Assembly: GCF_900205865.1 (NCBI RefSeq) | Contig: NZ_LT906662.1 | Location: 3,051,411-3,115,410, forward strand | Reading direction: 5' to 3' | Source of the DNA: Thermoanaerobacterium sp. RBIITD | Lineage (GTDB): Bacteria > Bacillota > Thermoanaerobacteria > Thermoanaerobacterales > Thermoanaerobacteraceae | DNA: 64,000 nucleotides | Part shown: piece after piece, positions 1 through 64,000 of the stretch | How positions within the stretch are numbered: position 1 is the first letter of the stretch | Layout of the letters: every line of letters begins with the position of its first letter | Notes under the pieces: model-generated | Told to the model about the DNA's origin: nothing | Database searches by the model: none | What the model saw: the letters and a program-made list of their open reading frames with translations, nothing else | Position numbers and translations under genes: made by a program

Positions 1-1
1 T

Positions 2-118
2 AAAATTCCTAATCATACAATTGAAGAATTGGACAAAATAATAACTGAATATGTTAATGTACATTTTGAAAAAAATTTTCAATCCAAAAATCTTTTGGAA
101 AAAATTAAAAATATGTAA
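2..118 (+). CDS. C-terminal fragment, probably DNA repair protein RecO
   Basis: Only the last 38 codons lie in the window. The frame is open from base 2 and stops with TAA at 116-118. The tail is charged and helical, with an ending H..EKNFQSKNLLEKI that resembles the RecO C-terminus, where a basic serine-containing motif precedes the last leucines. RecO is a RecFOR recombination mediator and often lies just before glyS in this bacterial group. The stop is 12 bases before the next ATG, so the two genes are probably cotranscribed. The identity is inferred from neighbourhood and a short motif only. Confidence 0.5.
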   Translation, partial: KIPNHTIEELDKIITEYVNVHFEKNFQSKNLLEKIKNM

Positions 119-130
119 GGAGATGATAAA

Positions 131-541
131 ATGAATGAGGAACTTGAAAAAATAGACCAAATTGTTGCAAGAGCTGGTGTGAGTTACAAAGAGGCTAAAG
201 AAGCCTTAGAAAAAAGTAATGGCAATGTTGTTGATGCTTTGATTTACCTTGAAGACAATAAGAAAAATTGGACAGAAAACATATCTGTTGCTGGTTCAGA
301 AGTTATTGACAAAGTGAAAGAAATTGTTAAAAAAGGGAATGTTACAAAAATTAGAATTAAAAAAGATGACAATGTAGTACTCGATATACCCGTAACTGCT
401 GGTGCAATATCAGCGATCATAATACCACAGTTGACACTTGTTGGTGCCGCATTAGCAATCGTTACTAATTGCACTATTGAAATTGAAAGACCAAATAAAG
501 AAATTACAGTATTAAAGGAAGAAAAGAAAAAGGACGAATAA
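131..541 (+). CDS. DUF4342 protein with UBA-like N-terminal domain
   Basis: The product has 136 residues. Residues 1-43 form a UBA/TS-N-like three-helix module (AGVSYKEAKEALEKSNGNVV), like that of nascent-chain or EF-Ts-type proteins. After a linker, residues 60-125 match the DUF4342 pattern: a basic strand (KIRIKKDD), a strand ending VLDIPVT, then a hydrophobic stretch (AGAISAIIIPQL) that could be a membrane segment. The C-terminus is lysine- and glutamate-rich. The start is supported by AAGGAGATGATAAA before the ATG. It follows the putative recO tail and precedes the glyS promoter. The function of the family is unknown; a protein-binding role for the UBA-like part is an inference. Confidence 0.8.
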   Translation: MNEELEKIDQIVARAGVSYKEAKEALEKSNGNVVDALIYLEDNKKNWTENISVAGSEVIDKVKEIVKKGNVTKIRIKKDDNVVLDIPVTAGAISAIIIPQLTLVGAALAIVTNCTIEIERPNKEITVLKEEKKKDE

Positions 542-556
542 AATTGTAATCTTATA

Positions 557-585
557 TTGACATATATTAAACTATTTGATATTCT
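557..585 (+). promoter_or_regulatory. Predicted sigma-A promoter of glyS
   Basis: TTGACA at 557-562, a 17-base spacer, then TATTCT at 580-585. The expected transcript start is near 592. The promoter lies upstream of the leader hairpin at 603-632. Confidence 0.6.
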
Positions 586-602
586 AAAATAAATTGAGCT
601 TT

Positions 603-637
603 AACCCTTTTTGCCGTATAGGAAAAAGGGTTTTGTT
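603..637 (+). terminator. Terminator-like hairpin in the glyS leader
   Basis: A perfect 10-bp stem AACCCTTTTT (603-612) / AAAAAGGGTT (623-632) with a 10-base loop is followed by TTGTTT. It ends about 25 bases before the glyS ATG. It could terminate transcription arriving from the upstream gene. It also lies only about 11 bases into the predicted glyS transcript, so it could act as a 5' stabilising hairpin or a small attenuator. Confidence 0.6.
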
Positions 638-662
638 TATACATAAAAAGGAGTGTTTATAT

Positions 663-2051
663 ATGGCTTTTGAGGTGACAATGGAAAAAATAGTATCACT
701 TGCAAAGAATCGCGGATTTGTATTCCCAGGGTCTGAAATATATGGTGGCCTTGCAAATACTTGGGATTATGGGCCACTTGGAGTAGAATTTAAGAATAAC
801 GTAAAGAAGGCCTGGTGGTCAAAATTTGTTCAAGAAAGTCAATATAATGTAGGCCTTGACTGTGCAATATTGATGAATCCGGAAACATGGGTAGCGTCTG
901 GACATGTAGGGGGATTCAGCGATCCTTTGATGGACTGTAAAGAGTGTAAGTCAAGATTTCGTGCTGATAAACTTGTTGAGGATTATTTAAAAGAGCAGGG
1001 CAATGAAACTATTGTAGATGGTTGGTCTGATGAAAAACTAAAAAAATTCATTGATGATAATAATGTACCTTGTCCTGTTTGTGGTTCACACAATTTTACC
1101 GATATAAGAAAGTTCAATTTGATGTTTAAAACATTTCAGGGAGTTACAGAAGATTCCAAGTCAGAAATATATTTAAGACCAGAAACAGCACAAGGAATAT
1201 TTGTAAATTTTAAAAATGTATTAAGAACAACAAGAAAGAAAATCCCTTTTGGAATAGGGCAAATTGGCAAATCTTTTAGAAATGAAATCACTCCGGGAAA
1301 TTTTACATTTAGGACGAGAGAATTTGAACAGATGGAGTTGGAGTTCTTCTGCAAACCTGGTGAAGACATAGAATGGTTTAAATATTGGAAAGAATTTTGT
1401 ATGAATTGGTTATTAAATTTAGGCTTGAAAAAGGAAAATTTAAGGTTTAGAGATCATAGCAAAGAAGAGCTTTCCCATTACAGCAATGCGACTACAGATA
1501 TAGAATACAGATTTCCATTCGGTTGGGGAGAGCTATGGGGCATAGCGGACAGAACAGATTTTGACTTAAAACGACATATGGAGCATTCTGGAGCTGATTT
1601 AACTTATTTCGATCCGAATACAAATGAAAAATACATACCATATTGTATAGAACCGTCTGTTGGCGCAGACAGAGTAGCTTTGGCGTTTTTAATAGATGCA
1701 TATAATGAAGAAGAAGTTGGTGAAAATGATACAAGGGTTGTATTGAAATTACATCCTATGCTTGCACCGATAAAGGCGGCTGTTCTCCCGTTGTCTAAAA
1801 AACTTGGTGACAATGCTTATAAATTGTATGACGATCTAAGGAAAGAATTTGTTGTCGATTATGATGAAACTGGGAGTATAGGGAAACGATACAGGCGTCA
1901 AGATGAGATTGGGACACCTTACTGTATTACGTATGATTTTGATTCGTTAAATGATGAGTCTGTAACGATAAGAGATAGGGATACTATGCAACAAGTAAGA
2001 TTAAAAATTAACGAAGTAAAACTATACTTAGAATCAAAATTAAAAATATAA
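663..2051 (+). CDS. glyS: Glycine--tRNA ligase (dimeric class II type)
   Basis: A 462-residue cytoplasmic enzyme that charges tRNA-Gly with glycine using ATP. It is the single-chain alpha2 type, not the alpha/beta tetramer. The open frame extends to 594, but the start is placed at ATG 663, after AAAGGAG with good spacing; the upstream residues overlap the leader hairpin and match nothing. Class II motif 2 is at about residues 200-210 ([11 protein letters not shown]) and motif 3 at about 330 ([11 protein letters not shown]). Two cysteine pairs (CKEC about 91, CPVC about 137) suggest a zinc-binding insertion. The length is typical. The gene has its own promoter and terminator, so it is probably monocistronic. 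Confidence 0.97.
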
Positions 2052-2082
2052 AAAAAATCGGGCTATTGCCTGGTTTTTTTTA
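2051..2082 (+). terminator. Rho-independent terminator after glyS
   Basis: Stem AAATCGGGC (2055-2063) / GCCTGGTTT (2068-2076), 9 bp with two G-T wobbles and a 4-base loop, followed by an unbroken T run. Confidence 0.8.
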
Positions 2083-2089
2083 TATTTTA

Positions 2090-2098
2090 TGTTATAAT
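2090..2098 (+). promoter_or_regulatory. Extended -10 element upstream of the PDRP gene
   Basis: TGTTATAAT at 2090-2098 is an extended -10 box directly after the glyS terminator. No good -35 box is seen. The leader to the GTG start is about 145 bases and contains a small GGGA/TCCC hairpin near 2187-2204. Confidence 0.45.
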
Positions 2099-2250
2099 AT
2101 TATTGGACATTATTGTAATTAATTTTATTTAAAAAGGGTAGTTGTAAACCATTAGAAAACGTTAATCTAAAAACTGTTATTCGTATGGGAATGAAATTGT
2201 CCCACATGACTGATATGGTATTAGCTTATTTTTAGGAGGCTAAAATTATT

Positions 2251-3066
2251 GTGGATGAAAATGTTGTTATTTATCTCGTTTCGGATTCTAATATAGATAC
2301 AGCAGAACATGTTGCGGCAATAGCCGCTTCTAGATTTGGTACCAATATAAGTCAGATAAAAAAATTTCCTTATGTTGGAGATAAAAATCAAATTGATGAA
2401 ATAGCTATTGATGCATCAAATAACAAAAATAGTCTTATAATACATACGATGGTAGTTGATGAGCTTAAAAAGCACCTACTTAAGAAAGCCCAGCAGTTTA
2501 ATTTGCGCATAGTAGATGTGATGGGACCGATTATGGATGCTATAGAAGGTACTACTGGTATACCACCTTCTGATTTGTTCTTTCCTAAGAGGAAATTGGA
2601 TGAGGACTATTTTAAAAAGATGGACGCAATTGAATTCGCTGTAAAGCACGATGATGGAAAAGATGCTAACGGTATATTGTTGGCTGATGTGGTGATATTA
2701 GGTGTATCTAGGACTTCAAAGACTCCTTTATGTATGTACCTTGCACATAAATACATTAAAGCTGCAAATTTTCCGCTTGTTCCTGAAGTTGATCCACCAA
2801 AGGAATTATTTGAAATAGATCACAATAAAATATTTGGGTTAATGATAAATATTGATAATTTAATAGAAATACGTAAGGAAAGATTAAAATCCCTTGGATT
2901 AGATTCTAATGCAGTTTATGCTGCTAAAGATAGAATAATTAAAGAACTTAATTATGCTAAGGAGGTGATGCAAAAATTAGATTGTACAGTTATTGATGTA
3001 ACCAATAAAGCTGTTGAAGAAACGGCAAGTATAATATTAAATAAAATTAATAAAGGAGGACTATAA
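2251..3066 (+). CDS. Pyruvate phosphate dikinase regulatory protein (kinase/pyrophosphorylase)
   Basis: A 271-residue DUF299/PDRP family protein. Family members inactivate PPDK by ADP-dependent phosphorylation of a threonine next to the catalytic histidine, and reactivate it by phosphate-dependent dephosphorylation. A P-loop-like motif [10 protein letters not shown] is at residues 151-160. The N-terminal part ([16 protein letters not shown]) fits the family. The start is GTG at 2251 with TTAGGAGG upstream. The stop is immediately followed by the ppdK ATG, so the two are cotranscribed and the probable substrate is the next product. The target threonine is present there. Some family members act on PEP synthase instead, but the adjacent ppdK favours PPDK. 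Confidence 0.93.
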
Positions 3067-5697
3067 ATGGCAAAGAAGTATGTCTATTTATTTAGTGAAG
3101 GTAACGCATCTATGAGAAATTTGCTCGGTGGAAAAGGGGCAAACCTTGCTGAAATGACTAATCTTGGTTTACCAGTACCACAAGGATTTACTGTAACGAC
3201 AGAAGCTTGTACTAAATATTATGAGGATGGCAAAAAGATATCTGATGATATTGTAGAAGAAATTTACAAACATATGGCTATTCTCGAACAAATAAATAAC
3301 AAAAAATTTGGCGATAAAAAGAACCCGTTATTAGTTTCAGTGCGTTCAGGTGCAAGAGTTTCTATGCCTGGAATGATGGATACGATCTTAAATCTTGGAT
3401 TAAACGATGATACAGTTATAGGACTCGCTGAAGCTACAAATAACGAGAGGTTTGCTTTTGATAGCTATAGAAGATTTATTCAAATGTTCTCTGATGTTGT
3501 TATGGGCATTGATAAGAATAAATTTGAAGCAATCCTTGATGCTGTAAAAGAAGAAAATGGCGCTAAATACGATACAGATCTAAATGCAGAAAATTTAAAA
3601 GAAGTTGTAAAGAGATATAAAGAATTGTACAAAAAAGAGATGGGTGTTGATTTCCCACAAGATCCAAAGGTTCAGCTTCTTGAAGCTGTTAAAGCCGTAT
3701 TTAGATCATGGGATAACCCAAGAGCAATTGTATACAGAAGGTTAAATGATATACCTGGTGACTGGGGTACAGCCGTAAATGTTCAAACAATGGTATTTGG
3801 TAATATGGGCAATGATTCTGGTACAGGTGTTGCGTTCACAAGAAATCCTGCAACAGGTGAAAAAGCATTATTCGGTGAATTCTTAATGAATGCACAAGGT
3901 GAGGATGTTGTTGCAGGTATTAGAACACCACAGCCAATATCAACATTAAAAGATGTTATGCCAGATGTTTACAATCAATTTGCTGATATAGCCAATAAAC
4001 TTGAAAATCATTATAGGGATATGCAAGATATTGAGTTTACGATCGAAAAATCCAAACTTTATATGCTTCAGACAAGAAACGGCAAAAGAACAGCACAGGC
4101 AGCTTTAAAAGTTGCTATTGATTTAGTTAAAGAAGGTCTTATTGATGAAAAAGAAGCTGTATTGAGAGTTGAGCCAAAGCAACTTGACCAATTGTTACAT
4201 CCAACATTTGATGCAAGTGCATTAAAAGCTGCTAAACCTATTGCAAAGGGCTTACCAGCATCACCTGGTGCTGCTGCAGGAAAGGTATATTTTACTGCTG
4301 ATGATGCAGTTGAAGCTACTAGAGGCAGAGGTGAGAAAGTCGTACTTGTAAGAATGGAAACATCTCCTGAAGATATCGAAGGTATGGCTGCCGCACAAGG
4401 TATTTTAACTGGTCGTGGTGGTATGACGTCACATGCTGCAGTTGTTGCAAGAGGTATGGGAACATGCTGTGTTGCTGGTTGCAGTGTTGCCTTGATTGAT
4501 GAAAATGAAAAAGTTATGAAAATTGGCGATATTGTTATAAAAGAAGGAGATTACATATCGATAGACGGTAGTACAGGTAACGTGTACCTCGGCGAAATTA
4601 AAACTGTACCACCTTCATTAACAGGTAATTTTGCGACACTGATGAGCTGGGCAGATAGATATAGGAAATTAAAAGTAAAAGCTAATGCCGACATTCCAAG
4701 AGATGCAAAAGTTGCAGTAAACTTTGGTGCTGAAGGAATAGGTCTTTGCAGAACAGAGCACATGTTCTTTGCTGAAGACAGAATACCTGCAATGAGAGAA
4801 ATGATTGTATCAAAGACTGAGGAGCAAAGAAGAAATGCTTTGAACAAGCTTCTTCCAATGCAAAGGTCTGACTTTGAAGGATTGTTTGAGGCTATGGGAG
4901 AACATCCTGTAACAATACGTCTTCTTGATCCACCACTACATGAATTCTTGCCTCATGAGGATGAAGATATAAAAGCTTTGGCAAACGAAATGGGAATGGC
5001 ATTTGAAGATTTGAAGGCTACTGTAGAAAGTCTTAAAGAGTTTAATCCAATGCTTGGATTTAGAGGATGCAGACTTGCTGTTAAGTATCCAGAAATAGCT
5101 GAGATGCAGACAAGAGCTATAATTGAGGCAGCAATAAATGTATCCAATAAACTTGGTATTAATATTGAACCACAAATAATGATACCTCTCATTGGCGATA
5201 TAAAAGAAATGAAATATGTAAAAGAGATTATAGTAAAAACTGCCGATGAAGTATTGAAAGAGAAGAATGCTAATCTTAAGTACCAAGTTGGAACAATGAT
5301 TGAAGTACCTAGAGCTGCTCTTACAGCAGATGAAATTGCAAAAGAAGCTGAGTTCTTCTCATTTGGTACAAATGACTTGACACAGCTTACATTTGCATTC
5401 TCAAGAGATGATGCAGGTAAATTCTTAGAATCATACTATGACAAGAAGATATACGACTTTGATCCATTTGCAAAGCTTGATCAAAATGGTGTAGGCAAGC
5501 TTGTTGAAATGGGTACAAAATTAGGTAGACAAACGAGACCTGATTTAAGTGTAGGCATATGCGGAGAACATGGCGGAGATCCATCGTCAATTGAATTCTG
5601 CCATAAAGCAGGTCTTGACTATGTATCATGTTCACCATACAGAGTGCCAATTGCAAGACTCGCTGCTGCACAAGCTGCAATAAAGGATGAAAAATAA
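3067..5697 (+). CDS. ppdK: Pyruvate, phosphate dikinase
   Basis: An 876-residue cytoplasmic enzyme interconverting pyruvate + ATP + Pi with PEP + AMP + PPi. In PPi-using anaerobes it can run in the glycolytic direction. Order: N-terminal ATP-grasp nucleotide-binding domain (residues 1-340; GGKGANLAEM near 20), swivelling phosphohistidine domain (GGMTSHAAVVARGMG; Thr454, Ser455, His456), and C-terminal TIM barrel with the PEP/pyruvate site (ICGEHGGDP, catalytic Cys near 835). The Thr-Ser-His triplet is the PDRP regulatory site. The start follows AAGGAGGACTATAA with no gap from the PDRP gene. Length and domains are complete. Confidence 0.98.
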   Translation: MAKKYVYLFSEGNASMRNLLGGKGANLAEMTNLGLPVPQGFTVTTEACTKYYEDGKKISDDIVEEIYKHMAILEQINNKKFGDKKNPLLVSVRSGARVSMPGMMDTILNLGLNDDTVIGLAEATNNERFAFDSYRRFIQMFSDVVMGIDKNKFEAILDAVKEENGAKYDTDLNAENLKEVVKRYKELYKKEMGVDFPQDPKVQLLEAVKAVFRSWDNPRAIVYRRLNDIPGDWGTAVNVQTMVFGNMGNDSGTGVAFTRNPATGEKALFGEFLMNAQGEDVVAGIRTPQPISTLKDVMPDVYNQFADIANKLENHYRDMQDIEFTIEKSKLYMLQTRNGKRTAQAALKVAIDLVKEGLIDEKEAVLRVEPKQLDQLLHPTFDASALKAAKPIAKGLPASPGAAAGKVYFTADDAVEATRGRGEKVVLVRMETSPEDIEGMAAAQGILTGRGGMTSHAAVVARGMGTCCVAGCSVALIDENEKVMKIGDIVIKEGDYISIDGSTGNVYLGEIKTVPPSLTGNFATLMSWADRYRKLKVKANADIPRDAKVAVNFGAEGIGLCRTEHMFFAEDRIPAMREMIVSKTEEQRRNALNKLLPMQRSDFEGLFEAMGEHPVTIRLLDPPLHEFLPHEDEDIKALANEMGMAFEDLKATVESLKEFNPMLGFRGCRLAVKYPEIAEMQTRAIIEAAINVSNKLGINIEPQIMIPLIGDIKEMKYVKEIIVKTADEVLKEKNANLKYQVGTMIEVPRAALTADEIAKEAEFFSFGTNDLTQLTFAFSRDDAGKFLESYYDKKIYDFDPFAKLDQNGVGKLVEMGTKLGRQTRPDLSVGICGEHGGDPSSIEFCHKAGLDYVSCSPYRVPIARLAAAQAAIKDEK

Positions 5698-5725
5698 ATA
5701 GCATAGAAATATGGTTTAATCTTTG

Positions 5726-5765
5726 AGGCTGCTTGCATATGTGTGCTGGCAGCCTTTAAAATTTG
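5726..5765 (+). terminator. Putative terminator after ppdK
   Basis: Inverted repeat AGGCTGC (5726-5732) / GCAGCCT (5749-5755) with a 16-base loop, followed by TTAAAATTTG. The T tract is poor, so it may be a weak terminator. Confidence 0.5.
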
Positions 5766-5780
5766 TATAAAAATAGTAAG

Positions 5781-6155
5781 TGTGTTAAAAGTATTTTTGA
5801 TCCGATTATACATGTAAAACTTTTAATTAATATAGACTTATAGAAATATTGATGGAATTCATATTAAATGGATGAACGACAGAACTTTTAGCCGCTTTCG
5901 CGAAAGTTTATATCTTTATTATCTGGAAGCTGGCAGAGACCTTTTTTATAAAGAAATGGAAACCATGGTAAATGTATTTGCAAAATACTTTGATATAAAT
6001 CCGTCTGTAAAAAAGGATGGACAGTATTATGGTGTCATTTAGTTGCAAAAAATATCTATAATAAAATCAAAATTCAGCTTTATGTTTCTGAACATCAGTT
6101 AGCGATCAAGCATAGCTGTTATAATCAGCTTAAAAAATGCTGCTTATGATACTTA
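5781..6155 (+). pseudogene. IS1182-type transposase remnant, copy A
   Basis: The left 90 bases and the stretch from 5884 to 6155 align by eye at roughly nine bases in ten with copy B at 10213-10905. Copy A lacks about 320 internal bases present in copy B. The conceptual product contains FSRFRESLYLYYLEAGRDL and, after frameshifts, RMDSIMVSF-CKK. These are hallmarks of the IS1182 transposase N-terminal region (consensus near RMDSLMVSSSCKK). Stops and frameshifts interrupt it, and the catalytic C-terminal half is missing. It is not functional. It marks the left side of the accessory stretch. Confidence 0.75.
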
Positions 6156-6164
6156 ACTCATATT

Positions 6165-6665
6165 TTACATATTGCTTTTTATTATCTTACCTCTTTTATC
6201 TATAACTTTATACTTCCCGGTATAAAAATCAATAAAAATCATTGGATATGAGCTGTGTTTATTTGTTAATATCTCCCAATAAACTAATTCTTTTCTAGGA
6301 TTTTCTGTTGTTTCGTGTTTCAACTCTATTTTCCAAATATCGTCGCATAACTTATTATTATTTACAATTGATATTGCATCTTCTCTTGAAATACCATCTT
6401 TTGAGTTAACAATATATTCTAAATGTGGATTAAAAAAATGAATTTGATTTATAAAATAAATATTTTTATTACCTTTATTGTCAATAGCATTTACTACAGT
6501 TAATGGTCTACCAATATTATTAAAATGTAAAGAGGTAATTTTAACTGTATGTCCTTCATAAATAACTATAGAAATTGCTTGTATTTGCCTTAAAAAAAGC
6601 AATATAAAAAAACAGGTTATTAAAATAAATAATAACAGTATTTTGTATTTCTTTTTTATAATAAT
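6165..6665 (-). CDS. Small membrane-anchored or secreted protein, PepSY-like, with non-ATG start
   Basis: The obvious frame begins at TTG 6602 (145 residues). It stays open upstream and encodes a basic, hydrophobic leader (KKKYKILLLFILITCFFILL) typical of a signal anchor. A strong ribosome site AGGAGGG lies just before an ATT-ATT-ATA run at about 6660-6665, so initiation at ATT or ATA is likely unless the start codon is mutated. The extracytoplasmic part includes ISREDAISIVNN followed by ...YWEILT... and IDFYTGKYKVID, which resembles a PepSY-type fold. No catalytic motif is seen. The gene lies between an IS1182 remnant and an IS110 element. The family assignment is tentative and the function unknown. 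Confidence 0.6.
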   Translation of the reverse strand: MIIKKKYKILLLFILITCFFILLFLRQIQAISIVIYEGHTVKITSLHFNNIGRPLTVVNAIDNKGNKNIYFINQIHFFNPHLEYIVNSKDGISREDAISIVNNNKLCDDIWKIELKHETTENPRKELVYWEILTNKHSSYPMIFIDFYTGKYKVIDKRGKIIKSNM

Positions 6666-6879
6666 ACCCTCCTAGTATAATATATTTGTAACAAAGTTAC
6701 ATGATTTATATCAAATCGGGAGTTAATACACCGAACAATAATTTAACATAGCCTTTCTATGTTCGGATTTATTCTAATACTTAACTCCCATATTATGCAT
6801 ATCTTGTCTTAAATGACTTTATATGTCACATCTTAAAAGTCATTTAAGCTGCTTTTAAATAAATAATTTGGGATATCCT

Positions 6880-7090
6880 TTAAGCCGGTATAGACTTAAG
6901 CTTTAACTTTGTGTACAATCTTCTCTGAATAGAGGATAGATGTACCACCCCCTGGGAGATCATCTTTATGGTCTATACCTGTGATTAAGCTAATTTTTCC
7001 ATTTAGTGAGGATTAATGTTTTGGCTGGTTGGGACCGGCTTTTCGGGATACCCGCGTCACATGCTAAGTTGTTTACTCACTAAATAGAAT
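6880..7090 (+). ncRNA. Candidate IS110 bridge RNA (structured leader of the recombinase)
   Basis: The left non-coding end carries several perfect long-range stems. GGTATAGAC (6887-6895) pairs with GTCTATACC (6971-6979). ATTTAGTGAG (7001-7010) pairs with CTCACTAAAT (7076-7085) and encloses two small hairpins: GCTGGT/ACCGGC, and CGGG-ATA-CCCG. Just upstream, CTTAAATGACTTT (6808-6820) pairs with AAAGTCATTTAAG (6836-6848) in a 13-bp stem. The region has GC-rich patches in otherwise AT-rich DNA. In the IS110 group, the non-coding end upstream of the recombinase encodes a bridge RNA that specifies target and donor sites. The limits and the loop assignments are inference. Confidence 0.5.
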
Positions 7091-7131
7091 GGATACTCTT
7101 ATTCACTTTTACTTAAAGGAGTTGTTGTTTA

Positions 7132-8424
7132 ATGAATTTTTTGCCTAATTATATTAGTGTTGGTATTGATGTTGCAGCTGATTTTAGCTGGTTTTGCATC
7201 TTGACACCTGATGGAAAGGAGTTTAAAAAGCCATTTAAGGTTGAACACGATAATGCTGATTCTCTAAAGAACGCTGTTCTGACAATTAAAAAGGCAGAAG
7301 AGCAATTCTCCATGAAATCTAAGATATTTCTGGAGTCTACGGGAATCTACCATTTCCCACTCTTCTGCCACCTAAAAGAATTAGGATTTGAGGTTTTTGT
7401 TATTAATCCTCTCATTACTAATTCTAACAAAAATATTGGTATAAGAAAAGTGAAAAATGATAGATTTGATGCAAAACGTATTGCTGCTATTGGTTATTCG
7501 CCTGACACTAAGCTTTCTGTTATGCCTACTGAATTAATTTTAAATCTTAGATGTTTATGCAGAGAGTACTATAGCCTTGCCGATAATCGTACTTCTTATG
7601 TGAATAAACTTAAAGCTCAATTGCATATTGTTTTTCCTGGCTTCTGCAAGGTTTTCTCTGATATTACTGGAATTACAGCTATTTCTGTGTTAAAAAGATT
7701 CCCAACACCAGAAGATGTTATAAATGCTCAACCTGATGAAATTATTGAACTTATCTCATTGTTATCAAGAAAAGGCTTAAATTACGCTAAAGCTAAGTAT
7801 GATAAGTTATTTAAATCTGCTAAAAACGCCTTAAATTTCAGGTATAATTTGTCTTCTGTCTATGATGTACTAAAAATGTATATTTATTTCATAGAAGAAT
7901 TTGATAAAAAGATTAACCTGATATTATCTGCAATCAAGGCATTTGTGGATAAAAATAAGTCTGAGAAATTTGTACAACAAATTTATTACCTCGATTCTAT
8001 ACCTGGTGTTGGTTTTCTTTCAGCGGTTACTCTTATGTGTGAGATAGGCGATTTTTCAGCATTTAGCAAACCCAAGCAGCTTTTTGCATATTTTGGTGTA
8101 GATCCTTCTGTTAATGAATCTGGACATTTTAAAGGTACTGACAATAAAATGTCCAAAAGAGGTTCTAAAATTGCTAGGCGTGTTCTTTATGCCATTGCTT
8201 TAGCTTCTGTAAGAGTAAAAAGAAATGGCATAGCAATAAATCCTGTACTTTATGATTATTACCAGAAAAAGAAGGAATCCAAACCTAAAAAAGTAGCTCT
8301 TGGAGCAATTATGCACAAGATTTCAGACATTGTATTTGCTGTTCTAAGGGATAATAAGCCTTTTGTATTAAAGACACCTGATGAACACAAACTACAATAT
8401 CAGAACATTCATAAAGCTGCTTAA
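7132..8424 (+). CDS. IS110-family transposase (DEDD/RuvC-like recombinase)
   Basis: A 430-residue protein. The N-terminal RuvC-like domain has the DEDD set at Asp13 (VGIDVAADFS), Glu68 (FLESTGIY), Asp110 and Asp113 (VKNDRFDAKR). A helical region follows. The C-terminal Tnp_20 domain starts near 285 (DSIPGVGFLSAVTL) and continues through FAYFGVDPSVNESG to MSKRGSKIARRVLY near 340-353, the region that holds the conserved catalytic serine. The ATG follows AAAGGAGTTGTTGTTTA. The frame is full length without interruption, so the element may be active. It is flanked by older, decayed elements, so it is probably a later arrival. Confidence 0.95.
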   Translation: MNFLPNYISVGIDVAADFSWFCILTPDGKEFKKPFKVEHDNADSLKNAVLTIKKAEEQFSMKSKIFLESTGIYHFPLFCHLKELGFEVFVINPLITNSNKNIGIRKVKNDRFDAKRIAAIGYSPDTKLSVMPTELILNLRCLCREYYSLADNRTSYVNKLKAQLHIVFPGFCKVFSDITGITAISVLKRFPTPEDVINAQPDEIIELISLLSRKGLNYAKAKYDKLFKSAKNALNFRYNLSSVYDVLKMYIYFIEEFDKKINLILSAIKAFVDKNKSEKFVQQIYYLDSIPGVGFLSAVTLMCEIGDFSAFSKPKQLFAYFGVDPSVNESGHFKGTDNKMSKRGSKIARRVLYAIALASVRVKRNGIAINPVLYDYYQKKKESKPKKVALGAIMHKISDIVFAVLRDNKPFVLKTPDEHKLQYQNIHKAA

Positions 8425-8548
8425 ACTTCTGCATTATGCTTGGAAATAACTATTAACTCTATTAAGTTTTCAAAGTTCGGCTCTTAATTGAGTTTGTTTG
8501 CTATACCCTTTTTTGCAACGTAAAAAAGTTTAAATTTCTTTCTAAAAC

Positions 8549-8800
8549 CTATTGACTTTTACTAGCTGGTCTTAGAATTTTAACAAGCCTAATAATAATT
8601 TTACTGTAAAAAGTCATTTTCTGGAACACATCTTTAATCAGTAACGCTTCGACTTGCGATTTATTCCATGGTGGCTTAGCTCTGAATGCCTCAAACAACA
8701 TATTAGGCTTCAAAACTGGTTCGTATTCAGCTACTATTTTGCAGCTTGGATTTGCTATAAAATTACTTTTTGCAGTAATATCAATAGTATAAATAATGTT
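8549..8800 (-). pseudogene. Unidentified coding remnant
   Basis: A minus-strand frame of 83 codons runs from just after a TAA at 8801-8803 to a TAG at 8549-8551. It has no start codon near a ribosome site. Its amino-acid composition looks genuinely protein-like (ANPSCKIVAEYEPVLKP, then FRAKPPWNKSQVEALL, and a basic hydrophobic tail). It appears to be the C-terminal piece of a gene that lost its 5' part, and it ends at the assumed IS110 right edge. I do not recognise the family. A 66-codon plus-strand frame here (8654-8854) is its antisense shadow. Confidence 0.45.
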
Positions 8801-8802
8801 TA

Positions 8803-8892
8803 CTTAGATTCAGCAAGTAAAAAATCCAGATCAAATATTATTTTATATATTTAATTTTATTAAATAGTTCAATCTTTCTGCTGAATCTAAGT
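8803..8892. repeat. 14-bp inverted repeat, arms 62 bases apart
   Basis: ACTTAGATTCAGCA (8803-8816) is exactly complementary to TGCTGAATCTAAGT (8879-8892). It abuts the 5' limit of the coding remnant on one side and lies just downstream of the C39-like peptidase gene on the other. It could be the ends of a tiny mobile fragment or a long-loop hairpin. No T tract is present to suggest a terminator. Confidence 0.6.
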
Positions 8893-8923
8893 TTATAATA
8901 TCAATTTTATTTAGTGATTACAT

Positions 8924-9967
8924 TTACATACCCCATATTGTATATGCAAGATTACTAATATAGGATTTATCATAATTAAAATCTCTATATACATCATTGG
9001 TATTCCAACCATAATGAACAACATACCAATAATTTGTTGTATAACCCATAAATACTACATAATGACTGCCGTAATATGGGTGTAATAAATAAAGTACAGT
9101 ACCTGGTCTATTATTATTTACTTCATTTTTAATTGAGTCATAACTTGTTACAAGGTCCCCAGTATAAAACTGACCATAGTAAACTCTATTTGTATATTGA
9201 TTTAATCCATTTTTATACCATAAAAAAGGTGTTGCACCGGCTGTTGTTCCCATATCTTTTGTAAGTTGTGCTATATCATTATCTGCATTACCTGTTATTA
9301 ATTTAGGATAACCATTATGCGCCCAGAAGTACAATAAATTATAAGCTGCTACTGGTCCACAAGATCTATTTCCAACAACTTGTTCTATTCCAACATTATA
9401 AAGTATTTTACCAGATGATAACGCGGTTACACTAGTTGTAATGTTTTTTGTTTTTAATAAATTTTTTGCATCCTTAGTTGTATCTACACTTAATTTTACA
9501 CTACTATCATATGTAAAATCAAATATTTCTTTGGATTTTGATTTTTCATCTTCTGCGGCTACACCATAGTTTGATGGTCCATCATACAATAATGTTATTT
9601 TCTTATTATTAAATTTGTCTGATTTAGCTTTTATATATTCAGAAAGATAGTCTGAATATGGTGATTGGCCAAGAGCATATTCAACAATTTTATCAGTTTT
9701 AGGGTCTACAATGACATATCCAATTATTTTGTTACCATGCAATATATTATAAAGGTAAGCGGATAATTGTTCGTCCGAATTATATAAATTTATTCTTTCA
9801 CTTATTTTTTCTCCATTCCAAATCATAAATTCACCGTAATTTGAAATGTTCTTTATTTGTGCTTCAACATTTTTATCTACAGTGCTATCCATAGCAAAAA
9901 CTAAACTAAAGGTAGAAACTGTAAGAAGCGTAACAACTAGAAGTAATAAAACTAATTTCTTTAACAT
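8924..9967 (-). CDS. Secreted C39-like cysteine peptidase
   Basis: A 347-residue protein. The start is set at the second ATG (9967), since GAGGAG touches the first ATG (9976) and is ideally spaced for the second. Residues 1-26 form a signal peptide (MLKKLVLLLLVV...SLVFAMD). A propeptide-like region spans about 27-190. The C-terminal papain-fold domain has the likely catalytic Cys203 (NRSCGPVAAYN), His302 (YGSHYVVFMGY) and Asn322 (HYGWNTN), as in Peptidase_C39_2 proteins. It has no membrane or ABC domain, so it is not a bacteriocin exporter peptidase. Likely an extracellular protease or bacteriolytic factor. It stands alone within the stretch flanked by IS1182 remnants. Confidence 0.8.
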   Translation of the reverse strand: MLKKLVLLLLVVTLLTVSTFSLVFAMDSTVDKNVEAQIKNISNYGEFMIWNGEKISERINLYNSDEQLSAYLYNILHGNKIIGYVIVDPKTDKIVEYALGQSPYSDYLSEYIKAKSDKFNNKKITLLYDGPSNYGVAAEDEKSKSKEIFDFTYDSSVKLSVDTTKDAKNLLKTKNITTSVTALSSGKILYNVGIEQVVGNRSCGPVAAYNLLYFWAHNGYPKLITGNADNDIAQLTKDMGTTAGATPFLWYKNGLNQYTNRVYYGQFYTGDLVTSYDSIKNEVNNNRPGTVLYLLHPYYGSHYVVFMGYTTNYWYVVHYGWNTNDVYRDFNYDKSYISNLAYTIWGM

Positions 9968-10212
9968 AAAAAACATCTCCTCATCTGAAAATTATTTTTC
10001 TTTTTTCCTTATATAAATGAAAAATCACATATAAGGTAATTTTTATCATATCACATCCTTTCATATTTTTACATATTTATTTAATTAGTGTAATTATATC
10101 ATAATTAATTTTGCTAAAAATTACAAAAAAATAAATTTTTTATTAAATTTTTCTTAAGAAAATCAAGTAATTATTTTTAAACACTCTAATTTTACCTAAA
10201 ATGCTTTGATTA

Positions 10213-10905
10213 ATGTGCCAAAAGTATTTTTTTATCCAATTATACATGTGAAACTCTTAATACTGACTGAATTATGGTAAAATAGAAATATAGTTGGCAT
10301 TCATATTAAACGAATTTCAACAAATCACAATGGATGACAAATTTTTAAACTTGGATGAGAGAGCAAAAAAAGTTTGTATTAAATTTACTGGCGAAAGACT
10401 TTGCTGAAATAATATTTTCGGCAATAAATGAGAGATATTTTTCTGTATTGTACATCGATAATGCCGCTTCTCGTCTAAACAGCCCAGTAAACGCAATAAT
10501 TGGATCACTAATACTAAAAGAAATGTTTAACCCTTACAGATGACGACCCGACCTATTAGCAAGTATCCTATGTTATATCCGTTTTCAGTATGCACTTCAT
10601 ACTACAAGCTTTAAAAGTCAACCTTTTAGCGAAAGGACTTTTAGCCGCTTTCGCGAAAGTTTATATCTTTATTATCTGAAAACAGTGAGAGATCTTCTTT
10701 ATAAAGAAATGGAAGCCATGGTAAATGTATTTGCAAAATACTTTGATATAAATCCATATGTTAAAAAAGGATGGATAGTATTATGGTGTCATTCAGTTGC
10801 AAAAAATATCTATAATATAATCAAAATTCAGCTTTATGTTTCTGAACATCAGTTAGCGATCAAGCATAGCTGTTATAAGCAGCTTAAAAAATGTTGCTTA
10901 TAACT
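10213..10905 (+). pseudogene. IS1182-type transposase remnant, copy B
   Basis: Frameshifted pieces together read as the N-terminal ~200 residues of an IS1182-family transposase. They include LNSPVNAIIGSLILKE (the InsH/DUF772-type N-terminal domain), FSERTFSRFRESLYLYYL, then EMEAMVNVFAKYFDIN and RMDSIMVSFSCKK. The DDE catalytic part is absent. It matches copy A (5781-6155) in the same orientation and stops at nearly the same base on the right, so the two share a truncated ancestor. It is not functional. The 4.1 kb between them is bracketed by direct repeats. Confidence 0.8.
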
Positions 10906-11289
10906 CTTTAATTACTTTGTAAAAATTATTTCATATAATTGATTTATTCCTTTAACTTTTTGAAGGATTTTTTGTATTTTAATAGAATATATATGTTAAG
11001 TAAATAACAGGTTTATGTAATGTAATATTTATGCAGGTGAAATTGTATCCTGAATTAATATGAGTTTAAGTAATATCCTTATAGATAAAAATTAGCAGAA
11101 TTAGCGGCGTGGATAGTCCGCGCCGCTCTTATATCTTGGTGTTTTTCTGGGGTAGAAGTTTTTGCATTATTAACACCACTGGAACAAGGATTCTTACATA
11201 CTAATTTTTCAAGATATCTTTTATTTTTTATATTTAGTTTATTTATAAATATCTTAGCGTCGGGATTACCTAAATTAAAACCGGTTAAA

Positions 11290-12252
11290 ATGCGTCCAAT
11301 CTGCAAGAAAGTAGAGTATTATTATACAAATACATGGACAACACTTAATTTTCTTCTTCAAGGTTCAAAGAATCAGAAGATTAAAAGAAATATAATTGTA
11401 TTATCAGGCTTAAAGAAAATTTGCATACCAATAGACATGAGTCACTTATTTATTGAAAATACAGAGCCTATAAAAAAAGTCGAATATATAAAAACAATAA
11501 TTATTATGATAATAGGTTTAGTATTGATGATTATTGCACCAATTGGAATAATAAAACTTTATGATTATATTGCAACTGTTTTGATACTGTTAGGTATGCC
11601 TGAAAAATTTGCAGGACATATAATATTTGATACCAGTATAATATTATTTTATTTTTATTTTATTGGACCATATGTATTTTCTACATTAAATTATAAAAAC
11701 TCATCTGCTGTTGTATTTAGTAAACTGATTTTAAATGATGGTAATTATGCTGTCTATGAAAGTCCTATAATGCCTTTTTTGCAAGGTTGTCCGCTGGGGA
11801 TGGCGCATAAGGGAAAAATTTTTGTTAATTCCTTTATATCTAAAAATCAAAACATTTTAAGTTATGTAATAGCTCATGAAAAAGGTCATATTGAGGATCA
11901 TTATAATAATATAATGAGAAATTTTTTTTCGCCTGTAATTTTCCCGTGGGTTGTTTATATTTCTGTATTAATTGTTGATTATTTACATTTTATTGGAAAA
12001 TTACATTATACTTTTTGGACGATGATTATTGCAGCGGTATCTGTAATTTGTTTAATATTAATAATTTTTATACAAATCGAACAGAAGTGTCAGCAACGAG
12101 CAGACGAGTTTGCTATCAGAAAAATAGGTATTGATAATGCGATAAAAGCCTTGCAAGAGTTAGCATATGGAGATACTCTGCTGCCAGAAAAATATAAATA
12201 TAAATATAGATCTCAAGCGATTAAATTAATACAAAGGTTAAAACAAAAGTGA
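11290..12252 (+). CDS. Membrane-bound M48/M56-type zinc metallopeptidase, start uncertain
   Basis: From the first ATG the product has 320 residues. Transmembrane segments lie near 70-90, 115-135, 220-240 and 250-270. The zinc motif HEKGH is at about 196-200, with QQRADEFA near 270 as the likely third-ligand region. This order fits M48 or BlaR1-like M56 membrane peptidases. No ribosome site precedes ATG 11290. The frame is open back to 11089 and the added part is hydrophobic (YLLFFIFSLFINILAS), so the real protein is probably longer and either starts at an unusual codon or is frameshifted at GATAAAAATTAG (11084-11095). It may therefore be a damaged gene. The substrate is unknown. Confidence 0.65.
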   Translation: MRPICKKVEYYYTNTWTTLNFLLQGSKNQKIKRNIIVLSGLKKICIPIDMSHLFIENTEPIKKVEYIKTIIIMIIGLVLMIIAPIGIIKLYDYIATVLILLGMPEKFAGHIIFDTSIILFYFYFIGPYVFSTLNYKNSSAVVFSKLILNDGNYAVYESPIMPFLQGCPLGMAHKGKIFVNSFISKNQNILSYVIAHEKGHIEDHYNNIMRNFFSPVIFPWVVYISVLIVDYLHFIGKLHYTFWTMIIAAVSVICLILIIFIQIEQKCQQRADEFAIRKIGIDNAIKALQELAYGDTLLPEKYKYKYRSQAIKLIQRLKQK

Positions 12253-12300
12253 AAAATGAAAATTATTTTATAGTTTTTCTTCAATATTTCTCATGGTAGA

Positions 12301-12309
12301 TGTTATAAT
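12301..12309 (+). promoter_or_regulatory. Extended -10 promoter element of rnr
   Basis: TGTTATAAT at 12301-12309 with a weak TTCAAT about 18 bases upstream. It lies about 95 bases before the rnr start. Confidence 0.4.
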
Positions 12310-12404
12310 TATAATAGATATTGGAAAATTAATTATGTAAGAAATTTGGCATGTATTTATTTCAATTATTAATACTTAATTTTAATGGATTGAGAGGAAT
12401 CGGT

Positions 12405-14534
12405 ATGAATTTTAAATATAAATTATTAGAGCTTTTTAATGACGAAAATTATAAACCTTCTAAGATTGATAATATTTTGAAAATGCTTGATGTGGATTAT
12501 AGTCAAAAAGGCATTGTTGAGGATCTATTAAAGGATTTGGAGAAAGATGGGACAATATATAAAACAAAAAATGAAAAGTATGCTTTATCAGAAAGGCTTG
12601 ATATAATAAAAGGCAAAATAGATGCCACATCAAGGGGTTTTGCTTTTTTGATACCAGAAAATGAAAACATTAAGGATATATTTATTTCTAAGGACAATTT
12701 AAACAGTGCAATGCAAAATGATATTGTATTAGTTCGGGTGATAAAAAAAGTTGAAGGTAAAAAGTGGGAAGGCGAAGTTGTAAAAATACTCAAGAGGGCT
12801 AATTCTACTATAGTTGGCACTTTTGAAAAAAGTCGCAACTTTGGCTTTGTAGTTCCCGATGATAGGAGCATCACACAAGATGTATTTATTTCAAAAGCTG
12901 ATACCATGAATGCCGAAGATGGCATGAAAGTGGTAGTTAAAATAACTAAATGGCCAGAAAAAAGGAGAAGTCCTGAAGGAAAAATAGTTGAGATTTTAGG
13001 CAGGAAAAATGATCCTGGAGTAGATGTACTGTCAGTGATTCGCTCATACAATATACCAGAAGAATTTCCTCAGAAAGTGATAAGAGAATCAGAAAATATC
13101 GAAGAAAAAATATCCAGTGAAGAAATATCAGGAAGGACAGATTTGCGCCACCTGAATATTGTGACAATAGATGGTGAAGATGCCAAGGATCTTGATGATG
13201 CTGTAGCAGTAGAAAAACTAAAAAGCGGTGATTATATACTTTATGTTAGCATTGCAGATATCAGTCATTACGTAAAAGAAGGTTCGGAACTTGATAAAGA
13301 AGCTTTAAATAGAGGTTGTAGTGTATATTTCGTAGATAGAGTTATACCAATGTTACCTCAGAGATTATCAAATGGAATTTGCAGCCTCAATCCATCAGAG
13401 GATAGATTGACACTTACAGTCAAAATGAAGATAAATAGAGATGGTAATGTTATTGACCATGATATATTTGAAAGTGTAATACGAAGCAAAAAAAGAATGA
13501 CGTATACTAATGTATACAAAATTTTAGAAGGAAATGATGATGAATTAAAAGAGCGTTATAGAGATTTAGTAGAGGATTTTAATAATATGAGAGATTTGGC
13601 AAACATATTGTTAGAAAGAAGAAAAAGACGCGGCAGTGTAGACTTTGATTTTGAAGAAGCAAAAATAATTGTTGATGAAAATGGAAAACCCACCGATATT
13701 GTAAAAGTTGAAAGGAATATAGCGCATAGGATTATTGAGGAATTTATGCTTGTTGCAAATGAGACAGTTGCCGAACACATGCATTGGATTAACGTGCCAT
13801 TTGTGTATAGAGTTCATGAGCATCCTGATATGGAAAAGTTGATGGCATTTAATAAATTTATACACAATCTTGGTTATCACATAAAAGGCATTGGAGGAGA
13901 TGAAATACATCCAAAAGCTTTACAAGAACTTATAAAACAGGTGAGAGGGAAGAATGAACAAAGGGTCGTAGAGACGCTTTTATTAAGATCCCTCAAGAGA
14001 GCTAGATATAGCCCAGAGGATTTAGGCCACTATGCACTTGCAACGCAGTATTATACTCACTTTACATCACCTATAAGAAGGTATCCTGATCTGATAATCC
14101 ATAGGATTATTAAAGAGAATATCCATGGCAAATTGAATGAGAAACGGCAGGAACATTATAACAAAATATTAAATGATATTTCATTAAAATCTTCAGAAAG
14201 GGAAAGAGCGGCAGATTCAGCAGAGAAAGAGATAGAAGATTTGAAGAAAGTAGAGTACATGAAAGAAAGAATTGGAAATGTATATAAGGCTATAATTGCT
14301 AATGTCACCAATTACGGATTTTTTGTAGAGCTAGACAATACTGTAGAAGGATTGGTCGACATAGATACACTAGATGATGACTACTATCATTATGATGATG
14401 AAACATATACGTTGATAGGAGAAAGAACGAAGAGAAAATTCTCTATAGGTGATGTAGTGTATGTGAAAGTTGTTGGGGCAAATGTCGACAAGAGAGAAGT
14501 AGATTTTGTATTGGCAACTCCTGACGGTAAATAA
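12405..14534 (+). CDS. rnr: Ribonuclease R
   Basis: A 709-residue 3'-5' exoribonuclease of the RNB (RNase II/R) family that degrades structured RNA. It works with SmpB-tmRNA in clearing non-stop mRNAs. The start is set at ATG 12405 (MNFKYKLLELF) after GAGAGGAATCGGT; the 18 residues upstream in frame lack a ribosome site. Order: N-terminal winged helix (1-60), cold-shock OB folds (60-215), catalytic RNB domain (about 240-570) with the acidic cluster DGEDAKDLDDAV, and a C-terminal S1 domain (about 620-705). The usual neighbours smpB and ssrA now lie 8.9 kb downstream. A terminator follows. Confidence 0.97.
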   Translation: MNFKYKLLELFNDENYKPSKIDNILKMLDVDYSQKGIVEDLLKDLEKDGTIYKTKNEKYALSERLDIIKGKIDATSRGFAFLIPENENIKDIFISKDNLNSAMQNDIVLVRVIKKVEGKKWEGEVVKILKRANSTIVGTFEKSRNFGFVVPDDRSITQDVFISKADTMNAEDGMKVVVKITKWPEKRRSPEGKIVEILGRKNDPGVDVLSVIRSYNIPEEFPQKVIRESENIEEKISSEEISGRTDLRHLNIVTIDGEDAKDLDDAVAVEKLKSGDYILYVSIADISHYVKEGSELDKEALNRGCSVYFVDRVIPMLPQRLSNGICSLNPSEDRLTLTVKMKINRDGNVIDHDIFESVIRSKKRMTYTNVYKILEGNDDELKERYRDLVEDFNNMRDLANILLERRKRRGSVDFDFEEAKIIVDENGKPTDIVKVERNIAHRIIEEFMLVANETVAEHMHWINVPFVYRVHEHPDMEKLMAFNKFIHNLGYHIKGIGGDEIHPKALQELIKQVRGKNEQRVVETLLLRSLKRARYSPEDLGHYALATQYYTHFTSPIRRYPDLIIHRIIKENIHGKLNEKRQEHYNKILNDISLKSSERERAADSAEKEIEDLKKVEYMKERIGNVYKAIIANVTNYGFFVELDNTVEGLVDIDTLDDDYYHYDDETYTLIGERTKRKFSIGDVVYVKVVGANVDKREVDFVLATPDGK

Positions 14535-14615
14535 ACTTCAAAATTTATTTTATGACCATTTTAAACTTTATCTGTATGAGAATTTGTTTTATTTCTTCAA
14601 AAATAGAACATGAAG

Positions 14616-14656
14616 AGGCAGAAGCACAATTAGTATAAAAACGGCTTCTGCCTTTT
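14616..14656 (+). terminator. Rho-independent terminator after rnr
   Basis: A 10-bp perfect stem AGGCAGAAGC (14616-14625) / GCTTCTGCCT (14644-14653) followed by TTTC. Confidence 0.8.
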
Positions 14657-14912
14657 CGTATTAGTCTTAGTAAAAGAGTGTAAAAAAACTTGGTATAGAT
14701 ATAAAAAATACTCAGCCAATTTATGCAAAATATCCGCAGAATTTTTAACTTTTTTATTTTTGTAATTGGAATTGTTACCAAATTGTAATATTAAATTTAA
14801 TAAATTATTTATAAACGATGTATAATTATGGTTCACAATAATGATGAAGAAAATGTATGATTGTTTACGTTCTAAAAAAAATGAAGTTTGTTTTTTAAGG
14901 GAGGGGGTAGGT

Positions 14913-16298
14913 GTGAGGTATTTTAAAAATACTATACTATTGACATTTATCTGTCTAACATTGCTAATTTTTCATTCAACCAGTACGTATGCACAGCCAA
15001 ATAGATGGACAGTTGGTGAATTTTACACAGAGCGCTGTCGTTAAAAATGGCAGTACAATGGTGCCATATAGGGATATATTTGAAAAACTTGGTGCCAGCG
15101 TTGACTATGATGCAAGTAAACAGACTGTAACGGGCATTAGAGGAAAGGAAAGTGTCAAGCTTACTATAGGTGATGCTAATGCCATACATAAATGGAATCA
15201 AAAAGAGTCTTAATGAAGCACCATTTATAGCTAATGGAAGGACAATGGTACCTTTAAGGTTTATATCCGAAGCACTTGGTGCGGATGTCAATTGGGATGA
15301 AAGTACTTATACTGTAAATATTTCTACAGATCCATATAAGTGCTACATACTTGGCTTTTATGCAGTTAGGTCGTATCCACAATTTAAAAGGAGAGCCGGG
15401 GATTTTAATGAAGCATCAGCATATTGGTTTGTTGTAAGTCAAGATGGGAGTATAAAGCTGTTATTGCCAAATGGGTATGAAGAAGTTAGAAAAATAGCTG
15501 ATAAAAGCGGAACTAAACTTTCGGCAATGATAATGGGTGATAGAGCTGTAGTAAGCCCTATATTAAAAGATAATGTCAAGCGTGCCAATCTTGAAAACAA
15601 CATTATCGAAACTGCATTAAAATATAATTATGATGGAGTAAACATAGACTTTGAGGGATTAGAAAGTGCTGATAAAGATAATTTTATACTATTTTTAAAG
15701 GATTTGAGGACAATGGCAAATAAAAATAATTTAAAATTGTCAGTTGTAGTGCCTCCGATAACAACGTACACAACATGGTATCAAGGATATGATCTTAAAG
15801 CTATTGGAAGTATATCTGACAGTGTTATACTTATGGCGTATGACTATCGCAATTCGTCAACAGATGCGGGTCCTATTGCGCCGTATTGGTGGGTAGATGA
15901 TGTAATAAATTTTGCATTAAATAATGGTATACCGGCGGATAAAGCTTTGCTCGGAATAGATTTTTATGGATATGATTGGGCTGGCGATACAGAAGCTCAA
16001 TCGCTTACATTGGACGAGGTAATCAATAAGTTCGGTGGTCAACCTTACAGATTTGATGAAAAGATATATATACAATGAAAATGGGGTAGAACATACAATA
16101 TGGTTTGAAAACAGCGACAGTATAGATTTGAAACTAAAACTTGTAAGAATGCATGGACTTAAAGGTGTGGCTTTCTGGAGGATCGGCACAATTACAGAAA
16201 GTCAACTTCAAGGGTTTGATTTATGGAACGTGATAAATAAAGATATAACAAGGAATATGGAGTTTGCATTTATTGAGTTTGTTAGAAAATGCATTTAA
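14913..16298 (+). pseudogene. Secreted CuAO-N domain / GH18 glycosidase, three frameshifts
   Basis: A GTG start at 14913 with GGGAGGGGGTAG upstream opens a signal peptide (RYFKNTILLTFICLTLLIF...). The frame then shifts near 14989 into copper-amine-oxidase-N-type repeats (GSTMVPYRDIFEKLGASV), again near 15185 (YINGIKKSLNEAPFIANGR), and again at the TA repeat near 16065. The central part is a GH18 domain with an intact catalytic motif DGVNIDFE at 15632-15655. Such proteins hydrolyse cell-wall or spore glycans. With all shifts repaired it would be about 460 residues. Three shifts in one gene suggest decay; sequencing error is possible but less likely at three sites. Confidence 0.8.
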
Positions 16299-16334
16299 TA
16301 TGAAACTGCAAAAATTATAAAAAAAGAATCTATT

Positions 16335-16470
16335 ATGAATAAATTAAAAATATGTTTATTAATTCTCATGATTGCTTTGATAATTGGCGGCTGTAGTATT
16401 CAGAGCTCAAAAGTATAGATAATGGCAAAGGAGAAAAGTATAAATCAGAGTGGATTGTTTTAGATTAAAT
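16335..16470 (+). pseudogene. Lipoprotein gene stub
   Basis: ATG 16335 opens 27 codons that form a textbook lipoprotein signal (MNKLKICLLILMIALIIGGC with lipobox IGGC) and then stop at TAG 16416-16418. A second in-register piece (GEKYKSEWIVLD) follows to about 16470. Only the export signal and a scrap of mature protein survive. Confidence 0.5.
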
Positions 16471-16534
16471 TTGAAAAAAATAAATAAAATGATTATAATT
16501 TTAGGGAAATAAAATTTAGGAGGAGATGTAGCTG

Positions 16535-17425
16535 ATGTTGAAATTTATGAAGCACCTTAAAATCACAGTAACGATATTATTAGTTTTTACAACAGTTTTT
16601 ACTATTGCATTTGCAGATACAAGCCCGGGTACACAGTACGTTACTTTCGGCCATGATCTCACTAAGGACCAGAGAGATCAGATGTTGAGAGATTTTAATG
16701 TTAGCGATATTAATAACATACACATAGTAGAAGTGACAAATCAGGAGGAACACAAATACTTAGGCGATAGCTTGCCTGCAAATGTAATAGGGTCTAAGGC
16801 TATTTCATCATCATTAATTACATTTAAAGCAAAAGGTTCGGGTTTAAGCGTAACTACACATAATATAACATGGGTTACTGATGATATGTTTAAAAACGCT
16901 TTGATAACAGCAGGTGTAGAAGATGCAGACATTGAAGTTTCTGCACCGTATCCCGTGTCTGGGACGGCGGCACTCACTGGCATAATAAAGGCATTTGAAG
17001 ATGCAACTGGAAAACCCATAAGCGATGATGTCAAAAAGATTGCAAATGAAGAGATGGTAACTACTGGGCAGATTGGCGATAAGATTGGTGATAAAGAAAA
17101 GGCAGTAGAGCTTTTAAAAAGGCTTAAAGAAGAGATGTCTAAGCAGACAGGGAAACTTTCTGATGCAGAGCTTAGAAGCTTAATACAAAATACTGCAAAT
17201 AGTCTAGGAATAACTTTAACGCAAGACGAAATAAGTAGCCTCGTTTCACTGCTTCGAAAATTACAAAATGCCAATATAAATTGGGATAAAGTCAAAAGCG
17301 GACTTGAAAATCTTACTACATCATTTAAAGACTTTGTAAATAAAAATCCTGAATCAAAATCCATAATAAAGGTAATTCTTCAGTTTTTTCAAAATATCAT
17401 TAATAAACTGTTAAGCATGCTGTAA
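16535..17425 (+). CDS. Secreted DUF1002 protein
   Basis: A 296-residue protein with a signal peptide (about residues 1-27, ending TIAFADTSPG). The body begins YVTFGHDLTKDQRDQMLRDF and has the pattern typical of DUF1002, with the conserved APYPVSGTAALTGIIKAFE segment near 145-163. The C-terminal half is helical. A ribosome site AGGAGG precedes ATG 16535 with somewhat long spacing. DUF1002 proteins are widespread in Firmicutes and uncharacterised; an envelope role is inferred from the signal peptide only. It follows decayed genes but is itself intact, and it ends at a strong bidirectional terminator. Confidence 0.85.
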   Translation: MLKFMKHLKITVTILLVFTTVFTIAFADTSPGTQYVTFGHDLTKDQRDQMLRDFNVSDINNIHIVEVTNQEEHKYLGDSLPANVIGSKAISSSLITFKAKGSGLSVTTHNITWVTDDMFKNALITAGVEDADIEVSAPYPVSGTAALTGIIKAFEDATGKPISDDVKKIANEEMVTTGQIGDKIGDKEKAVELLKRLKEEMSKQTGKLSDAELRSLIQNTANSLGITLTQDEISSLVSLLRKLQNANINWDKVKSGLENLTTSFKDFVNKNPESKSIIKVILQFFQNIINKLLSML

Positions 17426-17434
17426 ATTTTAATT

Positions 17435-17473
17435 AAAGTAAAATAAGGATGGTCATCATCCTTATTTTACTTT
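17435..17473. terminator. Bidirectional terminator between convergent genes
   Basis: A perfect 17-bp stem AAAGTAAAATAAGGATG (17435-17451) with its complement at 17457-17473 and a 5-base loop GTCAT. It serves the DUF1002 gene from the left and the M48 gene from the right. Confidence 0.85.
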
Positions 17474-18698
17474 ATAGATTTGACTTTTCGATGGCTCTTA
17501 TTCTATTTATAGTGCTGGGATGGGTGTAAGAAAACCACTCTATAAATTTTGACGGTTCAATGTCAGATAAGCTTTTTTCTGCAAGGTCAACTTGAAGCTT
17601 AATGACGATATCTTTATTGTGCAGATACTGTACTGAAAGCAGATCTGCCTGTCGTTCCATTTGCCGAGAGATATAATTTTGAATTGGATTTGTATCAAAG
17701 TTAATCAAAAGCAGAAATAGATAAAGTAAGGATATGACAAAAGGTCCGTACTTGTTGCTGCGTGTTTGTGTTACACTAGTTTTTAGCAAAATGTCAAATA
17801 TAAAAAGCATTGTGAAAATTCCTATTGAACCTATTAAAATGCTTTTTAAAACGTGATTTTCTTTCCAGTGAGCGGCTTCGTGCGCTATTACAGCTTTTAT
17901 CTCATCTTGAGGGTATTTTTTTAATAATGTGTCGTAAAGAACGATTCTGCTTGTACTGCCGAAACCGTAGAAATATGCATTTGCAAGTGTAGTTCTTCTG
18001 CTGGCATCCATTTCTTCAACCCTGTCAATTTTTATTCCTGCGTTTTTTGATATATCATTTACCATATTTAAAATAACAGGGTCAGTAACAGGTGTAAATT
18101 TATTAAACATAGGAGCGATAAATGAGGGCCATATAAAATTTTGCAAGAAAAGCATGGCTGTAAGAAAAACAGATGCTAATATCCACCAAGTCATATTCCA
18201 TTTGTTTAGTGCAAAAAATAATAATATTATTCCAATTCCAGAAAGTACAATGTCGATGGCTGAGCTTTTTATATAATCGATCCACCAAGATTGAAGCGTT
18301 TGTACTGAGAACCCCCATTTTACCTGCAGCTTAAACAAATATAAGCTGAAAGGCAATGATAAAACTTTTAAGATTGTCCACAACACGAGAAAGAAAATGA
18401 AAATACCTAAATAGTAATTTCTTCCACTAAGCTTTTCACACGCTTTTGAAAGTCGCAAAGCAAATCCTCCAAAGACGAACCATAATAGAAATATCAATTG
18501 GACTAAAAACGAAATGATATTTATTATCCTACTTTCTTTGTGATATGGTATAGATTTTTCTACTGTGTAATGAGAAAAAAACTTGTAAACATCAGGTGAA
18601 ACAGTGTTTGGTGATAATATGTAATATAGGTATAATGAAGAAAATAACAATGCTATAAAAGTTAGCAAAAGCCATATTTTGTTAAACTTTACGCTCAA
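17472..18698 (-). CDS. M48 family (Ste24-like) membrane zinc endopeptidase
   Basis: About 408 residues with multiple membrane helices (near 10-30, 60-80, 95-125, 155-200, 280-335) and the zinc motif HEAAH followed by WKENH. A downstream ERQADLLSVQYL provides the third ligand. This matches CAAX-prenyl-protease-like (Ste24) M48 proteins, which in bacteria act in membrane protein quality control. The frame opens at TTG 18719; TTG 18698 (SVKFNKIWLLL) is preferred because GGATGG is well spaced for it. The gene is monocistronic, convergent with the DUF1002 gene and divergent from the radical SAM gene. The substrate is unknown. Confidence 0.85.
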   Translation of the reverse strand: MSVKFNKIWLLLTFIALLFSSLYLYYILSPNTVSPDVYKFFSHYTVEKSIPYHKESRIINIISFLVQLIFLLWFVFGGFALRLSKACEKLSGRNYYLGIFIFFLVLWTILKVLSLPFSLYLFKLQVKWGFSVQTLQSWWIDYIKSSAIDIVLSGIGIILLFFALNKWNMTWWILASVFLTAMLFLQNFIWPSFIAPMFNKFTPVTDPVILNMVNDISKNAGIKIDRVEEMDASRRTTLANAYFYGFGSTSRIVLYDTLLKKYPQDEIKAVIAHEAAHWKENHVLKSILIGSIGIFTMLFIFDILLKTSVTQTRSNKYGPFVISLLYLFLLLINFDTNPIQNYISRQMERQADLLSVQYLHNKDIVIKLQVDLAEKSLSDIEPSKFIEWFSYTHPSTINRIRAIEKSNL

Positions 18699-18773
18699 TA
18701 TTATCCATCCCTTCTTCAAAGATTACTGTGATTATATTATATTATATGCGTTATCGAAAATTAAATTATTTTA

Positions 18774-18804
18774 TTGCTTTATTTGGATTTTCCTATGCTA
18801 TAAT
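18774..18804 (+). promoter_or_regulatory. Promoter of the radical SAM gene
   Basis: TTGCTT (18774-18779), a 19-base spacer and an extended -10 TGCTATAAT ending at 18804. The start codon follows 30 bases later. Confidence 0.5.
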
Positions 18805-18833
18805 TATATTAGATTATTTTTAGAGGTGTAGAA

Positions 18834-20513
18834 ATGAAGACAGTATTGGTTGGGCTAAATGCTAAATACTATCATACAAATTTGGCTATAAGAAATATCA
18901 AGTGGTACTGTAAGCCAATGGAGATAGAGATATTAGAAATGACTATAAATGATGACACTGATTACATATTGTACGAAATATTAAAGAAGATGCCTGATGT
19001 GGTTGGCTTTTCCTGCTATATATGGAACATAGAAAAGGTTTTAAAGCTATGTGAATATATAAAAAAAGTAAAAAAAGAAATAATCATAGTTCTCGGTGGG
19101 CCGGAAGCATCCTACGATGCAGAAAACTTGCTAAAAATTAGTCAAATAGATTTTATTGTCTTAGGTGAGGGTGAAATAACTTTTAAAGAACTTTTAGCAA
19201 GGTTTTGTACTGGAGGAAATATAGATGACTTGGATGGTATAGCTTATAGGACCAATGAAAGTATAATAGTGAAGGCAAAAGCTGATTATGTTAATTTAGA
19301 CGATATTCCATTTCCTTACTCTGATGAAGAAATTTCAGATAGACTTGTATACTATGAGACATCAAGGGGCTGCCCTTTTAGGTGTTCGTATTGCCTGTCA
19401 TCGTTAGACAATAAGCTAAGATACGCAAGCATTGAAAAAGTAAAGGTGGATTTGAATGCACTATCAAAAATGGGTGCAAAGATTGTAAAGCTTATTGATA
19501 GGTCTTTCGACAGCAACATAAAGAGGGCGATAGAGATACTGAACATAATAAGAGAATTGAAAGGCGATACAGTATTTCACTGTGAAGTTAATCCTGAATT
19601 AATCAATAAGGAATTTATAGACAGCTTAAAAGGTATAGAGGATAGGATTCAATTTGAAGTTGGCATTCAAACGACAAATAAAAGCACGCTTATAAATGTA
19701 TCAAGAAACCCAGATGTGGAGAGTGCGCTAAACGGTATAAAACTTATTGTGGATGCCGGTATAAAGGTACATGTAGATTTGATTGCGGGACTGCCGGGCG
19801 ACAGCTTTGATTCGGTTGCAGATTCTTTTAATGACGTATACAAATTAAATCCTGATGAGATTCAGTTGGGATTTTTAAAGCTTTTGAAAGGAACGAACTT
19901 AAGGAAATATAAAGATAAATATGGTATAGAGTTTAGGAGTGATGCACCATATGAGGTTTTAAAGACAAGTACAATGTCGTATTATGAACTTCACGAATTA
20001 AAAAGTATAGCTTTTTTGGTAGATAAATATTACAACTCTGGAAGGTTTAATAAAACATTGAATTTCTTATTAAGCTTTTATGATGCACCATTTGACTTAT
20101 ATAAATCGATGTACGATTATTGGGAGAGTTACAATTTATTTAACAGAAGACATTCTTTAAATGATTTATACGACATAATGTATAAGTTTGCTGTTTCTAA
20201 AAGAATAGATTCTATGTTGATAAAAGATTATCTAAGGTATGATTACATGTTCTCAACAAACAACAAAGCTTATCCTAACTGTTTAAAAGATGTGTATCAG
20301 AAAATACCCGACAGTGTAAAGTCATTATTGCATGACGATGAATGGTTGCAGCATAATTTGCCTATGGCGAAAAATATGTCCAGCATAGAAAAAGGTAAAA
20401 ATATCTCAATAGGATTTTTTAAACATGATATTTTAGGAGAAAATGACAAAGGCGTATATATTGCTTTTTTGCATTGCAAAGACAAGACCTATTGTGCAAA
20501 AATTTATGATTAA
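18834..20513 (+). CDS. B12-binding-domain radical SAM protein (DUF4080 type)
   Basis: A 559-residue protein. Residues 1-130 form a cobalamin-binding-like Rossmann domain (MKTVLVGLNAKYYHTNLAIR, LGGPEASYD). The radical SAM core starts near 175 with the cluster motif CPFRCSYC, which ligates a 4Fe-4S cluster for SAM cleavage. A C-terminal DUF4080 region follows from about 400. The B12-binding histidine motif DxHxxG is not obvious, so cobalamin use is uncertain. A GAGGTG ribosome site precedes the ATG. The next gene, GDPD, starts 13 bases downstream and is probably cotranscribed. The product of the reaction is unknown. Confidence 0.85.
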   Translation: MKTVLVGLNAKYYHTNLAIRNIKWYCKPMEIEILEMTINDDTDYILYEILKKMPDVVGFSCYIWNIEKVLKLCEYIKKVKKEIIIVLGGPEASYDAENLLKISQIDFIVLGEGEITFKELLARFCTGGNIDDLDGIAYRTNESIIVKAKADYVNLDDIPFPYSDEEISDRLVYYETSRGCPFRCSYCLSSLDNKLRYASIEKVKVDLNALSKMGAKIVKLIDRSFDSNIKRAIEILNIIRELKGDTVFHCEVNPELINKEFIDSLKGIEDRIQFEVGIQTTNKSTLINVSRNPDVESALNGIKLIVDAGIKVHVDLIAGLPGDSFDSVADSFNDVYKLNPDEIQLGFLKLLKGTNLRKYKDKYGIEFRSDAPYEVLKTSTMSYYELHELKSIAFLVDKYYNSGRFNKTLNFLLSFYDAPFDLYKSMYDYWESYNLFNRRHSLNDLYDIMYKFAVSKRIDSMLIKDYLRYDYMFSTNNKAYPNCLKDVYQKIPDSVKSLLHDDEWLQHNLPMAKNMSSIEKGKNISIGFFKHDILGENDKGVYIAFLHCKDKTYCAKIYD

Positions 20514-20526
20514 GGAGATTGATATT

Positions 20527-21261
20527 ATGCCTGAAACGCTAGTTATAGCACATCGTGGAGATTCCAAGAATGCACCGGAAAATACACTATCGTCATTCAA
20601 AAGAGCTGTTGAAATCGGTTCGGATGGCATTGAGCTTGATGTTCAGCTTAGCAAAGATGGTCATTTGGTTGTTATACATGATGAGAGAGTTGACAGAACT
20701 ACTGATGGAATAGGATATGTCAAAGATTATACATTAAGTGAACTAAAAAGGTTAAGCGCAGGTATAAAGTTCAGCAAAAGATTTGCTGGTGAAAAAATTC
20801 CTACTTTACCAGAGGTTTTAGAACTTTTAAAAAATAAAGATGTCTTATTAAATATAGAGATAAAAAGTGGAATAATCTTATATCCGGGAATCGAAGAAAA
20901 ATTAATAAATTGTATATTTGATTATAATTTTGAGGATAGGGTGGTTATATCATCATTTAATCATTACAGTGTAAAGATTGTGAAAGAGATTGAGCCGAGG
21001 TTAAACATTGGTCTTTTATATGAATGCGGTCTGGTGGAGCCATGGTATATAGCAAATAGAATGCATGCTTACTCACTTCATCCTTTTTACTTTAATATAA
21101 TTCCGGAGGTTGTGAAAGGGTGTAAATTAAACAATGTTAAGCTATTTCCTTGGACAGTTGATAGTATAGAATCAATGGAGAAAATGTTAAGGTTTGGTGT
21201 TGATGGCATTATTACAAATGATCCGCAACAGCTTCTGAATTTAAAGAAAAAGATAAATTAG
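20527..21261 (+). CDS. Glycerophosphodiester phosphodiesterase
   Basis: A 244-residue GDPD-family TIM-barrel enzyme that hydrolyses glycerophosphodiesters to glycerol-3-phosphate and an alcohol. The start is at ATG 20527 with AAGGAG upstream; the open frame begins earlier, inside the preceding gene. Signature residues are visible: HRGDSKNAPENT (residues 8-19), DGIELDVQLSKDG and VVIHDERVDRTT with the second histidine, and a later NIEIKSG. There is no signal peptide, so it acts in the cytoplasm in phospholipid headgroup turnover. Length and motifs are complete. Confidence 0.92.
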   Translation: MPETLVIAHRGDSKNAPENTLSSFKRAVEIGSDGIELDVQLSKDGHLVVIHDERVDRTTDGIGYVKDYTLSELKRLSAGIKFSKRFAGEKIPTLPEVLELLKNKDVLLNIEIKSGIILYPGIEEKLINCIFDYNFEDRVVISSFNHYSVKIVKEIEPRLNIGLLYECGLVEPWYIANRMHAYSLHPFYFNIIPEVVKGCKLNNVKLFPWTVDSIESMEKMLRFGVDGIITNDPQQLLNLKKKIN

Positions 21262-21285
21262 TTTTGCATGATAGGAGGATAATAA

Positions 21286-21558
21286 ATGAAGCCCAACAAT
21301 TGGATGAAAAACATGACATTTAAAGAAAAAGCAGAATACATTTGGGATTATTATAAGATACATATAATTGTTGGTGCTGTATTGATTGCGATAATAACAT
21401 CATTTGTCAATTCCACTATAAATAATAAAGATTATGTGTTTGATTTTTCAATTATTGGCACGTCAATAAACTTTGATAAAGAGATGAACTTTCAAAATAC
21501 GGTTACAAAGGAGTTGTTAGGTACTGATAAAGGCAAGAAGCAGGCAATATGTCAATAG
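21286..21558 (+). pseudogene. Truncated membrane protein gene, cut by an IS
   Basis: Ninety codons from ATG 21286 (GGAGGATAATAA upstream) encode a cytoplasmic start (MTFKEKAEYIWDYYKIHI), one transmembrane helix (IIVGAVLIAIITSFV) and the beginning of an extracytoplasmic domain. The frame ends at TAG 21556-21558, exactly at the left inverted repeat of the ISNCY-like element. Intact Clostridia proteins with this N-terminus are longer, so the 3' part seems to have been lost. No matching remainder is seen to the right of the IS, so a deletion accompanied or followed insertion. Confidence 0.65.
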
Positions 21559-23304
21559 TCTGTGAAAATGTCACCTAAAAAAGAGCAAATTTATTCAGTA
21601 AAAATGTCCATGTTTAAATATGCTTTTATGTTTCAGTGATGGTAACAAATTTTTTCTTAAAACGAAGTAAAATTGTAGCAAAAGATTTTAAATTGATAAT
21701 AATATAAAATTGTCGAAGAAGCCTTTTAAAGCACGCGTTAATTGTAGACATACTATGTATAGAATGTTATGTCTTGTAATCTATAGACATAAAAACATGC
21801 AATTTATTCTATACATATCTTTAAAAGAAAAGCCTTAAAAAGGCATAGGAAATTAAGCCTTGATAAATACCATCAAAGCGAGTATCATAATATATGACAA
21901 TATTTTTCTATGCCCATGCACGCGTAGAATTGAAAAGCTGATTAAGCATTTCAACGATCTCACGATCGCTTTCTTCATACGCGCAATTGGGCTTCTTCTT
22001 TTGTGTTTGTCGCCATGGGGGATCAGCACTTGGCTTTACTATAGTCCGTTTTACAGCTTTCTCTTTAGATGATTTTAAAGATTCTTTTTTCGGACGTTCA
22101 TCAAGAAGCAAAGTATCAATATAACATCAGCACACAAAGCTTTTTAAGCCTATTTTAGAACTGCTTACTTAAAACAGTAAGTTTAGCTTTGGGCATAGCT
22201 GGAGCCTTTTTTACCATTCTTGATAAGTTGATAATACTTACCCTTGTAAGAAAAAGCAGACCCTTCGATGATAGTACGTTCCTCCTTTACGCATAAAATA
22301 TAATCAAGGTTAATATTAGAATCAAGTGGCCTAAAAGCAGACTCGGGATTTTCAGGTTCAACACCAAACTTTTCATCATAAGCAACAATAAATTGCGATA
22401 AAAAGGCATAAGCAGCTTCCATAGTGTCAATCCCATGAATCTTAAACTCAACAGGAAGCCTGTTTTGAAGCGTATCCCATAGCTTTTCAATGTGGCCTTT
22501 AGCTTGTGGAGAATTAGCCTTAATAATATTGATTCCAAGCTCTCCCATGGCTCTTTCGAACTGAGTAAGATTAACTGTCTTTCCCTCTAATTGCTCTTCT
22601 ATAGATAGTTTACCACTATTAGGAGAGACAAAAATAGAGTGACGGTCACAATATATACTCATAGGGACAACATATTTGCTAACTATTTGCCTTATAATTT
22701 CAAAATACCCTTCCATACACTCGTTTGGAGCGAAGAAAAGAGCAAGAATTTCACCGGTAGCATCATCTATTGCCTCATGAAGAGTAAATGATTTACCTCC
22801 TATGATATACTCATGAGGAGAAGCATCAATCTGAACCAGCATTCCCTTTTGAGGTTTTCTCTTTCTTCGATGATGAGATTTACGCTTACGATGTTTTTTA
22901 GTGCTTTTAATACCCTCTTGAGTCAGGACCCTATATATTGTTGAATAACTCAGTTTAATATTTTCATGTTCCTCAAGCAGCTCAGAAAAATGCATGAAAT
23001 TAGCCTCGATTGCTTTAATTCAACAATTCTAGTTCTGATTTCATCCAAAAGAGCGTGCTGAGGCTTCCTACCTCTATTTTTATGAATTATGAACGCAGGA
23101 CCATCTTTTAAAATCCTCCTTTTAACCTAATTACTTGGCGTTCACTAAGCCCAGAAGCTCAGCAGCTTCTCTGATGATTATGACTTTATCAATAGTTTGA
23201 TTGATAACTCTAAGACGAGTTATTTCTTTTTGAGTCATATTGAATATCTCCTCTCTCATATATGACATTTTATCAGAATAAATTCAATATGACATTATCA
23301 CAGA
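21559..23304 (-). mobile_element. Decayed ISNCY-like insertion sequence with two-step terminal repeats
   Basis: The terminal inverted repeats are TCTGTGAAAATGTCA (21559-21573) and, reading inward from the right, TCTGTGATAATGTCA (23304-23290), 14 of 15 matching. A second internal pair follows: AATTTATTC.GTAAAAATGTC on the left and GAATTTATTCTGATAAAATGTC on the right. The length is about 1.75 kb. The left third is non-coding and contains a nested palindrome (21754-21817). No clear target duplication is seen (AATAG versus ATAAC). The right end lies 26 bases upstream of the smpB -35 box. Confidence 0.7.
21908..23238 (-). pseudogene. ISNCY-type transposase, multiply frameshifted
   Basis: Translation begins at ATG 23238 (MTQKEITRLRVINQTIDK) and encodes a helix-turn-helix (REAAELLGLSERQVIRL) after one frameshift. 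Further shifts near 23060-23000 lead into the long intact piece at 22183-22995. That piece holds a DDE integrase core: Asp in QIDASPHEY, Asp in YCDRHSIF, and Glu in KGHIEKLWDTLQNRLP. Another shift near 22195 gives APAMPKAKLTVLSKQF, and the C-terminal VKPSADPPWRQ is at 21908-22111. Repaired, it would be about 440 residues, normal for the family. It is inactive as it stands. Confidence 0.8.
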
Positions 23305-23330
23305 ATAACTACACGACCTGAGAAATATAC

Positions 23331-23358
23331 TTGACATAGGCTTTAAATATGTTATAAT
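23331..23358 (+). promoter_or_regulatory. Consensus sigma-A promoter of smpB
   Basis: TTGACA (23331-23336), a 16-base spacer and TATAAT (23353-23358). A 9-bp hairpin, ACCCTATTT/AAGTAGGGT, lies in the leader near 23373-23398 without a strong T tract. Confidence 0.8.
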
Positions 23359-23422
23359 ATATTAGCAAGTGACCCTATTTGTTTTTGCAAGTAGGGTAAT
23401 TTTGTAAAAAAGGTGTTGGCTT

Positions 23423-23890
23423 ATGGTGAGTGAAAACATAAAAATATTAGCACAAAATAAAAAAGCAAGTCATGACTATTTTATAGACGAAGTTTATGAA
23501 GCCGGCATCGTTCTTTCTGGTACAGAAGTCAAATCCGTACGTATGGGAAAAGTTAACTTAAAAGACAGCTTTGCACGTATTGAAAACAATGAAGTTTTCT
23601 TGTACAATATGCATATAAGCCCATATGAAAAAGGCAATATATTTAATAAAGATCCATTAAGAACAAGAAAATTGCTTTTAAATAGACATGAAATAAATAA
23701 ACTAACTGGATATGTAACACAAAAGGGTTACACGTTGATACCTATAAAAGTTTATTTAAAGCATGGTCTTGTAAAAGTTGACCTTGCAGTTGCAAGAGGT
23801 AAAAAACTTTATGATAAAAGAGAAGATATAGCTAAAAGAGATGCAAAAAGAGAGATAGAAAGGCATTTTAAAGAGAGACAGTATATTTAA
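23423..23890 (+). CDS. smpB: SsrA-binding protein SmpB
   Basis: A 155-residue protein that binds the tRNA-like domain of tmRNA and brings it to stalled ribosomes for trans-translation. Family landmarks are [22 protein letters not shown]-type N-terminus, [16 protein letters not shown], the [11 protein letters not shown] strand, and the basic C-terminal tail with [19 protein letters not shown], which enters the ribosomal decoding channel. AAGGTG precedes the ATG. The tmRNA gene starts 4 bases after the stop codon, so the two are probably in one transcript. Confidence 0.98.
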
Positions 23891-23893
23891 CAT

Positions 23894-24244
23894 GGGGGTG
23901 TACTGGTTTCGACGGGGGTAGTTGAGGTAAAAGTAGCGGGTCGAGGTTCCATCAGCTCGTAAAACGGTGGATTTAAATATAAACGCAAACGATAATTTAG
24001 CTTACGCTGCTTAATTAATAAGCAGCCGTTCAACCTTTGATTCCCACATCAAGGGATTGGGCGTCGATTTAGTGGGGAACTGATTTGCCAAAGCTTTGAG
24101 GCAAATTGGATTTTATGAAGCTACCAAAGCGATTATCCTTTCACCGGGAGAATCGTGGAGGGAATTATAAAACGGTGAATGCACCCGGAGAAGCTTTTAC
24201 TGTGGCACCTTCGGACCGGGGTTCGATTCCCCGCACCTCCACCA
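23894..24244 (+). ncRNA. ssrA: Transfer-messenger RNA (tmRNA)
   Basis: One-piece tmRNA of 351 bases. The 5' GGGGGTG pairs with CACCTCC near the 3' end, which carries an encoded ACCA. The T arm is GGTTCGATTCC. The resume codon GCA at 23985 opens the tag ANDNLAYAA followed by TAA (24012-24014). The tag is added to proteins on stalled ribosomes and directs their proteolysis. The partner gene smpB is immediately upstream. Confidence 0.97.
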
Positions 24245-24252
24245 TACATAAT

Positions 24253-24328
24253 GGGGACGTAGCTCAGTTGGGAGAGCACCACAATGGCATTGTGGGGGTC
24301 GAGAGTTCGAGTCTCTTCGTCTCCACCA
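24253..24328 (+). tRNA. tRNA-Ala (GGC)
   Basis: 76 bases with encoded CCA. The acceptor GGGGACG pairs with CGTCTCC (one G-T). D arm GCTC...GAGC, anticodon stem CCACA/TGTGG with loop ATGGCAT giving anticodon GGC, and T arm with GTTCGAGTC. It lies 8 bases after ssrA and may be processed from the same precursor. Confidence 0.95.
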
Positions 24329-24386
24329 AGTAAAATGATTGTAAAAAACTATATAACAGCCATTTATAAAAAAGCTGAATAAACAT

Positions 24387-24428
24387 AGAAAGAGATGTAA
24401 CAAAAAGAAATTAGTTACATCTCTTTCT
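24387..24428 (+). terminator. Terminator of the smpB-ssrA-tRNA unit
   Basis: A perfect 15-bp stem AGAAAGAGATGTAAC (24387-24401) / GTTACATCTCTTTCT (24414-24428) with a 12-base loop. The T content lies within the 3' arm; no long T tract follows. Confidence 0.65.
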
Positions 24429-24485
24429 AGTATGCAATTATTAGTTTGGAGATATTCATCAAGTTATGTATACAACGATAGCTCT

Positions 24486-24577
24486 TTACATTACTGCTTT
24501 TTCTAATGATTCTAAAGCATCTTTAGGTTCTATTACGGCATTAAATTCGTCTCCTCTATAGTCATAGCATGTATGTC
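24486..24577 (-). pseudogene. Tiny coding remnant of unknown origin
   Basis: A minus-strand frame ending TAA at 24486-24488 reads YDYRGDEFNAVIEPKDALESL then EKAVM. The composition is protein-like, but only about 28 codons remain and the upstream part is frameshifted. On the plus strand at about 24643-24740, GGAGGTTTAAGTG begins MINIKTAYRYMQEFLK, which after one shift continues DFDYELTHLKWV before a stop. Neither is recognised. Together they account for most of the 24429-24815 gap; the rest shows nothing clear. Confidence 0.35.
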
Positions 24578-24819
24578 ATTATTTTCAATATGAATTTGAG
24601 GTAGATTAACGGAAATTCAATAACAAACAATCGGAGGTTTAAGTGATTAACATAAAAACAGCATATCGATATATGCAGGAATTTTTAAAGATTTTGATTA
24701 CGAACTGACACATCTAAAGTGGGTATAGCCAATGAAAAGAGAATAAAGAAGGTGATGTTGAATCAAAAAAGAATAAAAAAAGTAATAAGAAAGATAAATT
24801 AATGTTTTTCAATCAAAGT

Positions 24820-24855
24820 AAAAAAGCTATTGGATTTTTTTCCAATAGCTTTTTT
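24820..24855. terminator. Terminator downstream of glnN
   Basis: A perfect 15-bp stem AAAAAAGCTATTGGA (24820-24834) / TCCAATAGCTTTTTT (24841-24855) with a T6 loop. It is A/T-flanked on both sides, so it can work in both directions. Confidence 0.85.
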
Positions 24856-24866
24856 CAATTTATATT

Positions 24867-26969
24867 CTATACATAGAATAGCATATCGGCATATGTCGGT
24901 AATGGCCATAAGTCTGCATCAACAAGAGTTTCAAGCTGATCTCCGACTTCTCTTAATTCATTCATTTTTACAAATACTTCATCTCTATAATAAGATGCAA
25001 GTTTAAATGAATCACCTTCTACATTGCTTGCTCCATTTACTGCATTTTCAAGATTTAATATTCTCTTTTTAAACTCTGCGGCAAGTGATGATACTTCATT
25101 GAGCAATACTGACTGTGCGTCAACAGTAACATTTAAACCAGTATCTTTAACAGAATTAATTGAATCAGCTATCTCCTTAGTAAACTTGATAACAGCAGGG
25201 AGCAATTGCCTCTTAGCTATATCAAGCATTGTCAATGCTTCTATATTGATTGTTTTTGTATAATTTTCAAGCATTATTTCATAGCGTGATTCTAACTCTA
25301 CCTTGCTTAATACACCATGTTTTTCCATTATTTTAACATTTTTATCTTTTAATAGAGCAGGTATTGCTTCAACAGTTGAGCGGATATTTGGCAATCCCCT
25401 TTCTTGAGCTTCTTTTACCCATTCATCAGAATATCCATTCCCATTAAATATAACTCTTTTATGATTATTGACAATTTCTCTTAACAAATTTTGTACTTCA
25501 TTATCAAAATTAGTAGCCTTTTCAAGTCTGTCAGCAATTTCTGATAAAACTTCTGCAACAATTGTATTTAGAATATAATTTGCGGTTGCTATAGATGCTG
25601 ATGAACCAACCATTCTAAATTCGAATTTATTGCCTGTAAATGCAAATGGTGATGTTCTATTTCTATCTGTAGAATCTTTGTGAAGTGTAGGAAGTGTTGT
25701 AACACCTATCTTTAATTCTCCACCTTGTTTAGAATTTGTAGCACCACCATTTTCTCCGATTTGCTTTAATATATCTGTAAGCTGGTCACCAAGGAATATT
25801 GATATGATAGCTGGTGGAGCTTCATTTGCACCGAGACGATGATCGTTTCCGGGTGTTGCACAGGATACTCTTAATAAATCTGCATATTCATCAATAGCTT
25901 TTATCACAGAACACAGAAATACGAGGAACTGTGCATTTTCATGTGGTGTTTTACCAGGATCAAGGAGATTCAAACCGTCGTCTGTGCTCATGGACCAGTT
26001 ATTATGCTTACCTGAACCATTTACACCTGCAAATGGCTTTTCATGCAATAGGCATACTAAGTCATGTCTTAGAGCAACTTTTCTCATTATCTCCATTGTT
26101 AACTGATTGTGATCTGTAGCTATATTTGTTGTGTTGTATATTGGTGCTAATTCATGCTGTGCCGGTGCTACTTCATTGTGTTCAGTTTTTGCAGATATTC
26201 CGAGTTTCCAAAGTTCTTCATTTAGCTCTTTCATGAATGCAGATACTCTTTCTCTAATTGTACCAAAATAATGATCTTCCATTTCTTGGCCCTTTGGTGA
26301 TTTTGAGCCGAATAAAGTTCTTCCAGTAAGAATTAGATCTTTACGCTTTTCGTATAATTTTTTATCTATTAAGAAATACTCTTGTTCAGGACCAACTGTT
26401 GTAATTACCTTCTTTGACGTTGTATTACCAAATAATCTTAACACTCGAATGGCTTCCTTTGATAATGCTTCCATTGAGCGAAGTAGTGGTGTTTTAAGAT
26501 CCAATGCTTCACCTGTATATGAACAAAAAGCAGTAGGAATGTAAAGAACATTATCTTTAACAAACGCAGGAGATGTACAATCCCATGCTGTATAACCTCT
26601 TGCTTCAAAGGTCGCTCTTAATCCGCCAGAAGGGAACGACGAAGCATCTGGTTCACCCTTTATAAGTTCTTTCCCTGAAAATTCCGTTATTACTTTTCCA
26701 TCTGGTGTAGGTGAGATAAACGATTCATGCTTTTCTGCTGTAATACCTGTTAATGGTTGAAACCAATGTGTAAAATGTGTTGCACCTTTTTCGATTGCCC
26801 AATCTTTCATTGCATTTGCAACAACATCGGCTACCTTAGGGTCTAGTGGCAGTCCTTCATCGATTGTTTTCTTTAACGCATTATATGTTTGTTTAGGAAG
26901 GCGTTCTCTCATAACTGCCTCATTAAATACATTTTCACCAAAAATGTTTCTAAGTGAACTCTCTGACAT
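24867..26969 (-). CDS. glnN: Glutamine synthetase, type III
   Basis: A 700-residue cytoplasmic enzyme making glutamine from glutamate, ammonia and ATP. Type III is recognised by its length (about 700, against 450 for type I), by the N-terminal motif [16 protein letters not shown], and by [21 protein letters not shown] near the middle. [12 protein letters not shown] and [10 protein letters not shown] belong to the catalytic core. The open frame begins at 27077, but ATG 26969 ([10 protein letters not shown]) is chosen because AAAGGGG lies just upstream and the extra 36 residues overlap the promoter. Monocistronic, with an extended -10 at 27010-27018. No operator site was identified. Confidence 0.97.
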
Positions 26970-27009
26970 AATAGATCCCCTTTCAAACAATATTTTACTT
27001 TTTAGATAA

Positions 27010-27018
27010 ATTATAACA
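27010..27018 (-). promoter_or_regulatory. Extended -10 promoter element of glnN
   Basis: On the minus strand TGTTATAAT occupies 27018-27010, about 40 bases before the start codon. A TGTTGC about 16 bases upstream is a weak -35 candidate. Confidence 0.45.
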
Positions 27019-27289
27019 AAATAAAACAAGAGCAACATTAATACACTAAAGATACTAATGAAACGCCCTTGTTTCATTTAATAGATATTAAATTATCCTT
27101 TACTTCAATAATTTATTAAATGATAACATAGAATACATTTCTATGCAAGTATTTTTTGTTGATTGTAGACGTTATATTTAAAAAATTTTTGTATGTTTAA
27201 TTTGTTTAATATGATAAAATATGTATATAAACCGAAATTAAAAGAAGGAAAATTTAATTTTATATAGAATATATTTCATAGGTGGTCTT

Positions 27290-28489
27290 ATGAAGAAAAA
27301 TATTTTTAAAGCATTAATAATAATCGCAATTTTATTATATATTTGTAAAGTATCTATAAATACAATTAGCGGTAAGGATAAAACAGTGCCGTTAAAGTAT
27401 GGCAATTTATTAGAAACAATAAATACAAATGGCTACATAGTAAGGAATGAAATAATTATAAATTCTCCTATAGTTGGTGAACTCAAGAAGATTGTAGCAA
27501 GTGGGACAAGAGTACCAAAGGGTAAAGAAGTAGCCGAAGTTATATCACAATCTTTTGACAAAGAAAAATTGAATGAACTAAATGATATTAATAAGAGAAT
27601 ACAGGATATTAAAAATAATAAAGAAATAAATCCTTACGAATCAGATATTGACAATTTAAATAATCAAATAAATGCTGAAGAAGAGAAATATAAAGAGGCT
27701 ATAAATAGCAATAGTCCAAAGAAAAATGATATAAAAAAGAGGATTGATGATTTAACAAATAAAAAAAATCAGATACTGAAAAGTGGTCCAGAATCAATAA
27801 GAAATCTTGATGAGCTTTATAATCAGAAAAAAATTCTAGAGCAAAATATTGCACAATATTTGTACAAAGTGTATGCACCTGATGCTGGAATTATTAGCTA
27901 TTATTTTGATGATTACGAAAGTAGTTTAAATCAAAATAAATTGTATAATATAAGTTTAAATGATATAAATTCAGTTAATAAGGAGCCAACTGAAAATAAG
28001 GGAAGTGTTAAGCAAAATGAACCTATTGTAAAAATAATAAATAATTCTGACTGGTACATATTAGTTCCGTTAAATTATTCAGAAAGTAAAATGGTAAAAG
28101 AGGGAACTAATATAAGAGTAACAATTGATGGCAATGATCAATCATTAAGAGGTAAAATTTTAAAATTATATTCGGTAAATAATAAAACTTACATAGCAGT
28201 ACTTGATATGAATGATGAGTATAAAGATTTTTATAAAAAGCGTAAAATTACGGTTATATTGACTATAAATGATTATGAAGGTTTCATGGTACCAAAATCC
28301 TCATTGGTTAATAAGGACGGTAAAACAGGTGTGTTTGTTATTTCAGATAATAATTTACCTATATTTAAAGAAGTTAATGTAAAGACACAAAATCGGGAAA
28401 ATGCGATAATAGAAAGCAAGGACAATACAAATGGACTTAGGTTGTATGACGAAATTGTTGTAAATGGCAAGAATTACATAAAGAAATAA
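27290..28489 (+). CDS. HlyD-like membrane-fusion / barrel-sandwich protein of the ylm cluster
   Basis: A 399-residue protein with one N-terminal membrane anchor (residues 6-20, ALIIIAILLYICKV). A barrel-sandwich half-motif follows (GELKKIVASGTRVPKGKEVAEV), then a coiled coil at about 85-180 rich in Asn, Lys and Glu, then the second half-motif and a beta domain (TNIRVTIDGNDQSLRGKI). This is the layout of HlyD/RND adaptor proteins. No transporter is adjacent. In Clostridia, genes of this type commonly precede yggS-sepF, so an envelope or division-linked role is plausible but unproven. GGTGGTCTT precedes the ATG. Next gene 12 bases away. Confidence 0.8.
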   Translation: MKKNIFKALIIIAILLYICKVSINTISGKDKTVPLKYGNLLETINTNGYIVRNEIIINSPIVGELKKIVASGTRVPKGKEVAEVISQSFDKEKLNELNDINKRIQDIKNNKEINPYESDIDNLNNQINAEEEKYKEAINSNSPKKNDIKKRIDDLTNKKNQILKSGPESIRNLDELYNQKKILEQNIAQYLYKVYAPDAGIISYYFDDYESSLNQNKLYNISLNDINSVNKEPTENKGSVKQNEPIVKIINNSDWYILVPLNYSESKMVKEGTNIRVTIDGNDQSLRGKILKLYSVNNKTYIAVLDMNDEYKDFYKKRKITVILTINDYEGFMVPKSSLVNKDGKTGVFVISDNNLPIFKEVNVKTQNRENAIIESKDNTNGLRLYDEIVVNGKNYIKK

Positions 28490-28501
28490 GAGGCGTTTAA
28501 T

Positions 28502-29203
28502 ATGGGCATATATGAAAATTTAAAAATGATAAGAGAAAACATAAAATTACATGCGCTAAAATCAAATAGAAATCCAGATGATATCCTATTAATGGCAGTT
28601 ACGAAGACGGTTGACATTGATAAAATTAATGAGGCTATATCTTTCGGCATAACAGATATAGGGGAAAACAAAGTTCAAGAATTAAATGATAAATACCCAT
28701 TTTTAAAAGATAATGTCAAGTTTCATTTTATTGGGCATCTCCAGACAAATAAAGTGAAATATATAATAGACAAAGTCAAAATGATACATTCATTGGATAG
28801 TCTGCATCTTGCTAAAGAAATAAATAAAAGAGCTATGCAAAAGGGAATTATAATGGACTGCCTTGTTGAAGTAAACATTGCTTTAGAAGAAACAAAATAT
28901 GGAGTCAAACCTGCAGATGTCGTTAACTTTATAAAAGACCTTGATGCATATGAAAATATAAGTTTAAAAGGACTAATGACGGTAGCACCATATGTGAATC
29001 CAGAAGATTGTAGACCGTATTTTAGAAAGATGAAAGAACTATTTGAAAGTATCAAAAAAATTGATCAAAAAAATATAGATTTCAAGTATTTATCAATGGG
29101 TATGACAAATGATTATGCAATTGCAATTGAAGAAGGTGCCAATATTGTACGAATAGGTACTGGTATTTTTGGTAAAAGATTATATAAAGTGGAGGGAAAT
29201 TAA
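28502..29203 (+). CDS. YggS/YlmE family PLP-binding protein
   Basis: A 233-residue protein of the PLP-homeostasis family (YggS/PROSC): a single-domain alanine-racemase-like barrel that binds pyridoxal phosphate without a known catalytic reaction. The PLP lysine is in LMAVTKTVDID (near residue 35). Further marks are IGENKVQELNDKY, FHFIGHLQTNKVKY, and the C-terminal SMGMTNDYAIAIEEGANIVRIGTGIFG. GAGGCG precedes the ATG. It is cotranscribed with the HlyD-like gene and sepF, the standard ylm order. Confidence 0.95.
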   Translation: MGIYENLKMIRENIKLHALKSNRNPDDILLMAVTKTVDIDKINEAISFGITDIGENKVQELNDKYPFLKDNVKFHFIGHLQTNKVKYIIDKVKMIHSLDSLHLAKEINKRAMQKGIIMDCLVEVNIALEETKYGVKPADVVNFIKDLDAYENISLKGLMTVAPYVNPEDCRPYFRKMKELFESIKKIDQKNIDFKYLSMGMTNDYAIAIEEGANIVRIGTGIFGKRLYKVEGN

Positions 29204-29605
29204 ATGGCAGGAAAAGTAATAGAAAAACTTTTGAATTTTTTTGGAATGGATGAACAAGATGAAACAGAAGAAAAAGTAGAAAATGAAATACCATATAATA
29301 AAAAACCAAAAATAGTAAATATTCATACACAATCACAAATAAGGGTCATTATAATGAAACCAGAGAACTTCGAACAAACACAAAATATATTGGAAGAAAT
29401 AAAAAACAAAAAACCTATAATAATTGACCTTCAAAATATGGAAAAGAACGATGCTCAAAGGCTTATCGATTTTTTAAGTGGAGCTATTTTTGCTCTTGAT
29501 GGGGAGATTAAAAAAATTGCAAATAGCATTTTTTTAATAGTACCAGAGAATTTTGATATTTCTGGAGATATACAGGATGAAGTTGATTCAATGTTTAATT
29601 TATAA
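29204..29605 (+). CDS. sepF: Cell division protein SepF
   Basis: A 133-residue cytoplasmic protein that binds FtsZ and the membrane and helps assemble the division septum. The N-terminus (VIEKLLNFFGMDE) is the amphipathic membrane-binding helix. After an acidic linker, the SepF/DUF552 fold begins with KIVNIHTQSQIRVIIMKP and continues IIIDLQNMEKNDAQRLIDFLSGAIFAL and FLIVPENFDISGD. The ATG immediately follows the yggS stop, with GTGGAGGG as ribosome site. Confidence 0.95.
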   Translation: MAGKVIEKLLNFFGMDEQDETEEKVENEIPYNKKPKIVNIHTQSQIRVIIMKPENFEQTQNILEEIKNKKPIIIDLQNMEKNDAQRLIDFLSGAIFALDGEIKKIANSIFLIVPENFDISGDIQDEVDSMFNL

Positions 29606-29624
29606 TAATTGAGGAGGATACAAT

Positions 29625-29918
29625 TTGACAACAAATATAGCATTATTAATTACATTAAATTATTTTTTCGAAATTGTTAACTGGCTTATCCTTATACGAG
29701 TCATATTATCTTTATTAAGACTTGAGAATATGAACAATCCTTTATCAAAGTTTGTGATCGTGGTAACAGAACCTATATTAGAGCCTTTTAGAAGGCTACA
29801 ATTTAGATCATCTTTAGGAAGAAACATGATGATAGACTTCTCACCAATACTAGCTATGCTGGTTATACAATATGTTATAAGACCTATAGTTTATACTATT
29901 GTTGCAAGGATTATGTGA
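29625..29918 (+). CDS. YggT family membrane protein (YlmG)
   Basis: A 97-residue protein with two hydrophobic regions (residues about 5-30 and 60-90) and the family motif NPLSKFVIVVTEPILEPFRRL between them. It starts with TTG at 29625 after GAGGAGGA. YggT proteins are found next to sepF and divIVA in most Firmicutes and are implicated in division or envelope organisation. No enzymatic motif is present. Confidence 0.92.
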   Translation: MTTNIALLITLNYFFEIVNWLILIRVILSLLRLENMNNPLSKFVIVVTEPILEPFRRLQFRSSLGRNMMIDFSPILAMLVIQYVIRPIVYTIVARIM

Positions 29919-29922
29919 TATA

Positions 29923-30660
29923 ATGGAAACTGATTACAAAAAAGCAAGATTGGATGATATATTAAGATGGGTTCAAAAAAATAAAAAGGGTAAATATACT
30001 GATTTTTTAAGTTTAGGAGAACAAAAAATTCTGCTAAAGTTAATAAATCTTTATGACGATATAAATTATAGATTTTTCGGTGGTTATAGCAATGCTGAAA
30101 GAAAAATAGCCCATATATATCCAGATTTTATGGATAAAGATGAGGTACCTTTAGATGCGATAAGGTTAGTTGGAGATCTATCTTTGCTATCACATAGAGA
30201 TGTCTTAGGTTCAATTGTTGGACTAGGAATAAAGAGAGAAAAAATTGGTGATATAATAAAAAGACAGAAAGATTGTGATATCATAGTACATAAAGATATA
30301 GCCGGGTATATATTGATGAACTTACATAAGATTGGTAAAGAAAGAGTTGATACGTATTCAATAAATTTAACGGATGTTAAAGAACCCGAATTAAAATTCG
30401 AAAGTATAAATGCGACAGTTGCGTCCATTAGACTTGACAGTGTTGTTGCGGCGGGTTTTATGATATCAAGAAATAAAGCGATCACATTAATTAAATCGGG
30501 TATGTCGGAGGTCAATTGGGAAGCAACATTAGACCCGTCTTTTGCAGTTAAAGAAGGTGATATCATATCTTTAAGGGGATATGGTAGAATAAAGTTCGAA
30601 ACAATTAAAGGTACAACAAAAAAAGGAAGAATTGCTATACAAATTTTAAGATATAAATAA
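29923..30660 (+). CDS. YlmH-like S4-domain RNA-binding protein
   Basis: A 245-residue protein. The start is placed at ATG 29923 (METDYKKARLDD); the frame is open 8 codons earlier inside yggT. The N-terminal part includes FLSLGEQKILLKL, and FFGGYSNAERKIAHIYP is a family hallmark. The C-terminal S4 domain (about 175-245; SIRLDSVVAAGFMISRNKAITLI) binds RNA. YlmH homologues bind ribosomes and help recycle stalled complexes. The gene sits in the conserved slot between yggT and divIVA. Confidence 0.93.
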   Translation: METDYKKARLDDILRWVQKNKKGKYTDFLSLGEQKILLKLINLYDDINYRFFGGYSNAERKIAHIYPDFMDKDEVPLDAIRLVGDLSLLSHRDVLGSIVGLGIKREKIGDIIKRQKDCDIIVHKDIAGYILMNLHKIGKERVDTYSINLTDVKEPELKFESINATVASIRLDSVVAAGFMISRNKAITLIKSGMSEVNWEATLDPSFAVKEGDIISLRGYGRIKFETIKGTTKKGRIAIQILRYK

Positions 30661-30687
30661 CAAAAGAGAATGAGGAGTGAATTTATT

Positions 30688-31176
30688 ATGTTAACACCAA
30701 TGGACATACATAACAAAGAATTTAAACGTTCGTTTAGAGGGTATAACGAGAATGAAGTAGATGAATTTCTTGACAAGATAATGGAAGATTATGAATTGCT
30801 TTATAAAGAAAATTCCGAACTAAAAGATAGGGTTAATATCATGAATGATAAACTTCAAAGTTATACCAATATGGAAAAGACATTAAATAATACCCTTATT
30901 GTTGCGCAAAGGTCTGCAGAAGATTTAAAACAAAACGCAAAAAAAGAAGCGGAACTAATAATACAGGAAGCACAGCAAAATGCAGAAAAGATTATGCAGA
31001 GGGCTAATCAAGAGGTTGTAAGGATAAGAACTGAACTTGAAAACCAAAAAAAGAGGCTCAATGTTTTTAAAGCTAAATTTAAATCACTTTTAGAAGGCCA
31101 ATTAGAAGCTGTTTTATCTATTGATGACAGAGAGTTTTTTGATGAAGAAACAAAGGAAGACGACAATGAAAAATAG
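30688..31176 (+). CDS. divIVA: Septum/pole-targeting protein DivIVA
   Basis: A 162-residue coiled-coil protein. The start at ATG 30688 (MLTPMDIHNKEF) is favoured by GAGGAG ten bases upstream. The N-terminal lipid-binding domain has the signature FKRSFRGYNENEVDEFLDKI. The remainder is coiled coil (about 30-70 and 85-150; QNAEKIMQRANQEVVRIRTE). It senses negative membrane curvature and recruits partners to septa and poles. It is the last division gene of the cluster, and its final 11 bases overlap the next gene. Confidence 0.95.
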   Translation: MLTPMDIHNKEFKRSFRGYNENEVDEFLDKIMEDYELLYKENSELKDRVNIMNDKLQSYTNMEKTLNNTLIVAQRSAEDLKQNAKKEAELIIQEAQQNAEKIMQRANQEVVRIRTELENQKKRLNVFKAKFKSLLEGQLEAVLSIDDREFFDEETKEDDNEK

Positions 31177-31411
31177 ACTTGCTGTTATTGGAATTTTGAT
31201 TCAGAATAGAGAGATGTCATCAGAAAAAGTAAATCATGTACTTAGTGAATATGGTGATATTATTGTCGGAAGAATGGGTATCCCATATAGAGAACGTGGT
31301 ATATCTATAATGGCAATCATTGTTGATGGAACGACAGATGATATTGGAGCATTGACTGGAAAACTCGGGAATATCGAAGGCGTAAAAGTAAAATCGGCAA
31401 TAACGACATAA
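31166..31411 (+). CDS. TM1266-family putative iron-only hydrogenase system regulator
   Basis: An 81-residue ferredoxin-like/ACT-like protein (LAVIGILIQNREMSSEKVN, YGDIIVGRMGIPYRERGISIMAIIVDGT, NIEGVKVKSAI). The start is ATG 31166 with AAAGGAAG upstream, overlapping the end of divIVA by 11 bases. Family members lie near [FeFe]-hydrogenase maturation genes and resemble NikR C-terminal ligand-binding domains, without a DNA-binding part. No hydrogenase gene is in the window. A regulatory role is inferred from family annotation only. Confidence 0.88.
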   Translation: MKNRLAVIGILIQNREMSSEKVNHVLSEYGDIIVGRMGIPYRERGISIMAIIVDGTTDDIGALTGKLGNIEGVKVKSAITT

Positions 31412-31415
31412 GATA

Positions 31416-31444
31416 TTGACGTGTTTTTCTAATTATTATATAAT
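31416..31444 (+). promoter_or_regulatory. Promoter of the ileS T-box transcript
   Basis: TTGACG (31416-31421), 17-base spacer, TATAAT (31439-31444). Confidence 0.8.
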
Positions 31445-31454
31445 TATTTAAAAT

Positions 31455-31685
31455 ATGAAAAGCGATGATGAGGACAACTTATGCAAATTAAACTTTTAAG
31501 AGAGTTGGCGGTTGGTGCAAGCCAATAAGTTTATTTGACATATATCACCTCTAAGCCGCGGGCTGAAATAGTAGTAGGCTTTGCCGGGAGATTCCCGTTA
31601 TTCTATGAGTGATTAAGGATTTTCCTTAATAAAAAGGGTGGTACCGCGACTTCTCGTCCCTAATGGATGGGAAGTTTTTATTTTA
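31455..31685 (+). promoter_or_regulatory. T-box leader (isoleucine) controlling ileS
   Basis: A T-box riboswitch. Stem I has the probable specifier ATC at 31544-31546 (Ile). The T-box AAGGGTGGTACCGCG is at 31634-31648, where TGGT would pair with the ACCA end of tRNA-Ile (A73). The terminator is CTTCTCGTCC/GGATGGGAAG followed by TTTTTA. Uncharged tRNA-Ile stabilises the antiterminator and allows ileS transcription. Confidence 0.9.
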
Positions 31686-31720
31686 GACTAAATTTTTATT
31701 CTATTTTAGGAGGTATTTTG

Positions 31721-34504
31721 ATGGATTATAACAAAACGCTAAATCTTCCAAAGACAAATTTTCCGATGAAGGCAAATTTGCCAATAAGGGAGCCTGAGAT
31801 ATTAAAAAGATGGATTGATATGGATATTTATAAAAAGTCATTAGAAAAAAATAAAGGGAAAGAAAAATTTATTTTGCATGATGGGCCGCCATATGCAAAT
31901 GGAAATATACATCTTGGAACAGCTATGAATAAGGTTTTAAAAGATATTATTGTAAAATATAAAACTATGAGGGGATATGAAACACCATATATTCCTGGAT
32001 GGGATACACACGGTTTACCAATTGAACAACAAGCGATAAAAACTCTTGGAATAAAAAGACACGAAGTAGTCCCTGTAGAATTCAGAAAGGTTTGCCGTGA
32101 TTTTGCATTTTCACAAATAGAAAAACAAAAGGCACAGTTTGTAAGACTTGGCGTTAGAGGCGATTGGAGTAACCCATATCTAACATTAAAGCATGAATAT
32201 GAAGCTAAACAAATAGAAGTATTTGGCATAATGGCAAAAAAAGGTTATATTTATAAAGGGTTAAAACCTGTTTATTGGTGTACCGATTGCGAAACAGCAC
32301 TTGCTGAAGCAGAAATAGAGTATGCAGATGAAAAATCTGATTCTATATATGTAAAATTTAAAGTTATCGATGACCTTGGAAAATTTAAAGGCTTTGTCGA
32401 TGATTTAAATAACGTGTATTTTGTAATTTGGACTACGACAACATGGACACTTCCGGCAAACCTTGCTATATGTTTAAATCCTGATTTTGATTATGCGCTT
32501 GCAAAGTATGGAAATGAAATTTATATAATAGCAAAGGATATGCTTGATAGTGTTGAAAAAGAAGCGGGGCTTAGCAAGCCTGATATAATTGCTACATTTA
32601 AGGGTAGAGATCTTGAAGGAATGAAAGCAAAACATCCTTTGTTTGATAGAAGTTCATTGATAATACTAGGCGATCATGTAACATTAGAAGCTGGTACTGG
32701 TTGCGTTCATACGGCTCCTGGGCATGGTGAAGAAGACTTTGTTGTCGGACAACAGTATGGACTTGATGTTTTAAACCCTGTAGATGACAAAGGATATTTT
32801 ACAGAAAAAGCTGGAAAATATAAAGGTTTATTTTATGCCGATTCAAATAAAGTTATTAAAGAAGATTTAGAAAAGGCCAATGCATTACTTGCATCAAAGA
32901 CATTTACACACTCATATCCCCATTGCTGGAGGTGTAAGCATCCGGTTATATTCCGCGCAACTGAACAGTGGTTTGCATCTGTAGAAGGTTTTAGGAAAGA
33001 AGCATTAGAAGCAATTAAAAATGTAAACTGGATTCCTGAGTGGGGCGAAGATAGAATAGCAAACATGGTAAGAGATAGGCATGACTGGTGTATATCAAGG
33101 CAAAGGATATGGGGTGTGCCTATACCAATTTTCTACTGCCAGAAATGCGGTAAAGAATTAATAAATGATGAAACAATAAATGCGGTTAAAGAGTTATTTA
33201 AGGAAAAAGGTTCTGATGCATGGTTTGAGCTCAGTGCGGAAGAAATATTACCAAAGGGTATTAAATGTGAATGCGGTTCAGATAAATTCCGCAAAGAAAC
33301 CGATATAATGGATGTATGGTTTGATTCTGGGTCAAGTCACGTGGCTGTTTTGGAGACTACCGAAGGATTAAGGTGGCCGGCAGATTTGTATCTTGAAGGT
33401 TCTGACCAACATAGAGGATGGTTTCAGTCATCACTTTTGACATCTGTTGCTACAAGAGGTACGGCACCTTATAGAAATGTTTTAACACATGGATTTGTCG
33501 TTGATGGTGAAGGTCGCAAAATGTCAAAGTCGCTAGGGAATGGAATTGATCCGGCTGATGTTGTAAAAGAATATGGTGCAGATATATTGAGATTATGGAC
33601 CGTATCAGCTGATTTTACATCAGATATGAGAATATCTAAGGATATTCTAAAGCAGATGACAGAATCATACAGAAAAATAAGGAACACCGCTAAGTTTCTC
33701 ATAAGCAATCTATATGATTTTGATGCAGATAATGATATGGTTCCATATGGGGAGTTACTTGATATAGATAAATGGGCACTTTATAAATTTAACAGCCTTG
33801 TTAAAGAAATGACAAATTCATTCGACAAATATAGATATTTTGACTTTCTCCATATGGTTCATACATTCTGTATAGTTGATATGAGCAACTTATATCTCGA
33901 TATATTAAAAGATAGATTGTATACATTCCCGGCTACATCAAAGGAAAGGCGAGCAGCACAGACTACACTTTATACAATACTAAATGGTCTTGTAAGGCTT
34001 ATAGCACCCGTTCTTACATTTACGGCTGATGAGATATGGAGCTATATGAAACATGATTCAGATAATAATTTTGAAAGTGTACAGCTTGCTGATTGGCCAA
34101 AACCTGTTGATATGTATGACAATAAGGAGATAATTGATAAATGGAATAAACTTTTCGATATAAGAAAAGATGTTTCAAAAGCTCTCGAGTTATCACGCGC
34201 AAATAAGGAAATAGGACATTCCTTAGAAGCACAAGTTGATATATATGCTTCAAATGATTTATATGACTTTTTGAAGCAATTTGAGAATGATTTTGAGACA
34301 GTATTTATCGTATCTAAGACAGTATTACACAATGAAAATGATAATGTACCTGATGATGCTTATAAAAGTGAAGATTATAAATTAGCTGTTAAAGTAAGCC
34401 ATGCACCAGGTGATAAATGTGAAAGGTGCTGGATGTACAGTGAGACAGTTGGTACAAACGAAGAACATCCTACAATTTGTGCAAGATGTGCTTCACATAT
34501 ATAA
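31721..34504 (+). CDS. ileS: Isoleucine--tRNA ligase
   Basis: A 927-residue class I synthetase. The start is ATG 31721 (MDYNKTLNLPKTNFPMK) after AGGAGG; the frame upstream runs into the T-box terminator. The HIGH motif is at about residues 57-68 (PYANGNIHLGTA), the CP1 editing domain from about 190-390 (TTTWTLPANLAI, GTGCVHTAPGHGEED), and KMSKS at about 598-606 (GRKMSKSLGNG). The C-terminal zinc site (CERCW... CARC) is present, as in the bacterial zinc-dependent type. Expression is controlled by the Ile T-box and ends at the hairpin directly after the stop. Confidence 0.98.
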   Translation: MDYNKTLNLPKTNFPMKANLPIREPEILKRWIDMDIYKKSLEKNKGKEKFILHDGPPYANGNIHLGTAMNKVLKDIIVKYKTMRGYETPYIPGWDTHGLPIEQQAIKTLGIKRHEVVPVEFRKVCRDFAFSQIEKQKAQFVRLGVRGDWSNPYLTLKHEYEAKQIEVFGIMAKKGYIYKGLKPVYWCTDCETALAEAEIEYADEKSDSIYVKFKVIDDLGKFKGFVDDLNNVYFVIWTTTTWTLPANLAICLNPDFDYALAKYGNEIYIIAKDMLDSVEKEAGLSKPDIIATFKGRDLEGMKAKHPLFDRSSLIILGDHVTLEAGTGCVHTAPGHGEEDFVVGQQYGLDVLNPVDDKGYFTEKAGKYKGLFYADSNKVIKEDLEKANALLASKTFTHSYPHCWRCKHPVIFRATEQWFASVEGFRKEALEAIKNVNWIPEWGEDRIANMVRDRHDWCISRQRIWGVPIPIFYCQKCGKELINDETINAVKELFKEKGSDAWFELSAEEILPKGIKCECGSDKFRKETDIMDVWFDSGSSHVAVLETTEGLRWPADLYLEGSDQHRGWFQSSLLTSVATRGTAPYRNVLTHGFVVDGEGRKMSKSLGNGIDPADVVKEYGADILRLWTVSADFTSDMRISKDILKQMTESYRKIRNTAKFLISNLYDFDADNDMVPYGELLDIDKWALYKFNSLVKEMTNSFDKYRYFDFLHMVHTFCIVDMSNLYLDILKDRLYTFPATSKERRAAQTTLYTILNGLVRLIAPVLTFTADEIWSYMKHDSDNNFESVQLADWPKPVDMYDNKEIIDKWNKLFDIRKDVSKALELSRANKEIGHSLEAQVDIYASNDLYDFLKQFENDFETVFIVSKTVLHNENDNVPDDAYKSEDYKLAVKVSHAPGDKCERCWMYSETVGTNEEHPTICARCASHI

Positions 34505-34530
34505 AAAGGGAGAAATCTCCCTTTTTATAT
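34500..34530 (+). terminator. Rho-independent terminator after ileS
   Basis: Stem ATAAAAAGGGAGA / TCTCCCTTTTTAT with a 2-base AA centre, starting inside the last codons. Confidence 0.85.
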
Positions 34531-34593
34531 AACTATTAAGATTTCTCCTGCTTAATATAAATTATAGTTATTTTCTGAATGGAGATGATATGA

Positions 34594-35298
34594 ATGAAAA
34601 ATATAGGATTAATTGGTGCGATGGACGAAGAAGTAGATATATTAAAACATGATATAGAATTAAAGGAAATTTTAAACCGCGCCGAAATGGATTTTTATAA
34701 AGGTAGTCTAAAAGGAATAAATTCTGTTATAGTGCGTTCTGGAATAGGAAAGGTAAATGCGGCTATAGCAGCCCAGATACTTATATCCGAATTTGATGTT
34801 GATTGCATTATAAATACAGGAGTTGCCGGTGGATTAAAAAATGGAATAGAAGTTGGTGATATAGTAATATCATCTGATGCAATAGAACATGATTTTGATA
34901 CAACCGCTTTTGGTGATGAGCTTGGTGTAATACCAAGAATGAAAACAAGCATTTTTAAAGCTGACAAAGATTTGATAGATATTGCATTTAAGGCAACAAA
35001 GGATAATGTAGAGGGAAAAGCCTTTGTTGGAAGGATAATATCAGGCGATAAATTTATATCTTCAAAAGATGAAGTAAAGAGGTTAGGAGAAATATTTAAT
35101 GCGTATGCAGTAGAAATGGAAGGTGCAGCAATCGCCCATACGGCATATCTAAATAATGTTCCATTTGTAATAATTAGAAGTATTTCAGATAATGCTGATG
35201 GCAACGCTGCTTACGATTTTAAAACATTTGTTAAGAAAGCCTCTGTAATTTCCTGCAATATAGTAAAAGAAATGATAGATATGTTGAAGGAGATGTAA
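34594..35298 (+). CDS. mtnN: 5'-methylthioadenosine/S-adenosylhomocysteine nucleosidase
   Basis: A 234-residue cytoplasmic enzyme that hydrolyses methylthioadenosine and S-adenosylhomocysteine to adenine plus the thioribose product, in methionine salvage and methyl-cycle detoxification. Motifs: IGLIGAMDEEVDIL (N-terminal nucleosidase signature, catalytic Glu), RSGIGKVNAAIAAQ, INTGVAGGLKNGIEVGDIVIS, VEMEGAAIAHTAY, and RSISDNADG with the catalytic Asp. GGAGATGATATGA precedes the ATG. The next gene starts 2 bases after the stop, so they form a two-gene unit. Confidence 0.96.
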   Translation: MKNIGLIGAMDEEVDILKHDIELKEILNRAEMDFYKGSLKGINSVIVRSGIGKVNAAIAAQILISEFDVDCIINTGVAGGLKNGIEVGDIVISSDAIEHDFDTTAFGDELGVIPRMKTSIFKADKDLIDIAFKATKDNVEGKAFVGRIISGDKFISSKDEVKRLGEIFNAYAVEMEGAAIAHTAYLNNVPFVIIRSISDNADGNAAYDFKTFVKKASVISCNIVKEMIDMLKEM

Positions 35299-35300
35299 TT

Positions 35301-35594
35301 ATGCCAGTAGTAAATGTAAGCTTACAAATCTTACCTACTGTTGAAGAAGAAAAGATATATCCTGTTGTTGATAAAGTTATTGAATATATTAAATCAACGG
35401 GTGTTAAATATATTGTAGGTCCAATGGAAACAACTATGGAAGGAGAACTCGATAAGCTTCTTGATATTGTCAAGGTAGCACAGAATATATGTATAAATGA
35501 AGGTGCAAAAAGAGTAGTATCCATAGTAAAAATAGACTATAAGCCAAATGGAGTAACAATAGATGAAAAAATACATAAGTATATACCGCAATAA
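35301..35594 (+). CDS. Thiamine-binding-type protein (UPF0045/MTH1187 family)
   Basis: A 97-residue ferredoxin-like protein (VNVSLQILPTVEEEKIYPVV, GVKYIVGPMETTMEGE, and a C-terminal VSIVKIDYKPNG). Members such as yeast YBL001c and MTH1187 bind thiamine or hydroxymethylpyrimidine in a tetramer. AAGGAGATGTAATT precedes the ATG; cotranscribed with mtnN. No thiamine biosynthesis gene is nearby, so its role here is unknown. Confidence 0.88.
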   Translation: MPVVNVSLQILPTVEEEKIYPVVDKVIEYIKSTGVKYIVGPMETTMEGELDKLLDIVKVAQNICINEGAKRVVSIVKIDYKPNGVTIDEKIHKYIPQ

Positions 35595-35711
35595 ATTTTA
35601 ATATTGCAATGAATTCAGAGATATTCTTGATCTATTACTTTTTGAAATATCTATAAAATTTGTCTCCAAAAAGATTTTAACATGTTAATTTAAGAAAAAA
35701 ATAAAAAAATA

Positions 35712-35740
35712 TTGACATATAATATAACGCGTTATATAAT
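35712..35740 (+). promoter_or_regulatory. Consensus trp promoter with a 16-bp palindrome in the spacer
   Basis: TTGACA (35712-35717), 17-base spacer, TATAAT (35735-35740): a full consensus promoter. ATATAACGCGTTATAT (35722-35737) is a perfect palindrome filling the spacer and overlapping the -10 box, a plausible operator. Confidence 0.85.
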
Positions 35741-35749
35741 TTAATTAAT

Positions 35750-36082
35750 TTAAGCGAATAAAATCGATGACCAGGAGTAGTAAATATCATACTAAGTTAT
35801 AGCGAGTCCGGAATGGTGCAAGCCGGGTACTGAAGGTGATATTGAATGGGCCTGTGAGATGAAATGTGAAATTAAAGTAGCATATTCCGGTAGTCTACCG
35901 TTAAAATGACAGGGTATCGAGAAATCTGTACCTGCAGAGATATTTTGTACTTAGGTGGCAATAACGAAATTAAAGCATTTCGTCCTTAGTGGATGAAGTG
36001 CTTTTTTAAACCACAAAAGTATGAAATAATTTGGGTGGCACCGCGGAGTCACTTCGTCCCATGGGATGAAGTGACTTTTTTG
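35750..36082 (+). promoter_or_regulatory. Trp T-box leader with two successive antiterminator/terminator modules
   Basis: A single stem I region carries the specifier TGG at 35847-35849 (TTGAATGGGCC). It is followed by two T-box/terminator modules. Module 1: T-box TTAGGTGGCAATAACG (35951-35966) and a 12-bp terminator AGCATTTCGTCC/GGATGAAGTGCT (35974-36002) plus T6. Module 2: canonical TTGGGTGGCACCGCG (36031-36045) and a 13-bp terminator (36047-36076) plus T6. Both have TGGC, fitting tRNA-Trp with G73. Only about 25 bases separate the modules, so the second has no stem I of its own. Confidence 0.85.
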
Positions 36083-36102
36083 ATTTATAAGGAGGTGGGT
36101 AT

Positions 36103-37530
36103 ATGTTAAATATTAGTAAAGAGGAATTCGATAAACTCAAAAGTAAAAATGTTGTTTTTCCAATCTATATTGAAATAAACGGTGATGAACTGACACCTGT
36201 TAGTATATTTTACAATTTGAAAGGAAAGAACAAATTTTTACTTGAAAGTGCAGAAAGCGGAAAAGAGTGGGGAAGATATTCCTTTATTGGTTCAAATCCA
36301 TATCTTAAGGTAAAAAGTTATGGTAATAAGGTTGAAATTGAAAATAAGCAACGAACAATTAAATACGGAAAGGTACTTGATTATATCAAAGAAAATATTC
36401 AACAAAATTATGATAAAAATGGACTCAAGTTGCCTTTCACAGGCGGTGCCATTGGATATGCGGGATACGATATTATTAGGCAATATGAAAAACTACCAGA
36501 TAAAAACATCGATGAAATAGGTGTCCCAGAATCGTATTTCATGTTTTATAAAGAATTTGTATGCTACGATCACTTCAAGCATACAGTATCTGTTATATAT
36601 AATGTATTTCCTAATGATTTTGAAAGCTATGATGCTATAAAAGAAAGGCTGAGTTCACTATTAAACGAAATTAAAAATAACATCGAAAACCATGAGTTAC
36701 CTGTAAAATCTAATGCAACCAATTTTAAGTCGAATTTTACTATGGAGGAATTTTGCAAAACGGTAGAAAAGGCAAAAGAATATATAAAAAACGGCGATAT
36801 ATTTCAAGTCGTACCATCACAAAGATTAATAGCTAAAACTGATTCACAGCCATTTGATATATATAGACGGTTAAGGTCAATAAATCCATCGCCATATTTG
36901 TTTTATATAGATTTTGGTGATTATCAATTAATGGGTTCTTCCCCTGAAAGCCTTGTTGCTGTATTTGGTAACAAAGTAATAACAAATCCTATTGCTGGAA
37001 CAAGGCCAAGGGGCAAAAGTGAGGAAGAAGATTTAAAACTTAAAGAAGAACTTATAAATGATGAAAAGGAAAGAGCAGAACACGTTATGCTTGTTGACCT
37101 TGGAAGAAATGATATAGGTAAAGTCAGTGAATTTGGCAGCGTAAAACTGGATAGGTTTATGGAAGTAGATTTTTATTCACATGTGATGCATATTGTGTCG
37201 AAAGTTTCTGGTAAGCTTAAAAAAGATATGACAGCATTTGACGCATTAGCAGCATGTTTGCCCGCAGGTACAGTTACAGGTGCTCCTAAGGTGAGGGCAA
37301 TGGAGATAATTGATGAACTTGAAAATATAAGAAGGTCATTTTATGCTGGTGCAGTCGGATATTTTTCCTATAATGGCAATATGGATATGTGTATAGCTAT
37401 AAGAACGTTACTTTTAAAGGATAATATAGCATATCTTCAAGCAGGGTGTGGCATCGTATATGACTCAAATCCAGAATCTGAATATTATGAAACATTAAAT
37501 AAAGCAATGGCACTTAAGGAGGTGCTGTAA
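36103..37530 (+). CDS. trpE: Anthranilate synthase component I
   Basis: A 475-residue large subunit that converts chorismate to anthranilate using ammonia from TrpG. Marks: PSPYLFYIDFGDYQLMGSSP (chorismate-binding region), TNPIAGTRPRGKSEEED, LVDLGRNDIGKVSEFG, and the C-terminal AGTVTGAPKVRAMEIIDELE. The N-terminal ESAESGKEWGRYSFIG segment carries the LLES-like feedback site for tryptophan. AAGGAGGTGGGTAT precedes the ATG. It is the first gene of trpEGDCFBA behind the Trp T-box, and overlaps trpG by one base. Confidence 0.97.
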   Translation: MLNISKEEFDKLKSKNVVFPIYIEINGDELTPVSIFYNLKGKNKFLLESAESGKEWGRYSFIGSNPYLKVKSYGNKVEIENKQRTIKYGKVLDYIKENIQQNYDKNGLKLPFTGGAIGYAGYDIIRQYEKLPDKNIDEIGVPESYFMFYKEFVCYDHFKHTVSVIYNVFPNDFESYDAIKERLSSLLNEIKNNIENHELPVKSNATNFKSNFTMEEFCKTVEKAKEYIKNGDIFQVVPSQRLIAKTDSQPFDIYRRLRSINPSPYLFYIDFGDYQLMGSSPESLVAVFGNKVITNPIAGTRPRGKSEEEDLKLKEELINDEKERAEHVMLVDLGRNDIGKVSEFGSVKLDRFMEVDFYSHVMHIVSKVSGKLKKDMTAFDALAACLPAGTVTGAPKVRAMEIIDELENIRRSFYAGAVGYFSYNGNMDMCIAIRTLLLKDNIAYLQAGCGIVYDSNPESEYYETLNKAMALKEVL

Positions 37531-38117
37531 TGCTACTATTAATTGATAACTATGATTCATTTACCTATAATCTTTATCAATATATTGGAGAGATTTATTC
37601 TGATATTAAAGTGCGGAGAAATGATCAAATTGATATATCTGATATAAATATGCTAAAGCCAGACGGTATAATTCTATCACCTGGACCAGGTAGGCCTGAA
37701 GATGCAGGAATTTGTATAGATGTTATAAAAAATTTTGGGAGAGATATACCAATATTGGGTATTTGCCTTGGGCATCAAGCGATAGGTTATGCATATGGTG
37801 CAAAAATAATAAGAGCAAATGTTATAAAACATGGCAAGACATCGATGGTAATGCATGATGGTAAGGGATTATTTGAAGGAATAAAAAATCCAATTAGAGC
37901 TATGAGATATCATTCACTTATCATTGATAGAAATACATTGACGAAAGAGCTTGAAATAACTGCGCAGACTGCAGATGGAACAATAATGGGCATCAAACAT
38001 AAAGAATTTCCAGTTTATGGCCTACAATTTCACCCTGAATCAATTCTAACAGAAAAGGGTAAATCAATATTAAAAAATTATGTGGAGGGGATATGCAATG
38101 TTAAAGGATGCGATTGA
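37530..38117 (+). CDS. trpG: Anthranilate synthase component II (glutamine amidotransferase)
   Basis: A 195-residue class I amidotransferase that supplies ammonia to TrpE. The nucleophile Cys79 is in [10 protein letters not shown]; the His-Glu pair is in FHPESI near the C-terminus. The N-terminus [16 protein letters not shown] is the family signature, and [11 protein letters not shown] contributes to glutamine binding. It starts inside the trpE stop (TAATG), indicating translational coupling. In many Firmicutes this subunit is shared with PabB; no pab genes are in the window. Confidence 0.97.
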
Positions 38118-39117
38118 AAAAATTGTTACTGGAGAAAACCTGACAGAATTAGAAGCAAAAACTGCTATGGATTCCATAATGAGAGGGGAATCAGGACCAT
38201 CTCTGATTGGAGGTTATCTTATTGGGCTTAGAATGAAAGGTGAAACAATTGATGAGATAACTGGTTCTGCAAAATCAATGATTGACAATGCAGCGAAGAT
38301 TAAACTTAATTCTGACTATGCTATTGATACGTGTGGTACTGGTGGCGACGGTGGAAGAACATTTAATGTCTCTACTGCAGTAGCAATAATAACATCATCT
38401 GCTGGCGTAAAAGTTGCAAAACATGGAAATAGAGCTGTATCAAGTAAAAGCGGTAGTGCAGATGTATTAAGTGAGCTTGGCATAAAAATTGATATAGAGC
38501 CCGAGTTTACAAAAGAATTAATTGACAATACGGGGTTTGGATTCTTATTTGCCCCAAAATATCATACTGCGACGAAAAATGTTGCACCTATAAGAAGAGA
38601 ATTGGGACTTAGGACTATATTTAATATATTGGGACCTTTGACAAATCCGGCATCTGTTAAAGGGCAGGTGCTTGGTGTATATGATGGAAGTATGACACAT
38701 ACACTTGCAGAAGTTTTATTAAAATTAGGCTGTGAAAAGGCACTTGTCGTTCATGGAAATGATGGCCTCGATGAAATAACTACGACGACAACTACGAAGG
38801 TTTCTGAAGTTAAAAATGGGACTGTCATTGATTATACAATAGATCCACTTGATTATAATATTCCAATATCAAATGATAAAGATATAGAAGGAGGTGACGC
38901 AAAAGAAAATGCTAAGATCATTCTTGATATATTAAAGGGTGAGAAAGGCCCTAAAAGGAATATTGTAGTCTTGAATAGTGCAGCAGCACTATACGTTGGG
39001 AAAGCTGCTAATAGTATTTTAGAGGGTATTAAGCTTGCAGAACATTTAATCGATTCAGGTAGTGCTCTAAATAAATTGAATGAGATATTGAGCTATCAGA
39101 AGGTGTATCTTCAATGA
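38098..39117 (+). CDS. trpD: Anthranilate phosphoribosyltransferase
   Basis: A 339-residue enzyme transferring phosphoribosyl from PRPP to anthranilate. The start is ATG 38098 ([20 protein letters not shown]) with GGAGGGG upstream, overlapping the last 20 bases of trpG. PRPP and magnesium motifs are visible: [38 protein letters not shown], and [11 protein letters not shown]. The order E-G-D is kept. It overlaps trpC by 4 bases. Confidence 0.96.
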
Positions 39118-39893
39118 TTCTCGATGATATTGTTTCAAAGAAAAAAGAACAATTGAAAATACAAAAGATGAAAAAACCTTTAAAAGAAATTTTAAATGAA
39201 ATCATAAATGAAGACGTAAGAGACTTCAAAGCTGCATTAGATAAAGACCATATATCTATAATAGGTGAAATTAAAAAGGCATCGCCCTCAAAGGGTATAA
39301 TCAGAGAAAACTTTAATCATTTTGAAATAGCTAAATTGTATAATGATGTTAATGTCGACGCTATTTCAGTTCTTACAGAAAAAAACTATTTTAAAGGGGA
39401 TGATAGATATATAAAGGATGTTAAAAAAGTCACATCAAAGCCTATACTGAGAAAAGATTTTATATTTGATGAATATCAACTATATGAAACGAAAGCAATT
39501 GGTGCCGATGCCGTTTTGCTGATAGTAGCTATTCTTGGTAAAGATCTAAATAGATTCTACAAAAAAGCAAAAGAACTTAATCTATATTCTATTGTTGAAG
39601 TGCATGATGAACATGAGCTTAATATAGCATTAGATTCTAACCCTGAAATTATAGGAATTAATAATAGGGATTTGAAAGATTTCCATGTCGATTTAAACAC
39701 GACTGAAAGGCTAAAAAAATATATACCTAGTGATGTTTTAGTAGTATCTGAAAGTGGTATTAAATCACCCAAGGATATAAATTATCTACATTCCATCGGT
39801 GTAAGTGCTGTTCTAATTGGTGAAACATTTATGAGAAAAATTGATAAAAAAGAAGAAATTAAAGAATTTATTATGTTGTCGAAAGGTGTTTGA
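39114..39893 (+). CDS. trpC: Indole-3-glycerol phosphate synthase
   Basis: A 259-residue TIM-barrel enzyme converting CdRP to indole-3-glycerol phosphate. Marks: [19 protein letters not shown] (catalytic lysine region), [65 protein letters not shown] and [15 protein letters not shown] overlap with trpD. Monofunctional: TrpF is a separate gene, unlike the fused enteric enzyme. Confidence 0.97.
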
Positions 39894-39895
39894 TT

Positions 39896-40507
39896 ATGAC
39901 ACAAATAAAGATATGCGGGATAAGGCGCTTTGAAGATATAGAATATTTAAATAAATTAAAACCAGAATATGCCGGGTTTATCTTTGCTAATAGCATAAGA
40001 AGGATTGATGTAAGAGCTGCGAGTAGTCTTTTAGAGAATCTCAATAATGATATAAAAAAGGTGGGAGTTTTTGTTAATGAAGAAATTGATAAAGTTCATA
40101 ATATAGCGAGTCTCCTTAAACTAGATGTATTACAATTTCATGGTGATGAAACACAAGAATATATCAATAATTTCAGAAATTATATTGTATGGAAGGCTAT
40201 AAGAATTAAAGATAAATCTGATTTAGTAAAAGCTATGAAATATCATGTTGACGGAATACTCTTTGATAGCAAAATAGAAAGCGCATATGGAGGAACAGGA
40301 AAAAAATTTAACTGGGATTTACTGAAAGATTCAAATGTAAATTGTACTACAATTTTAGCCGGTGGAATAAATGCAGATAATGTGTTAGTTGCTATAGATA
40401 AAGTAAAGCCGGATATAATCGATGTTTCAAGTGGTGTTGAAAAAAATGGTTTTAAAGATTTTAATTTGATGAAGGATATAATTGAGAAAGTGAGGGGAGT
40501 ATTTTGA
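39896..40507 (+). CDS. trpF: Phosphoribosylanthranilate isomerase
   Basis: A 203-residue TIM-barrel enzyme (Amadori rearrangement of PRA to CdRP). The start is ATG 39896 ([15 protein letters not shown]) with AAAGGTG upstream; a TTG two codons earlier is in frame but overlaps the ribosome-site spacing. The catalytic Cys is in KICGIRR and the Asp near [22 protein letters not shown] and [10 protein letters not shown] form the phosphate site. It follows trpC by two bases and overlaps trpB by 4. Confidence 0.95.
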
Positions 40508-41679
40508 ATGGCAGATTTGGTAAATTTGGAGGACAGTACGTACCAGAGACAATAATGAATGCTTTAATTGAATTAGAAGAGGAGTTTTATAAAGCTAAAG
40601 AAGACGAAAATTTTATAAATGAATACAAATATTATTTAAAAGAGTATTCCGGGAGACCTACACCTCTATACTTTGCTGAGAATCTTACTAAAAGGATGAA
40701 TGGGGCAAAGATATATTTAAAAAGGGAAGATTTAAACCATACAGGTGCACATAAGATAAACAATGTATTGGGGCAAATCTTATTAGCCAAAAGAATGGGG
40801 AAAAAGAAGGTTATAGCGGAAACTGGCGCAGGCCAGCATGGTGTTGCAACAGCAACTGGTGCTGCTATGTTTGATATGGAATGTGAGATTTTTATGGGGG
40901 AAGAAGATATAAGAAGGCAATCATTGAATGTGTTTAGAATGAAGTTACTTGGAGCAAAAGTAACGCCAGTAAAATCAGGTACCGGAACATTAAAGGATGC
41001 AGTAAATGAAGCGATTCGCGACTGGGTTACAAATATCGAGGACACTTTTTATGTAATGGGATCTGTTGTTGGCCCGCATCCATATCCGACAATGGTCAGA
41101 GATTTTCAGAGAGTTATAGGTGATGAAACTAGAGAACAAATAATTAAAAAAGAAGGCAGACTACCAGATTATATAATTGCATGTGTAGGTGGTGGTAGCA
41201 ATTCAATGGGGATATTTTATCCATTTGTTAATGATACTTCTGTTAAACTAATAGGTGTCGAGGCAGCTGGGCTTGGTATTGATACCGATAAGCACGCTGC
41301 AACAATGGCAAAAGGATCCATTGGCGTACTTCATGGAATGATGACATATTTATTACAGGATGATGAAGGTCAGATAATGCCCGTGTATTCAATATCAGCT
41401 GGGCTGGACTATCCAGGCGTAGGGCCGGAACATTCCTATTTAAAAGACAGTGGTAGAGCGCAGTATGTTTCAGCTACAGATGAAGAAGCACTATCTGCTT
41501 TTATGGATTTATCACATATAGAAGGAATAATACCAGCACTTGAAAGTGCACATGCGGTGGCATACGCAATGAAATTGGCATCTAAACTAAGTAAAGATAA
41601 TATTATTATCGTCAACTTATCAGGCAGAGGAGATAAAGATGTGAATACAGTCGCAAATGTTTTGGGGGTGAAAATATGA
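40504..41679 (+). CDS. trpB: Tryptophan synthase beta chain
   Basis: A 391-residue PLP enzyme condensing indole and serine to tryptophan. It starts with TTG at 40504 ([15 protein letters not shown]) after GAGGGGAG. The PLP lysine is in [13 protein letters not shown] (near residue 84). [26 protein letters not shown] and [14 protein letters not shown] are the other signatures, marking the TrpB1 type that pairs with TrpA. The 4-base overlap with trpA fits the alpha2beta2 complex being made in equal amounts. Confidence 0.97.
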
Positions 41680-42500
41680 GCAGATTAAATTGTGCTACAA
41701 AGACAAATAATTTTAATAGGATTGATAAAAAATTCGAGGATTTAAAACAAAATGGCTTAAAAGCGATGATACCATTTATAACAGCAGGTGATCCTGATTT
41801 GGATACAACTGTCAATTTGGTCTTGTCTATGGAAGAAGGGGGAGCGGACATAATCGAGATCGGGATTCCATACTCCGATCCATTAGCAGATGGACCAATA
41901 ATCCAGGCATCATCATCAAGAGCTCTTAAAAATGGTACGAAAATTCCCGGGATAATGGATGCTGTTAAAAGAATCAGATTAAAAAGTGAAATACCACTAA
42001 TTTATCTCGTATATTATAATTCCGTTTTTAAATACGGAATGGAGAAATTTATGAATGAAGCTAAGGAATCGGGAATAGATGGACTTATAATACCTGATCT
42101 ACCTTTAGAAGAAAGAAAAGATATTAAGGACATGGCAGAGGAATATGGTATTTATCTTATACCACTTGTTGCACCAACGTCGAAGGAAAGGATTAAAAAA
42201 ATTTGTGAAAATGGGAGAGGCTTTGTCTATTGTGTTTCTACGACAGGTGTAACAGGGATAAGGAATAATATAGAAACAAATATAAAAGATTATATGAATA
42301 CTGTAGCGGAATACACTAATATGCCAAAAGCAATAGGTTTTGGTATATCTGGACCAAATATGGCGAAGAAATTTAAACCTTATTGTGATGGAATAATAAT
42401 TGGAAGTGCAATTGTTAAAATGATTCACGACTCGAGAAATAGAGATGAAATATACGAATATGTGAAAAATTTTGTATCATCAATTAAAGAAGTTTTATAA
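41676..42500 (+). CDS. trpA: Tryptophan synthase alpha chain
   Basis: A 274-residue TIM-barrel enzyme cleaving indole-3-glycerol phosphate and passing indole to TrpB. Marks: [38 protein letters not shown] (catalytic Glu and Asp), [26 protein letters not shown] and [13 protein letters not shown]. The ATG overlaps the trpB stop by 4 bases, and GGGGGTG lies just upstream. The N-terminus is about 15 residues longer than usual. Last gene of the operon. Confidence 0.97.
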
Positions 42501-42552
42501 AGCGGGATAATTCTCGCTCGAAAAAGTGCTGGATGAACTTGATAAAGTAAAT

Positions 42553-42580
42553 TAAAAGTGCGTGAATAACGCACTTTAAA
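42553..42580. terminator. Terminator after the trp operon
   Basis: Stem AAAGTGCG / CGCACTTT around loop TGAATAA (42555-42577), followed by AAAAATTT. Its right arm includes the stop of the small minus-strand gene next door. A weaker AGCGGGA/TCTCGCT hairpin lies directly after trpA (42501-42518). Confidence 0.6.
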
Positions 42581-42713
42581 AATTTAACATTGGTATGCTA
42601 AATGCCGCTATTAAGGCAACTATCATTACAATAACTATTAAAAGTGCTACATATTTATGCCATACCCTATTGTAAAAAGGATTAAAAAAATCCCTATTTT
42701 TTTTCTTTTTCAT
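42576..42713 (-). CDS. 45-residue single-pass membrane protein
   Basis: The minus-strand ATG at 42713 opens 45 codons to TAA at 42578-42576. The protein has a basic N-terminus (MKKKKNRDFFNPFYNRVWHK) and one clear membrane helix (YVALLIVIVMIVALIAAF), then IPMLNF. The layout, charge asymmetry and lack of a competing frame suggest a real gene. The ribosome site is weak (GGGGCG). It converges on trpA and shares the terminator. The function is unknown; it lies next to another small membrane protein gene (DUF5665). Confidence 0.6.
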   Translation of the reverse strand: MKKKKNRDFFNPFYNRVWHKYVALLIVIVMIVALIAAFSIPMLNF

Positions 42714-42978
42714 GTTATTCGCCCCATTTATATTTTATATAACAATAAAATTATTTATTTATTCAGTTTTTTAAGCTAACATTATATATTAACTTAGATT
42801 CCATTAGTTTTATTTAATCATAATTATATTAAAAAAACAATATTTACAGCATATACTACTAAGATTGTAATCTGTTTAAATATCAAAAAATATGACTAAT
42901 AGTTTAAAAAATAAAAGTTTATAATCATTAATAAACTTTATTATAAGAAGGAAAAATAATTGAAAGGAGGAATTGGGC

Positions 42979-43275
42979 TTGAGCAATAACAATAATAATA
43001 TTATGTTAAATGAAATTAAAAAACAACTTGATAAAATGTCAGAAATGATGGAAAAAATGAAAATTGCTGATTATGTAGAACTCATGCAAAGCCCTTTTAG
43101 ACTCCTTTGGCTTAATTTTGTGGGTGGACTTGCACGCGGATTTGGCATGGCTATAGGTTTTACACTCCTTGGAGCCATTGTAATATATATATTGCAAAGA
43201 GCCGTATTATTAAATTTACCGATAATAGGAAATATTATTGCACATATAATAAAAATTGTTCAGCAGAATTTATAA
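42979..43275 (+). CDS. DUF5665 small membrane protein
   Basis: A 98-residue protein. TTG 42979 is chosen as start because AAGGAGG is 8 bases upstream; the TTG at 42973 is too close. Layout: Asn-rich start, a short coiled coil (IKKQLDKMSEMMEKMKIADY), then LLWLNFVGGLARGFGMAIGF, a glycine-rich membrane helix, and a second hydrophobic stretch (LPIIGNIIAHIIKIV). This matches DUF5665 proteins of Clostridia. Function unknown. It is followed 19 bases later by the DksA-like gene, probably in the same transcript. Confidence 0.85.
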   Translation: MSNNNNNIMLNEIKKQLDKMSEMMEKMKIADYVELMQSPFRLLWLNFVGGLARGFGMAIGFTLLGAIVIYILQRAVLLNLPIIGNIIAHIIKIVQQNL

Positions 43276-43294
43276 AAGAAGGGTAAGTGAAACA

Positions 43295-43918
43295 ATGAAT
43301 AACGAAAAATTAGAGTATTTTCGTCAGAAACTGATTAAGGAAAGAGATAATATTTTGAATATATTAAATGAAATGGATGATAATGATGGTACAGGCAGAA
43401 TGGCAGAAAGAGAGTACTATCAAGAACTTTCATTAGCTGACAATCATCCAGCAGATATTGGATCGGAAGTTTATGAAATAGAAAAAAACTACGCATTAAA
43501 AGATAATGAACAGCATGTATTAAGGCAGATTGACGATGCACTTGAAAGAATGCAAACGGGGCAATTTGGTAACTGTAACCATTGTCATAAAGAGATAGAA
43601 TTAGACAGACTCGAGGCAATACCTTATGCATCTTTATGCTCAGAATGTGCTAAAAATAATGACCTAAAATTAAGTGATCTTAGATATTCAAGGTCAAATG
43701 AGGAAAGGTCGATAAAATATCCCTTTGGGTGGGGATATATGGACTCAAAGGATGAAAATCAGTTTGATGCAGAAGATGCATATCAAGCTGTTGCAAGATA
43801 TAATAAAACAAAAGCAGGTATTGATAACTATGATGATGACTATGACGATTATAATTCGGGTTATGTAGAAGAAACCGATAAATTAAGTAATGAAGACTAT
43901 AAAAAAACAATAGAATAA
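43295..43918 (+). CDS. TraR/DksA-type zinc-finger regulator (YteA-like)
   Basis: A 207-residue protein. The start is ATG 43295 (MNNEKLEYFRQKLIKERD) after AGAAGGG. The N-terminal coiled coil and ERMQTGQFGNCNHCHKEIELDRLEAIPYASLCSEC contain the four-cysteine DksA/TraR zinc finger. The length and acidic C-terminus (NYDDDYDDYNSGY) match the Bacillus YteA group rather than Proteobacterial DksA. It may act on RNA polymerase through the secondary channel, but this is not shown for the YteA type. A terminator follows immediately. Confidence 0.9.
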   Translation: MNNEKLEYFRQKLIKERDNILNILNEMDDNDGTGRMAEREYYQELSLADNHPADIGSEVYEIEKNYALKDNEQHVLRQIDDALERMQTGQFGNCNHCHKEIELDRLEAIPYASLCSECAKNNDLKLSDLRYSRSNEERSIKYPFGWGYMDSKDENQFDAEDAYQAVARYNKTKAGIDNYDDDYDDYNSGYVEETDKLSNEDYKKTIE

Positions 43919-43945
43919 TCCCCTAAAAAGGGACTATTCTATTTT
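43909..43945 (+). terminator. Terminator after the DksA-like gene
   Basis: AATAGAATA.TCCC pairs with GGGA.TATTCTATT around a CTAAAAA loop, with one A-C mismatch, then a T run. Confidence 0.8.
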
Positions 43946-44189
43946 TATAATACAAAATGACATATCAAAAAAGGCGTTGTGGTAGAATTTAAGATAGCAA
44001 AAAGCGATAATAAAAGTGAACTTGAAGAAAAACTTTAAGGCATTGTCACAAATAAGCAATATAAATTATACTGACGAATTTAAATCTTCAGGAACAAAAT
44101 AGGTAATAGAATTAGTTATGGTTTTTTGCAGCAAAAAAGTATGTATAAATTGGAACGATATTTGAATCCTTGATTTTAAACATAAAAAA

Positions 44190-44265
<76 letters not shown>

Positions 44266-44267
44266 GC

Positions 44268-44871
44268 ATCGAGATTTATTATAACATAGTATTTAACGAC
44301 AGTCAACAAGATATTCATGATTTTTCATAATCATATTCAGAATTAATTAGCTTTTTGTAATAATTAATCTCCTATCTATTGATATGAGATTAATTTAAAT
44401 ATTTTGCAGAATTATTTATTAGCTTCTTATGTGTTTTTTTTTGCATTTAAATACTAAATAAAACTGATGGCAATAGCACAGATGAAACCACCAATGACAT
44501 TATAATTAGACAATACCTACAACCATTTTCCTAGGTAAGTGTCCACTAAGACAAGTACCAATTAAGTTTGTTATGAGTGCTACCCATTAGTGGGAATTAT
44601 ATGTAATTTTTATTAGTTTTCTTATTGATATGAAAAAATATAAGTTTTATGAAATTTTATTTATTGAAAAAAGTTATAATATTTATATTTAAAAAAGCTA
44701 TAGAATATAAGATATGGCAAATTATAAGAGTATTATAGATATATTGACATTTTATGACACTTTATGTTATTTGTATGTTATTTATTTGTTAACTTTATTG
44801 ACCATGATGAATTTTTAATATAATATATCTTTGGACGTAACTGACATTAATAAATCCAGAGGGTAATAGTA
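44268..44871. other. Long intergenic stretch with a decayed membrane-protein remnant
   Basis: About 600 AT-rich bases between tRNA-Trp and the glycosyltransferase. On the minus strand, 44450-44590 holds short in-frame pieces (ALITNLIGTCLSGHLPRK then MVVGIV; and in another frame NVIGGFICAIAISFI) that look like the end of a membrane transporter, broken by stops. The right part holds a plausible promoter for the next gene: TTGACC at 44799 and TATAAT about 15 bases on. Nothing else is clear. Confidence 0.35.
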
Positions 44872-46077
44872 ATGATTTTGCATAAGTTATTATTAATAAC
44901 TGGAATAGCTCTACAAATCTATTTATTGTTTTTTGGATTCTATTATTTTTATATTGGTCTTTTCGGGATTGGTAAAGCTCCAAGAAGAAAAAAATGCAAA
45001 CCTAAAAATAGATTTCTAATACTTATTCCAGCACATAATGAAGAGAAGGTCATAGGCCCGCTTGTCAAAAATCTTCTGTGTCTTGATTATCCAAAAAAAT
45101 TATATGATATTGTTGTCATAGACGATAATTGTACAGATAAGACTAAAAACGTATGTGAAAAGCTTGGAGCGATTGTTCTTGAACATAAAAGTAAGCCCGG
45201 AGAAATTAAAGGGAAGCCATATGCGATAAGATATGCTTTGAATGTTATATCAGATTATGATACCAAATATGATGCTGTTTGTATATTCGATGCTGATAAC
45301 TTAGTTTCACTAAATTATTTAGAAGAAATGAATAACCATCTAATAGCAGGCGATAAATTAATACAATGCTATCTCGATGTCAAAAATCCTACTGATAATT
45401 TAGTCTCTATGTCATATGCAAATGCATATTATTATACAAATCGCTCTTGGCAGATGGCCAAAGAAAAGCTCGGATTAGGTGTTGCAATTGGTGGTACTGG
45501 TTTTTGCGTTGCAACAGATATTTTAAAAAAGATTGGGTGGACAGCGACTTCCTTGACAGAGGATTTGGAATTTCAAATGCAGTGTTTACTTATAAATATT
45601 CCAGCGCACTGGTGCCATTATGCGAAGATATTTGATGAGAAACCTACAAATTTTATTGCTTCGCTAATTCAGAGACTAAGATGGGCAAGAGGACATTGGA
45701 ATGTATGCTTTAAATATGCACCAAAGTTATTTTTAAAGGGTATTATAGCCATTGATGGTACTATATATTCATTAAATCCATTTAATACAATATTAGGTCT
45801 CGTTGGTATTATTTATATACCACTTATAAAAGAAGTTAATTTGATTCCAGATACTGTATGGATATTGTTGCTTGTCATGCAATTCTTATACATGATATAT
45901 TCAATACTAATGTATACAGATAAGCCATTTAAAAAGATACTTGGTCTCTTGACAGTTTTTCTATATAGCTACTCATTTTTACCTTTATATATATGGGCTC
46001 TTATTACAAAGGATAATAAAAATTGGAATTGTACAAAACACACAAGAAGTTTGCAATTTAACCAGTTACATAGTTAA
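44872..46077 (+). CDS. Membrane glycosyltransferase, family 2
   Basis: A 401-residue protein with one N-terminal helix (residues 5-30) and two or three C-terminal helices (about 305-370). Between them is a GT-A domain: LILIPAHNEEKVIG (nucleotide-sugar binding), VVIDDNCTDKT, the DxD-type CIFDADNLVS, LTEDLEFQMQ (acceptor-site acid) and LIQRLRWARGHWN (the QxxRW-type motif). These are the features of processive cellulose/hyaluronan-synthase-like GT2 enzymes. Likely role: synthesis of a surface polysaccharide or glycolipid. No other polysaccharide gene is adjacent, so the product is unknown. The start has GAGGG upstream. Confidence 0.9.
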   Translation: MILHKLLLITGIALQIYLLFFGFYYFYIGLFGIGKAPRRKKCKPKNRFLILIPAHNEEKVIGPLVKNLLCLDYPKKLYDIVVIDDNCTDKTKNVCEKLGAIVLEHKSKPGEIKGKPYAIRYALNVISDYDTKYDAVCIFDADNLVSLNYLEEMNNHLIAGDKLIQCYLDVKNPTDNLVSMSYANAYYYTNRSWQMAKEKLGLGVAIGGTGFCVATDILKKIGWTATSLTEDLEFQMQCLLINIPAHWCHYAKIFDEKPTNFIASLIQRLRWARGHWNVCFKYAPKLFLKGIIAIDGTIYSLNPFNTILGLVGIIYIPLIKEVNLIPDTVWILLLVMQFLYMIYSILMYTDKPFKKILGLLTVFLYSYSFLPLYIWALITKDNKNWNCTKHTRSLQFNQLHS

Positions 46078-46158
46078 AAATTTATAAAAAATTCTTTTTT
46101 TGCAGTTTATCAAATGATATAATTAAATTGGTAAATTAAATGCAAAGGAGAGTAGAGT

Positions 46159-48147
46159 ATGAACAAAATCGATGAATTAACCATTAATACTATACGAATA
46201 CTGTCTATCGAGCAAGTACAAAAGGCAAATTCAGGACATCCAGGAATGCCTATGGGGTCTGCACCAATGGCGTATACGTTATGGTCAAAGTATTTAAAGC
46301 ATAGTCCCAAAAATCCGAAATGGGCTGGCAGAGATAGATTTATATTATCTGCTGGACACGGCTCGGCACTTTTATATTCTTTATTGCATCTATTTGGCTA
46401 TGGGTTGACAATAGATGATCTTAAAAACTTTAGGCAATGGCAAAGTAAGACACCTGGCCATCCAGAATATGGTCACACGGCTGGTGTTGAAATAACGACG
46501 GGACCACTTGGGCAAGGCATTTCTAATGCCGTTGGAATGGCAATTGCTGAGACATATATGGCAAGTAAATTTAACCGTCCAGGTTACAACATAGTTGATA
46601 ATTACACATATGTAATTGCTGGTGATGGTTGCCTTATGGAGGGCATCTCATCTGAGGCATGTTCCCTTGCGGGGACATTGAAACTCGGTAAACTTATAGC
46701 ACTTTATGATTCAAATAATATTTCAATTGAGGGTGGTATAGATATCGCATTTACGGAAGATGTAGGTTTGCGCTTCGAAGCATATGGTTGGCAGGTATTA
46801 AAAGTTGAAGACGGAAATGATATCGATGAAATAAGTAAAGCTATTGAAAAGGCTAAGTCAGAAAAAGAAAAGCCGTCTTTAATTATTGTAAAAACTGTGA
46901 TTGGCTATGGTTGCCCTGAAAGGCAGGGTAAAGCATCGGCACATGGAGAACCACTCGGTGAAGATAATATAAAAGAGACAAAGAAGTTTTTAGGTTGGGA
47001 TTACGAAGAAGAGTTTTATGTACCTGATGAGGTACGCAAAAATATGGAAGAGATAAAAAGCAAATTAGCAAATGAAGAAGAAAAATGGAATGAGCTGTTT
47101 GAAAATTACAGAAAAGAATATCCCGATTTGGCGGAAGAATGGGATAAATGGCATAGTTCAAAATTACCTGTTGATTTATTAAATGATGAGGGATTGTGGA
47201 ATTTCAAGCTGAAGACTGCTACACGCTCTTCATCGGGAGAAATCTTGAATTATCTTGTTAAAATGATTCCAAATTTAATTGGTGGTTCAGCAGATCTTGC
47301 ACCATCAACAAAAACATATACAAAAGGAAGAGGAGACTATAGCAGCGAAAATAGAGGCGGATCGAACTTTCATTTTGGCGTTAGAGAACATGCAATGGGT
47401 GCAATCGCAAATGGCATAGCAGCATATGGCGGTTTAATACCATATGTTTCAACATTTCTTGTTTTCAGTGATTATATGAAAGGTGCTATAAGATTATCTG
47501 CATTGATGAAACTACCTGTTATATATGTCTTTACACATGATAGCATTGGTGTTGGTGAAGATGGACCGACACATGAACCGATAGAGCATTTAACAATGCT
47601 TAGAAGCATCCCTAATATGACAGTTATAAGGCCTGCAGATTCAAAAGAAGTTGCAGCGGCTTGGTGTTATGCATTAAATAAAAAGGATGGACCTACTGCA
47701 TTAATATTAACGAGGCAGAACCTGCCAGTTTATGAAGAGTCGTCAAAGGACGCATTGAGGGGCGGTTATATATTATGTGATGCTGATAATGGCAATCCAG
47801 ACATAATTCTGATGGCCAGTGGGTCTGAAGTCCGTTTGGTTTATGAAGCATATAAACAATTAAAAGATAAGGGCATTAATGCAAGAGTTGTAAGCATGCC
47901 AGCTATGGAGATATTTGATAAGCAGTCAGAGGAATACAAAAAGTCTGTATTACCAGATGATGTAAGAGCAAGAATTGCCGTAGAAGCGGCAAGTCCATTA
48001 AGCTGGTATAAATATACAGGTATTGATGGAAAAATTATTGGAATCGACCATTTTGGCGCATCGGCACCGGGTGACATACTATTTAAAGAATTTGGATTTA
48101 CAGTAGAGAATGTAGTTGAAAAAGCTTTGGAATTACTTAAAAAATAA
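46159..48147 (+). CDS. tkt: Transketolase
   Basis: A 662-residue thiamine-diphosphate enzyme of the pentose phosphate pathway that moves two-carbon units between sugar phosphates. Order: TPP/PP domain ([17 protein letters not shown] near 27; [16 protein letters not shown], the GDG...N TPP motif, near 155), Pyr domain ([32 protein letters not shown] with catalytic Glu near 415) and a C-terminal domain. The length is normal for the full-length type, not the split archaeal type. AAAGGAGAGTAGAGT precedes the ATG. Monocistronic, with its own terminator. Confidence 0.98.
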
Positions 48148-48151
48148 TTTT

Positions 48152-48176
48152 GAGTGCCATTATGGCACTCTTTTTA
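48152..48176 (+). terminator. Rho-independent terminator after tkt
   Basis: Perfect 8-bp stem GAGTGCCA/TGGCACTC with a 3-base loop, then TTTTT. Confidence 0.9.
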
Positions 48177-48265
48177 GCAGGAAAATTAATTTTTATGTCG
48201 AATATGATATTAAATAAATCTTTGCGAGAATAAAATTATCATATAATGAGAGGAATGAGTTACAA

Positions 48266-49168
48266 GTGAGTGTAAACATCAAAAAAATAACATACTCTGG
48301 ATGGAATAATTGCATAGAAGTGTCAAATGGTATAGTTGATATTGTTGCAACAACAGAAATTGGACCAAGAATCATTAGATTCGGTTTTATAGGTGATGTC
48401 AATGAATTTAGCGTGAATAGCGAAGATGCAGGTAAAAAGGGCGAAAACATATGGAGAAATTATGGTGGACATAGGTTATGGCATAGTCCTGAAGCGATGC
48501 CAAGGACGTATTCTCTTGACAATTTTCCGATTGATTATAAGGAGTTAGAAAATGGTATAAAACTAATTCAAAAATCTGATTCGTGGGTCAATATGCAAAA
48601 AGAAATAGAAATCACTTTAGATCCTGATAAGCCGAAGGTTAAAGTTTTACATAAGATTACAAATAAGGGAGCATGGCCTGTTGAACTATCGCCATGGTCA
48701 ATATCTGTTATGGCTACAGGTGGTTTACAAGTTGTCCAACAGCCTGATAAAGATACTGGATTGTTGCCAAATAGAGCTTTAGTATTATGGCCATATTCAA
48801 AAATGAATGATCACAGAATTCATTGGGGTGAAAAATATATAATTTTTGAACAAGATGTTAATACTAAAGAGCCATTTAAGTTTGGTATACAAAATGAAAA
48901 TGGTTGGGCAGCATATTTTAATCATAATCATCTGTTTGTAAAGCATTTTAAACATGATGAGAATGCAACATACCCTGATTATAATGCGTCGTATGAGACA
49001 TATACAACAGATTGGATGATGGAAATGGAATCTCTAGGACCAATGGTTAAGTTAGAACCTGAAGCATCTACTAGTCATGTTGAAGAGTGGGAGTTGTTTG
49101 ATAATGTCAAAAGACCTTCTATTGATGAAAAGGAAATAGACGAATTAATAAAGTTTTATATAAAATAA
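48266..49168 (+). CDS. DUF4380 protein
   Basis: A 300-residue protein starting with GTG 48266 (SVNIKKITYSGWNNCIEVSNG). The pattern IVATTEIGPRIIRFGF, GGHRLWHSPEAMPRTYSLD and WPYSKMNDHRIHWG matches DUF4380. The beta-rich galactose-mutarotase-like (supersandwich) fold seen in related families suggests carbohydrate binding or epimerisation, but this is inference. There is no signal peptide. It follows tkt but has its own terminator and probably its own promoter. Confidence 0.85.
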   Translation: MSVNIKKITYSGWNNCIEVSNGIVDIVATTEIGPRIIRFGFIGDVNEFSVNSEDAGKKGENIWRNYGGHRLWHSPEAMPRTYSLDNFPIDYKELENGIKLIQKSDSWVNMQKEIEITLDPDKPKVKVLHKITNKGAWPVELSPWSISVMATGGLQVVQQPDKDTGLLPNRALVLWPYSKMNDHRIHWGEKYIIFEQDVNTKEPFKFGIQNENGWAAYFNHNHLFVKHFKHDENATYPDYNASYETYTTDWMMEMESLGPMVKLEPEASTSHVEEWELFDNVKRPSIDEKEIDELIKFYIK

Positions 49169-49169
49169 A

Positions 49170-49214
49170 AATAATATAAAGACCGGTTTAATCCGGCCTT
49201 TATATTATTTTTAA
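49170..49214 (+). terminator. Terminator after the DUF4380 gene
   Basis: AATAATATAAAGACCGG (49170-49186) pairs with CCGGCCTTTATATTATT (49193-49209), one A-C mismatch, then TTTT. Confidence 0.85.
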
Positions 49215-49224
49215 TTGTTTTGAA

Positions 49225-49261
49225 GTATCATATTGTTTAATAACGTCTAAACATATGATAC
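49225..49261. promoter_or_regulatory. Large dyad upstream of the sigma factor gene
   Basis: GTATCATATTGTTTA (49225-49239) is complementary to TAAACATATGATAC (49248-49261) apart from one extra base, with an 8-base centre ATAACGTC. It is not followed by a T tract and lies 24 bases before the TTG start. It could be an operator or an mRNA hairpin affecting translation. Confidence 0.55.
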
Positions 49262-49284
49262 GATTATAAGGTAGGTGCATTGTA

Positions 49285-49818
49285 TTGACTGACGAAGAAA
49301 TTATAAAAAGTGTTATAAATGGTAATACAAATGCATTTGCAGAAATAATAGAAAGGTACAAGGATAGAGTGTTCAGCATGGTCTATAAATTTACAAATGA
49401 TGAAGGTGTAGCAGAAGATATATCGCAAGAGATATTTTTAAAAGCTTTTAAAAATATCAGTAAATTTCGTGGTGAATCAAAATTTACAACTTGGCTTTAT
49501 AGACTAAGTAAAAATTATTGTATTGATTGGGCAAGAAAGCAAAGGAATAATATAAATTTTGTAGAACTTGAGGACATTCCATCAGAAGACAATATACTTG
49601 ATTCTATTATTAGCAATAATAATTATAAATGTTTGAAAAACGAAATAAATGATTTGCCAGAAAAATATAAGACACCGCTCTATCTATATCATATAAAGGG
49701 ATATTCATATCAAGAGATAGCAAATACTTTAAATATACCAAAAAGGACAGTTGAAACCCGCATATATCGAGCAAAAAAAATTTTAAAAGAAAAATTAGCA
49801 ATGAGGGGGCTTATATGA
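49285..49818 (+). CDS. ECF-type RNA polymerase sigma factor
   Basis: A 177-residue sigma-70 family protein with only regions 2 and 4. Region 2: AEDISQEIFLKAFKNISKFRG and FTTWLYRLSKNYCIDWARK. Region 4: LPEKYKTPLYLYHIKGYSYQEIA with the helix-turn-helix continuing to VETRIYRAKKILKEKL. The layout matches SigW-like ECF factors. It starts with TTG at 49285 (GGTAGGTG upstream). The next gene overlaps by 4 bases and encodes a small one-helix membrane protein in the position of an anti-sigma factor. The signal and regulon are unknown. Confidence 0.92.
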   Translation: MTDEEIIKSVINGNTNAFAEIIERYKDRVFSMVYKFTNDEGVAEDISQEIFLKAFKNISKFRGESKFTTWLYRLSKNYCIDWARKQRNNINFVELEDIPSEDNILDSIISNNNYKCLKNEINDLPEKYKTPLYLYHIKGYSYQEIANTLNIPKRTVETRIYRAKKILKEKLAMRGLI

Positions 49819-50117
49819 TGGATATTTTTGAAGAAGAATTTATCAACCCTTCAAAAAAAGCACCGGATGGTTTTACAAGTAATGTTATGAGAAAGATAAA
49901 AAAAGATTTAAGCAGAAGAATAAATATAAATATGGGTGTAAGCTTAGTCGTCTCTGGTATATTGCTTTTTTTCTCTTTATATACGGGGTATGACTTTATA
50001 TACCATGCGAAAAATATAGTTTATAATACAGCAGGGATAATCGTTAAACTAGAAGACTCCAGCAATAATTCCTTCGAATTTATTGACAAATATCTATATA
50101 GGGGGTATCAAAAATGA
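49815..50117 (+). CDS. Small single-pass membrane protein, candidate anti-sigma factor
   Basis: A 100-residue protein. The cytoplasmic N-terminus (FEEEFINPSKKAPDGFTSNVMRKI, shown in part) is followed by one membrane helix (INMGVSLVVSGILLFFSLYTG, about 37-57) and a short outside part. APDGFTSNVMRKI resembles the start of many uncharacterised anti-sigma proteins paired with ECF factors. The zinc motif HxxxCxxC of ZAS domains is absent. Overlap with the sigma gene by 4 bases and with the next by 4 argues for a functional trio. The assignment rests on context. Confidence 0.6.
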   Translation: MMDIFEEEFINPSKKAPDGFTSNVMRKIKKDLSRRININMGVSLVVSGILLFFSLYTGYDFIYHAKNIVYNTAGIIVKLEDSSNNSFEFIDKYLYRGYQK

Positions 50118-50728
50118 AGTGTTTTTACCATAATGATAAAGAAGCAGAAACATATTGCAGTATCTGTGGGAAACCAATATGCAATGAATGTAAATACAAT
50201 ATCGATAATACTATATTATGTAAATCTTGCAGCCAAAAGGCTTTGAGGTTTTTAGCCTTTTCTAAAAATGAAAAAATAAAAAGCAAAGGGCTTGTATTTT
50301 TGTTTTCGTTGATGCCCGGTGCAGGGCATATGTATATAGGGATGATGAATAGGGGCACTCAGCTAATGGCGGCATTTTTTTTAGTTTTGGCTTTACCTGA
50401 TATATTAGCAAATAATTTTATATTTCAAGCGCTTGCAATAATAATTTATGTATTCAATATATTTGATGCCCAAAATCAAGTGATGCTTTATAATTCAGGA
50501 GATGGTAAAGACATAGGATTTGTTGATAAAAATTTTATAGTACGGAATTCCCTTATATTGGGAATTGTATTAATTGGTATAGGCCTTTGGGGAATATTTA
50601 CACAGATATTTAGATTTAGTTTCTATGTAACACTTAACAAATTTTTGGTACCTATTAGTTTTATAGCACTCGGCATATACCTTTTAAAAGGTGTATTTTC
50701 TAAAAAAGATTTAAAAAATGGTGTATAA
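50114..50728 (+). CDS. B-box zinc finger / TM2-like membrane protein
   Basis: A 204-residue protein. Residues 1-40 are a B-box-type zinc finger with cysteines and histidine in order (CFYH, CSIC, CNEC, CKSC). This is followed by four hydrophobic segments (about 58-80, 88-118, 140-165, 172-195), the first containing the TM2-like LFSLMPGAGHMYIGMMNRG. Proteins with this architecture are common in Clostridia next to ECF sigma factors but have no known function. Overlap with the preceding gene suggests translational coupling. A terminator follows. Confidence 0.8.
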   Translation: MKCFYHNDKEAETYCSICGKPICNECKYNIDNTILCKSCSQKALRFLAFSKNEKIKSKGLVFLFSLMPGAGHMYIGMMNRGTQLMAAFFLVLALPDILANNFIFQALAIIIYVFNIFDAQNQVMLYNSGDGKDIGFVDKNFIVRNSLILGIVLIGIGLWGIFTQIFRFSFYVTLNKFLVPISFIALGIYLLKGVFSKKDLKNGV

Positions 50729-50742
50729 TGCGCCATTTTTTG
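50713..50742 (+). terminator. Terminator after the B-box/TM2 gene
   Basis: AAATGGTG / CGCCATTT around TATAATG, one wobble, then TTTTT. The stem begins inside the last codons. Confidence 0.7.
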
Positions 50743-50782
50743 TTATAATCATAATAGTTGACTTTATGGGAGGTTAAAAAAC

Positions 50783-51220
50783 TTGGAAGCTTTTATTGTT
50801 TTGATTGTCATAGTAATTGATCAAATATCAAAGTTGTTTATTGTCAAATATTTAAAACCTATTGGCACAATTCCGATTATAAGAAATTTTTTTCATTTAA
50901 CATATGTTGAAAACAAAGGTGCAGCTTTTGGAATGCTACAAAATAAGACTTTCTTCTTTATTATAATAACAATAATTGTAGGAACAATATTAGTATACTC
51001 AATAGTAAAAATACCGGGAAGTACATTATATAAAATCACTTTATCGATAATACTTGGTGGTGCTATAGGTAATCTTATTGATAGGGTAAGACTCGGTTAT
51101 GTAATTGACTTCATTGATTTTAAATTTTTCCCCGCGGTATTTAATTTAGCTGATTCAATGATAGTCGTTGGTGCATTTATTTTATGTTATTTATTGATTT
51201 TTAAAGAAAATAGAAAATAA
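50783..51220 (+). CDS. lspA: Lipoprotein signal peptidase (signal peptidase II)
   Basis: A 145-residue, four-helix membrane aspartyl protease that cleaves the signal peptide from prolipoproteins. The catalytic pair is visible: Asp109 (LGYVIDFID) and Asp124 (FNLADSMIVVG). ENKGAAFGM and GGAIGNLIDRV are the other family boxes. It starts with TTG 50783 after GGGAGG. The next gene, an RluD-type pseudouridine synthase, is the standard lspA partner and probably shares the transcript. Confidence 0.97.
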   Translation: MEAFIVLIVIVIDQISKLFIVKYLKPIGTIPIIRNFFHLTYVENKGAAFGMLQNKTFFFIIITIIVGTILVYSIVKIPGSTLYKITLSIILGGAIGNLIDRVRLGYVIDFIDFKFFPAVFNLADSMIVVGAFILCYLLIFKENRK

Positions 51221-51262
51221 TTGCATTTAATAGCAGTGACAGCGAAAGGATTGAAGGATAAT

Positions 51263-52180
51263 ATGAACATTATTGACAAAATAAGTTTAATTGCAGAAAA
51301 GGATGATTTAAATAAAAGAATAGATGTTTTCCTCGCATCTGAATTAGACTATACAAGGTCCTATTTGAAAAAGCTCATTTTAGAAGGACTTGTAATTGTT
51401 AATGGATCTATAATAAAACCAAACTATAAATTAAAAGAAAATGATGTAGTTAATGTAACTATACCTGAAGCAGAAAAAATTGATATCATACCAGAAAATA
51501 TTCCACTTGACATCATTTATGAGGATAACGATATTATTGTTGTAAATAAGCCAAAGGGTATGGTCGTACATCCTGCACCAGGCAATTACAGTGGAACACT
51601 TGTCAATGCGCTTTTATATCATTGCAAAAACTTATCTGGCATTAATGGTGAATTAAGGCCTGGTATTGTTCATAGACTTGATAAAGACACGTCAGGGGTA
51701 ATGGTCGTAGCTAAGAATGATAAAGCACATATAAATTTATCAAATCAAATAAAAGAAAGGACAATTTTAAAAAAATATATTGCAATTGTTGAAGGTGTGA
51801 TAAAAGATGATGAAGGAAAGATAGAAGCACCTATAGGAAGACACCCGATTGATAGAAAAAAGATGGCTATAACAAATGATGGCAGATATGCACTTACACT
51901 ATATAAAGTTTTAGAAAGATATAAGAATAACTCCTTTATAGAAGCTACAATAAAAACAGGTAGAACACACCAGATACGTGTTCATATGGCATATATAGGT
52001 CATCCGATAGTTGGTGATGAAGTATATGGTTTCAAAAAGCAAAAATTTAATCTTTTAGGTCAAGCACTTCATTCAAGACTCTTAGGGCTAATACACCCGG
52101 CAAAAAATATTTATATGGAATTTGAAGCACCTATACCTTATTACTTTGAAAAGCTAATAAATATTTTAAAAAATAAGTAA
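51263..52180 (+). CDS. RluD-family pseudouridine synthase
   Basis: A 305-residue enzyme converting uridines to pseudouridine, probably in 23S rRNA. The start is ATG 51263 (MNIIDKISLIAEKDD) after GAAGGA; the frame is open back to a TTG that joins the lspA stop. N-terminal S4 domain (about 12-75; RIDVFLASELDYTRSYLKKLI), then the catalytic domain with HRLDKDTSGVMVVA (catalytic Asp near 140) and GRTHQIRVHMAYIGHPIVGD. The order S4-synthase and the lspA neighbour match RluD/YlyB. Confidence 0.95.
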   Translation: MNIIDKISLIAEKDDLNKRIDVFLASELDYTRSYLKKLILEGLVIVNGSIIKPNYKLKENDVVNVTIPEAEKIDIIPENIPLDIIYEDNDIIVVNKPKGMVVHPAPGNYSGTLVNALLYHCKNLSGINGELRPGIVHRLDKDTSGVMVVAKNDKAHINLSNQIKERTILKKYIAIVEGVIKDDEGKIEAPIGRHPIDRKKMAITNDGRYALTLYKVLERYKNNSFIEATIKTGRTHQIRVHMAYIGHPIVGDEVYGFKKQKFNLLGQALHSRLLGLIHPAKNIYMEFEAPIPYYFEKLINILKNK

Positions 52181-52203
52181 ATACTTTTTTACTTATTTTT
52201 TTA
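52171..52203 (+). terminator. Terminator after the pseudouridine synthase gene
   Basis: AAATAAGTAA (52171-52180) / TTACTTATTT (52189-52198), then T run. Confidence 0.8.
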
Positions 52204-52287
52204 ATTTTAGCAAAATAATTATTGTTATTCGATGTAACATCTGTTACAATTAAGTGGAATAGATTATTAAAATGTGAGGTGAATAAT

Positions 52288-54780
52288 ATGGGAACGCTCA
52301 AAGACGCCTATTCTATGAACTGCGAAGAAGTTTTAAAAAGCCTCGATACAGATATCAAAGGACTTTCAAATGAGGAAGCTTATAAGAGATTGAAAGAATC
52401 TGGCCTAAATAAGATTACTAAAACAAGAAATTTAAGTTTTTGGGATGTATTTTTTGAAGAAGTAAGAGAACCAATGATATTATTGCTTCTGTTAGTTGGT
52501 GTAATATATAGCCTTTGGGGCAATATTGGAGATGCAATTACTATATTTTCAATCATAATTTTACTTGTACTTGTTGAAGTATTTACGGAATATAGAGCAA
52601 AGAAAAATATTGAAGCATTAAATAAAATATCGTCACCAACAACTGTTGTTATAAGAGATAATATGCCTGTTGAAATCAATACAGAAGAAATTGTACCAGG
52701 TGATATAATGGTTTTAAGAAAAGGAGAAAAAGTTGCAGCGGATGGCCGTATTCTTGAATCATCAGGTTTGGAAGTCGATGAAGCACCGCTTACAGGTGAA
52801 TCTATGCCGGTTTATAAAGAAAATAAGGTTTTATCTGAAAATATACCATTGCATAATAGGTCAAACATGGTTTTTTCTGGGACGACTGTTTTAAGAGGAA
52901 AGGGACTTGCTGTTGCAGTATCAACTGGGATGGATACTGAAATAGGTAGAATAAAGGGACTTACAATTGCAGAAAAACAACCAAAAACACCTCTACAAAG
53001 GGCTATGAAAGAATTATCAATAACTTTTGCCTGGGTAGCTATTATACTAAGCATCATCATACCATTTATAGGCTATTTAAGGGGAATGCCATTTCATAAT
53101 ATGTTCCTAACAGGATTAGCAATGGCATTTGCAGTAATTCCAGAAGAATTGCCAATAATAGTTACAATGGTTCTTGGGATTGGTATATATACTTTATCAA
53201 AAAGCAATATACTAGCAAGAAAGCTAAAGGCCGTTGAAACACTCGGAAATGTGACAGTAATTGCAACAGATAAGACAGGTACTTTGACGAAAAATATTAT
53301 GAAGGTCAGTGAAATTTATAAAGCAAGTGATGATCTATTTGACTTAGCTGCATCATCAACAGATATCATTGAAAGCGGTGTAAAGCCAATAGGTGATCCT
53401 ATTGATATAGCATTATTGAGTTATATTACTAAAAATGGGGCAGGATATAATAAATATCAAATTATTAAAGATTATGGTTTTGATGATTTCAAAAAAGTTT
53501 ATACATATATACTTTCACATAATGGTAATACTGTAAAAGTCATTAAAGGCGCGCCGGAATACATTCTAAAAATTTCAAATTTAGAAAACAGAGATGAAAT
53601 TGAATATAGGTTCAATAATTATGTAAAAGAAGGTTTAAGAGTCATAGCATTTGCAAAAAGTGAAAATATTGATAATAATGATAAATATACTTTTTTAGGA
53701 ATGGTTGCATTTATCGATCCTGTTAGAGATGGAGTTGATAATGCCGTAAGAGAGTGCATTGATGCCGGTGTAAAGATAAAGATGCTAACCGGCGATAACT
53801 TAAATACAGCTATCAGTGTAGCAAATAGAGTATCAATAGACAGCCAAAATTCTATTTCTGGAGAAAATATAGATGCAAGCGGAGATCTAAAAGCCTTAGT
53901 ATCAAAAAATACGATATTTGCAAGGATTACACCAGAACAAAAGCTAAATATTGTAAAAGCGCTTCAGTCATGTGGTGAAATAGTTGCTGTAACAGGTGAT
54001 GGTATTAACGATGCGCCGGCTTTAACTGCTGCTGATATAGGAATATCAATGGGTCAAAATGGTACGGATGTCGCAAAAGAAGCATCTGATTTGGTAATCA
54101 CAGATGATAGTTTTCCCGCAATTGTTGAAGGCATAAAAGTTGGCAGAAGATTATATGATAATCTAACAAAAGGTGTTAGATATTATCTATCATGTAAATT
54201 AGCACTCGTATCTTCGTTTATCCTTCCTTTAATTCTTGGGCTTAATTTTCCTTTTACGCCGATACAGATTATTTTACTCGAGCTGTTTATGGATTTAGCG
54301 GCTTCAGCATCCTTCACATCTGAACCTATGGAAATAGATGTTATGAAAATAAAGCCTAAGAAAAAAGATGAAAAATTTTTGGATAAAGCAATGGTAACAG
54401 GCATTATTCAAGGAGCAATTGGGTTATTTCTTGCTGTAATGACTGTATACTTATTTAGCTTTTATACTACAGAAAACGTCATGTATTCTCAGACAATGGC
54501 ATTTGGCACATGGCTAATAGGGCATGTAATATTAGCAATTATTATGAGGACAAAGAGGGTACCATTATATAGAGTTGGACTATTTTCAAATATTGCGATA
54601 GATATATGGGCAATATTAGTTGTAGTATTTTTTATAATAGTTATAAATGTTCCGATTATTAGGACTGTATTAGGACTTACTGTGCTTACTGGAAAAGACC
54701 TTGTGCTTATTATAATTTCAAGCATCGCATTTACAATATGGATTGATGCCACTAAATTTTTCAGAAAAACTTTATATTAA
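52288..54780 (+). CDS. Cation-transporting P-type ATPase (calcium-type)
   Basis: An 830-residue membrane ATPase. The start is ATG 52288 (MGTLKDAYSMNCEEVLKSLD) after GAGGTG. Order: N-terminal cation-ATPase domain, helices 1-2 (about 60-105), A domain with DEAPLTGES (the TGES phosphatase loop), helix 4 with AVIPEELP, P domain DKTGTLT with phosphorylated Asp328, KGAPE in the N domain, TGDGINDAPAL near 570, and six C-terminal helices. This fits P2-type (SERCA/PMA-like) pumps, most likely Ca2+ efflux. PEELP instead of PEGLP in helix 4 is a common bacterial variant, so the ion is not certain. Monocistronic; no metal regulator adjoins. Confidence 0.92.
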   Translation: MGTLKDAYSMNCEEVLKSLDTDIKGLSNEEAYKRLKESGLNKITKTRNLSFWDVFFEEVREPMILLLLLVGVIYSLWGNIGDAITIFSIIILLVLVEVFTEYRAKKNIEALNKISSPTTVVIRDNMPVEINTEEIVPGDIMVLRKGEKVAADGRILESSGLEVDEAPLTGESMPVYKENKVLSENIPLHNRSNMVFSGTTVLRGKGLAVAVSTGMDTEIGRIKGLTIAEKQPKTPLQRAMKELSITFAWVAIILSIIIPFIGYLRGMPFHNMFLTGLAMAFAVIPEELPIIVTMVLGIGIYTLSKSNILARKLKAVETLGNVTVIATDKTGTLTKNIMKVSEIYKASDDLFDLAASSTDIIESGVKPIGDPIDIALLSYITKNGAGYNKYQIIKDYGFDDFKKVYTYILSHNGNTVKVIKGAPEYILKISNLENRDEIEYRFNNYVKEGLRVIAFAKSENIDNNDKYTFLGMVAFIDPVRDGVDNAVRECIDAGVKIKMLTGDNLNTAISVANRVSIDSQNSISGENIDASGDLKALVSKNTIFARITPEQKLNIVKALQSCGEIVAVTGDGINDAPALTAADIGISMGQNGTDVAKEASDLVITDDSFPAIVEGIKVGRRLYDNLTKGVRYYLSCKLALVSSFILPLILGLNFPFTPIQIILLELFMDLAASASFTSEPMEIDVMKIKPKKKDEKFLDKAMVTGIIQGAIGLFLAVMTVYLFSFYTTENVMYSQTMAFGTWLIGHVILAIIMRTKRVPLYRVGLFSNIAIDIWAILVVVFFIIVINVPIIRTVLGLTVLTGKDLVLIIISSIAFTIWIDATKFFRKTLY

Positions 54781-54804
54781 TTAATAAGAAGAGCAGATAA
54801 TATA

Positions 54805-54833
54805 TTGACACATCAATATATTAAAGTTATAAT
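54805..54833 (+). promoter_or_regulatory. Consensus promoter of hisS-aspS
   Basis: TTGACA (54805-54810), 17-base spacer, TATAAT (54828-54833). Confidence 0.85.
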
Positions 54834-54844
54834 ATCAAATAAAC

Positions 54845-55090
54845 AGTCTATATATTAAGATGCGATGAGTAGGAGAGTAGTAAAAGCACATATAAAGGGA
54901 GAAGGTACCGTGACTGAGAGTATCTTTATATCAATGCTTTTATGAAAGACACCTATTAGCATATTGGCCGATATGTAGGTCATATACGTAAACCTGCGTT
55001 AAAGGAATGAGTTTAATCAGGGTGGCACCACGGGAAAAATCTCTCGTCCCTGCAATTTGATTGCAGAGTTGAGAGGTTTTATTTTTTACT
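54845..55090 (+). promoter_or_regulatory. T-box leader of hisS-aspS, probably responding to tRNA-Asp
   Basis: Stem I contains AGTAGGAGAGTAG and GGGAGAAGGTACCGTGACTGAGAG, here noted in part. The specifier is probably GAC (Asp) at 54948-54950 (GAAAGACACC). The T-box AGGGTGGCACCACGGG lies at about 55019-55034 and the terminator AATCTCTC/GAGAGGTT at 55038-55078, with an inner CTGCAA/TTGCAG, followed by a T-rich run. TGGC pairs with a GCCA tRNA end, which fits tRNA-Asp (G73), not bacterial tRNA-His (C73). Confidence 0.85.
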
Positions 55091-55170
55091 AGTTTAAGTA
55101 AAAATATTTTTGCTTTGGGTGCTATATAAGTTTATTGATTTTGCAAAGAAGTTTAAGAGGAGTTGGTTTA

Positions 55171-56427
55171 ATGCTTACAAAAGCACCAAGAGGTACAAAA
55201 GATGTATTACCGACGGAAGTATATAAATGGCATTATATAGAAAATATTATCAGAGAAATATGTGAAAATTTCGGATTTAAGGAGATCAGGACACCAGGCT
55301 TCGAACATACGGAACTATTTTTAAGGGGTGTTGGGGAATCTACAGATATCGTCAGGAAAGAGATGTATACTTTTACTGACAAAGGTGGAAGGAGTATTAC
55401 TCTAAAACCAGAGGGAACATCTCCAGCTGTAAGGGCATTTGTTGAGCACAATCTATATGCTGAAGCACAGCCGACAAAGCTTTATTATATTACGCCTGTG
55501 TATAGGTATGAAAGGCCTCAATCAGGTAGATTAAGAGAACACCATCAGTTTGGTGTTGAGATGTTTGGTTCATATGATGCAGCTGCGGATGCAGAAATAG
55601 TAAGTATAGCGATGACGCTTTTTAAAAGAATCGGGTTAAAAAACTTAGAACTTAACATCAATAGCATTGGCTGTCCCAAATGTAGAAAAGAATATAATAA
55701 AGCTTTAAAAGAATTCATAGGAAACAATATTGATAATTTATGTGATGATTGTAAAGAAAGGTATAAAATCAACCCTATGAGGGTTCTTGATTGCAAAGTT
55801 GAGGGATGTAAAACAATTTTAAAAGATGCACCAGTTATACTTGATTACCTTTGTGATGATTGCAAAGCACATTTTGAAGACCTTAAGAAATATTTGAATG
55901 CTGCTGGTTTTGACTTTATTGTAAATCCAGGCATAGTTAGGGGACTTGATTATTATACAAGAACTGCTTTTGAGATTATTTCAAATGAAATAGGTGCACA
56001 AGGTACTGTTTGTGGTGGTGGAAGATACGATGGACTTGTAGAAGAATGTGGTGGACCTTCTGTACCTGGTGTGGGATTTGGTATGGGTATTGAGAGGTTA
56101 TTAATATCTATTGAAAATAGTGGTATAAAAATACCATTACCAAAAAGAACCGACCTTTTTATTGGAAATATTGGTGATGAAACGAAGAAATATGCTTTTT
56201 CATTAGCATTGAAGCTAAGAAATTTAGGGTTTAGCGTTGAAATAGATAATATAGGTAGAAGTTTGAAGGCACAGATGAAATATGCAAATAAATTAAATGT
56301 GAAATATACTGTAATTTTAGGTGAGGATGAATTAAAAAATAAATTAGTGAAACTTAAAAACATGGATGATGGTACAGAATATGAAATTGCTTTAGATGAA
56401 ATTGCTGATAAAATAAAAAATATATAA
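55171..56427 (+). CDS. hisS: Histidine--tRNA ligase
   Basis: A 418-residue class II synthetase. The start is ATG 55171 (MLTKAPRGTKDVLPTEVYKW) after AGAGGAG; the frame upstream runs into the leader. Motif 2 is YITPVYRYERPQSGRLREHHQFG (noted in parts: YRYERPQ, HHQFGVE), histidine-specific motifs LDYYTRTAFEI and GGGRYDGL, and motif 3 GVGFGMGIERLL. A cysteine-rich insertion (CPKCRKEY, CDDCKERY, CDDCKAHF) may bind zinc. The C-terminal anticodon domain is complete. Cotranscribed with aspS 13 bases downstream. Confidence 0.97.
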   Translation: MLTKAPRGTKDVLPTEVYKWHYIENIIREICENFGFKEIRTPGFEHTELFLRGVGESTDIVRKEMYTFTDKGGRSITLKPEGTSPAVRAFVEHNLYAEAQPTKLYYITPVYRYERPQSGRLREHHQFGVEMFGSYDAAADAEIVSIAMTLFKRIGLKNLELNINSIGCPKCRKEYNKALKEFIGNNIDNLCDDCKERYKINPMRVLDCKVEGCKTILKDAPVILDYLCDDCKAHFEDLKKYLNAAGFDFIVNPGIVRGLDYYTRTAFEIISNEIGAQGTVCGGGRYDGLVEECGGPSVPGVGFGMGIERLLISIENSGIKIPLPKRTDLFIGNIGDETKKYAFSLALKLRNLGFSVEIDNIGRSLKAQMKYANKLNVKYTVILGEDELKNKLVKLKNMDDGTEYEIALDEIADKIKNI

Positions 56428-56440
56428 TGGAGGTATAATA

Positions 56441-58222
56441 ATGGGAGAGCAGTTATCAGGCATGAAAAGAACCCATATGTGTGGAGAACTATCCTTAGAA
56501 GATGTTGGTAAAAAAGTAGTTGTAATGGGATGGGTACAAAGGCGGAGAGACCTTGGTGGGTTAGTATTTTTGGAACTGCGTGATAGAACAGGACTAATAC
56601 AAATAGTATTTAATGAACAATTATCAAAAGAAGCCTTTGCTAAGGTACAATGTGTTAGAAATGAATATGTTTTAGCAGTTGAAGGTGAAGTCGTAAGGAG
56701 AGCGGATGAAAATATAAACCCAAATTTAAAGACGGGCAATATAGAATTGTATGTTACTACACTAAAGATTTTCAGCAAATCAGAAACACCTCCTTTCATG
56801 GTGGAAGATAGAAATAATGTATCAGAGGCAATAAGACTTAAATATAGGTATATAGATTTAAGAAGACCTTCAATGCAAGATATCCTAATGACAAGGTATA
56901 AAATAACAAGAATAGTAAGAGACTTTCTTGATAAAAATGGTTTTATCGATATTGAAACACCTCTTTTAATTAAGAGTACACCAGAAGGCGCAAGGGATTA
57001 TTTGGTTCCAAGTAGAGTTCAGCCTGGTAAATTTTTTGCATTACCGCAGTCACCACAAATTTTTAAACAGCTTTTGATGATATCTGGATTTGATAGATAT
57101 TATCAAATTGCCAAATGTTTGAGAGATGAAGATTTGAGGGCTGATAGACAGCCTGAATTTACTCAGATTGATATGGAGATGTCATTTGTAGATGTAGATG
57201 ATATTCTTACATTAAATGAAAGGATGATATCGCGAGTATTTAAAGAAATTTTAAACATAGATGTTAAACTTCCTTTTAATAAAATGACATGGCAGGATGC
57301 TATGGATAGATATGGCTCAGATAAACCTGATGTAAGATTTGGTATGGAGCTTAAAAATCTATCCGATATATTTGTTAATTCTGGATTTAAAGTCTTTAGA
57401 GATGCGGTGCAAAATGGCGGTTCTGTAAGAGCTATAAATGTAAAAGGTGCTGCATCTATGCCTAGAAGACAGATTGACGAACTCGTCGAATTTGTTAAAA
57501 CATATAAAGCAAAAGGCATGGTATGGATTCAGATGTTTGAAGATGGACCAAAATCACAAATAGCAAAATTTTTATCTAATGAAGAAATGACCTTGATTTT
57601 AAGCAAAATGGAAGCTGAAAAAAACGACCTAATTTTTATAGTTGCTGACAAAGACAATATGGTAGTTTATGATGCATTAGGACATTTAAGGCTAGAGATG
57701 GGTAAAAGATACAACTTGATTGATGAAAGTCGATATGAATTTTTATGGGTAGTTGATTTCCCATTACTTGAATATAGTGAAGAAGAAAAGAGATTTGTTG
57801 CAATGCATCATCCATTTACAGCTCCCAAAGATGAAGATATTGAATTGCTTGATAAAGATCCCGGGCGTGTAAGAGCAAAAGCATATGATATGGTTTTAAA
57901 TGGTGTTGAAATAGGTGGTGGAAGTATAAGAATACATGATACTGAGCTTCAAAAAAAGATGTTTGAGGTACTTGGATTCACAGAAGAGGTAGCTGAGGAA
58001 CGTTTTGGATTCTTAATGAATGCTTTTAGATATGGTGCACCACCACACGGTGGAATAGCATATGGTCTCGATAGGCTAACAATGCTTTTAACAGGTACTG
58101 ATAATATTAGGGATGTAATTGCATTTCCAAAAACTCAAAATGCATGTGACCTTATGTCAGAGGCACCATCAGAAGTATCAAATGACCAATTGAAAGAGCT
58201 GCATATAAAAGTTGACCTATAA
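56441..58222 (+). CDS. aspS: Aspartate--tRNA ligase
   Basis: A 593-residue class II synthetase of the bacterial type with the GAD insertion domain. Order: OB anticodon-binding domain (1-105; GWVQRRRDLGGLVFLELRDR), catalytic core with motif 1 (IETPLLIKSTPEGARDYLVP, noted in part), motif 2 (FRDEDLRADRQPEFTQID type: CLRDEDLRADRQPEF), GAD domain about 290-410, and motif 3 (HGGIAYGLDRLTMLL) near 530. GGAGG precedes the ATG. Discriminating versus non-discriminating cannot be decided by eye. 6S RNA and tcdA follow, the same order as in Bacillus. Confidence 0.97.
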   Translation: MGEQLSGMKRTHMCGELSLEDVGKKVVVMGWVQRRRDLGGLVFLELRDRTGLIQIVFNEQLSKEAFAKVQCVRNEYVLAVEGEVVRRADENINPNLKTGNIELYVTTLKIFSKSETPPFMVEDRNNVSEAIRLKYRYIDLRRPSMQDILMTRYKITRIVRDFLDKNGFIDIETPLLIKSTPEGARDYLVPSRVQPGKFFALPQSPQIFKQLLMISGFDRYYQIAKCLRDEDLRADRQPEFTQIDMEMSFVDVDDILTLNERMISRVFKEILNIDVKLPFNKMTWQDAMDRYGSDKPDVRFGMELKNLSDIFVNSGFKVFRDAVQNGGSVRAINVKGAASMPRRQIDELVEFVKTYKAKGMVWIQMFEDGPKSQIAKFLSNEEMTLILSKMEAEKNDLIFIVADKDNMVVYDALGHLRLEMGKRYNLIDESRYEFLWVVDFPLLEYSEEEKRFVAMHHPFTAPKDEDIELLDKDPGRVRAKAYDMVLNGVEIGGGSIRIHDTELQKKMFEVLGFTEEVAEERFGFLMNAFRYGAPPHGGIAYGLDRLTMLLTGTDNIRDVIAFPKTQNACDLMSEAPSEVSNDQLKELHIKVDL

Positions 58223-58232
58223 ACGTTTAACC

Positions 58233-58261
58233 TTGAAAAATTAAAAGAAATATGATAATAT
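58233..58261 (+). promoter_or_regulatory. Promoter of 6S RNA
   Basis: TTGAAA (58233-58238), 17-base spacer, TAATAT (58256-58261). The predicted start near 58268-58272 matches the 5' end of the RNA. Confidence 0.65.
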
Positions 58262-58269
58262 ATTTATAG

Positions 58270-58450
58270 AAAACCCTATGGTGTGCGTGAAATGCGGTTA
58301 ATGTTTTGAGCCAACACATATAAAAAAGGGAGCCTGGGCTCTGATAATGGAATATAAGCCATCTTAGAATGGAAATATGAAGTTATTAGGAGGGCACCCA
58401 CCTGCGAGAGCAGGTTCAAAACCACCGTCTAAACGGCACTATGGGGATTT
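58270..58450 (+). ncRNA. ssrS: 6S RNA
   Basis: About 180 bases between aspS and tcdA. The closing stem pairs AACCCTATGGTG near 58272-58283 with CACTATGGGG near 58437-58446. Conserved-looking internal pieces are TGCGGTTAATGTTTTGAGCC on the left and GGTTCAAAACCACC and TCTAAACGGC on the right, around a large central bulge region (GGGAGCCTGGGCTCTG). Shape, size and position between aspS and tcdA match Firmicute 6S RNA (bsrA of Bacillus), which binds and inhibits sigma-A RNA polymerase. A covariance-model search was not possible. Confidence 0.8.
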
Positions 58451-58454
58451 TTTA

Positions 58455-59228
58455 ATGGGGGAATATATTTTGCTACACGCTTTTTCAAGAACTGAATTAA
58501 TAATAGGAAAAGAAAATCTTGATAAGTTAAAAGAAAGTACTGTTGCAGTATTTGGAATGGGGGGCGTTGGTTCATATACTGCGGAAGCCCTCATAAGGTG
58601 TGGTATAGGTAAATTAATAATAGTTGATGATGATACAGTTTGCCTTACAAACATAAATAGACAACTTCATGCGACAAGAAAGACTGTTGGGAGGCCAAAA
58701 GTTGATGTTATGAAGGAGAGACTCAATGAAATTAATCCTAAAGCAGAGGTTATTGCATACCAAACTTTTTATAATAGCGAAAAAAGCAATGAGTTATTAT
58801 CACCAGATTATGACTATGTTGTAGATGCTGTTGATACAGTCTCGGCAAAAATAGATCTTGTTGTTAAATGTAATGCAATGGGTATTCCAATAATAAGCTG
58901 TATGGGTGCGGCTAATAAACTTGATCCGACAAAATTTGAGGTTGCCGATATTTATGAAACAAGTATTTGCCCGCTTGCGAAGGTCATGAGATACGAACTT
59001 CGCAGAAGAGGTATAAAGTCATTAAAAGTTGTATATTCAAAAGAAAAGCCAATTATGCCTCTTATAGATGTTGAAACATGTAAACAGCATTGTATATGTA
59101 CAAATAAAGTTAGAACTTGTGCAAAAAGGCGACAGATACCCGGAAGCATATCTTTTGTGCCACCTGTTGCAGGCTTTATTTTAGCAGGCGAAGTTATTAA
59201 GGATTTAATTGGATATAATAATAAATAG
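58455..59228 (+). CDS. tcdA: tRNA threonylcarbamoyladenosine dehydratase
   Basis: A 257-residue ThiF/E1-like enzyme that uses ATP to cyclise t6A to ct6A at position 37 of ANN-decoding tRNAs. The start is ATG 58455 (MGEYILLHAFSRTELIIG); the frame is open earlier, within 6S RNA. Marks: VFGMGGVGSYTAEALIRCGIGK (nucleotide binding), IVDDDTVCLTNINRQ, and VVDAVDTVSAKIDL. Cysteine pairs in the C-terminal part (CICTNKVRTC) are typical. The start lies a few bases after the 3' end of 6S RNA, so its mRNA must come from read-through or from a promoter inside that region. Confidence 0.93.
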   Translation: MGEYILLHAFSRTELIIGKENLDKLKESTVAVFGMGGVGSYTAEALIRCGIGKLIIVDDDTVCLTNINRQLHATRKTVGRPKVDVMKERLNEINPKAEVIAYQTFYNSEKSNELLSPDYDYVVDAVDTVSAKIDLVVKCNAMGIPIISCMGAANKLDPTKFEVADIYETSICPLAKVMRYELRRRGIKSLKVVYSKEKPIMPLIDVETCKQHCICTNKVRTCAKRRQIPGSISFVPPVAGFILAGEVIKDLIGYNNK

Positions 59229-59234
59229 GTCATA

Positions 59235-59285
59235 TTGACAAATTATAGCTTTGGTAATATACTATAGATGTACCTGATAGGGGTA
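59235..59285 (+). promoter_or_regulatory. Promoter and candidate CsoR operator
   Basis: TTGACA (59235-59240), 17-base spacer, TATACT (59258-59263). TACCTGATAGGGGTA (59271-59285) just downstream has the TACC...GGGGTA shape of CsoR-family operators, suggesting autoregulation. Confidence 0.6.
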
Positions 59286-59298
59286 TAGGAGGTATGCT

Positions 59299-59571
59299 AT
59301 GAATTCATATCATAATGATAAAGATGATTTGCTTAGAAGACTTAAAAAAATTGAGGGACAGGTAAAGGGTATACAAAAAATGATTGAAAAAGATTCATAT
59401 TGTGTTGATGTTCTTGTACAGGTTGCAGCAGTTAGGTCTGCTATAAATAGTGTAGGAAAGATACTTTTAAAAAGCCATACATGTGGATGTGTTAAGAACG
59501 CTATGAATACGGAAAAACAGGATGAGATGATAGACGAACTTGTTGAAACATTTATGAAATTTATGAAATGA
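59299..59571 (+). CDS. csoR: CsoR-type metal-sensing repressor
   Basis: A 90-residue, all-helical DUF156 protein. Cys35, His60 and Cys64 reproduce the Cu(I)-binding Cys-His-Cys set and spacing of CsoR (SYCVDVLVQ, LLKSHTCGCV). The N-terminal LLRRLKKIEGQVKGIQKMIE is the DNA-binding helix region. Copper binding releases the operator in known members. GGAGG precedes the ATG. No copper exporter or chaperone follows; instead the operon continues with an RseC-like protein and thioredoxin. A copper or reactive-sulfur signal is possible. Confidence 0.88.
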   Translation: MNSYHNDKDDLLRRLKKIEGQVKGIQKMIEKDSYCVDVLVQVAAVRSAINSVGKILLKSHTCGCVKNAMNTEKQDEMIDELVETFMKFMK

Positions 59572-59581
59572 GGTATCAAAA

Positions 59582-60007
59582 ATGCTTGAGAAAGGGCGCA
59601 TTGTTGATATTAAAGATGGTAAGGCTAAAGTTGAGCTTATAAGAAATGACATGTGTGGCAAATGCCATGCCTGTGAAATAGGCTCAAACAATAGAATGCT
59701 TATTGAAGTTGATATAAACGATGACGAAAAGATTGGTGATAGTGTTTCGCTGGAAATGAAGGAGGCATCGATGCTGAAAGCTACTTTTATAATGTATGGT
59801 ATACCACTTCTGTTTTTCTTCATAGGTGTATTTTTAGGATATGCTATATCAGAATTATTAAATTTAAAAAATATATCTCAAATAATAGAAGCAATTTCGG
59901 GAATATTATTGACATCTATTTCATTTATGGGTATAAAATATTATAGTAATAGAATAATAAATACGGAATATAAACCAGTTGTTAAAAAATATAATCATGG
60001 GAGGTAA
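59582..60007 (+). CDS. RseC/MucC-like redox membrane protein
   Basis: A 141-residue protein with a beta-rich N-terminal domain holding cysteines (NDMCGKCHACEIG, near 25-35) and two membrane helices (about 64-88 and 96-118; LLFFFIGVFLGYAI). This is the SoxR-reducing-system RseC/MucC layout. Homologues associate with Rnf-type electron transport. Here it sits between csoR and trxA, 10 and 6 bases from its neighbours, so a thiol-redox function is plausible. No Rnf gene is in the window. Confidence 0.85.
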   Translation: MLEKGRIVDIKDGKAKVELIRNDMCGKCHACEIGSNNRMLIEVDINDDEKIGDSVSLEMKEASMLKATFIMYGIPLLFFFIGVFLGYAISELLNLKNISQIIEAISGILLTSISFMGIKYYSNRIINTEYKPVVKKYNHGR

Positions 60008-60013
60008 TAATAA

Positions 60014-60334
60014 ATGGCAGAAGTAACTATTACGAACGCTAATTTTCAAGATGAAGTTGTGAATTCAAATATACCTGTTTTAGTAGATTTTTGGGCAGAA
60101 TGGTGTGGGCCATGCAGAATGGTATCGCCGATTATAGAAGAGCTTGCAAACGACTATGAAGGGAAAGTCAAGGTTGGAAAGGTCAATGTAGATGAAGAAA
60201 ATGAACTTGCTCAACAGTTTAAAGTTATGAGTATACCTACAATAGCATTGTTTAAAGATGGAAAATTGGTTGATAAAATTGTAGGTGCGAGACCAAAATC
60301 TGAATTTGAAAACTTTATTGATAAAAACATATAG
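60014..60334 (+). CDS. trxA: Thioredoxin
   Basis: A 106-residue protein with the thioredoxin fold and active site W30-C31-G-P-C34 (VDFWAEWCGPCRMVSP), followed by KVNVDEENELAQQFKVMSIPT with the cis-proline, and KDGKLVDKIVGA. It reduces protein disulfides in the cytoplasm. GGGAGG precedes the ATG. It is the last gene of csoR-RseC-trxA and is followed by a strong terminator. Confidence 0.97.
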   Translation: MAEVTITNANFQDEVVNSNIPVLVDFWAEWCGPCRMVSPIIEELANDYEGKVKVGKVNVDEENELAQQFKVMSIPTIALFKDGKLVDKIVGARPKSEFENFIDKNI

Positions 60335-60360
60335 TCCTGTGTTATCACAGGATTTTTTTA
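60335..60360 (+). terminator. Rho-independent terminator after trxA
   Basis: Perfect 7-bp stem TCCTGTG/CACAGGA with a 4-base loop TTAT, then T7. Confidence 0.92.
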
Positions 60361-60755
60361 TAATTAATGTATATTAATATTAGTGCAATTTTATGAGTTA
60401 TGGTATTTAATCATAATCTATGCATATTAATGAGTTAATTTAATTGGATTCCAATTTTTTTGAATAATTAAGATTAATGGGACTAAACTTCGAAATTTAG
60501 AGAATGAAGGTTTAAATATTTTATTTAAGGGCTATTGGCGTGTAATTACGTGATAGCCGCTTTTTATTTTTACACCGTAAATATATCAATAAATGTATAA
60601 GGATTAAAAAATTTTAAGCTTTAGATATGATATAAATGTGGTGTGTTATCAAAAAATTATCTGATACAGCATGTAAATGCGATATTATACACTTTTTTGT
60701 ATAATAAAAAAATTTATGGTTAAAATGTATTTGTAACAAAATATGTAATGGAGGA
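60361..60755. other. Intergenic region with an orphan terminator-like hairpin
   Basis: About 400 AT-rich bases without a coding frame. At 60530-60558, GGCTAT and ATAGCC enclose CGT...ACG, followed by GCTTTTTATTTTT, which looks like a terminator. No gene ends just before it, so it may end a small RNA or be left from a deleted gene. Nothing else is clear. Confidence 0.4.
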
Positions 60756-60761
60756 ATGAAG

Positions 60762-61412
60762 TTGTATCGGATACCAAACCATATTGGAATTATTCCGGAT
60801 GGGAATAGGAGATGGGCACAAAACAAGAAATTACCGAAAGAATCAGGCTATGCTTATGGGTTAGAGCCTGGAATTGTTTTGTATAGATTATGTAAAGAAC
60901 TTGGTGTTAGGGAATTAACATTTTATGGTTTTACACAGGATAACACAAAACGCCCGACATCTCAAACAAAGGCCTTTCAAAAAGCCTGTGTCGATGCTGT
61001 AAAAATGCTGGAAAAAGAAGACGCAGACCTTTTTGTCATAGGTAATTACAATTCACCTATGTTCCCACAAGAATTATTGCCGTACTGTGAAAGAAAAAGA
61101 ATAGGCAAAGGTAAAATGAAAGTAAATTTTCTTGTCAATTACGGTTGGCAGTGGGATTTAAACAATGCTTTAAAAGCTTTAAGTTATGGCAAAACAAATG
61201 ATATACTAAATTTAATATCATCAAAAGACGTTTCAAGAGTTGACCTTATCATAAGATGGGGCGGCAGGAGAAGATTAAGTGGATTTTTACCTGTACAGTC
61301 GATATATTCAGATTTTTATGTTATTGATGATTATTGGCCGGATTTCAAACCAGAGCATCTATATGAAGCACTTGAATGGTATTCTAAGCAAGATATAACA
61401 TTGGGAGGGTAA
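60762..61412 (+). CDS. Divergent cis-prenyltransferase (undecaprenyl diphosphate synthase-like)
   Basis: About 216 residues. TTG 60762 is chosen over ATG 60756 because GGAGG is 7 bases from the TTG and nearly touches the ATG. The N-terminal catalytic motif is intact (IPNHIGIIPDGNRRWAQ; Asp of PDGNRRWA). LTFYGFTQDNTKRP corresponds to the second block. The last block reads RWGGRRRLSGFLPVQSIYSD, where canonical enzymes have RTSGE-RLSNF; the Glu that helps bind magnesium/diphosphate is Arg here. The start is also shorter than in UppS (about 250). It may be a paralogue with another chain length or substrate. Monocistronic. Confidence 0.8.
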   Translation: MYRIPNHIGIIPDGNRRWAQNKKLPKESGYAYGLEPGIVLYRLCKELGVRELTFYGFTQDNTKRPTSQTKAFQKACVDAVKMLEKEDADLFVIGNYNSPMFPQELLPYCERKRIGKGKMKVNFLVNYGWQWDLNNALKALSYGKTNDILNLISSKDVSRVDLIIRWGGRRRLSGFLPVQSIYSDFYVIDDYWPDFKPEHLYEALEWYSKQDITLGG

Positions 61413-61440
61413 ATGTCATCATTTTTGATGGCATTTTTTA
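61413..61440 (+). terminator. Terminator after the prenyltransferase gene
   Basis: ATGTCATCA (61413-61421) / TGATGGCAT (61426-61434), then T6. The stem overlaps the stop codon region. Confidence 0.85.
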
Positions 61441-61612
61441 TTTTTGCTTAAAGTATAATTTTTGTAGGCAGTAAAAAATAGAAAAAGGATCTAATTTAAA
61501 ACTTAACATGTAATGTGAAAATAAGAATGGATTGAAAGGAATTACACAAAAATTCACAATATACTAAACATTATATGGATGGAATTTTAAGAAAAAAATT
61601 AACAACAACTAC

Positions 61613-61641
61613 TTGACAGAAAAAAGAAAAAAAGTTAAAAT
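61613..61641 (+). promoter_or_regulatory. Promoter of the DUF5714 cluster
   Basis: TTGACA (61613-61618), 17-base A-rich spacer, TAAAAT (61636-61641). A leader of about 265 bases precedes the first gene; no riboswitch was recognised in it. Confidence 0.65.
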
Positions 61642-61911
61642 ATTGTCAAATAAGTACTTAGTTGCTATAAAAAACAGTAATACAATTTACGGCAAGTTAA
61701 TTTAGAAATGGTATCATGGCGTTAAACACTTTATTGAAGTACACTTCCGAATCTTTAAAAACATCAATACCAGTAGCTTTAAGGAATAGGAATATGGAAC
61801 CTACTGTTTTGTTACGCTAATAAGACAAACAATTTTTATCATGCTTGGGGACTTTCTTTCAGGGGAATAGAATAAATTAACAAAGCAAAGGTAATTAGGA
61901 GGAAAAACTCA

Positions 61912-62664
61912 ATGATTACTGGAAAATGCCTTGTATGTGGTGCTAACCTGGAACATCGTAACGAAAGCATAATTGTCAAGTGTTCTAAATGTGGGAAAAA
62001 AGAGAGGGCGTGTATTGTTTGTGAAAAAGAGCATTATCTTTGTAATGCTTGTGCAACCGAAACTGTGATGGCTAAAATTTTTCAAAAGGTACCCGAGATT
62101 GATTGCCAAAATCCCTGTGATATTGGAGAAAGACTTTTAATTGAATGTGGCTATGCTGGTAATTCTCCGCATGTTGTTGTTGCAGTAGCTTTTTTGTTGG
62201 CTTTAAAGAATTTGAATTTGGTGACGTTTGAAGATGTTTTTGAAGGAATGATGCGGGCTTCTCAAATTCCAGGTGGGTGGTGTGGGTATTACGGCACATG
62301 TGGAGCTGCAGTCGGACTGGGTGTTGCTGTTAGTATATTAACAAAAGCTACACCTATGACAGATAAGTCGCGTAGTATGGCAAATGAAGCTACTGCTGAA
62401 GGGTTAAAAATGGTGGCATCACAAGGTGGACCAAGGTGCTGTATAGGTTCTGTGCGTGTGGTTTTAGAAGTTGGAGTAAAGTATGTAAAGGATGCGCTCG
62501 GGATTGACTTTCCTGCGCGAAGAATAGAAATAAAAAATTGCTGGGCAAGTAGAGTGCAACCGGATTGTAAAAAGGAAAGATGTCTTTTTTGGGAAAAACC
62601 AATAAATAAAAATGGGAGGTGTGAAAATGGAGAATGTTGGAGAGATGTTACAGAAGATGATTAA
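61912..62664 (+). CDS. DUF5714 protein with N-terminal zinc-ribbon cysteines
   Basis: A 250-residue protein. Four cysteine pairs in the first 50 residues (CLVCG, CSKCGKK, CIVCE, CNAC) form one or two zinc ribbons. The middle part has PGGWCGYYGTCGAAVGLGVA and GGPRCCIGSVRVVL, highly conserved-looking glycine/cysteine motifs typical of DUF5714. More cysteines lie near the C-terminus (CWASRVQPDCKKERC). The many cysteines suggest metal or cluster binding. AGGAGG precedes the ATG. Its last 38 bases overlap the methyltransferase gene, so translation is coupled. The function is unknown. Confidence 0.8.
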   Translation: MITGKCLVCGANLEHRNESIIVKCSKCGKKERACIVCEKEHYLCNACATETVMAKIFQKVPEIDCQNPCDIGERLLIECGYAGNSPHVVVAVAFLLALKNLNLVTFEDVFEGMMRASQIPGGWCGYYGTCGAAVGLGVAVSILTKATPMTDKSRSMANEATAEGLKMVASQGGPRCCIGSVRVVLEVGVKYVKDALGIDFPARRIEIKNCWASRVQPDCKKERCLFWEKPINKNGRCENGECWRDVTEDD

Positions 62665-63733
62665 GAGTGCGTTAAAACATAACAGCAATTTAGACTTAGC
62701 AAAAATGGTGGGAAGTGAAGAACATTTTTATTATTTTCCTTTAGAAAGCTTTCAAGGTAAAGAAAAAGTTTTGTTAATGGGATGCAGTGGTATTAAATTT
62801 GTGAAAGATATTGTTTTAACGGTAGGGAAGGCGGGTAAAGTTATCATTGTGACAGAAAATCAGGATGAAAAGGTAAGAGTAGAAGAGGATTTAGAAGCAA
62901 CTCAAAAGGAAATTGGTTTTTGTAATTCTGAATTTGTTTTAGTAAGTTCATATGATCTGCGGGTGAACCCTGAATATATTGTAAAAGAATTATCGATGTT
63001 TCCTGTGCGTACTTTTAGCGATTACATAAATTTACAAAAAAAGATAGAAAATCAAAAAGAAGCTGAGCCTTTCTTGAACAATGAGAGTGTAGATATTGTT
63101 TATATTGATTTGCTAAATCGTTATACGAAAGAATATGTCAATTTGTTGCTTAGCGAAGCATTTCGAATACTTAAAAGAAAGGGAATACTTTTGATTAAGG
63201 TTTATTTGAGCGATGAACCACTAAAGAGTGCTGACTTAAATGTGTGCAACAATATAAAAATGCATTATATTCCCTTGGAAAATGAGATAGAAGAGGTTTT
63301 GGCATCACATGGATATATAGGAATGCGTTATAAATGGCGTGCAGAAATTCCTCAATTTATCCATAATACTATTGAGATAAGACCTTTTCTAATAGAGGCT
63401 TACAAAGGAGAACAAGGACCTTGTCTTGAAAAGGGGCATGCGGTTTTTTATATTGGTCCTTGGAAAGAAGTGGTTGATGATGATGGGCATAGATTATATC
63501 GTGGTCAACGTATGGCTGTGTGTGAGAAAACATACAAAAATCTCACAAGTTGTATTTATGAGGGACAAATTATTGGTATTCCACCTTACAATGAAGTTTC
63601 AGATGGAGATGTTCGACTTTTCGACTGCGATATTTCTGAAAAAAGAAATCCTAAAGTGACAAAGGGGTTGAAACCACTTTTTGAGGGAGAAAATATAACT
63701 AAAGAGGATATCAATGAGAGTAGCTGTTGTTAA
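62627..63733 (+). CDS. SAM-dependent methyltransferase-like protein
   Basis: A 368-residue protein. ATG 62627 (MENVGEMLQKMIKSAL) follows GGGAGGTG; the frame opens 5 codons earlier. A Rossmann-type SAM domain has VLLMGCSGIKFVKDIVL as motif I and IVYIDLLNRYTKEYVNLLLSEA with a class I methyltransferase-like ILKRKGILLIKVY. The C-terminal 110 residues (GHAVFYIGPWKEVVDDDGHRLYRGQ, noted in part; AVCEKTYKNL) resemble the extra domain of some ArsM-like methyltransferases. The protein ends SSCC. The substrate is unknown. It overlaps the DUF5714 gene and precedes an ATP-grasp-type gene. Confidence 0.7.
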   Translation: MENVGEMLQKMIKSALKHNSNLDLAKMVGSEEHFYYFPLESFQGKEKVLLMGCSGIKFVKDIVLTVGKAGKVIIVTENQDEKVRVEEDLEATQKEIGFCNSEFVLVSSYDLRVNPEYIVKELSMFPVRTFSDYINLQKKIENQKEAEPFLNNESVDIVYIDLLNRYTKEYVNLLLSEAFRILKRKGILLIKVYLSDEPLKSADLNVCNNIKMHYIPLENEIEEVLASHGYIGMRYKWRAEIPQFIHNTIEIRPFLIEAYKGEQGPCLEKGHAVFYIGPWKEVVDDDGHRLYRGQRMAVCEKTYKNLTSCIYEGQIIGIPPYNEVSDGDVRLFDCDISEKRNPKVTKGLKPLFEGENITKEDINESSCC

Positions 63734-63753
63734 CATGGTTAAGGAGGTTAAGT

Positions 63754-64000
63754 ATGCAAGCTAGTAATTATGTATTGTTTGTTTCCATTAGTAAATATTT
63801 AGATTATTATATCAACCTTGCTCATCGGTTAGGGTACAAAGTTATTCTTTTAAGCAGAAAAATAGATATGGATGCATTGATAATGGTAGATGTTCCTGTA
63901 GAAGTCGAATTAAACGATAAGGAATTAGTTATGCAAAAAGTCAAAGAATTGCGAAACAAGTTCAATATTTGTGCTGCGTTTACAACAAATGAGTATCGTG
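63754..64000 (+). CDS. N-terminal part of an ATP-grasp-type ligase, cut by the window edge
   Basis: 82 codons are present from ATG 63754 (AAGGAGGTTAAGT upstream). SNYVLFVSISKYLDYYINLA begins a pre-ATP-grasp Rossmann-like domain, followed by RLGYKVILLSRK and FNICAAFTTNEY. This layout is typical of carboxylate-amine ligases of the ATP-grasp family that join amino acids or other acids in small-molecule pathways. The ATP-grasp core would lie outside the window, so the call is provisional. It is 20 bases from the methyltransferase gene and belongs to the same transcript. Confidence 0.55.
   Translation, partial: MQASNYVLFVSISKYLDYYINLAHRLGYKVILLSRKIDMDALIMVDVPVEVELNDKELVMQKVKELRNKFNICAAFTTNEYR

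Follow-up and report, generated by a model that had tools for sequence, protein, structure and literature searches.

A tRNA-Trp T-box leader upstream of trpE in Thermoanaerobacterium carries two antiterminator/terminator modules, the first apparently nested in stem III of the second

T-boxes with duplicated terminator-antiterminator elements were reportedly described by Vitreschak et al. in 2008. In the excerpted text of a 2020 review (PMC7583486), such partially tandem T-boxes are listed as known and their mode of action as unknown. The same excerpts place an RRRxG motif ahead of stem III, state that the T-box discriminator requires a stem III with RRRxG and AA as its flanks, and state that an antiterminator lacking stem III shows no appreciable tRNA binding. 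For fully tandem trp T-boxes, a digital, pseudo-cooperative response is expected according to the excerpts of two further papers (PMC12452182, PMC2494555).

The window analyzed here is a stretch of 64,000 nucleotides from the 3.40-Mb genome of Thermoanaerobacterium sp. RBIITD. A covariance-model scan with Rfam placed a single RF00230 match before trpE (120.6 bits, E = 6.9e-27), which exceeded the gathering score of 93, and the first of the two modules was passed as an insertion in the alignment. The fold of the leader had a z score of -4.65, and 0 of 100 shuffles folded equally low. The UGG listed in Table 1 is identified as the specifier by a position rule; together with the single RF00230 match, this agrees with a preliminary description of the locus, which had proposed a single Trp specifier. 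The tRNA-Trp terminus is CUGCCA, and its GCCA can pair with the UGGC of both T-box 1 and T-box 2; hence the UGGN/NCCA complementarity of T-boxes and tRNA ends was found at both sites, as had been proposed.

Table 1. Features of the trpE leader and associated genes (positions in the window)
Feature	Position	Strand	Basis or remark
Promoter-like TTGACA-17-TATAAT	35712..35740	+	12/12 consensus bases; shuffles average 2.4 weaker sites
T-box leader, stem I to antiterminator 2	35758..36064	+	RF00230
Specifier UGG (Trp)	35847..35849	+	context GAAUGGGCC, specifier loop of Rfam alignment
Hairpin CAGGGUA..UACCUG, interval from stem IIA/B to stem III	35910..35934	+	motif search
Purine flank GAGAU before proposed stem III (RRRxG-type)	35937..35941	+	flank analysis
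Proposed stem III, 5' arm	35941..35952	+	pairs with 36017-36028; conserved pairing
Antiterminator 1, degenerate T-box (UGGC 35956-35959)	35953..35986	+	sequence; -4.8 kcal/mol as drawn
Terminator 1	35972..36007	+	14-pair stem, U run; -19.6 kcal/mol as drawn
CCAC, can mask GUGG (35955-35958) of T-box 1	36011..36014	+	MFE fold
Proposed stem III, 3' arm	36017..36028	+	pairs with 35941-35952; conserved pairing
Antiterminator 2, canonical T-box (UGGC 36036-36039)	36033..36060	+	sequence, Rfam match
Terminator 2	36045..36081	+	15 pairs, loop of 4, U run (terminator scan)
trpE	36103..37530	+	TIGR00564, 610 bits, above cut-off
tRNA-Trp (CCA)	44190..44265	-	3' end GCCA

As shown in Table 1, one stem I and specifier are followed by two antiterminator/terminator modules, which is the arrangement of a partially tandem T-box. 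The two complete sensor domains of a fully tandem T-box were not found, since there is one RF00230 match upstream of trpE; a hidden second stem I in module 2 was rejected for the same reason. Only 29 nt separate U run 1 from the UGGC of T-box 2, which upholds the earlier statement that module 2 could not hold a specifier of its own; a second stem I would not fit there either. Both modules (35953-36007 and 36033-36081), also claimed earlier, were present in all nine genomes of the genus and in all 20 genomes of the host's family (f1). By eye, L014 (T. butyriciformans; TrpE 82% identical) and the genus genome L036 have the same leader. The window also contains an ordinary single T-box at 31456-31664 (126.4 bits, specifier AUC), upstream of a gene at 31667 that is presumably ileS.

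Module 1 consists of A1 (AGG/CCU), UGGC and A2 (ACGAAAU/AUUUCGU), and its terminator has a stem formed by 35972-35985 and 35991-36004 with a six-U run at 36002-36007. A simple terminator scan of the window listed terminator 2 and missed terminator 1, because three U pair with AAA and the tail is too short for the scan rule; the terminator 1 call rests on the sequence, the fold and conservation. Module 2 has GGGTGGCACCGCG and a 15-pair terminator. As the preliminary description had stated, T-box 1 is degenerate and T-box 2 is canonical. T-box 1 of the source genome (GGTGGCAATAACG) is one base longer than in the eight other genomes of the genus, and it has an A before CG that is common to the source genome and one other (L034), the remaining seven having G. 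GGTGGC was found at T-box 1 in 9/9 genomes of the genus and in nine nested leaders found via TrpE, which were read from T-box 2. The script used for the set of 66 leaders described below demanded GGTGGC at T-box 1, and UGGC conservation is therefore claimed from the genus and TrpE-found sets only.

In the MFE fold, positions 35941-35952 paired with 36017-36028, and all of module 1 lay inside this helix. The arms are UAUUUUGUACUU/AAGUAUGAAAUA in the source genome and GUCCUGUGUU/AAUACAGGAC in Thermoanaerobacter. When the growing leader was folded, terminator 1 was present without the enclosing helix at position 36007, and both the helix and terminator 1 were present at 36032. As drawn, the enclosing stem and terminator 1 together had an energy of -25.5 kcal/mol; adding four GUGG/CCAC pairs, which cover part of T-box 1, brought this to -33.3.

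The comparison set consisted of 66 double-module leaders from 15 families, grouped into 22 family/gene clusters. Double T-box patterns supplied 57 of these leaders and TrpE the other nine, and the enclosing helix was not a criterion for inclusion. Pattern searches undercount, as the leaders of family f2 (GGTGGCT) were missed by pattern and recovered via TrpE. One pattern search matched 39 of 398 genomes, and 22 of the matches were judged to be real; two of the other 17 were read, and the rest were judged from the matched sequence. The loci dropped were L078 and L079 (stem I), L081, L082, L084, L085, L089-L093, L095, L096, L098, L100, L101, L115, L128-L135, L137, L143, and L150. The first 19 TrpE loci and refetched copies (L127, the copy of L103, and L104-L108) were excluded against double counting. 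Those 19 loci comprised eight double leaders (L014-L018, L020, L023, and L029), eight with one canonical T-box motif, and three with none; the single-motif group belongs to the Bacilli, and 420 nt before the gene-side match were examined in it. A further 24 TrpE loci yielded nine nested, three serial, and two single leaders, with serial or single status assigned by eye; in the other 10, the flanks that were fetched showed no canonical T-box motif. Three double-module trpE leaders (L165, L166, and L160) appeared by eye to be serial, with a local stem III for each module. In Piscibacillus halophilus (L027), the end of a second T-box/terminator was seen just upstream of the trp T-box within a 420-nt flank, an arrangement that is probably fully tandem.

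The double-module layout precedes trpE, trpB-like, trpP, trpF-like, and aspartate-tRNA(Asn) ligase genes and one aminotransferase-like gene. For these labels, six proteins were scanned (one example per kind) and 18 leaders were translated, and the labels of the remaining leaders were assumed from their families; the TrpF match of L097 and the aminotransferase match of L103 fall below curated cut-offs. When 20 other double leaders were scanned with RF00230, 15 passed the gathering score with one match each, so whole-model T-box surveys probably count double-module leaders as single.

The preliminary description had suggested a comparison with other trpE leaders and had placed the two units in a row. 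Two units are present and double modules recur, but the comparison points to a nested layout, with module 1 inside stem III of module 2, and hence to a different mechanism. The main evidence came from a permutation test with one leader per family/gene cluster. Arms paired with their own partners at a mean of -13.67 kcal/mol versus -8.01 for swapped arms, and 0 of 20,000 permutations reached the own-partner mean (22 clusters). Chance pairing between AT-rich linkers was rejected by this test. Taken singly, the own partner ranked first in 6 of the 22 clusters by row and in 9 by column; it is therefore the set, and not any individual leader, that carries the case. Across the 66 leaders and 15 families, pairing of the arms persisted while their sequences varied: there were 48 distinct arm pairs, and each of the first ten positions showed at least five kinds of standard pair.

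The surroundings of the helix were also those of a stem III. RRR preceded it in 53 of the 66 leaders and AA followed it in 45, and the placement of the arms had not required either. The gap between the helix and T-box 2 was 6 nt in 38 leaders, 5 nt in 18, and 7 nt in 10, which is the range that was allowed. For the counts of pair kinds and flanks, and for the search for near partners described below, arm placement maximized pairing. A 6-nt gap with a local stem III was found in five of eight other T-boxes inspected in the source genome. When 13 leaders were folded up to T-box 2, the enclosing helix formed in 11, the exceptions being L144 and L141, and a purine-flanked helix of five pairs was not found in L097, L139, and L140 among the 66. 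The arms of three serial leaders also paired at -15 to -19; thus, pairing energy alone cannot separate nested from serial leaders.

Based on the stem III-type flanks and the 6-nt gap, the enclosing helix is best interpreted as the stem III that belongs to module 2, its loop holding module 1. The RRRxG-stem III-AA discriminator was found for module 2 (GAGAU, the helix, and AA), the last flank base in the source genome being U instead of G. Neither this discriminator nor a near stem III partner was found for module 1. The comparative evidence supports the nested structure well, and with module 1 in its loop, stem III would be closable only once the polymerase had passed terminator 1. The hairpin at 35910-35934 was considered as the stem III of module 1 and rejected, as it occurs in single and serial trp leaders too. 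Its motif (GGRUAUC..GUAYC) was present in 54 of 69 leaders, the three serial ones among them, and in none of the aspS-type or aminotransferase leaders of that set. It is also visible in Bacillus trp leaders with a single T-box, and it looks Trp-specific.

These results suggested a model that we regard as reasonably probable, in which two gates act in series on one tRNA-Trp reading domain, with gate 1 nested in the stem III loop. When the polymerase is at terminator 1, the 3' arm would not yet have been made, and gate 1 would be judged without the enclosing stem III. If antiterminator 1 were held by uncharged tRNA-Trp, the polymerase would proceed and terminator 1 would then fold harmlessly behind it. 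Stem III would close round module 1, in the source genus also covering part of T-box 1, and the acceptor end of the tRNA would be freed. With stem III complete and the usual spacing kept, T-box 2 would be presented, and the charging of the tRNA would be tested a second time before trpE was transcribed. The comparison supports the two modules, the nested stem III, and its spacing. From these we infer the function of the two-gate leader: termination at terminator 1, a response of gate 1 to tRNA, release or hand-over of the tRNA, and a lower leak or a steeper response. A steeper response is one possible outcome; if the same tRNA stayed bound, the gates would be correlated and the gain would be a lower leak.

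It is plausible that both decisions depend on tRNA, because GGTGGC is kept at T-box 1. The main competing explanation, which we consider unlikely, treats gate 1 as blind to tRNA, a partial terminator or a leftover that reduces basal transcription by a fixed factor; module 2 alone would sense tRNA, and stem III would be retained since module 2 needs it. Several features of module 1 are in keeping with this. ACC has been lost from T-box 1 in most trp leaders; as read, it is gone in family f1 and in f2, f25, f41, and f92, where UGGC remains and where a near stem III partner for T-box 1 was not found. A2 of module 1 is short or absent in several families, module 1 of family f1 has no stem III of its own, and terminator 1 is much more stable than antiterminator 1. 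Against a tRNA-blind gate, the UGGC that can pair with the tRNA end is retained next to bulge bases that vary, and T-box 1 is canonical in L099, L136, L157, L103, and most aspS-type leaders. Gate 1 may nevertheless be insensitive to tRNA, since ACC is lost in family f1 and tRNA may scarcely bind to a discriminator that lacks stem III.

The sequence that emerges after terminator 1 may also mask T-box 1. The masking CCAC was found in eight of nine genomes of the genus, with CCGC in the remaining one, and the pairing gave p = 0.06 in the source genus. In 19 of the 22 clusters (the linker was too short in the other three), masking reached p < 0.05 in six, with a Fisher p of 1e-4. It was insignificant in L099, L136, L144, and L157, where T-box 1 is of the canonical type.

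Under a strict rule, 5 of the 66 leaders (L157, L103, L099, L136, and L094) were found to have a near stem III partner ahead of T-box 1. In these five (T-box 1 is canonical in four of them), a single 5' strand is able to form stem III ahead of either T-box 1 or T-box 2, and the far partner was taken when the leaders were folded up to T-box 2. This sharing suggests that stem III is handed over from gate 1 to gate 2. A switch of this kind, with one 5' strand and its purine flank serving two discriminators in turn, is a possibility that we hold tentatively. The later 3' strand would pull stem III off gate 1 and fold gate 1 into the loop; the aminoacylation sensor would be rebuilt at gate 2, and a single bound tRNA would be proofread twice. 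In this reading, gate 1 of the family f1 trp leaders, having lost its own stem III, may sense the presence of tRNA more than its charge. Two aspS-type leaders (L144 and L141, upstream of aspartate-tRNA(Asn) ligase genes) did not switch to the far partner in the folds and kept the near hairpin, which makes the hand-over less probable. The aspS-type leaders show a local hairpin with a gap of 8-10 nt and no AA, and it was not counted as a near stem III. Double-module leaders ahead of aspartate-tRNA(Asn) ligase genes (one of which was scanned) were seen in L138-L142 and L144-L149, where the same strand has a local hairpin and a far partner.

Two independent gates without a hand-over would have module 2 capture a new or rebound tRNA, so that the gates multiply and the response becomes steeper, and the nested stem III would merely keep T-box 2 near stem I. 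Multiplying gates are expected for tandem T-boxes in the excerpts of PMC12452182, and two serial leaders (L165 and L166) seem by eye to have a local stem III for each module. In the five leaders with a shared stem III strand, however, the two discriminators are mutually exclusive, and we consider independent gates improbable. That the layout is a functionless chance duplication or an assembly artefact is scarcely credible: the first T-box is degenerate and nothing else was found in favor of this idea, whereas the layout is kept in 9/9 genus genomes and 20/20 family f1 genomes and was seen in 15 families. The arrangement would fit a history in which the duplicated unit began within stem III and comprised the 3' strand, the T-box, and the terminator, the first 3' strand decaying later.

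In 12 of 21 trpB-like/trpP/trpF leaders (L083, L086-L088, L111-L114, L116, L117, L119, and L126), a two-codon frame was observed downstream of terminator 2 and ahead of the gene. It consists of a ribosome-site-like GGTGA followed by [ATG]TG ACN TGA A[AG]G, and all four bases occur at the third position of the Thr codon. The pattern had 15 matches in 1,238,346 bases of loci on both strands. One leader with this UGA-containing frame is preceded, at a distance of about 1.1 kb, by a selenocysteine tRNA gene (L086:90-179; RF01852, 79.1 bits).

In the open-access literature searched, which does not extend to Vitreschak 2008 and Gutierrez-Preciado 2009, no description was found of nesting in stem III or of a shared stem III strand. 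The feature of the trpE leader that appears to be new relative to known partially tandem T-boxes is the helix 35941-35952/36017-36028 that would enclose module 1. As excerpted, the partially tandem T-boxes of PMC7583486 have the same composition as the trpE leader, with one stem I and specifier and two antiterminator/terminator modules. Fully tandem T-boxes of trp operons (PMC12452182, PMC2494555) likewise place two serial terminators before trpE in the excerpted text, but each of their units has its own sensor domain, and the leader described here has one. Two serial terminators are also found on one transcript in tandem riboswitches (PMC9481103), which have several expression platforms; in the excerpts of that paper each platform follows its own aptamer, unlike in the trpE leader. 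The canonical single T-box at 31456-31664 resembles module 2 in the flanks of stem III, the 6-nt gap, the T-box, and the terminator, but its stem III loop is short, whereas that of the trpE leader would hold a whole module. The nested stem III offers a concrete, testable mechanism by which a single sensor could be read twice: if the model is true, pairing of a strand made later transfers an essential discriminator element away from gate 1 and on to gate 2.
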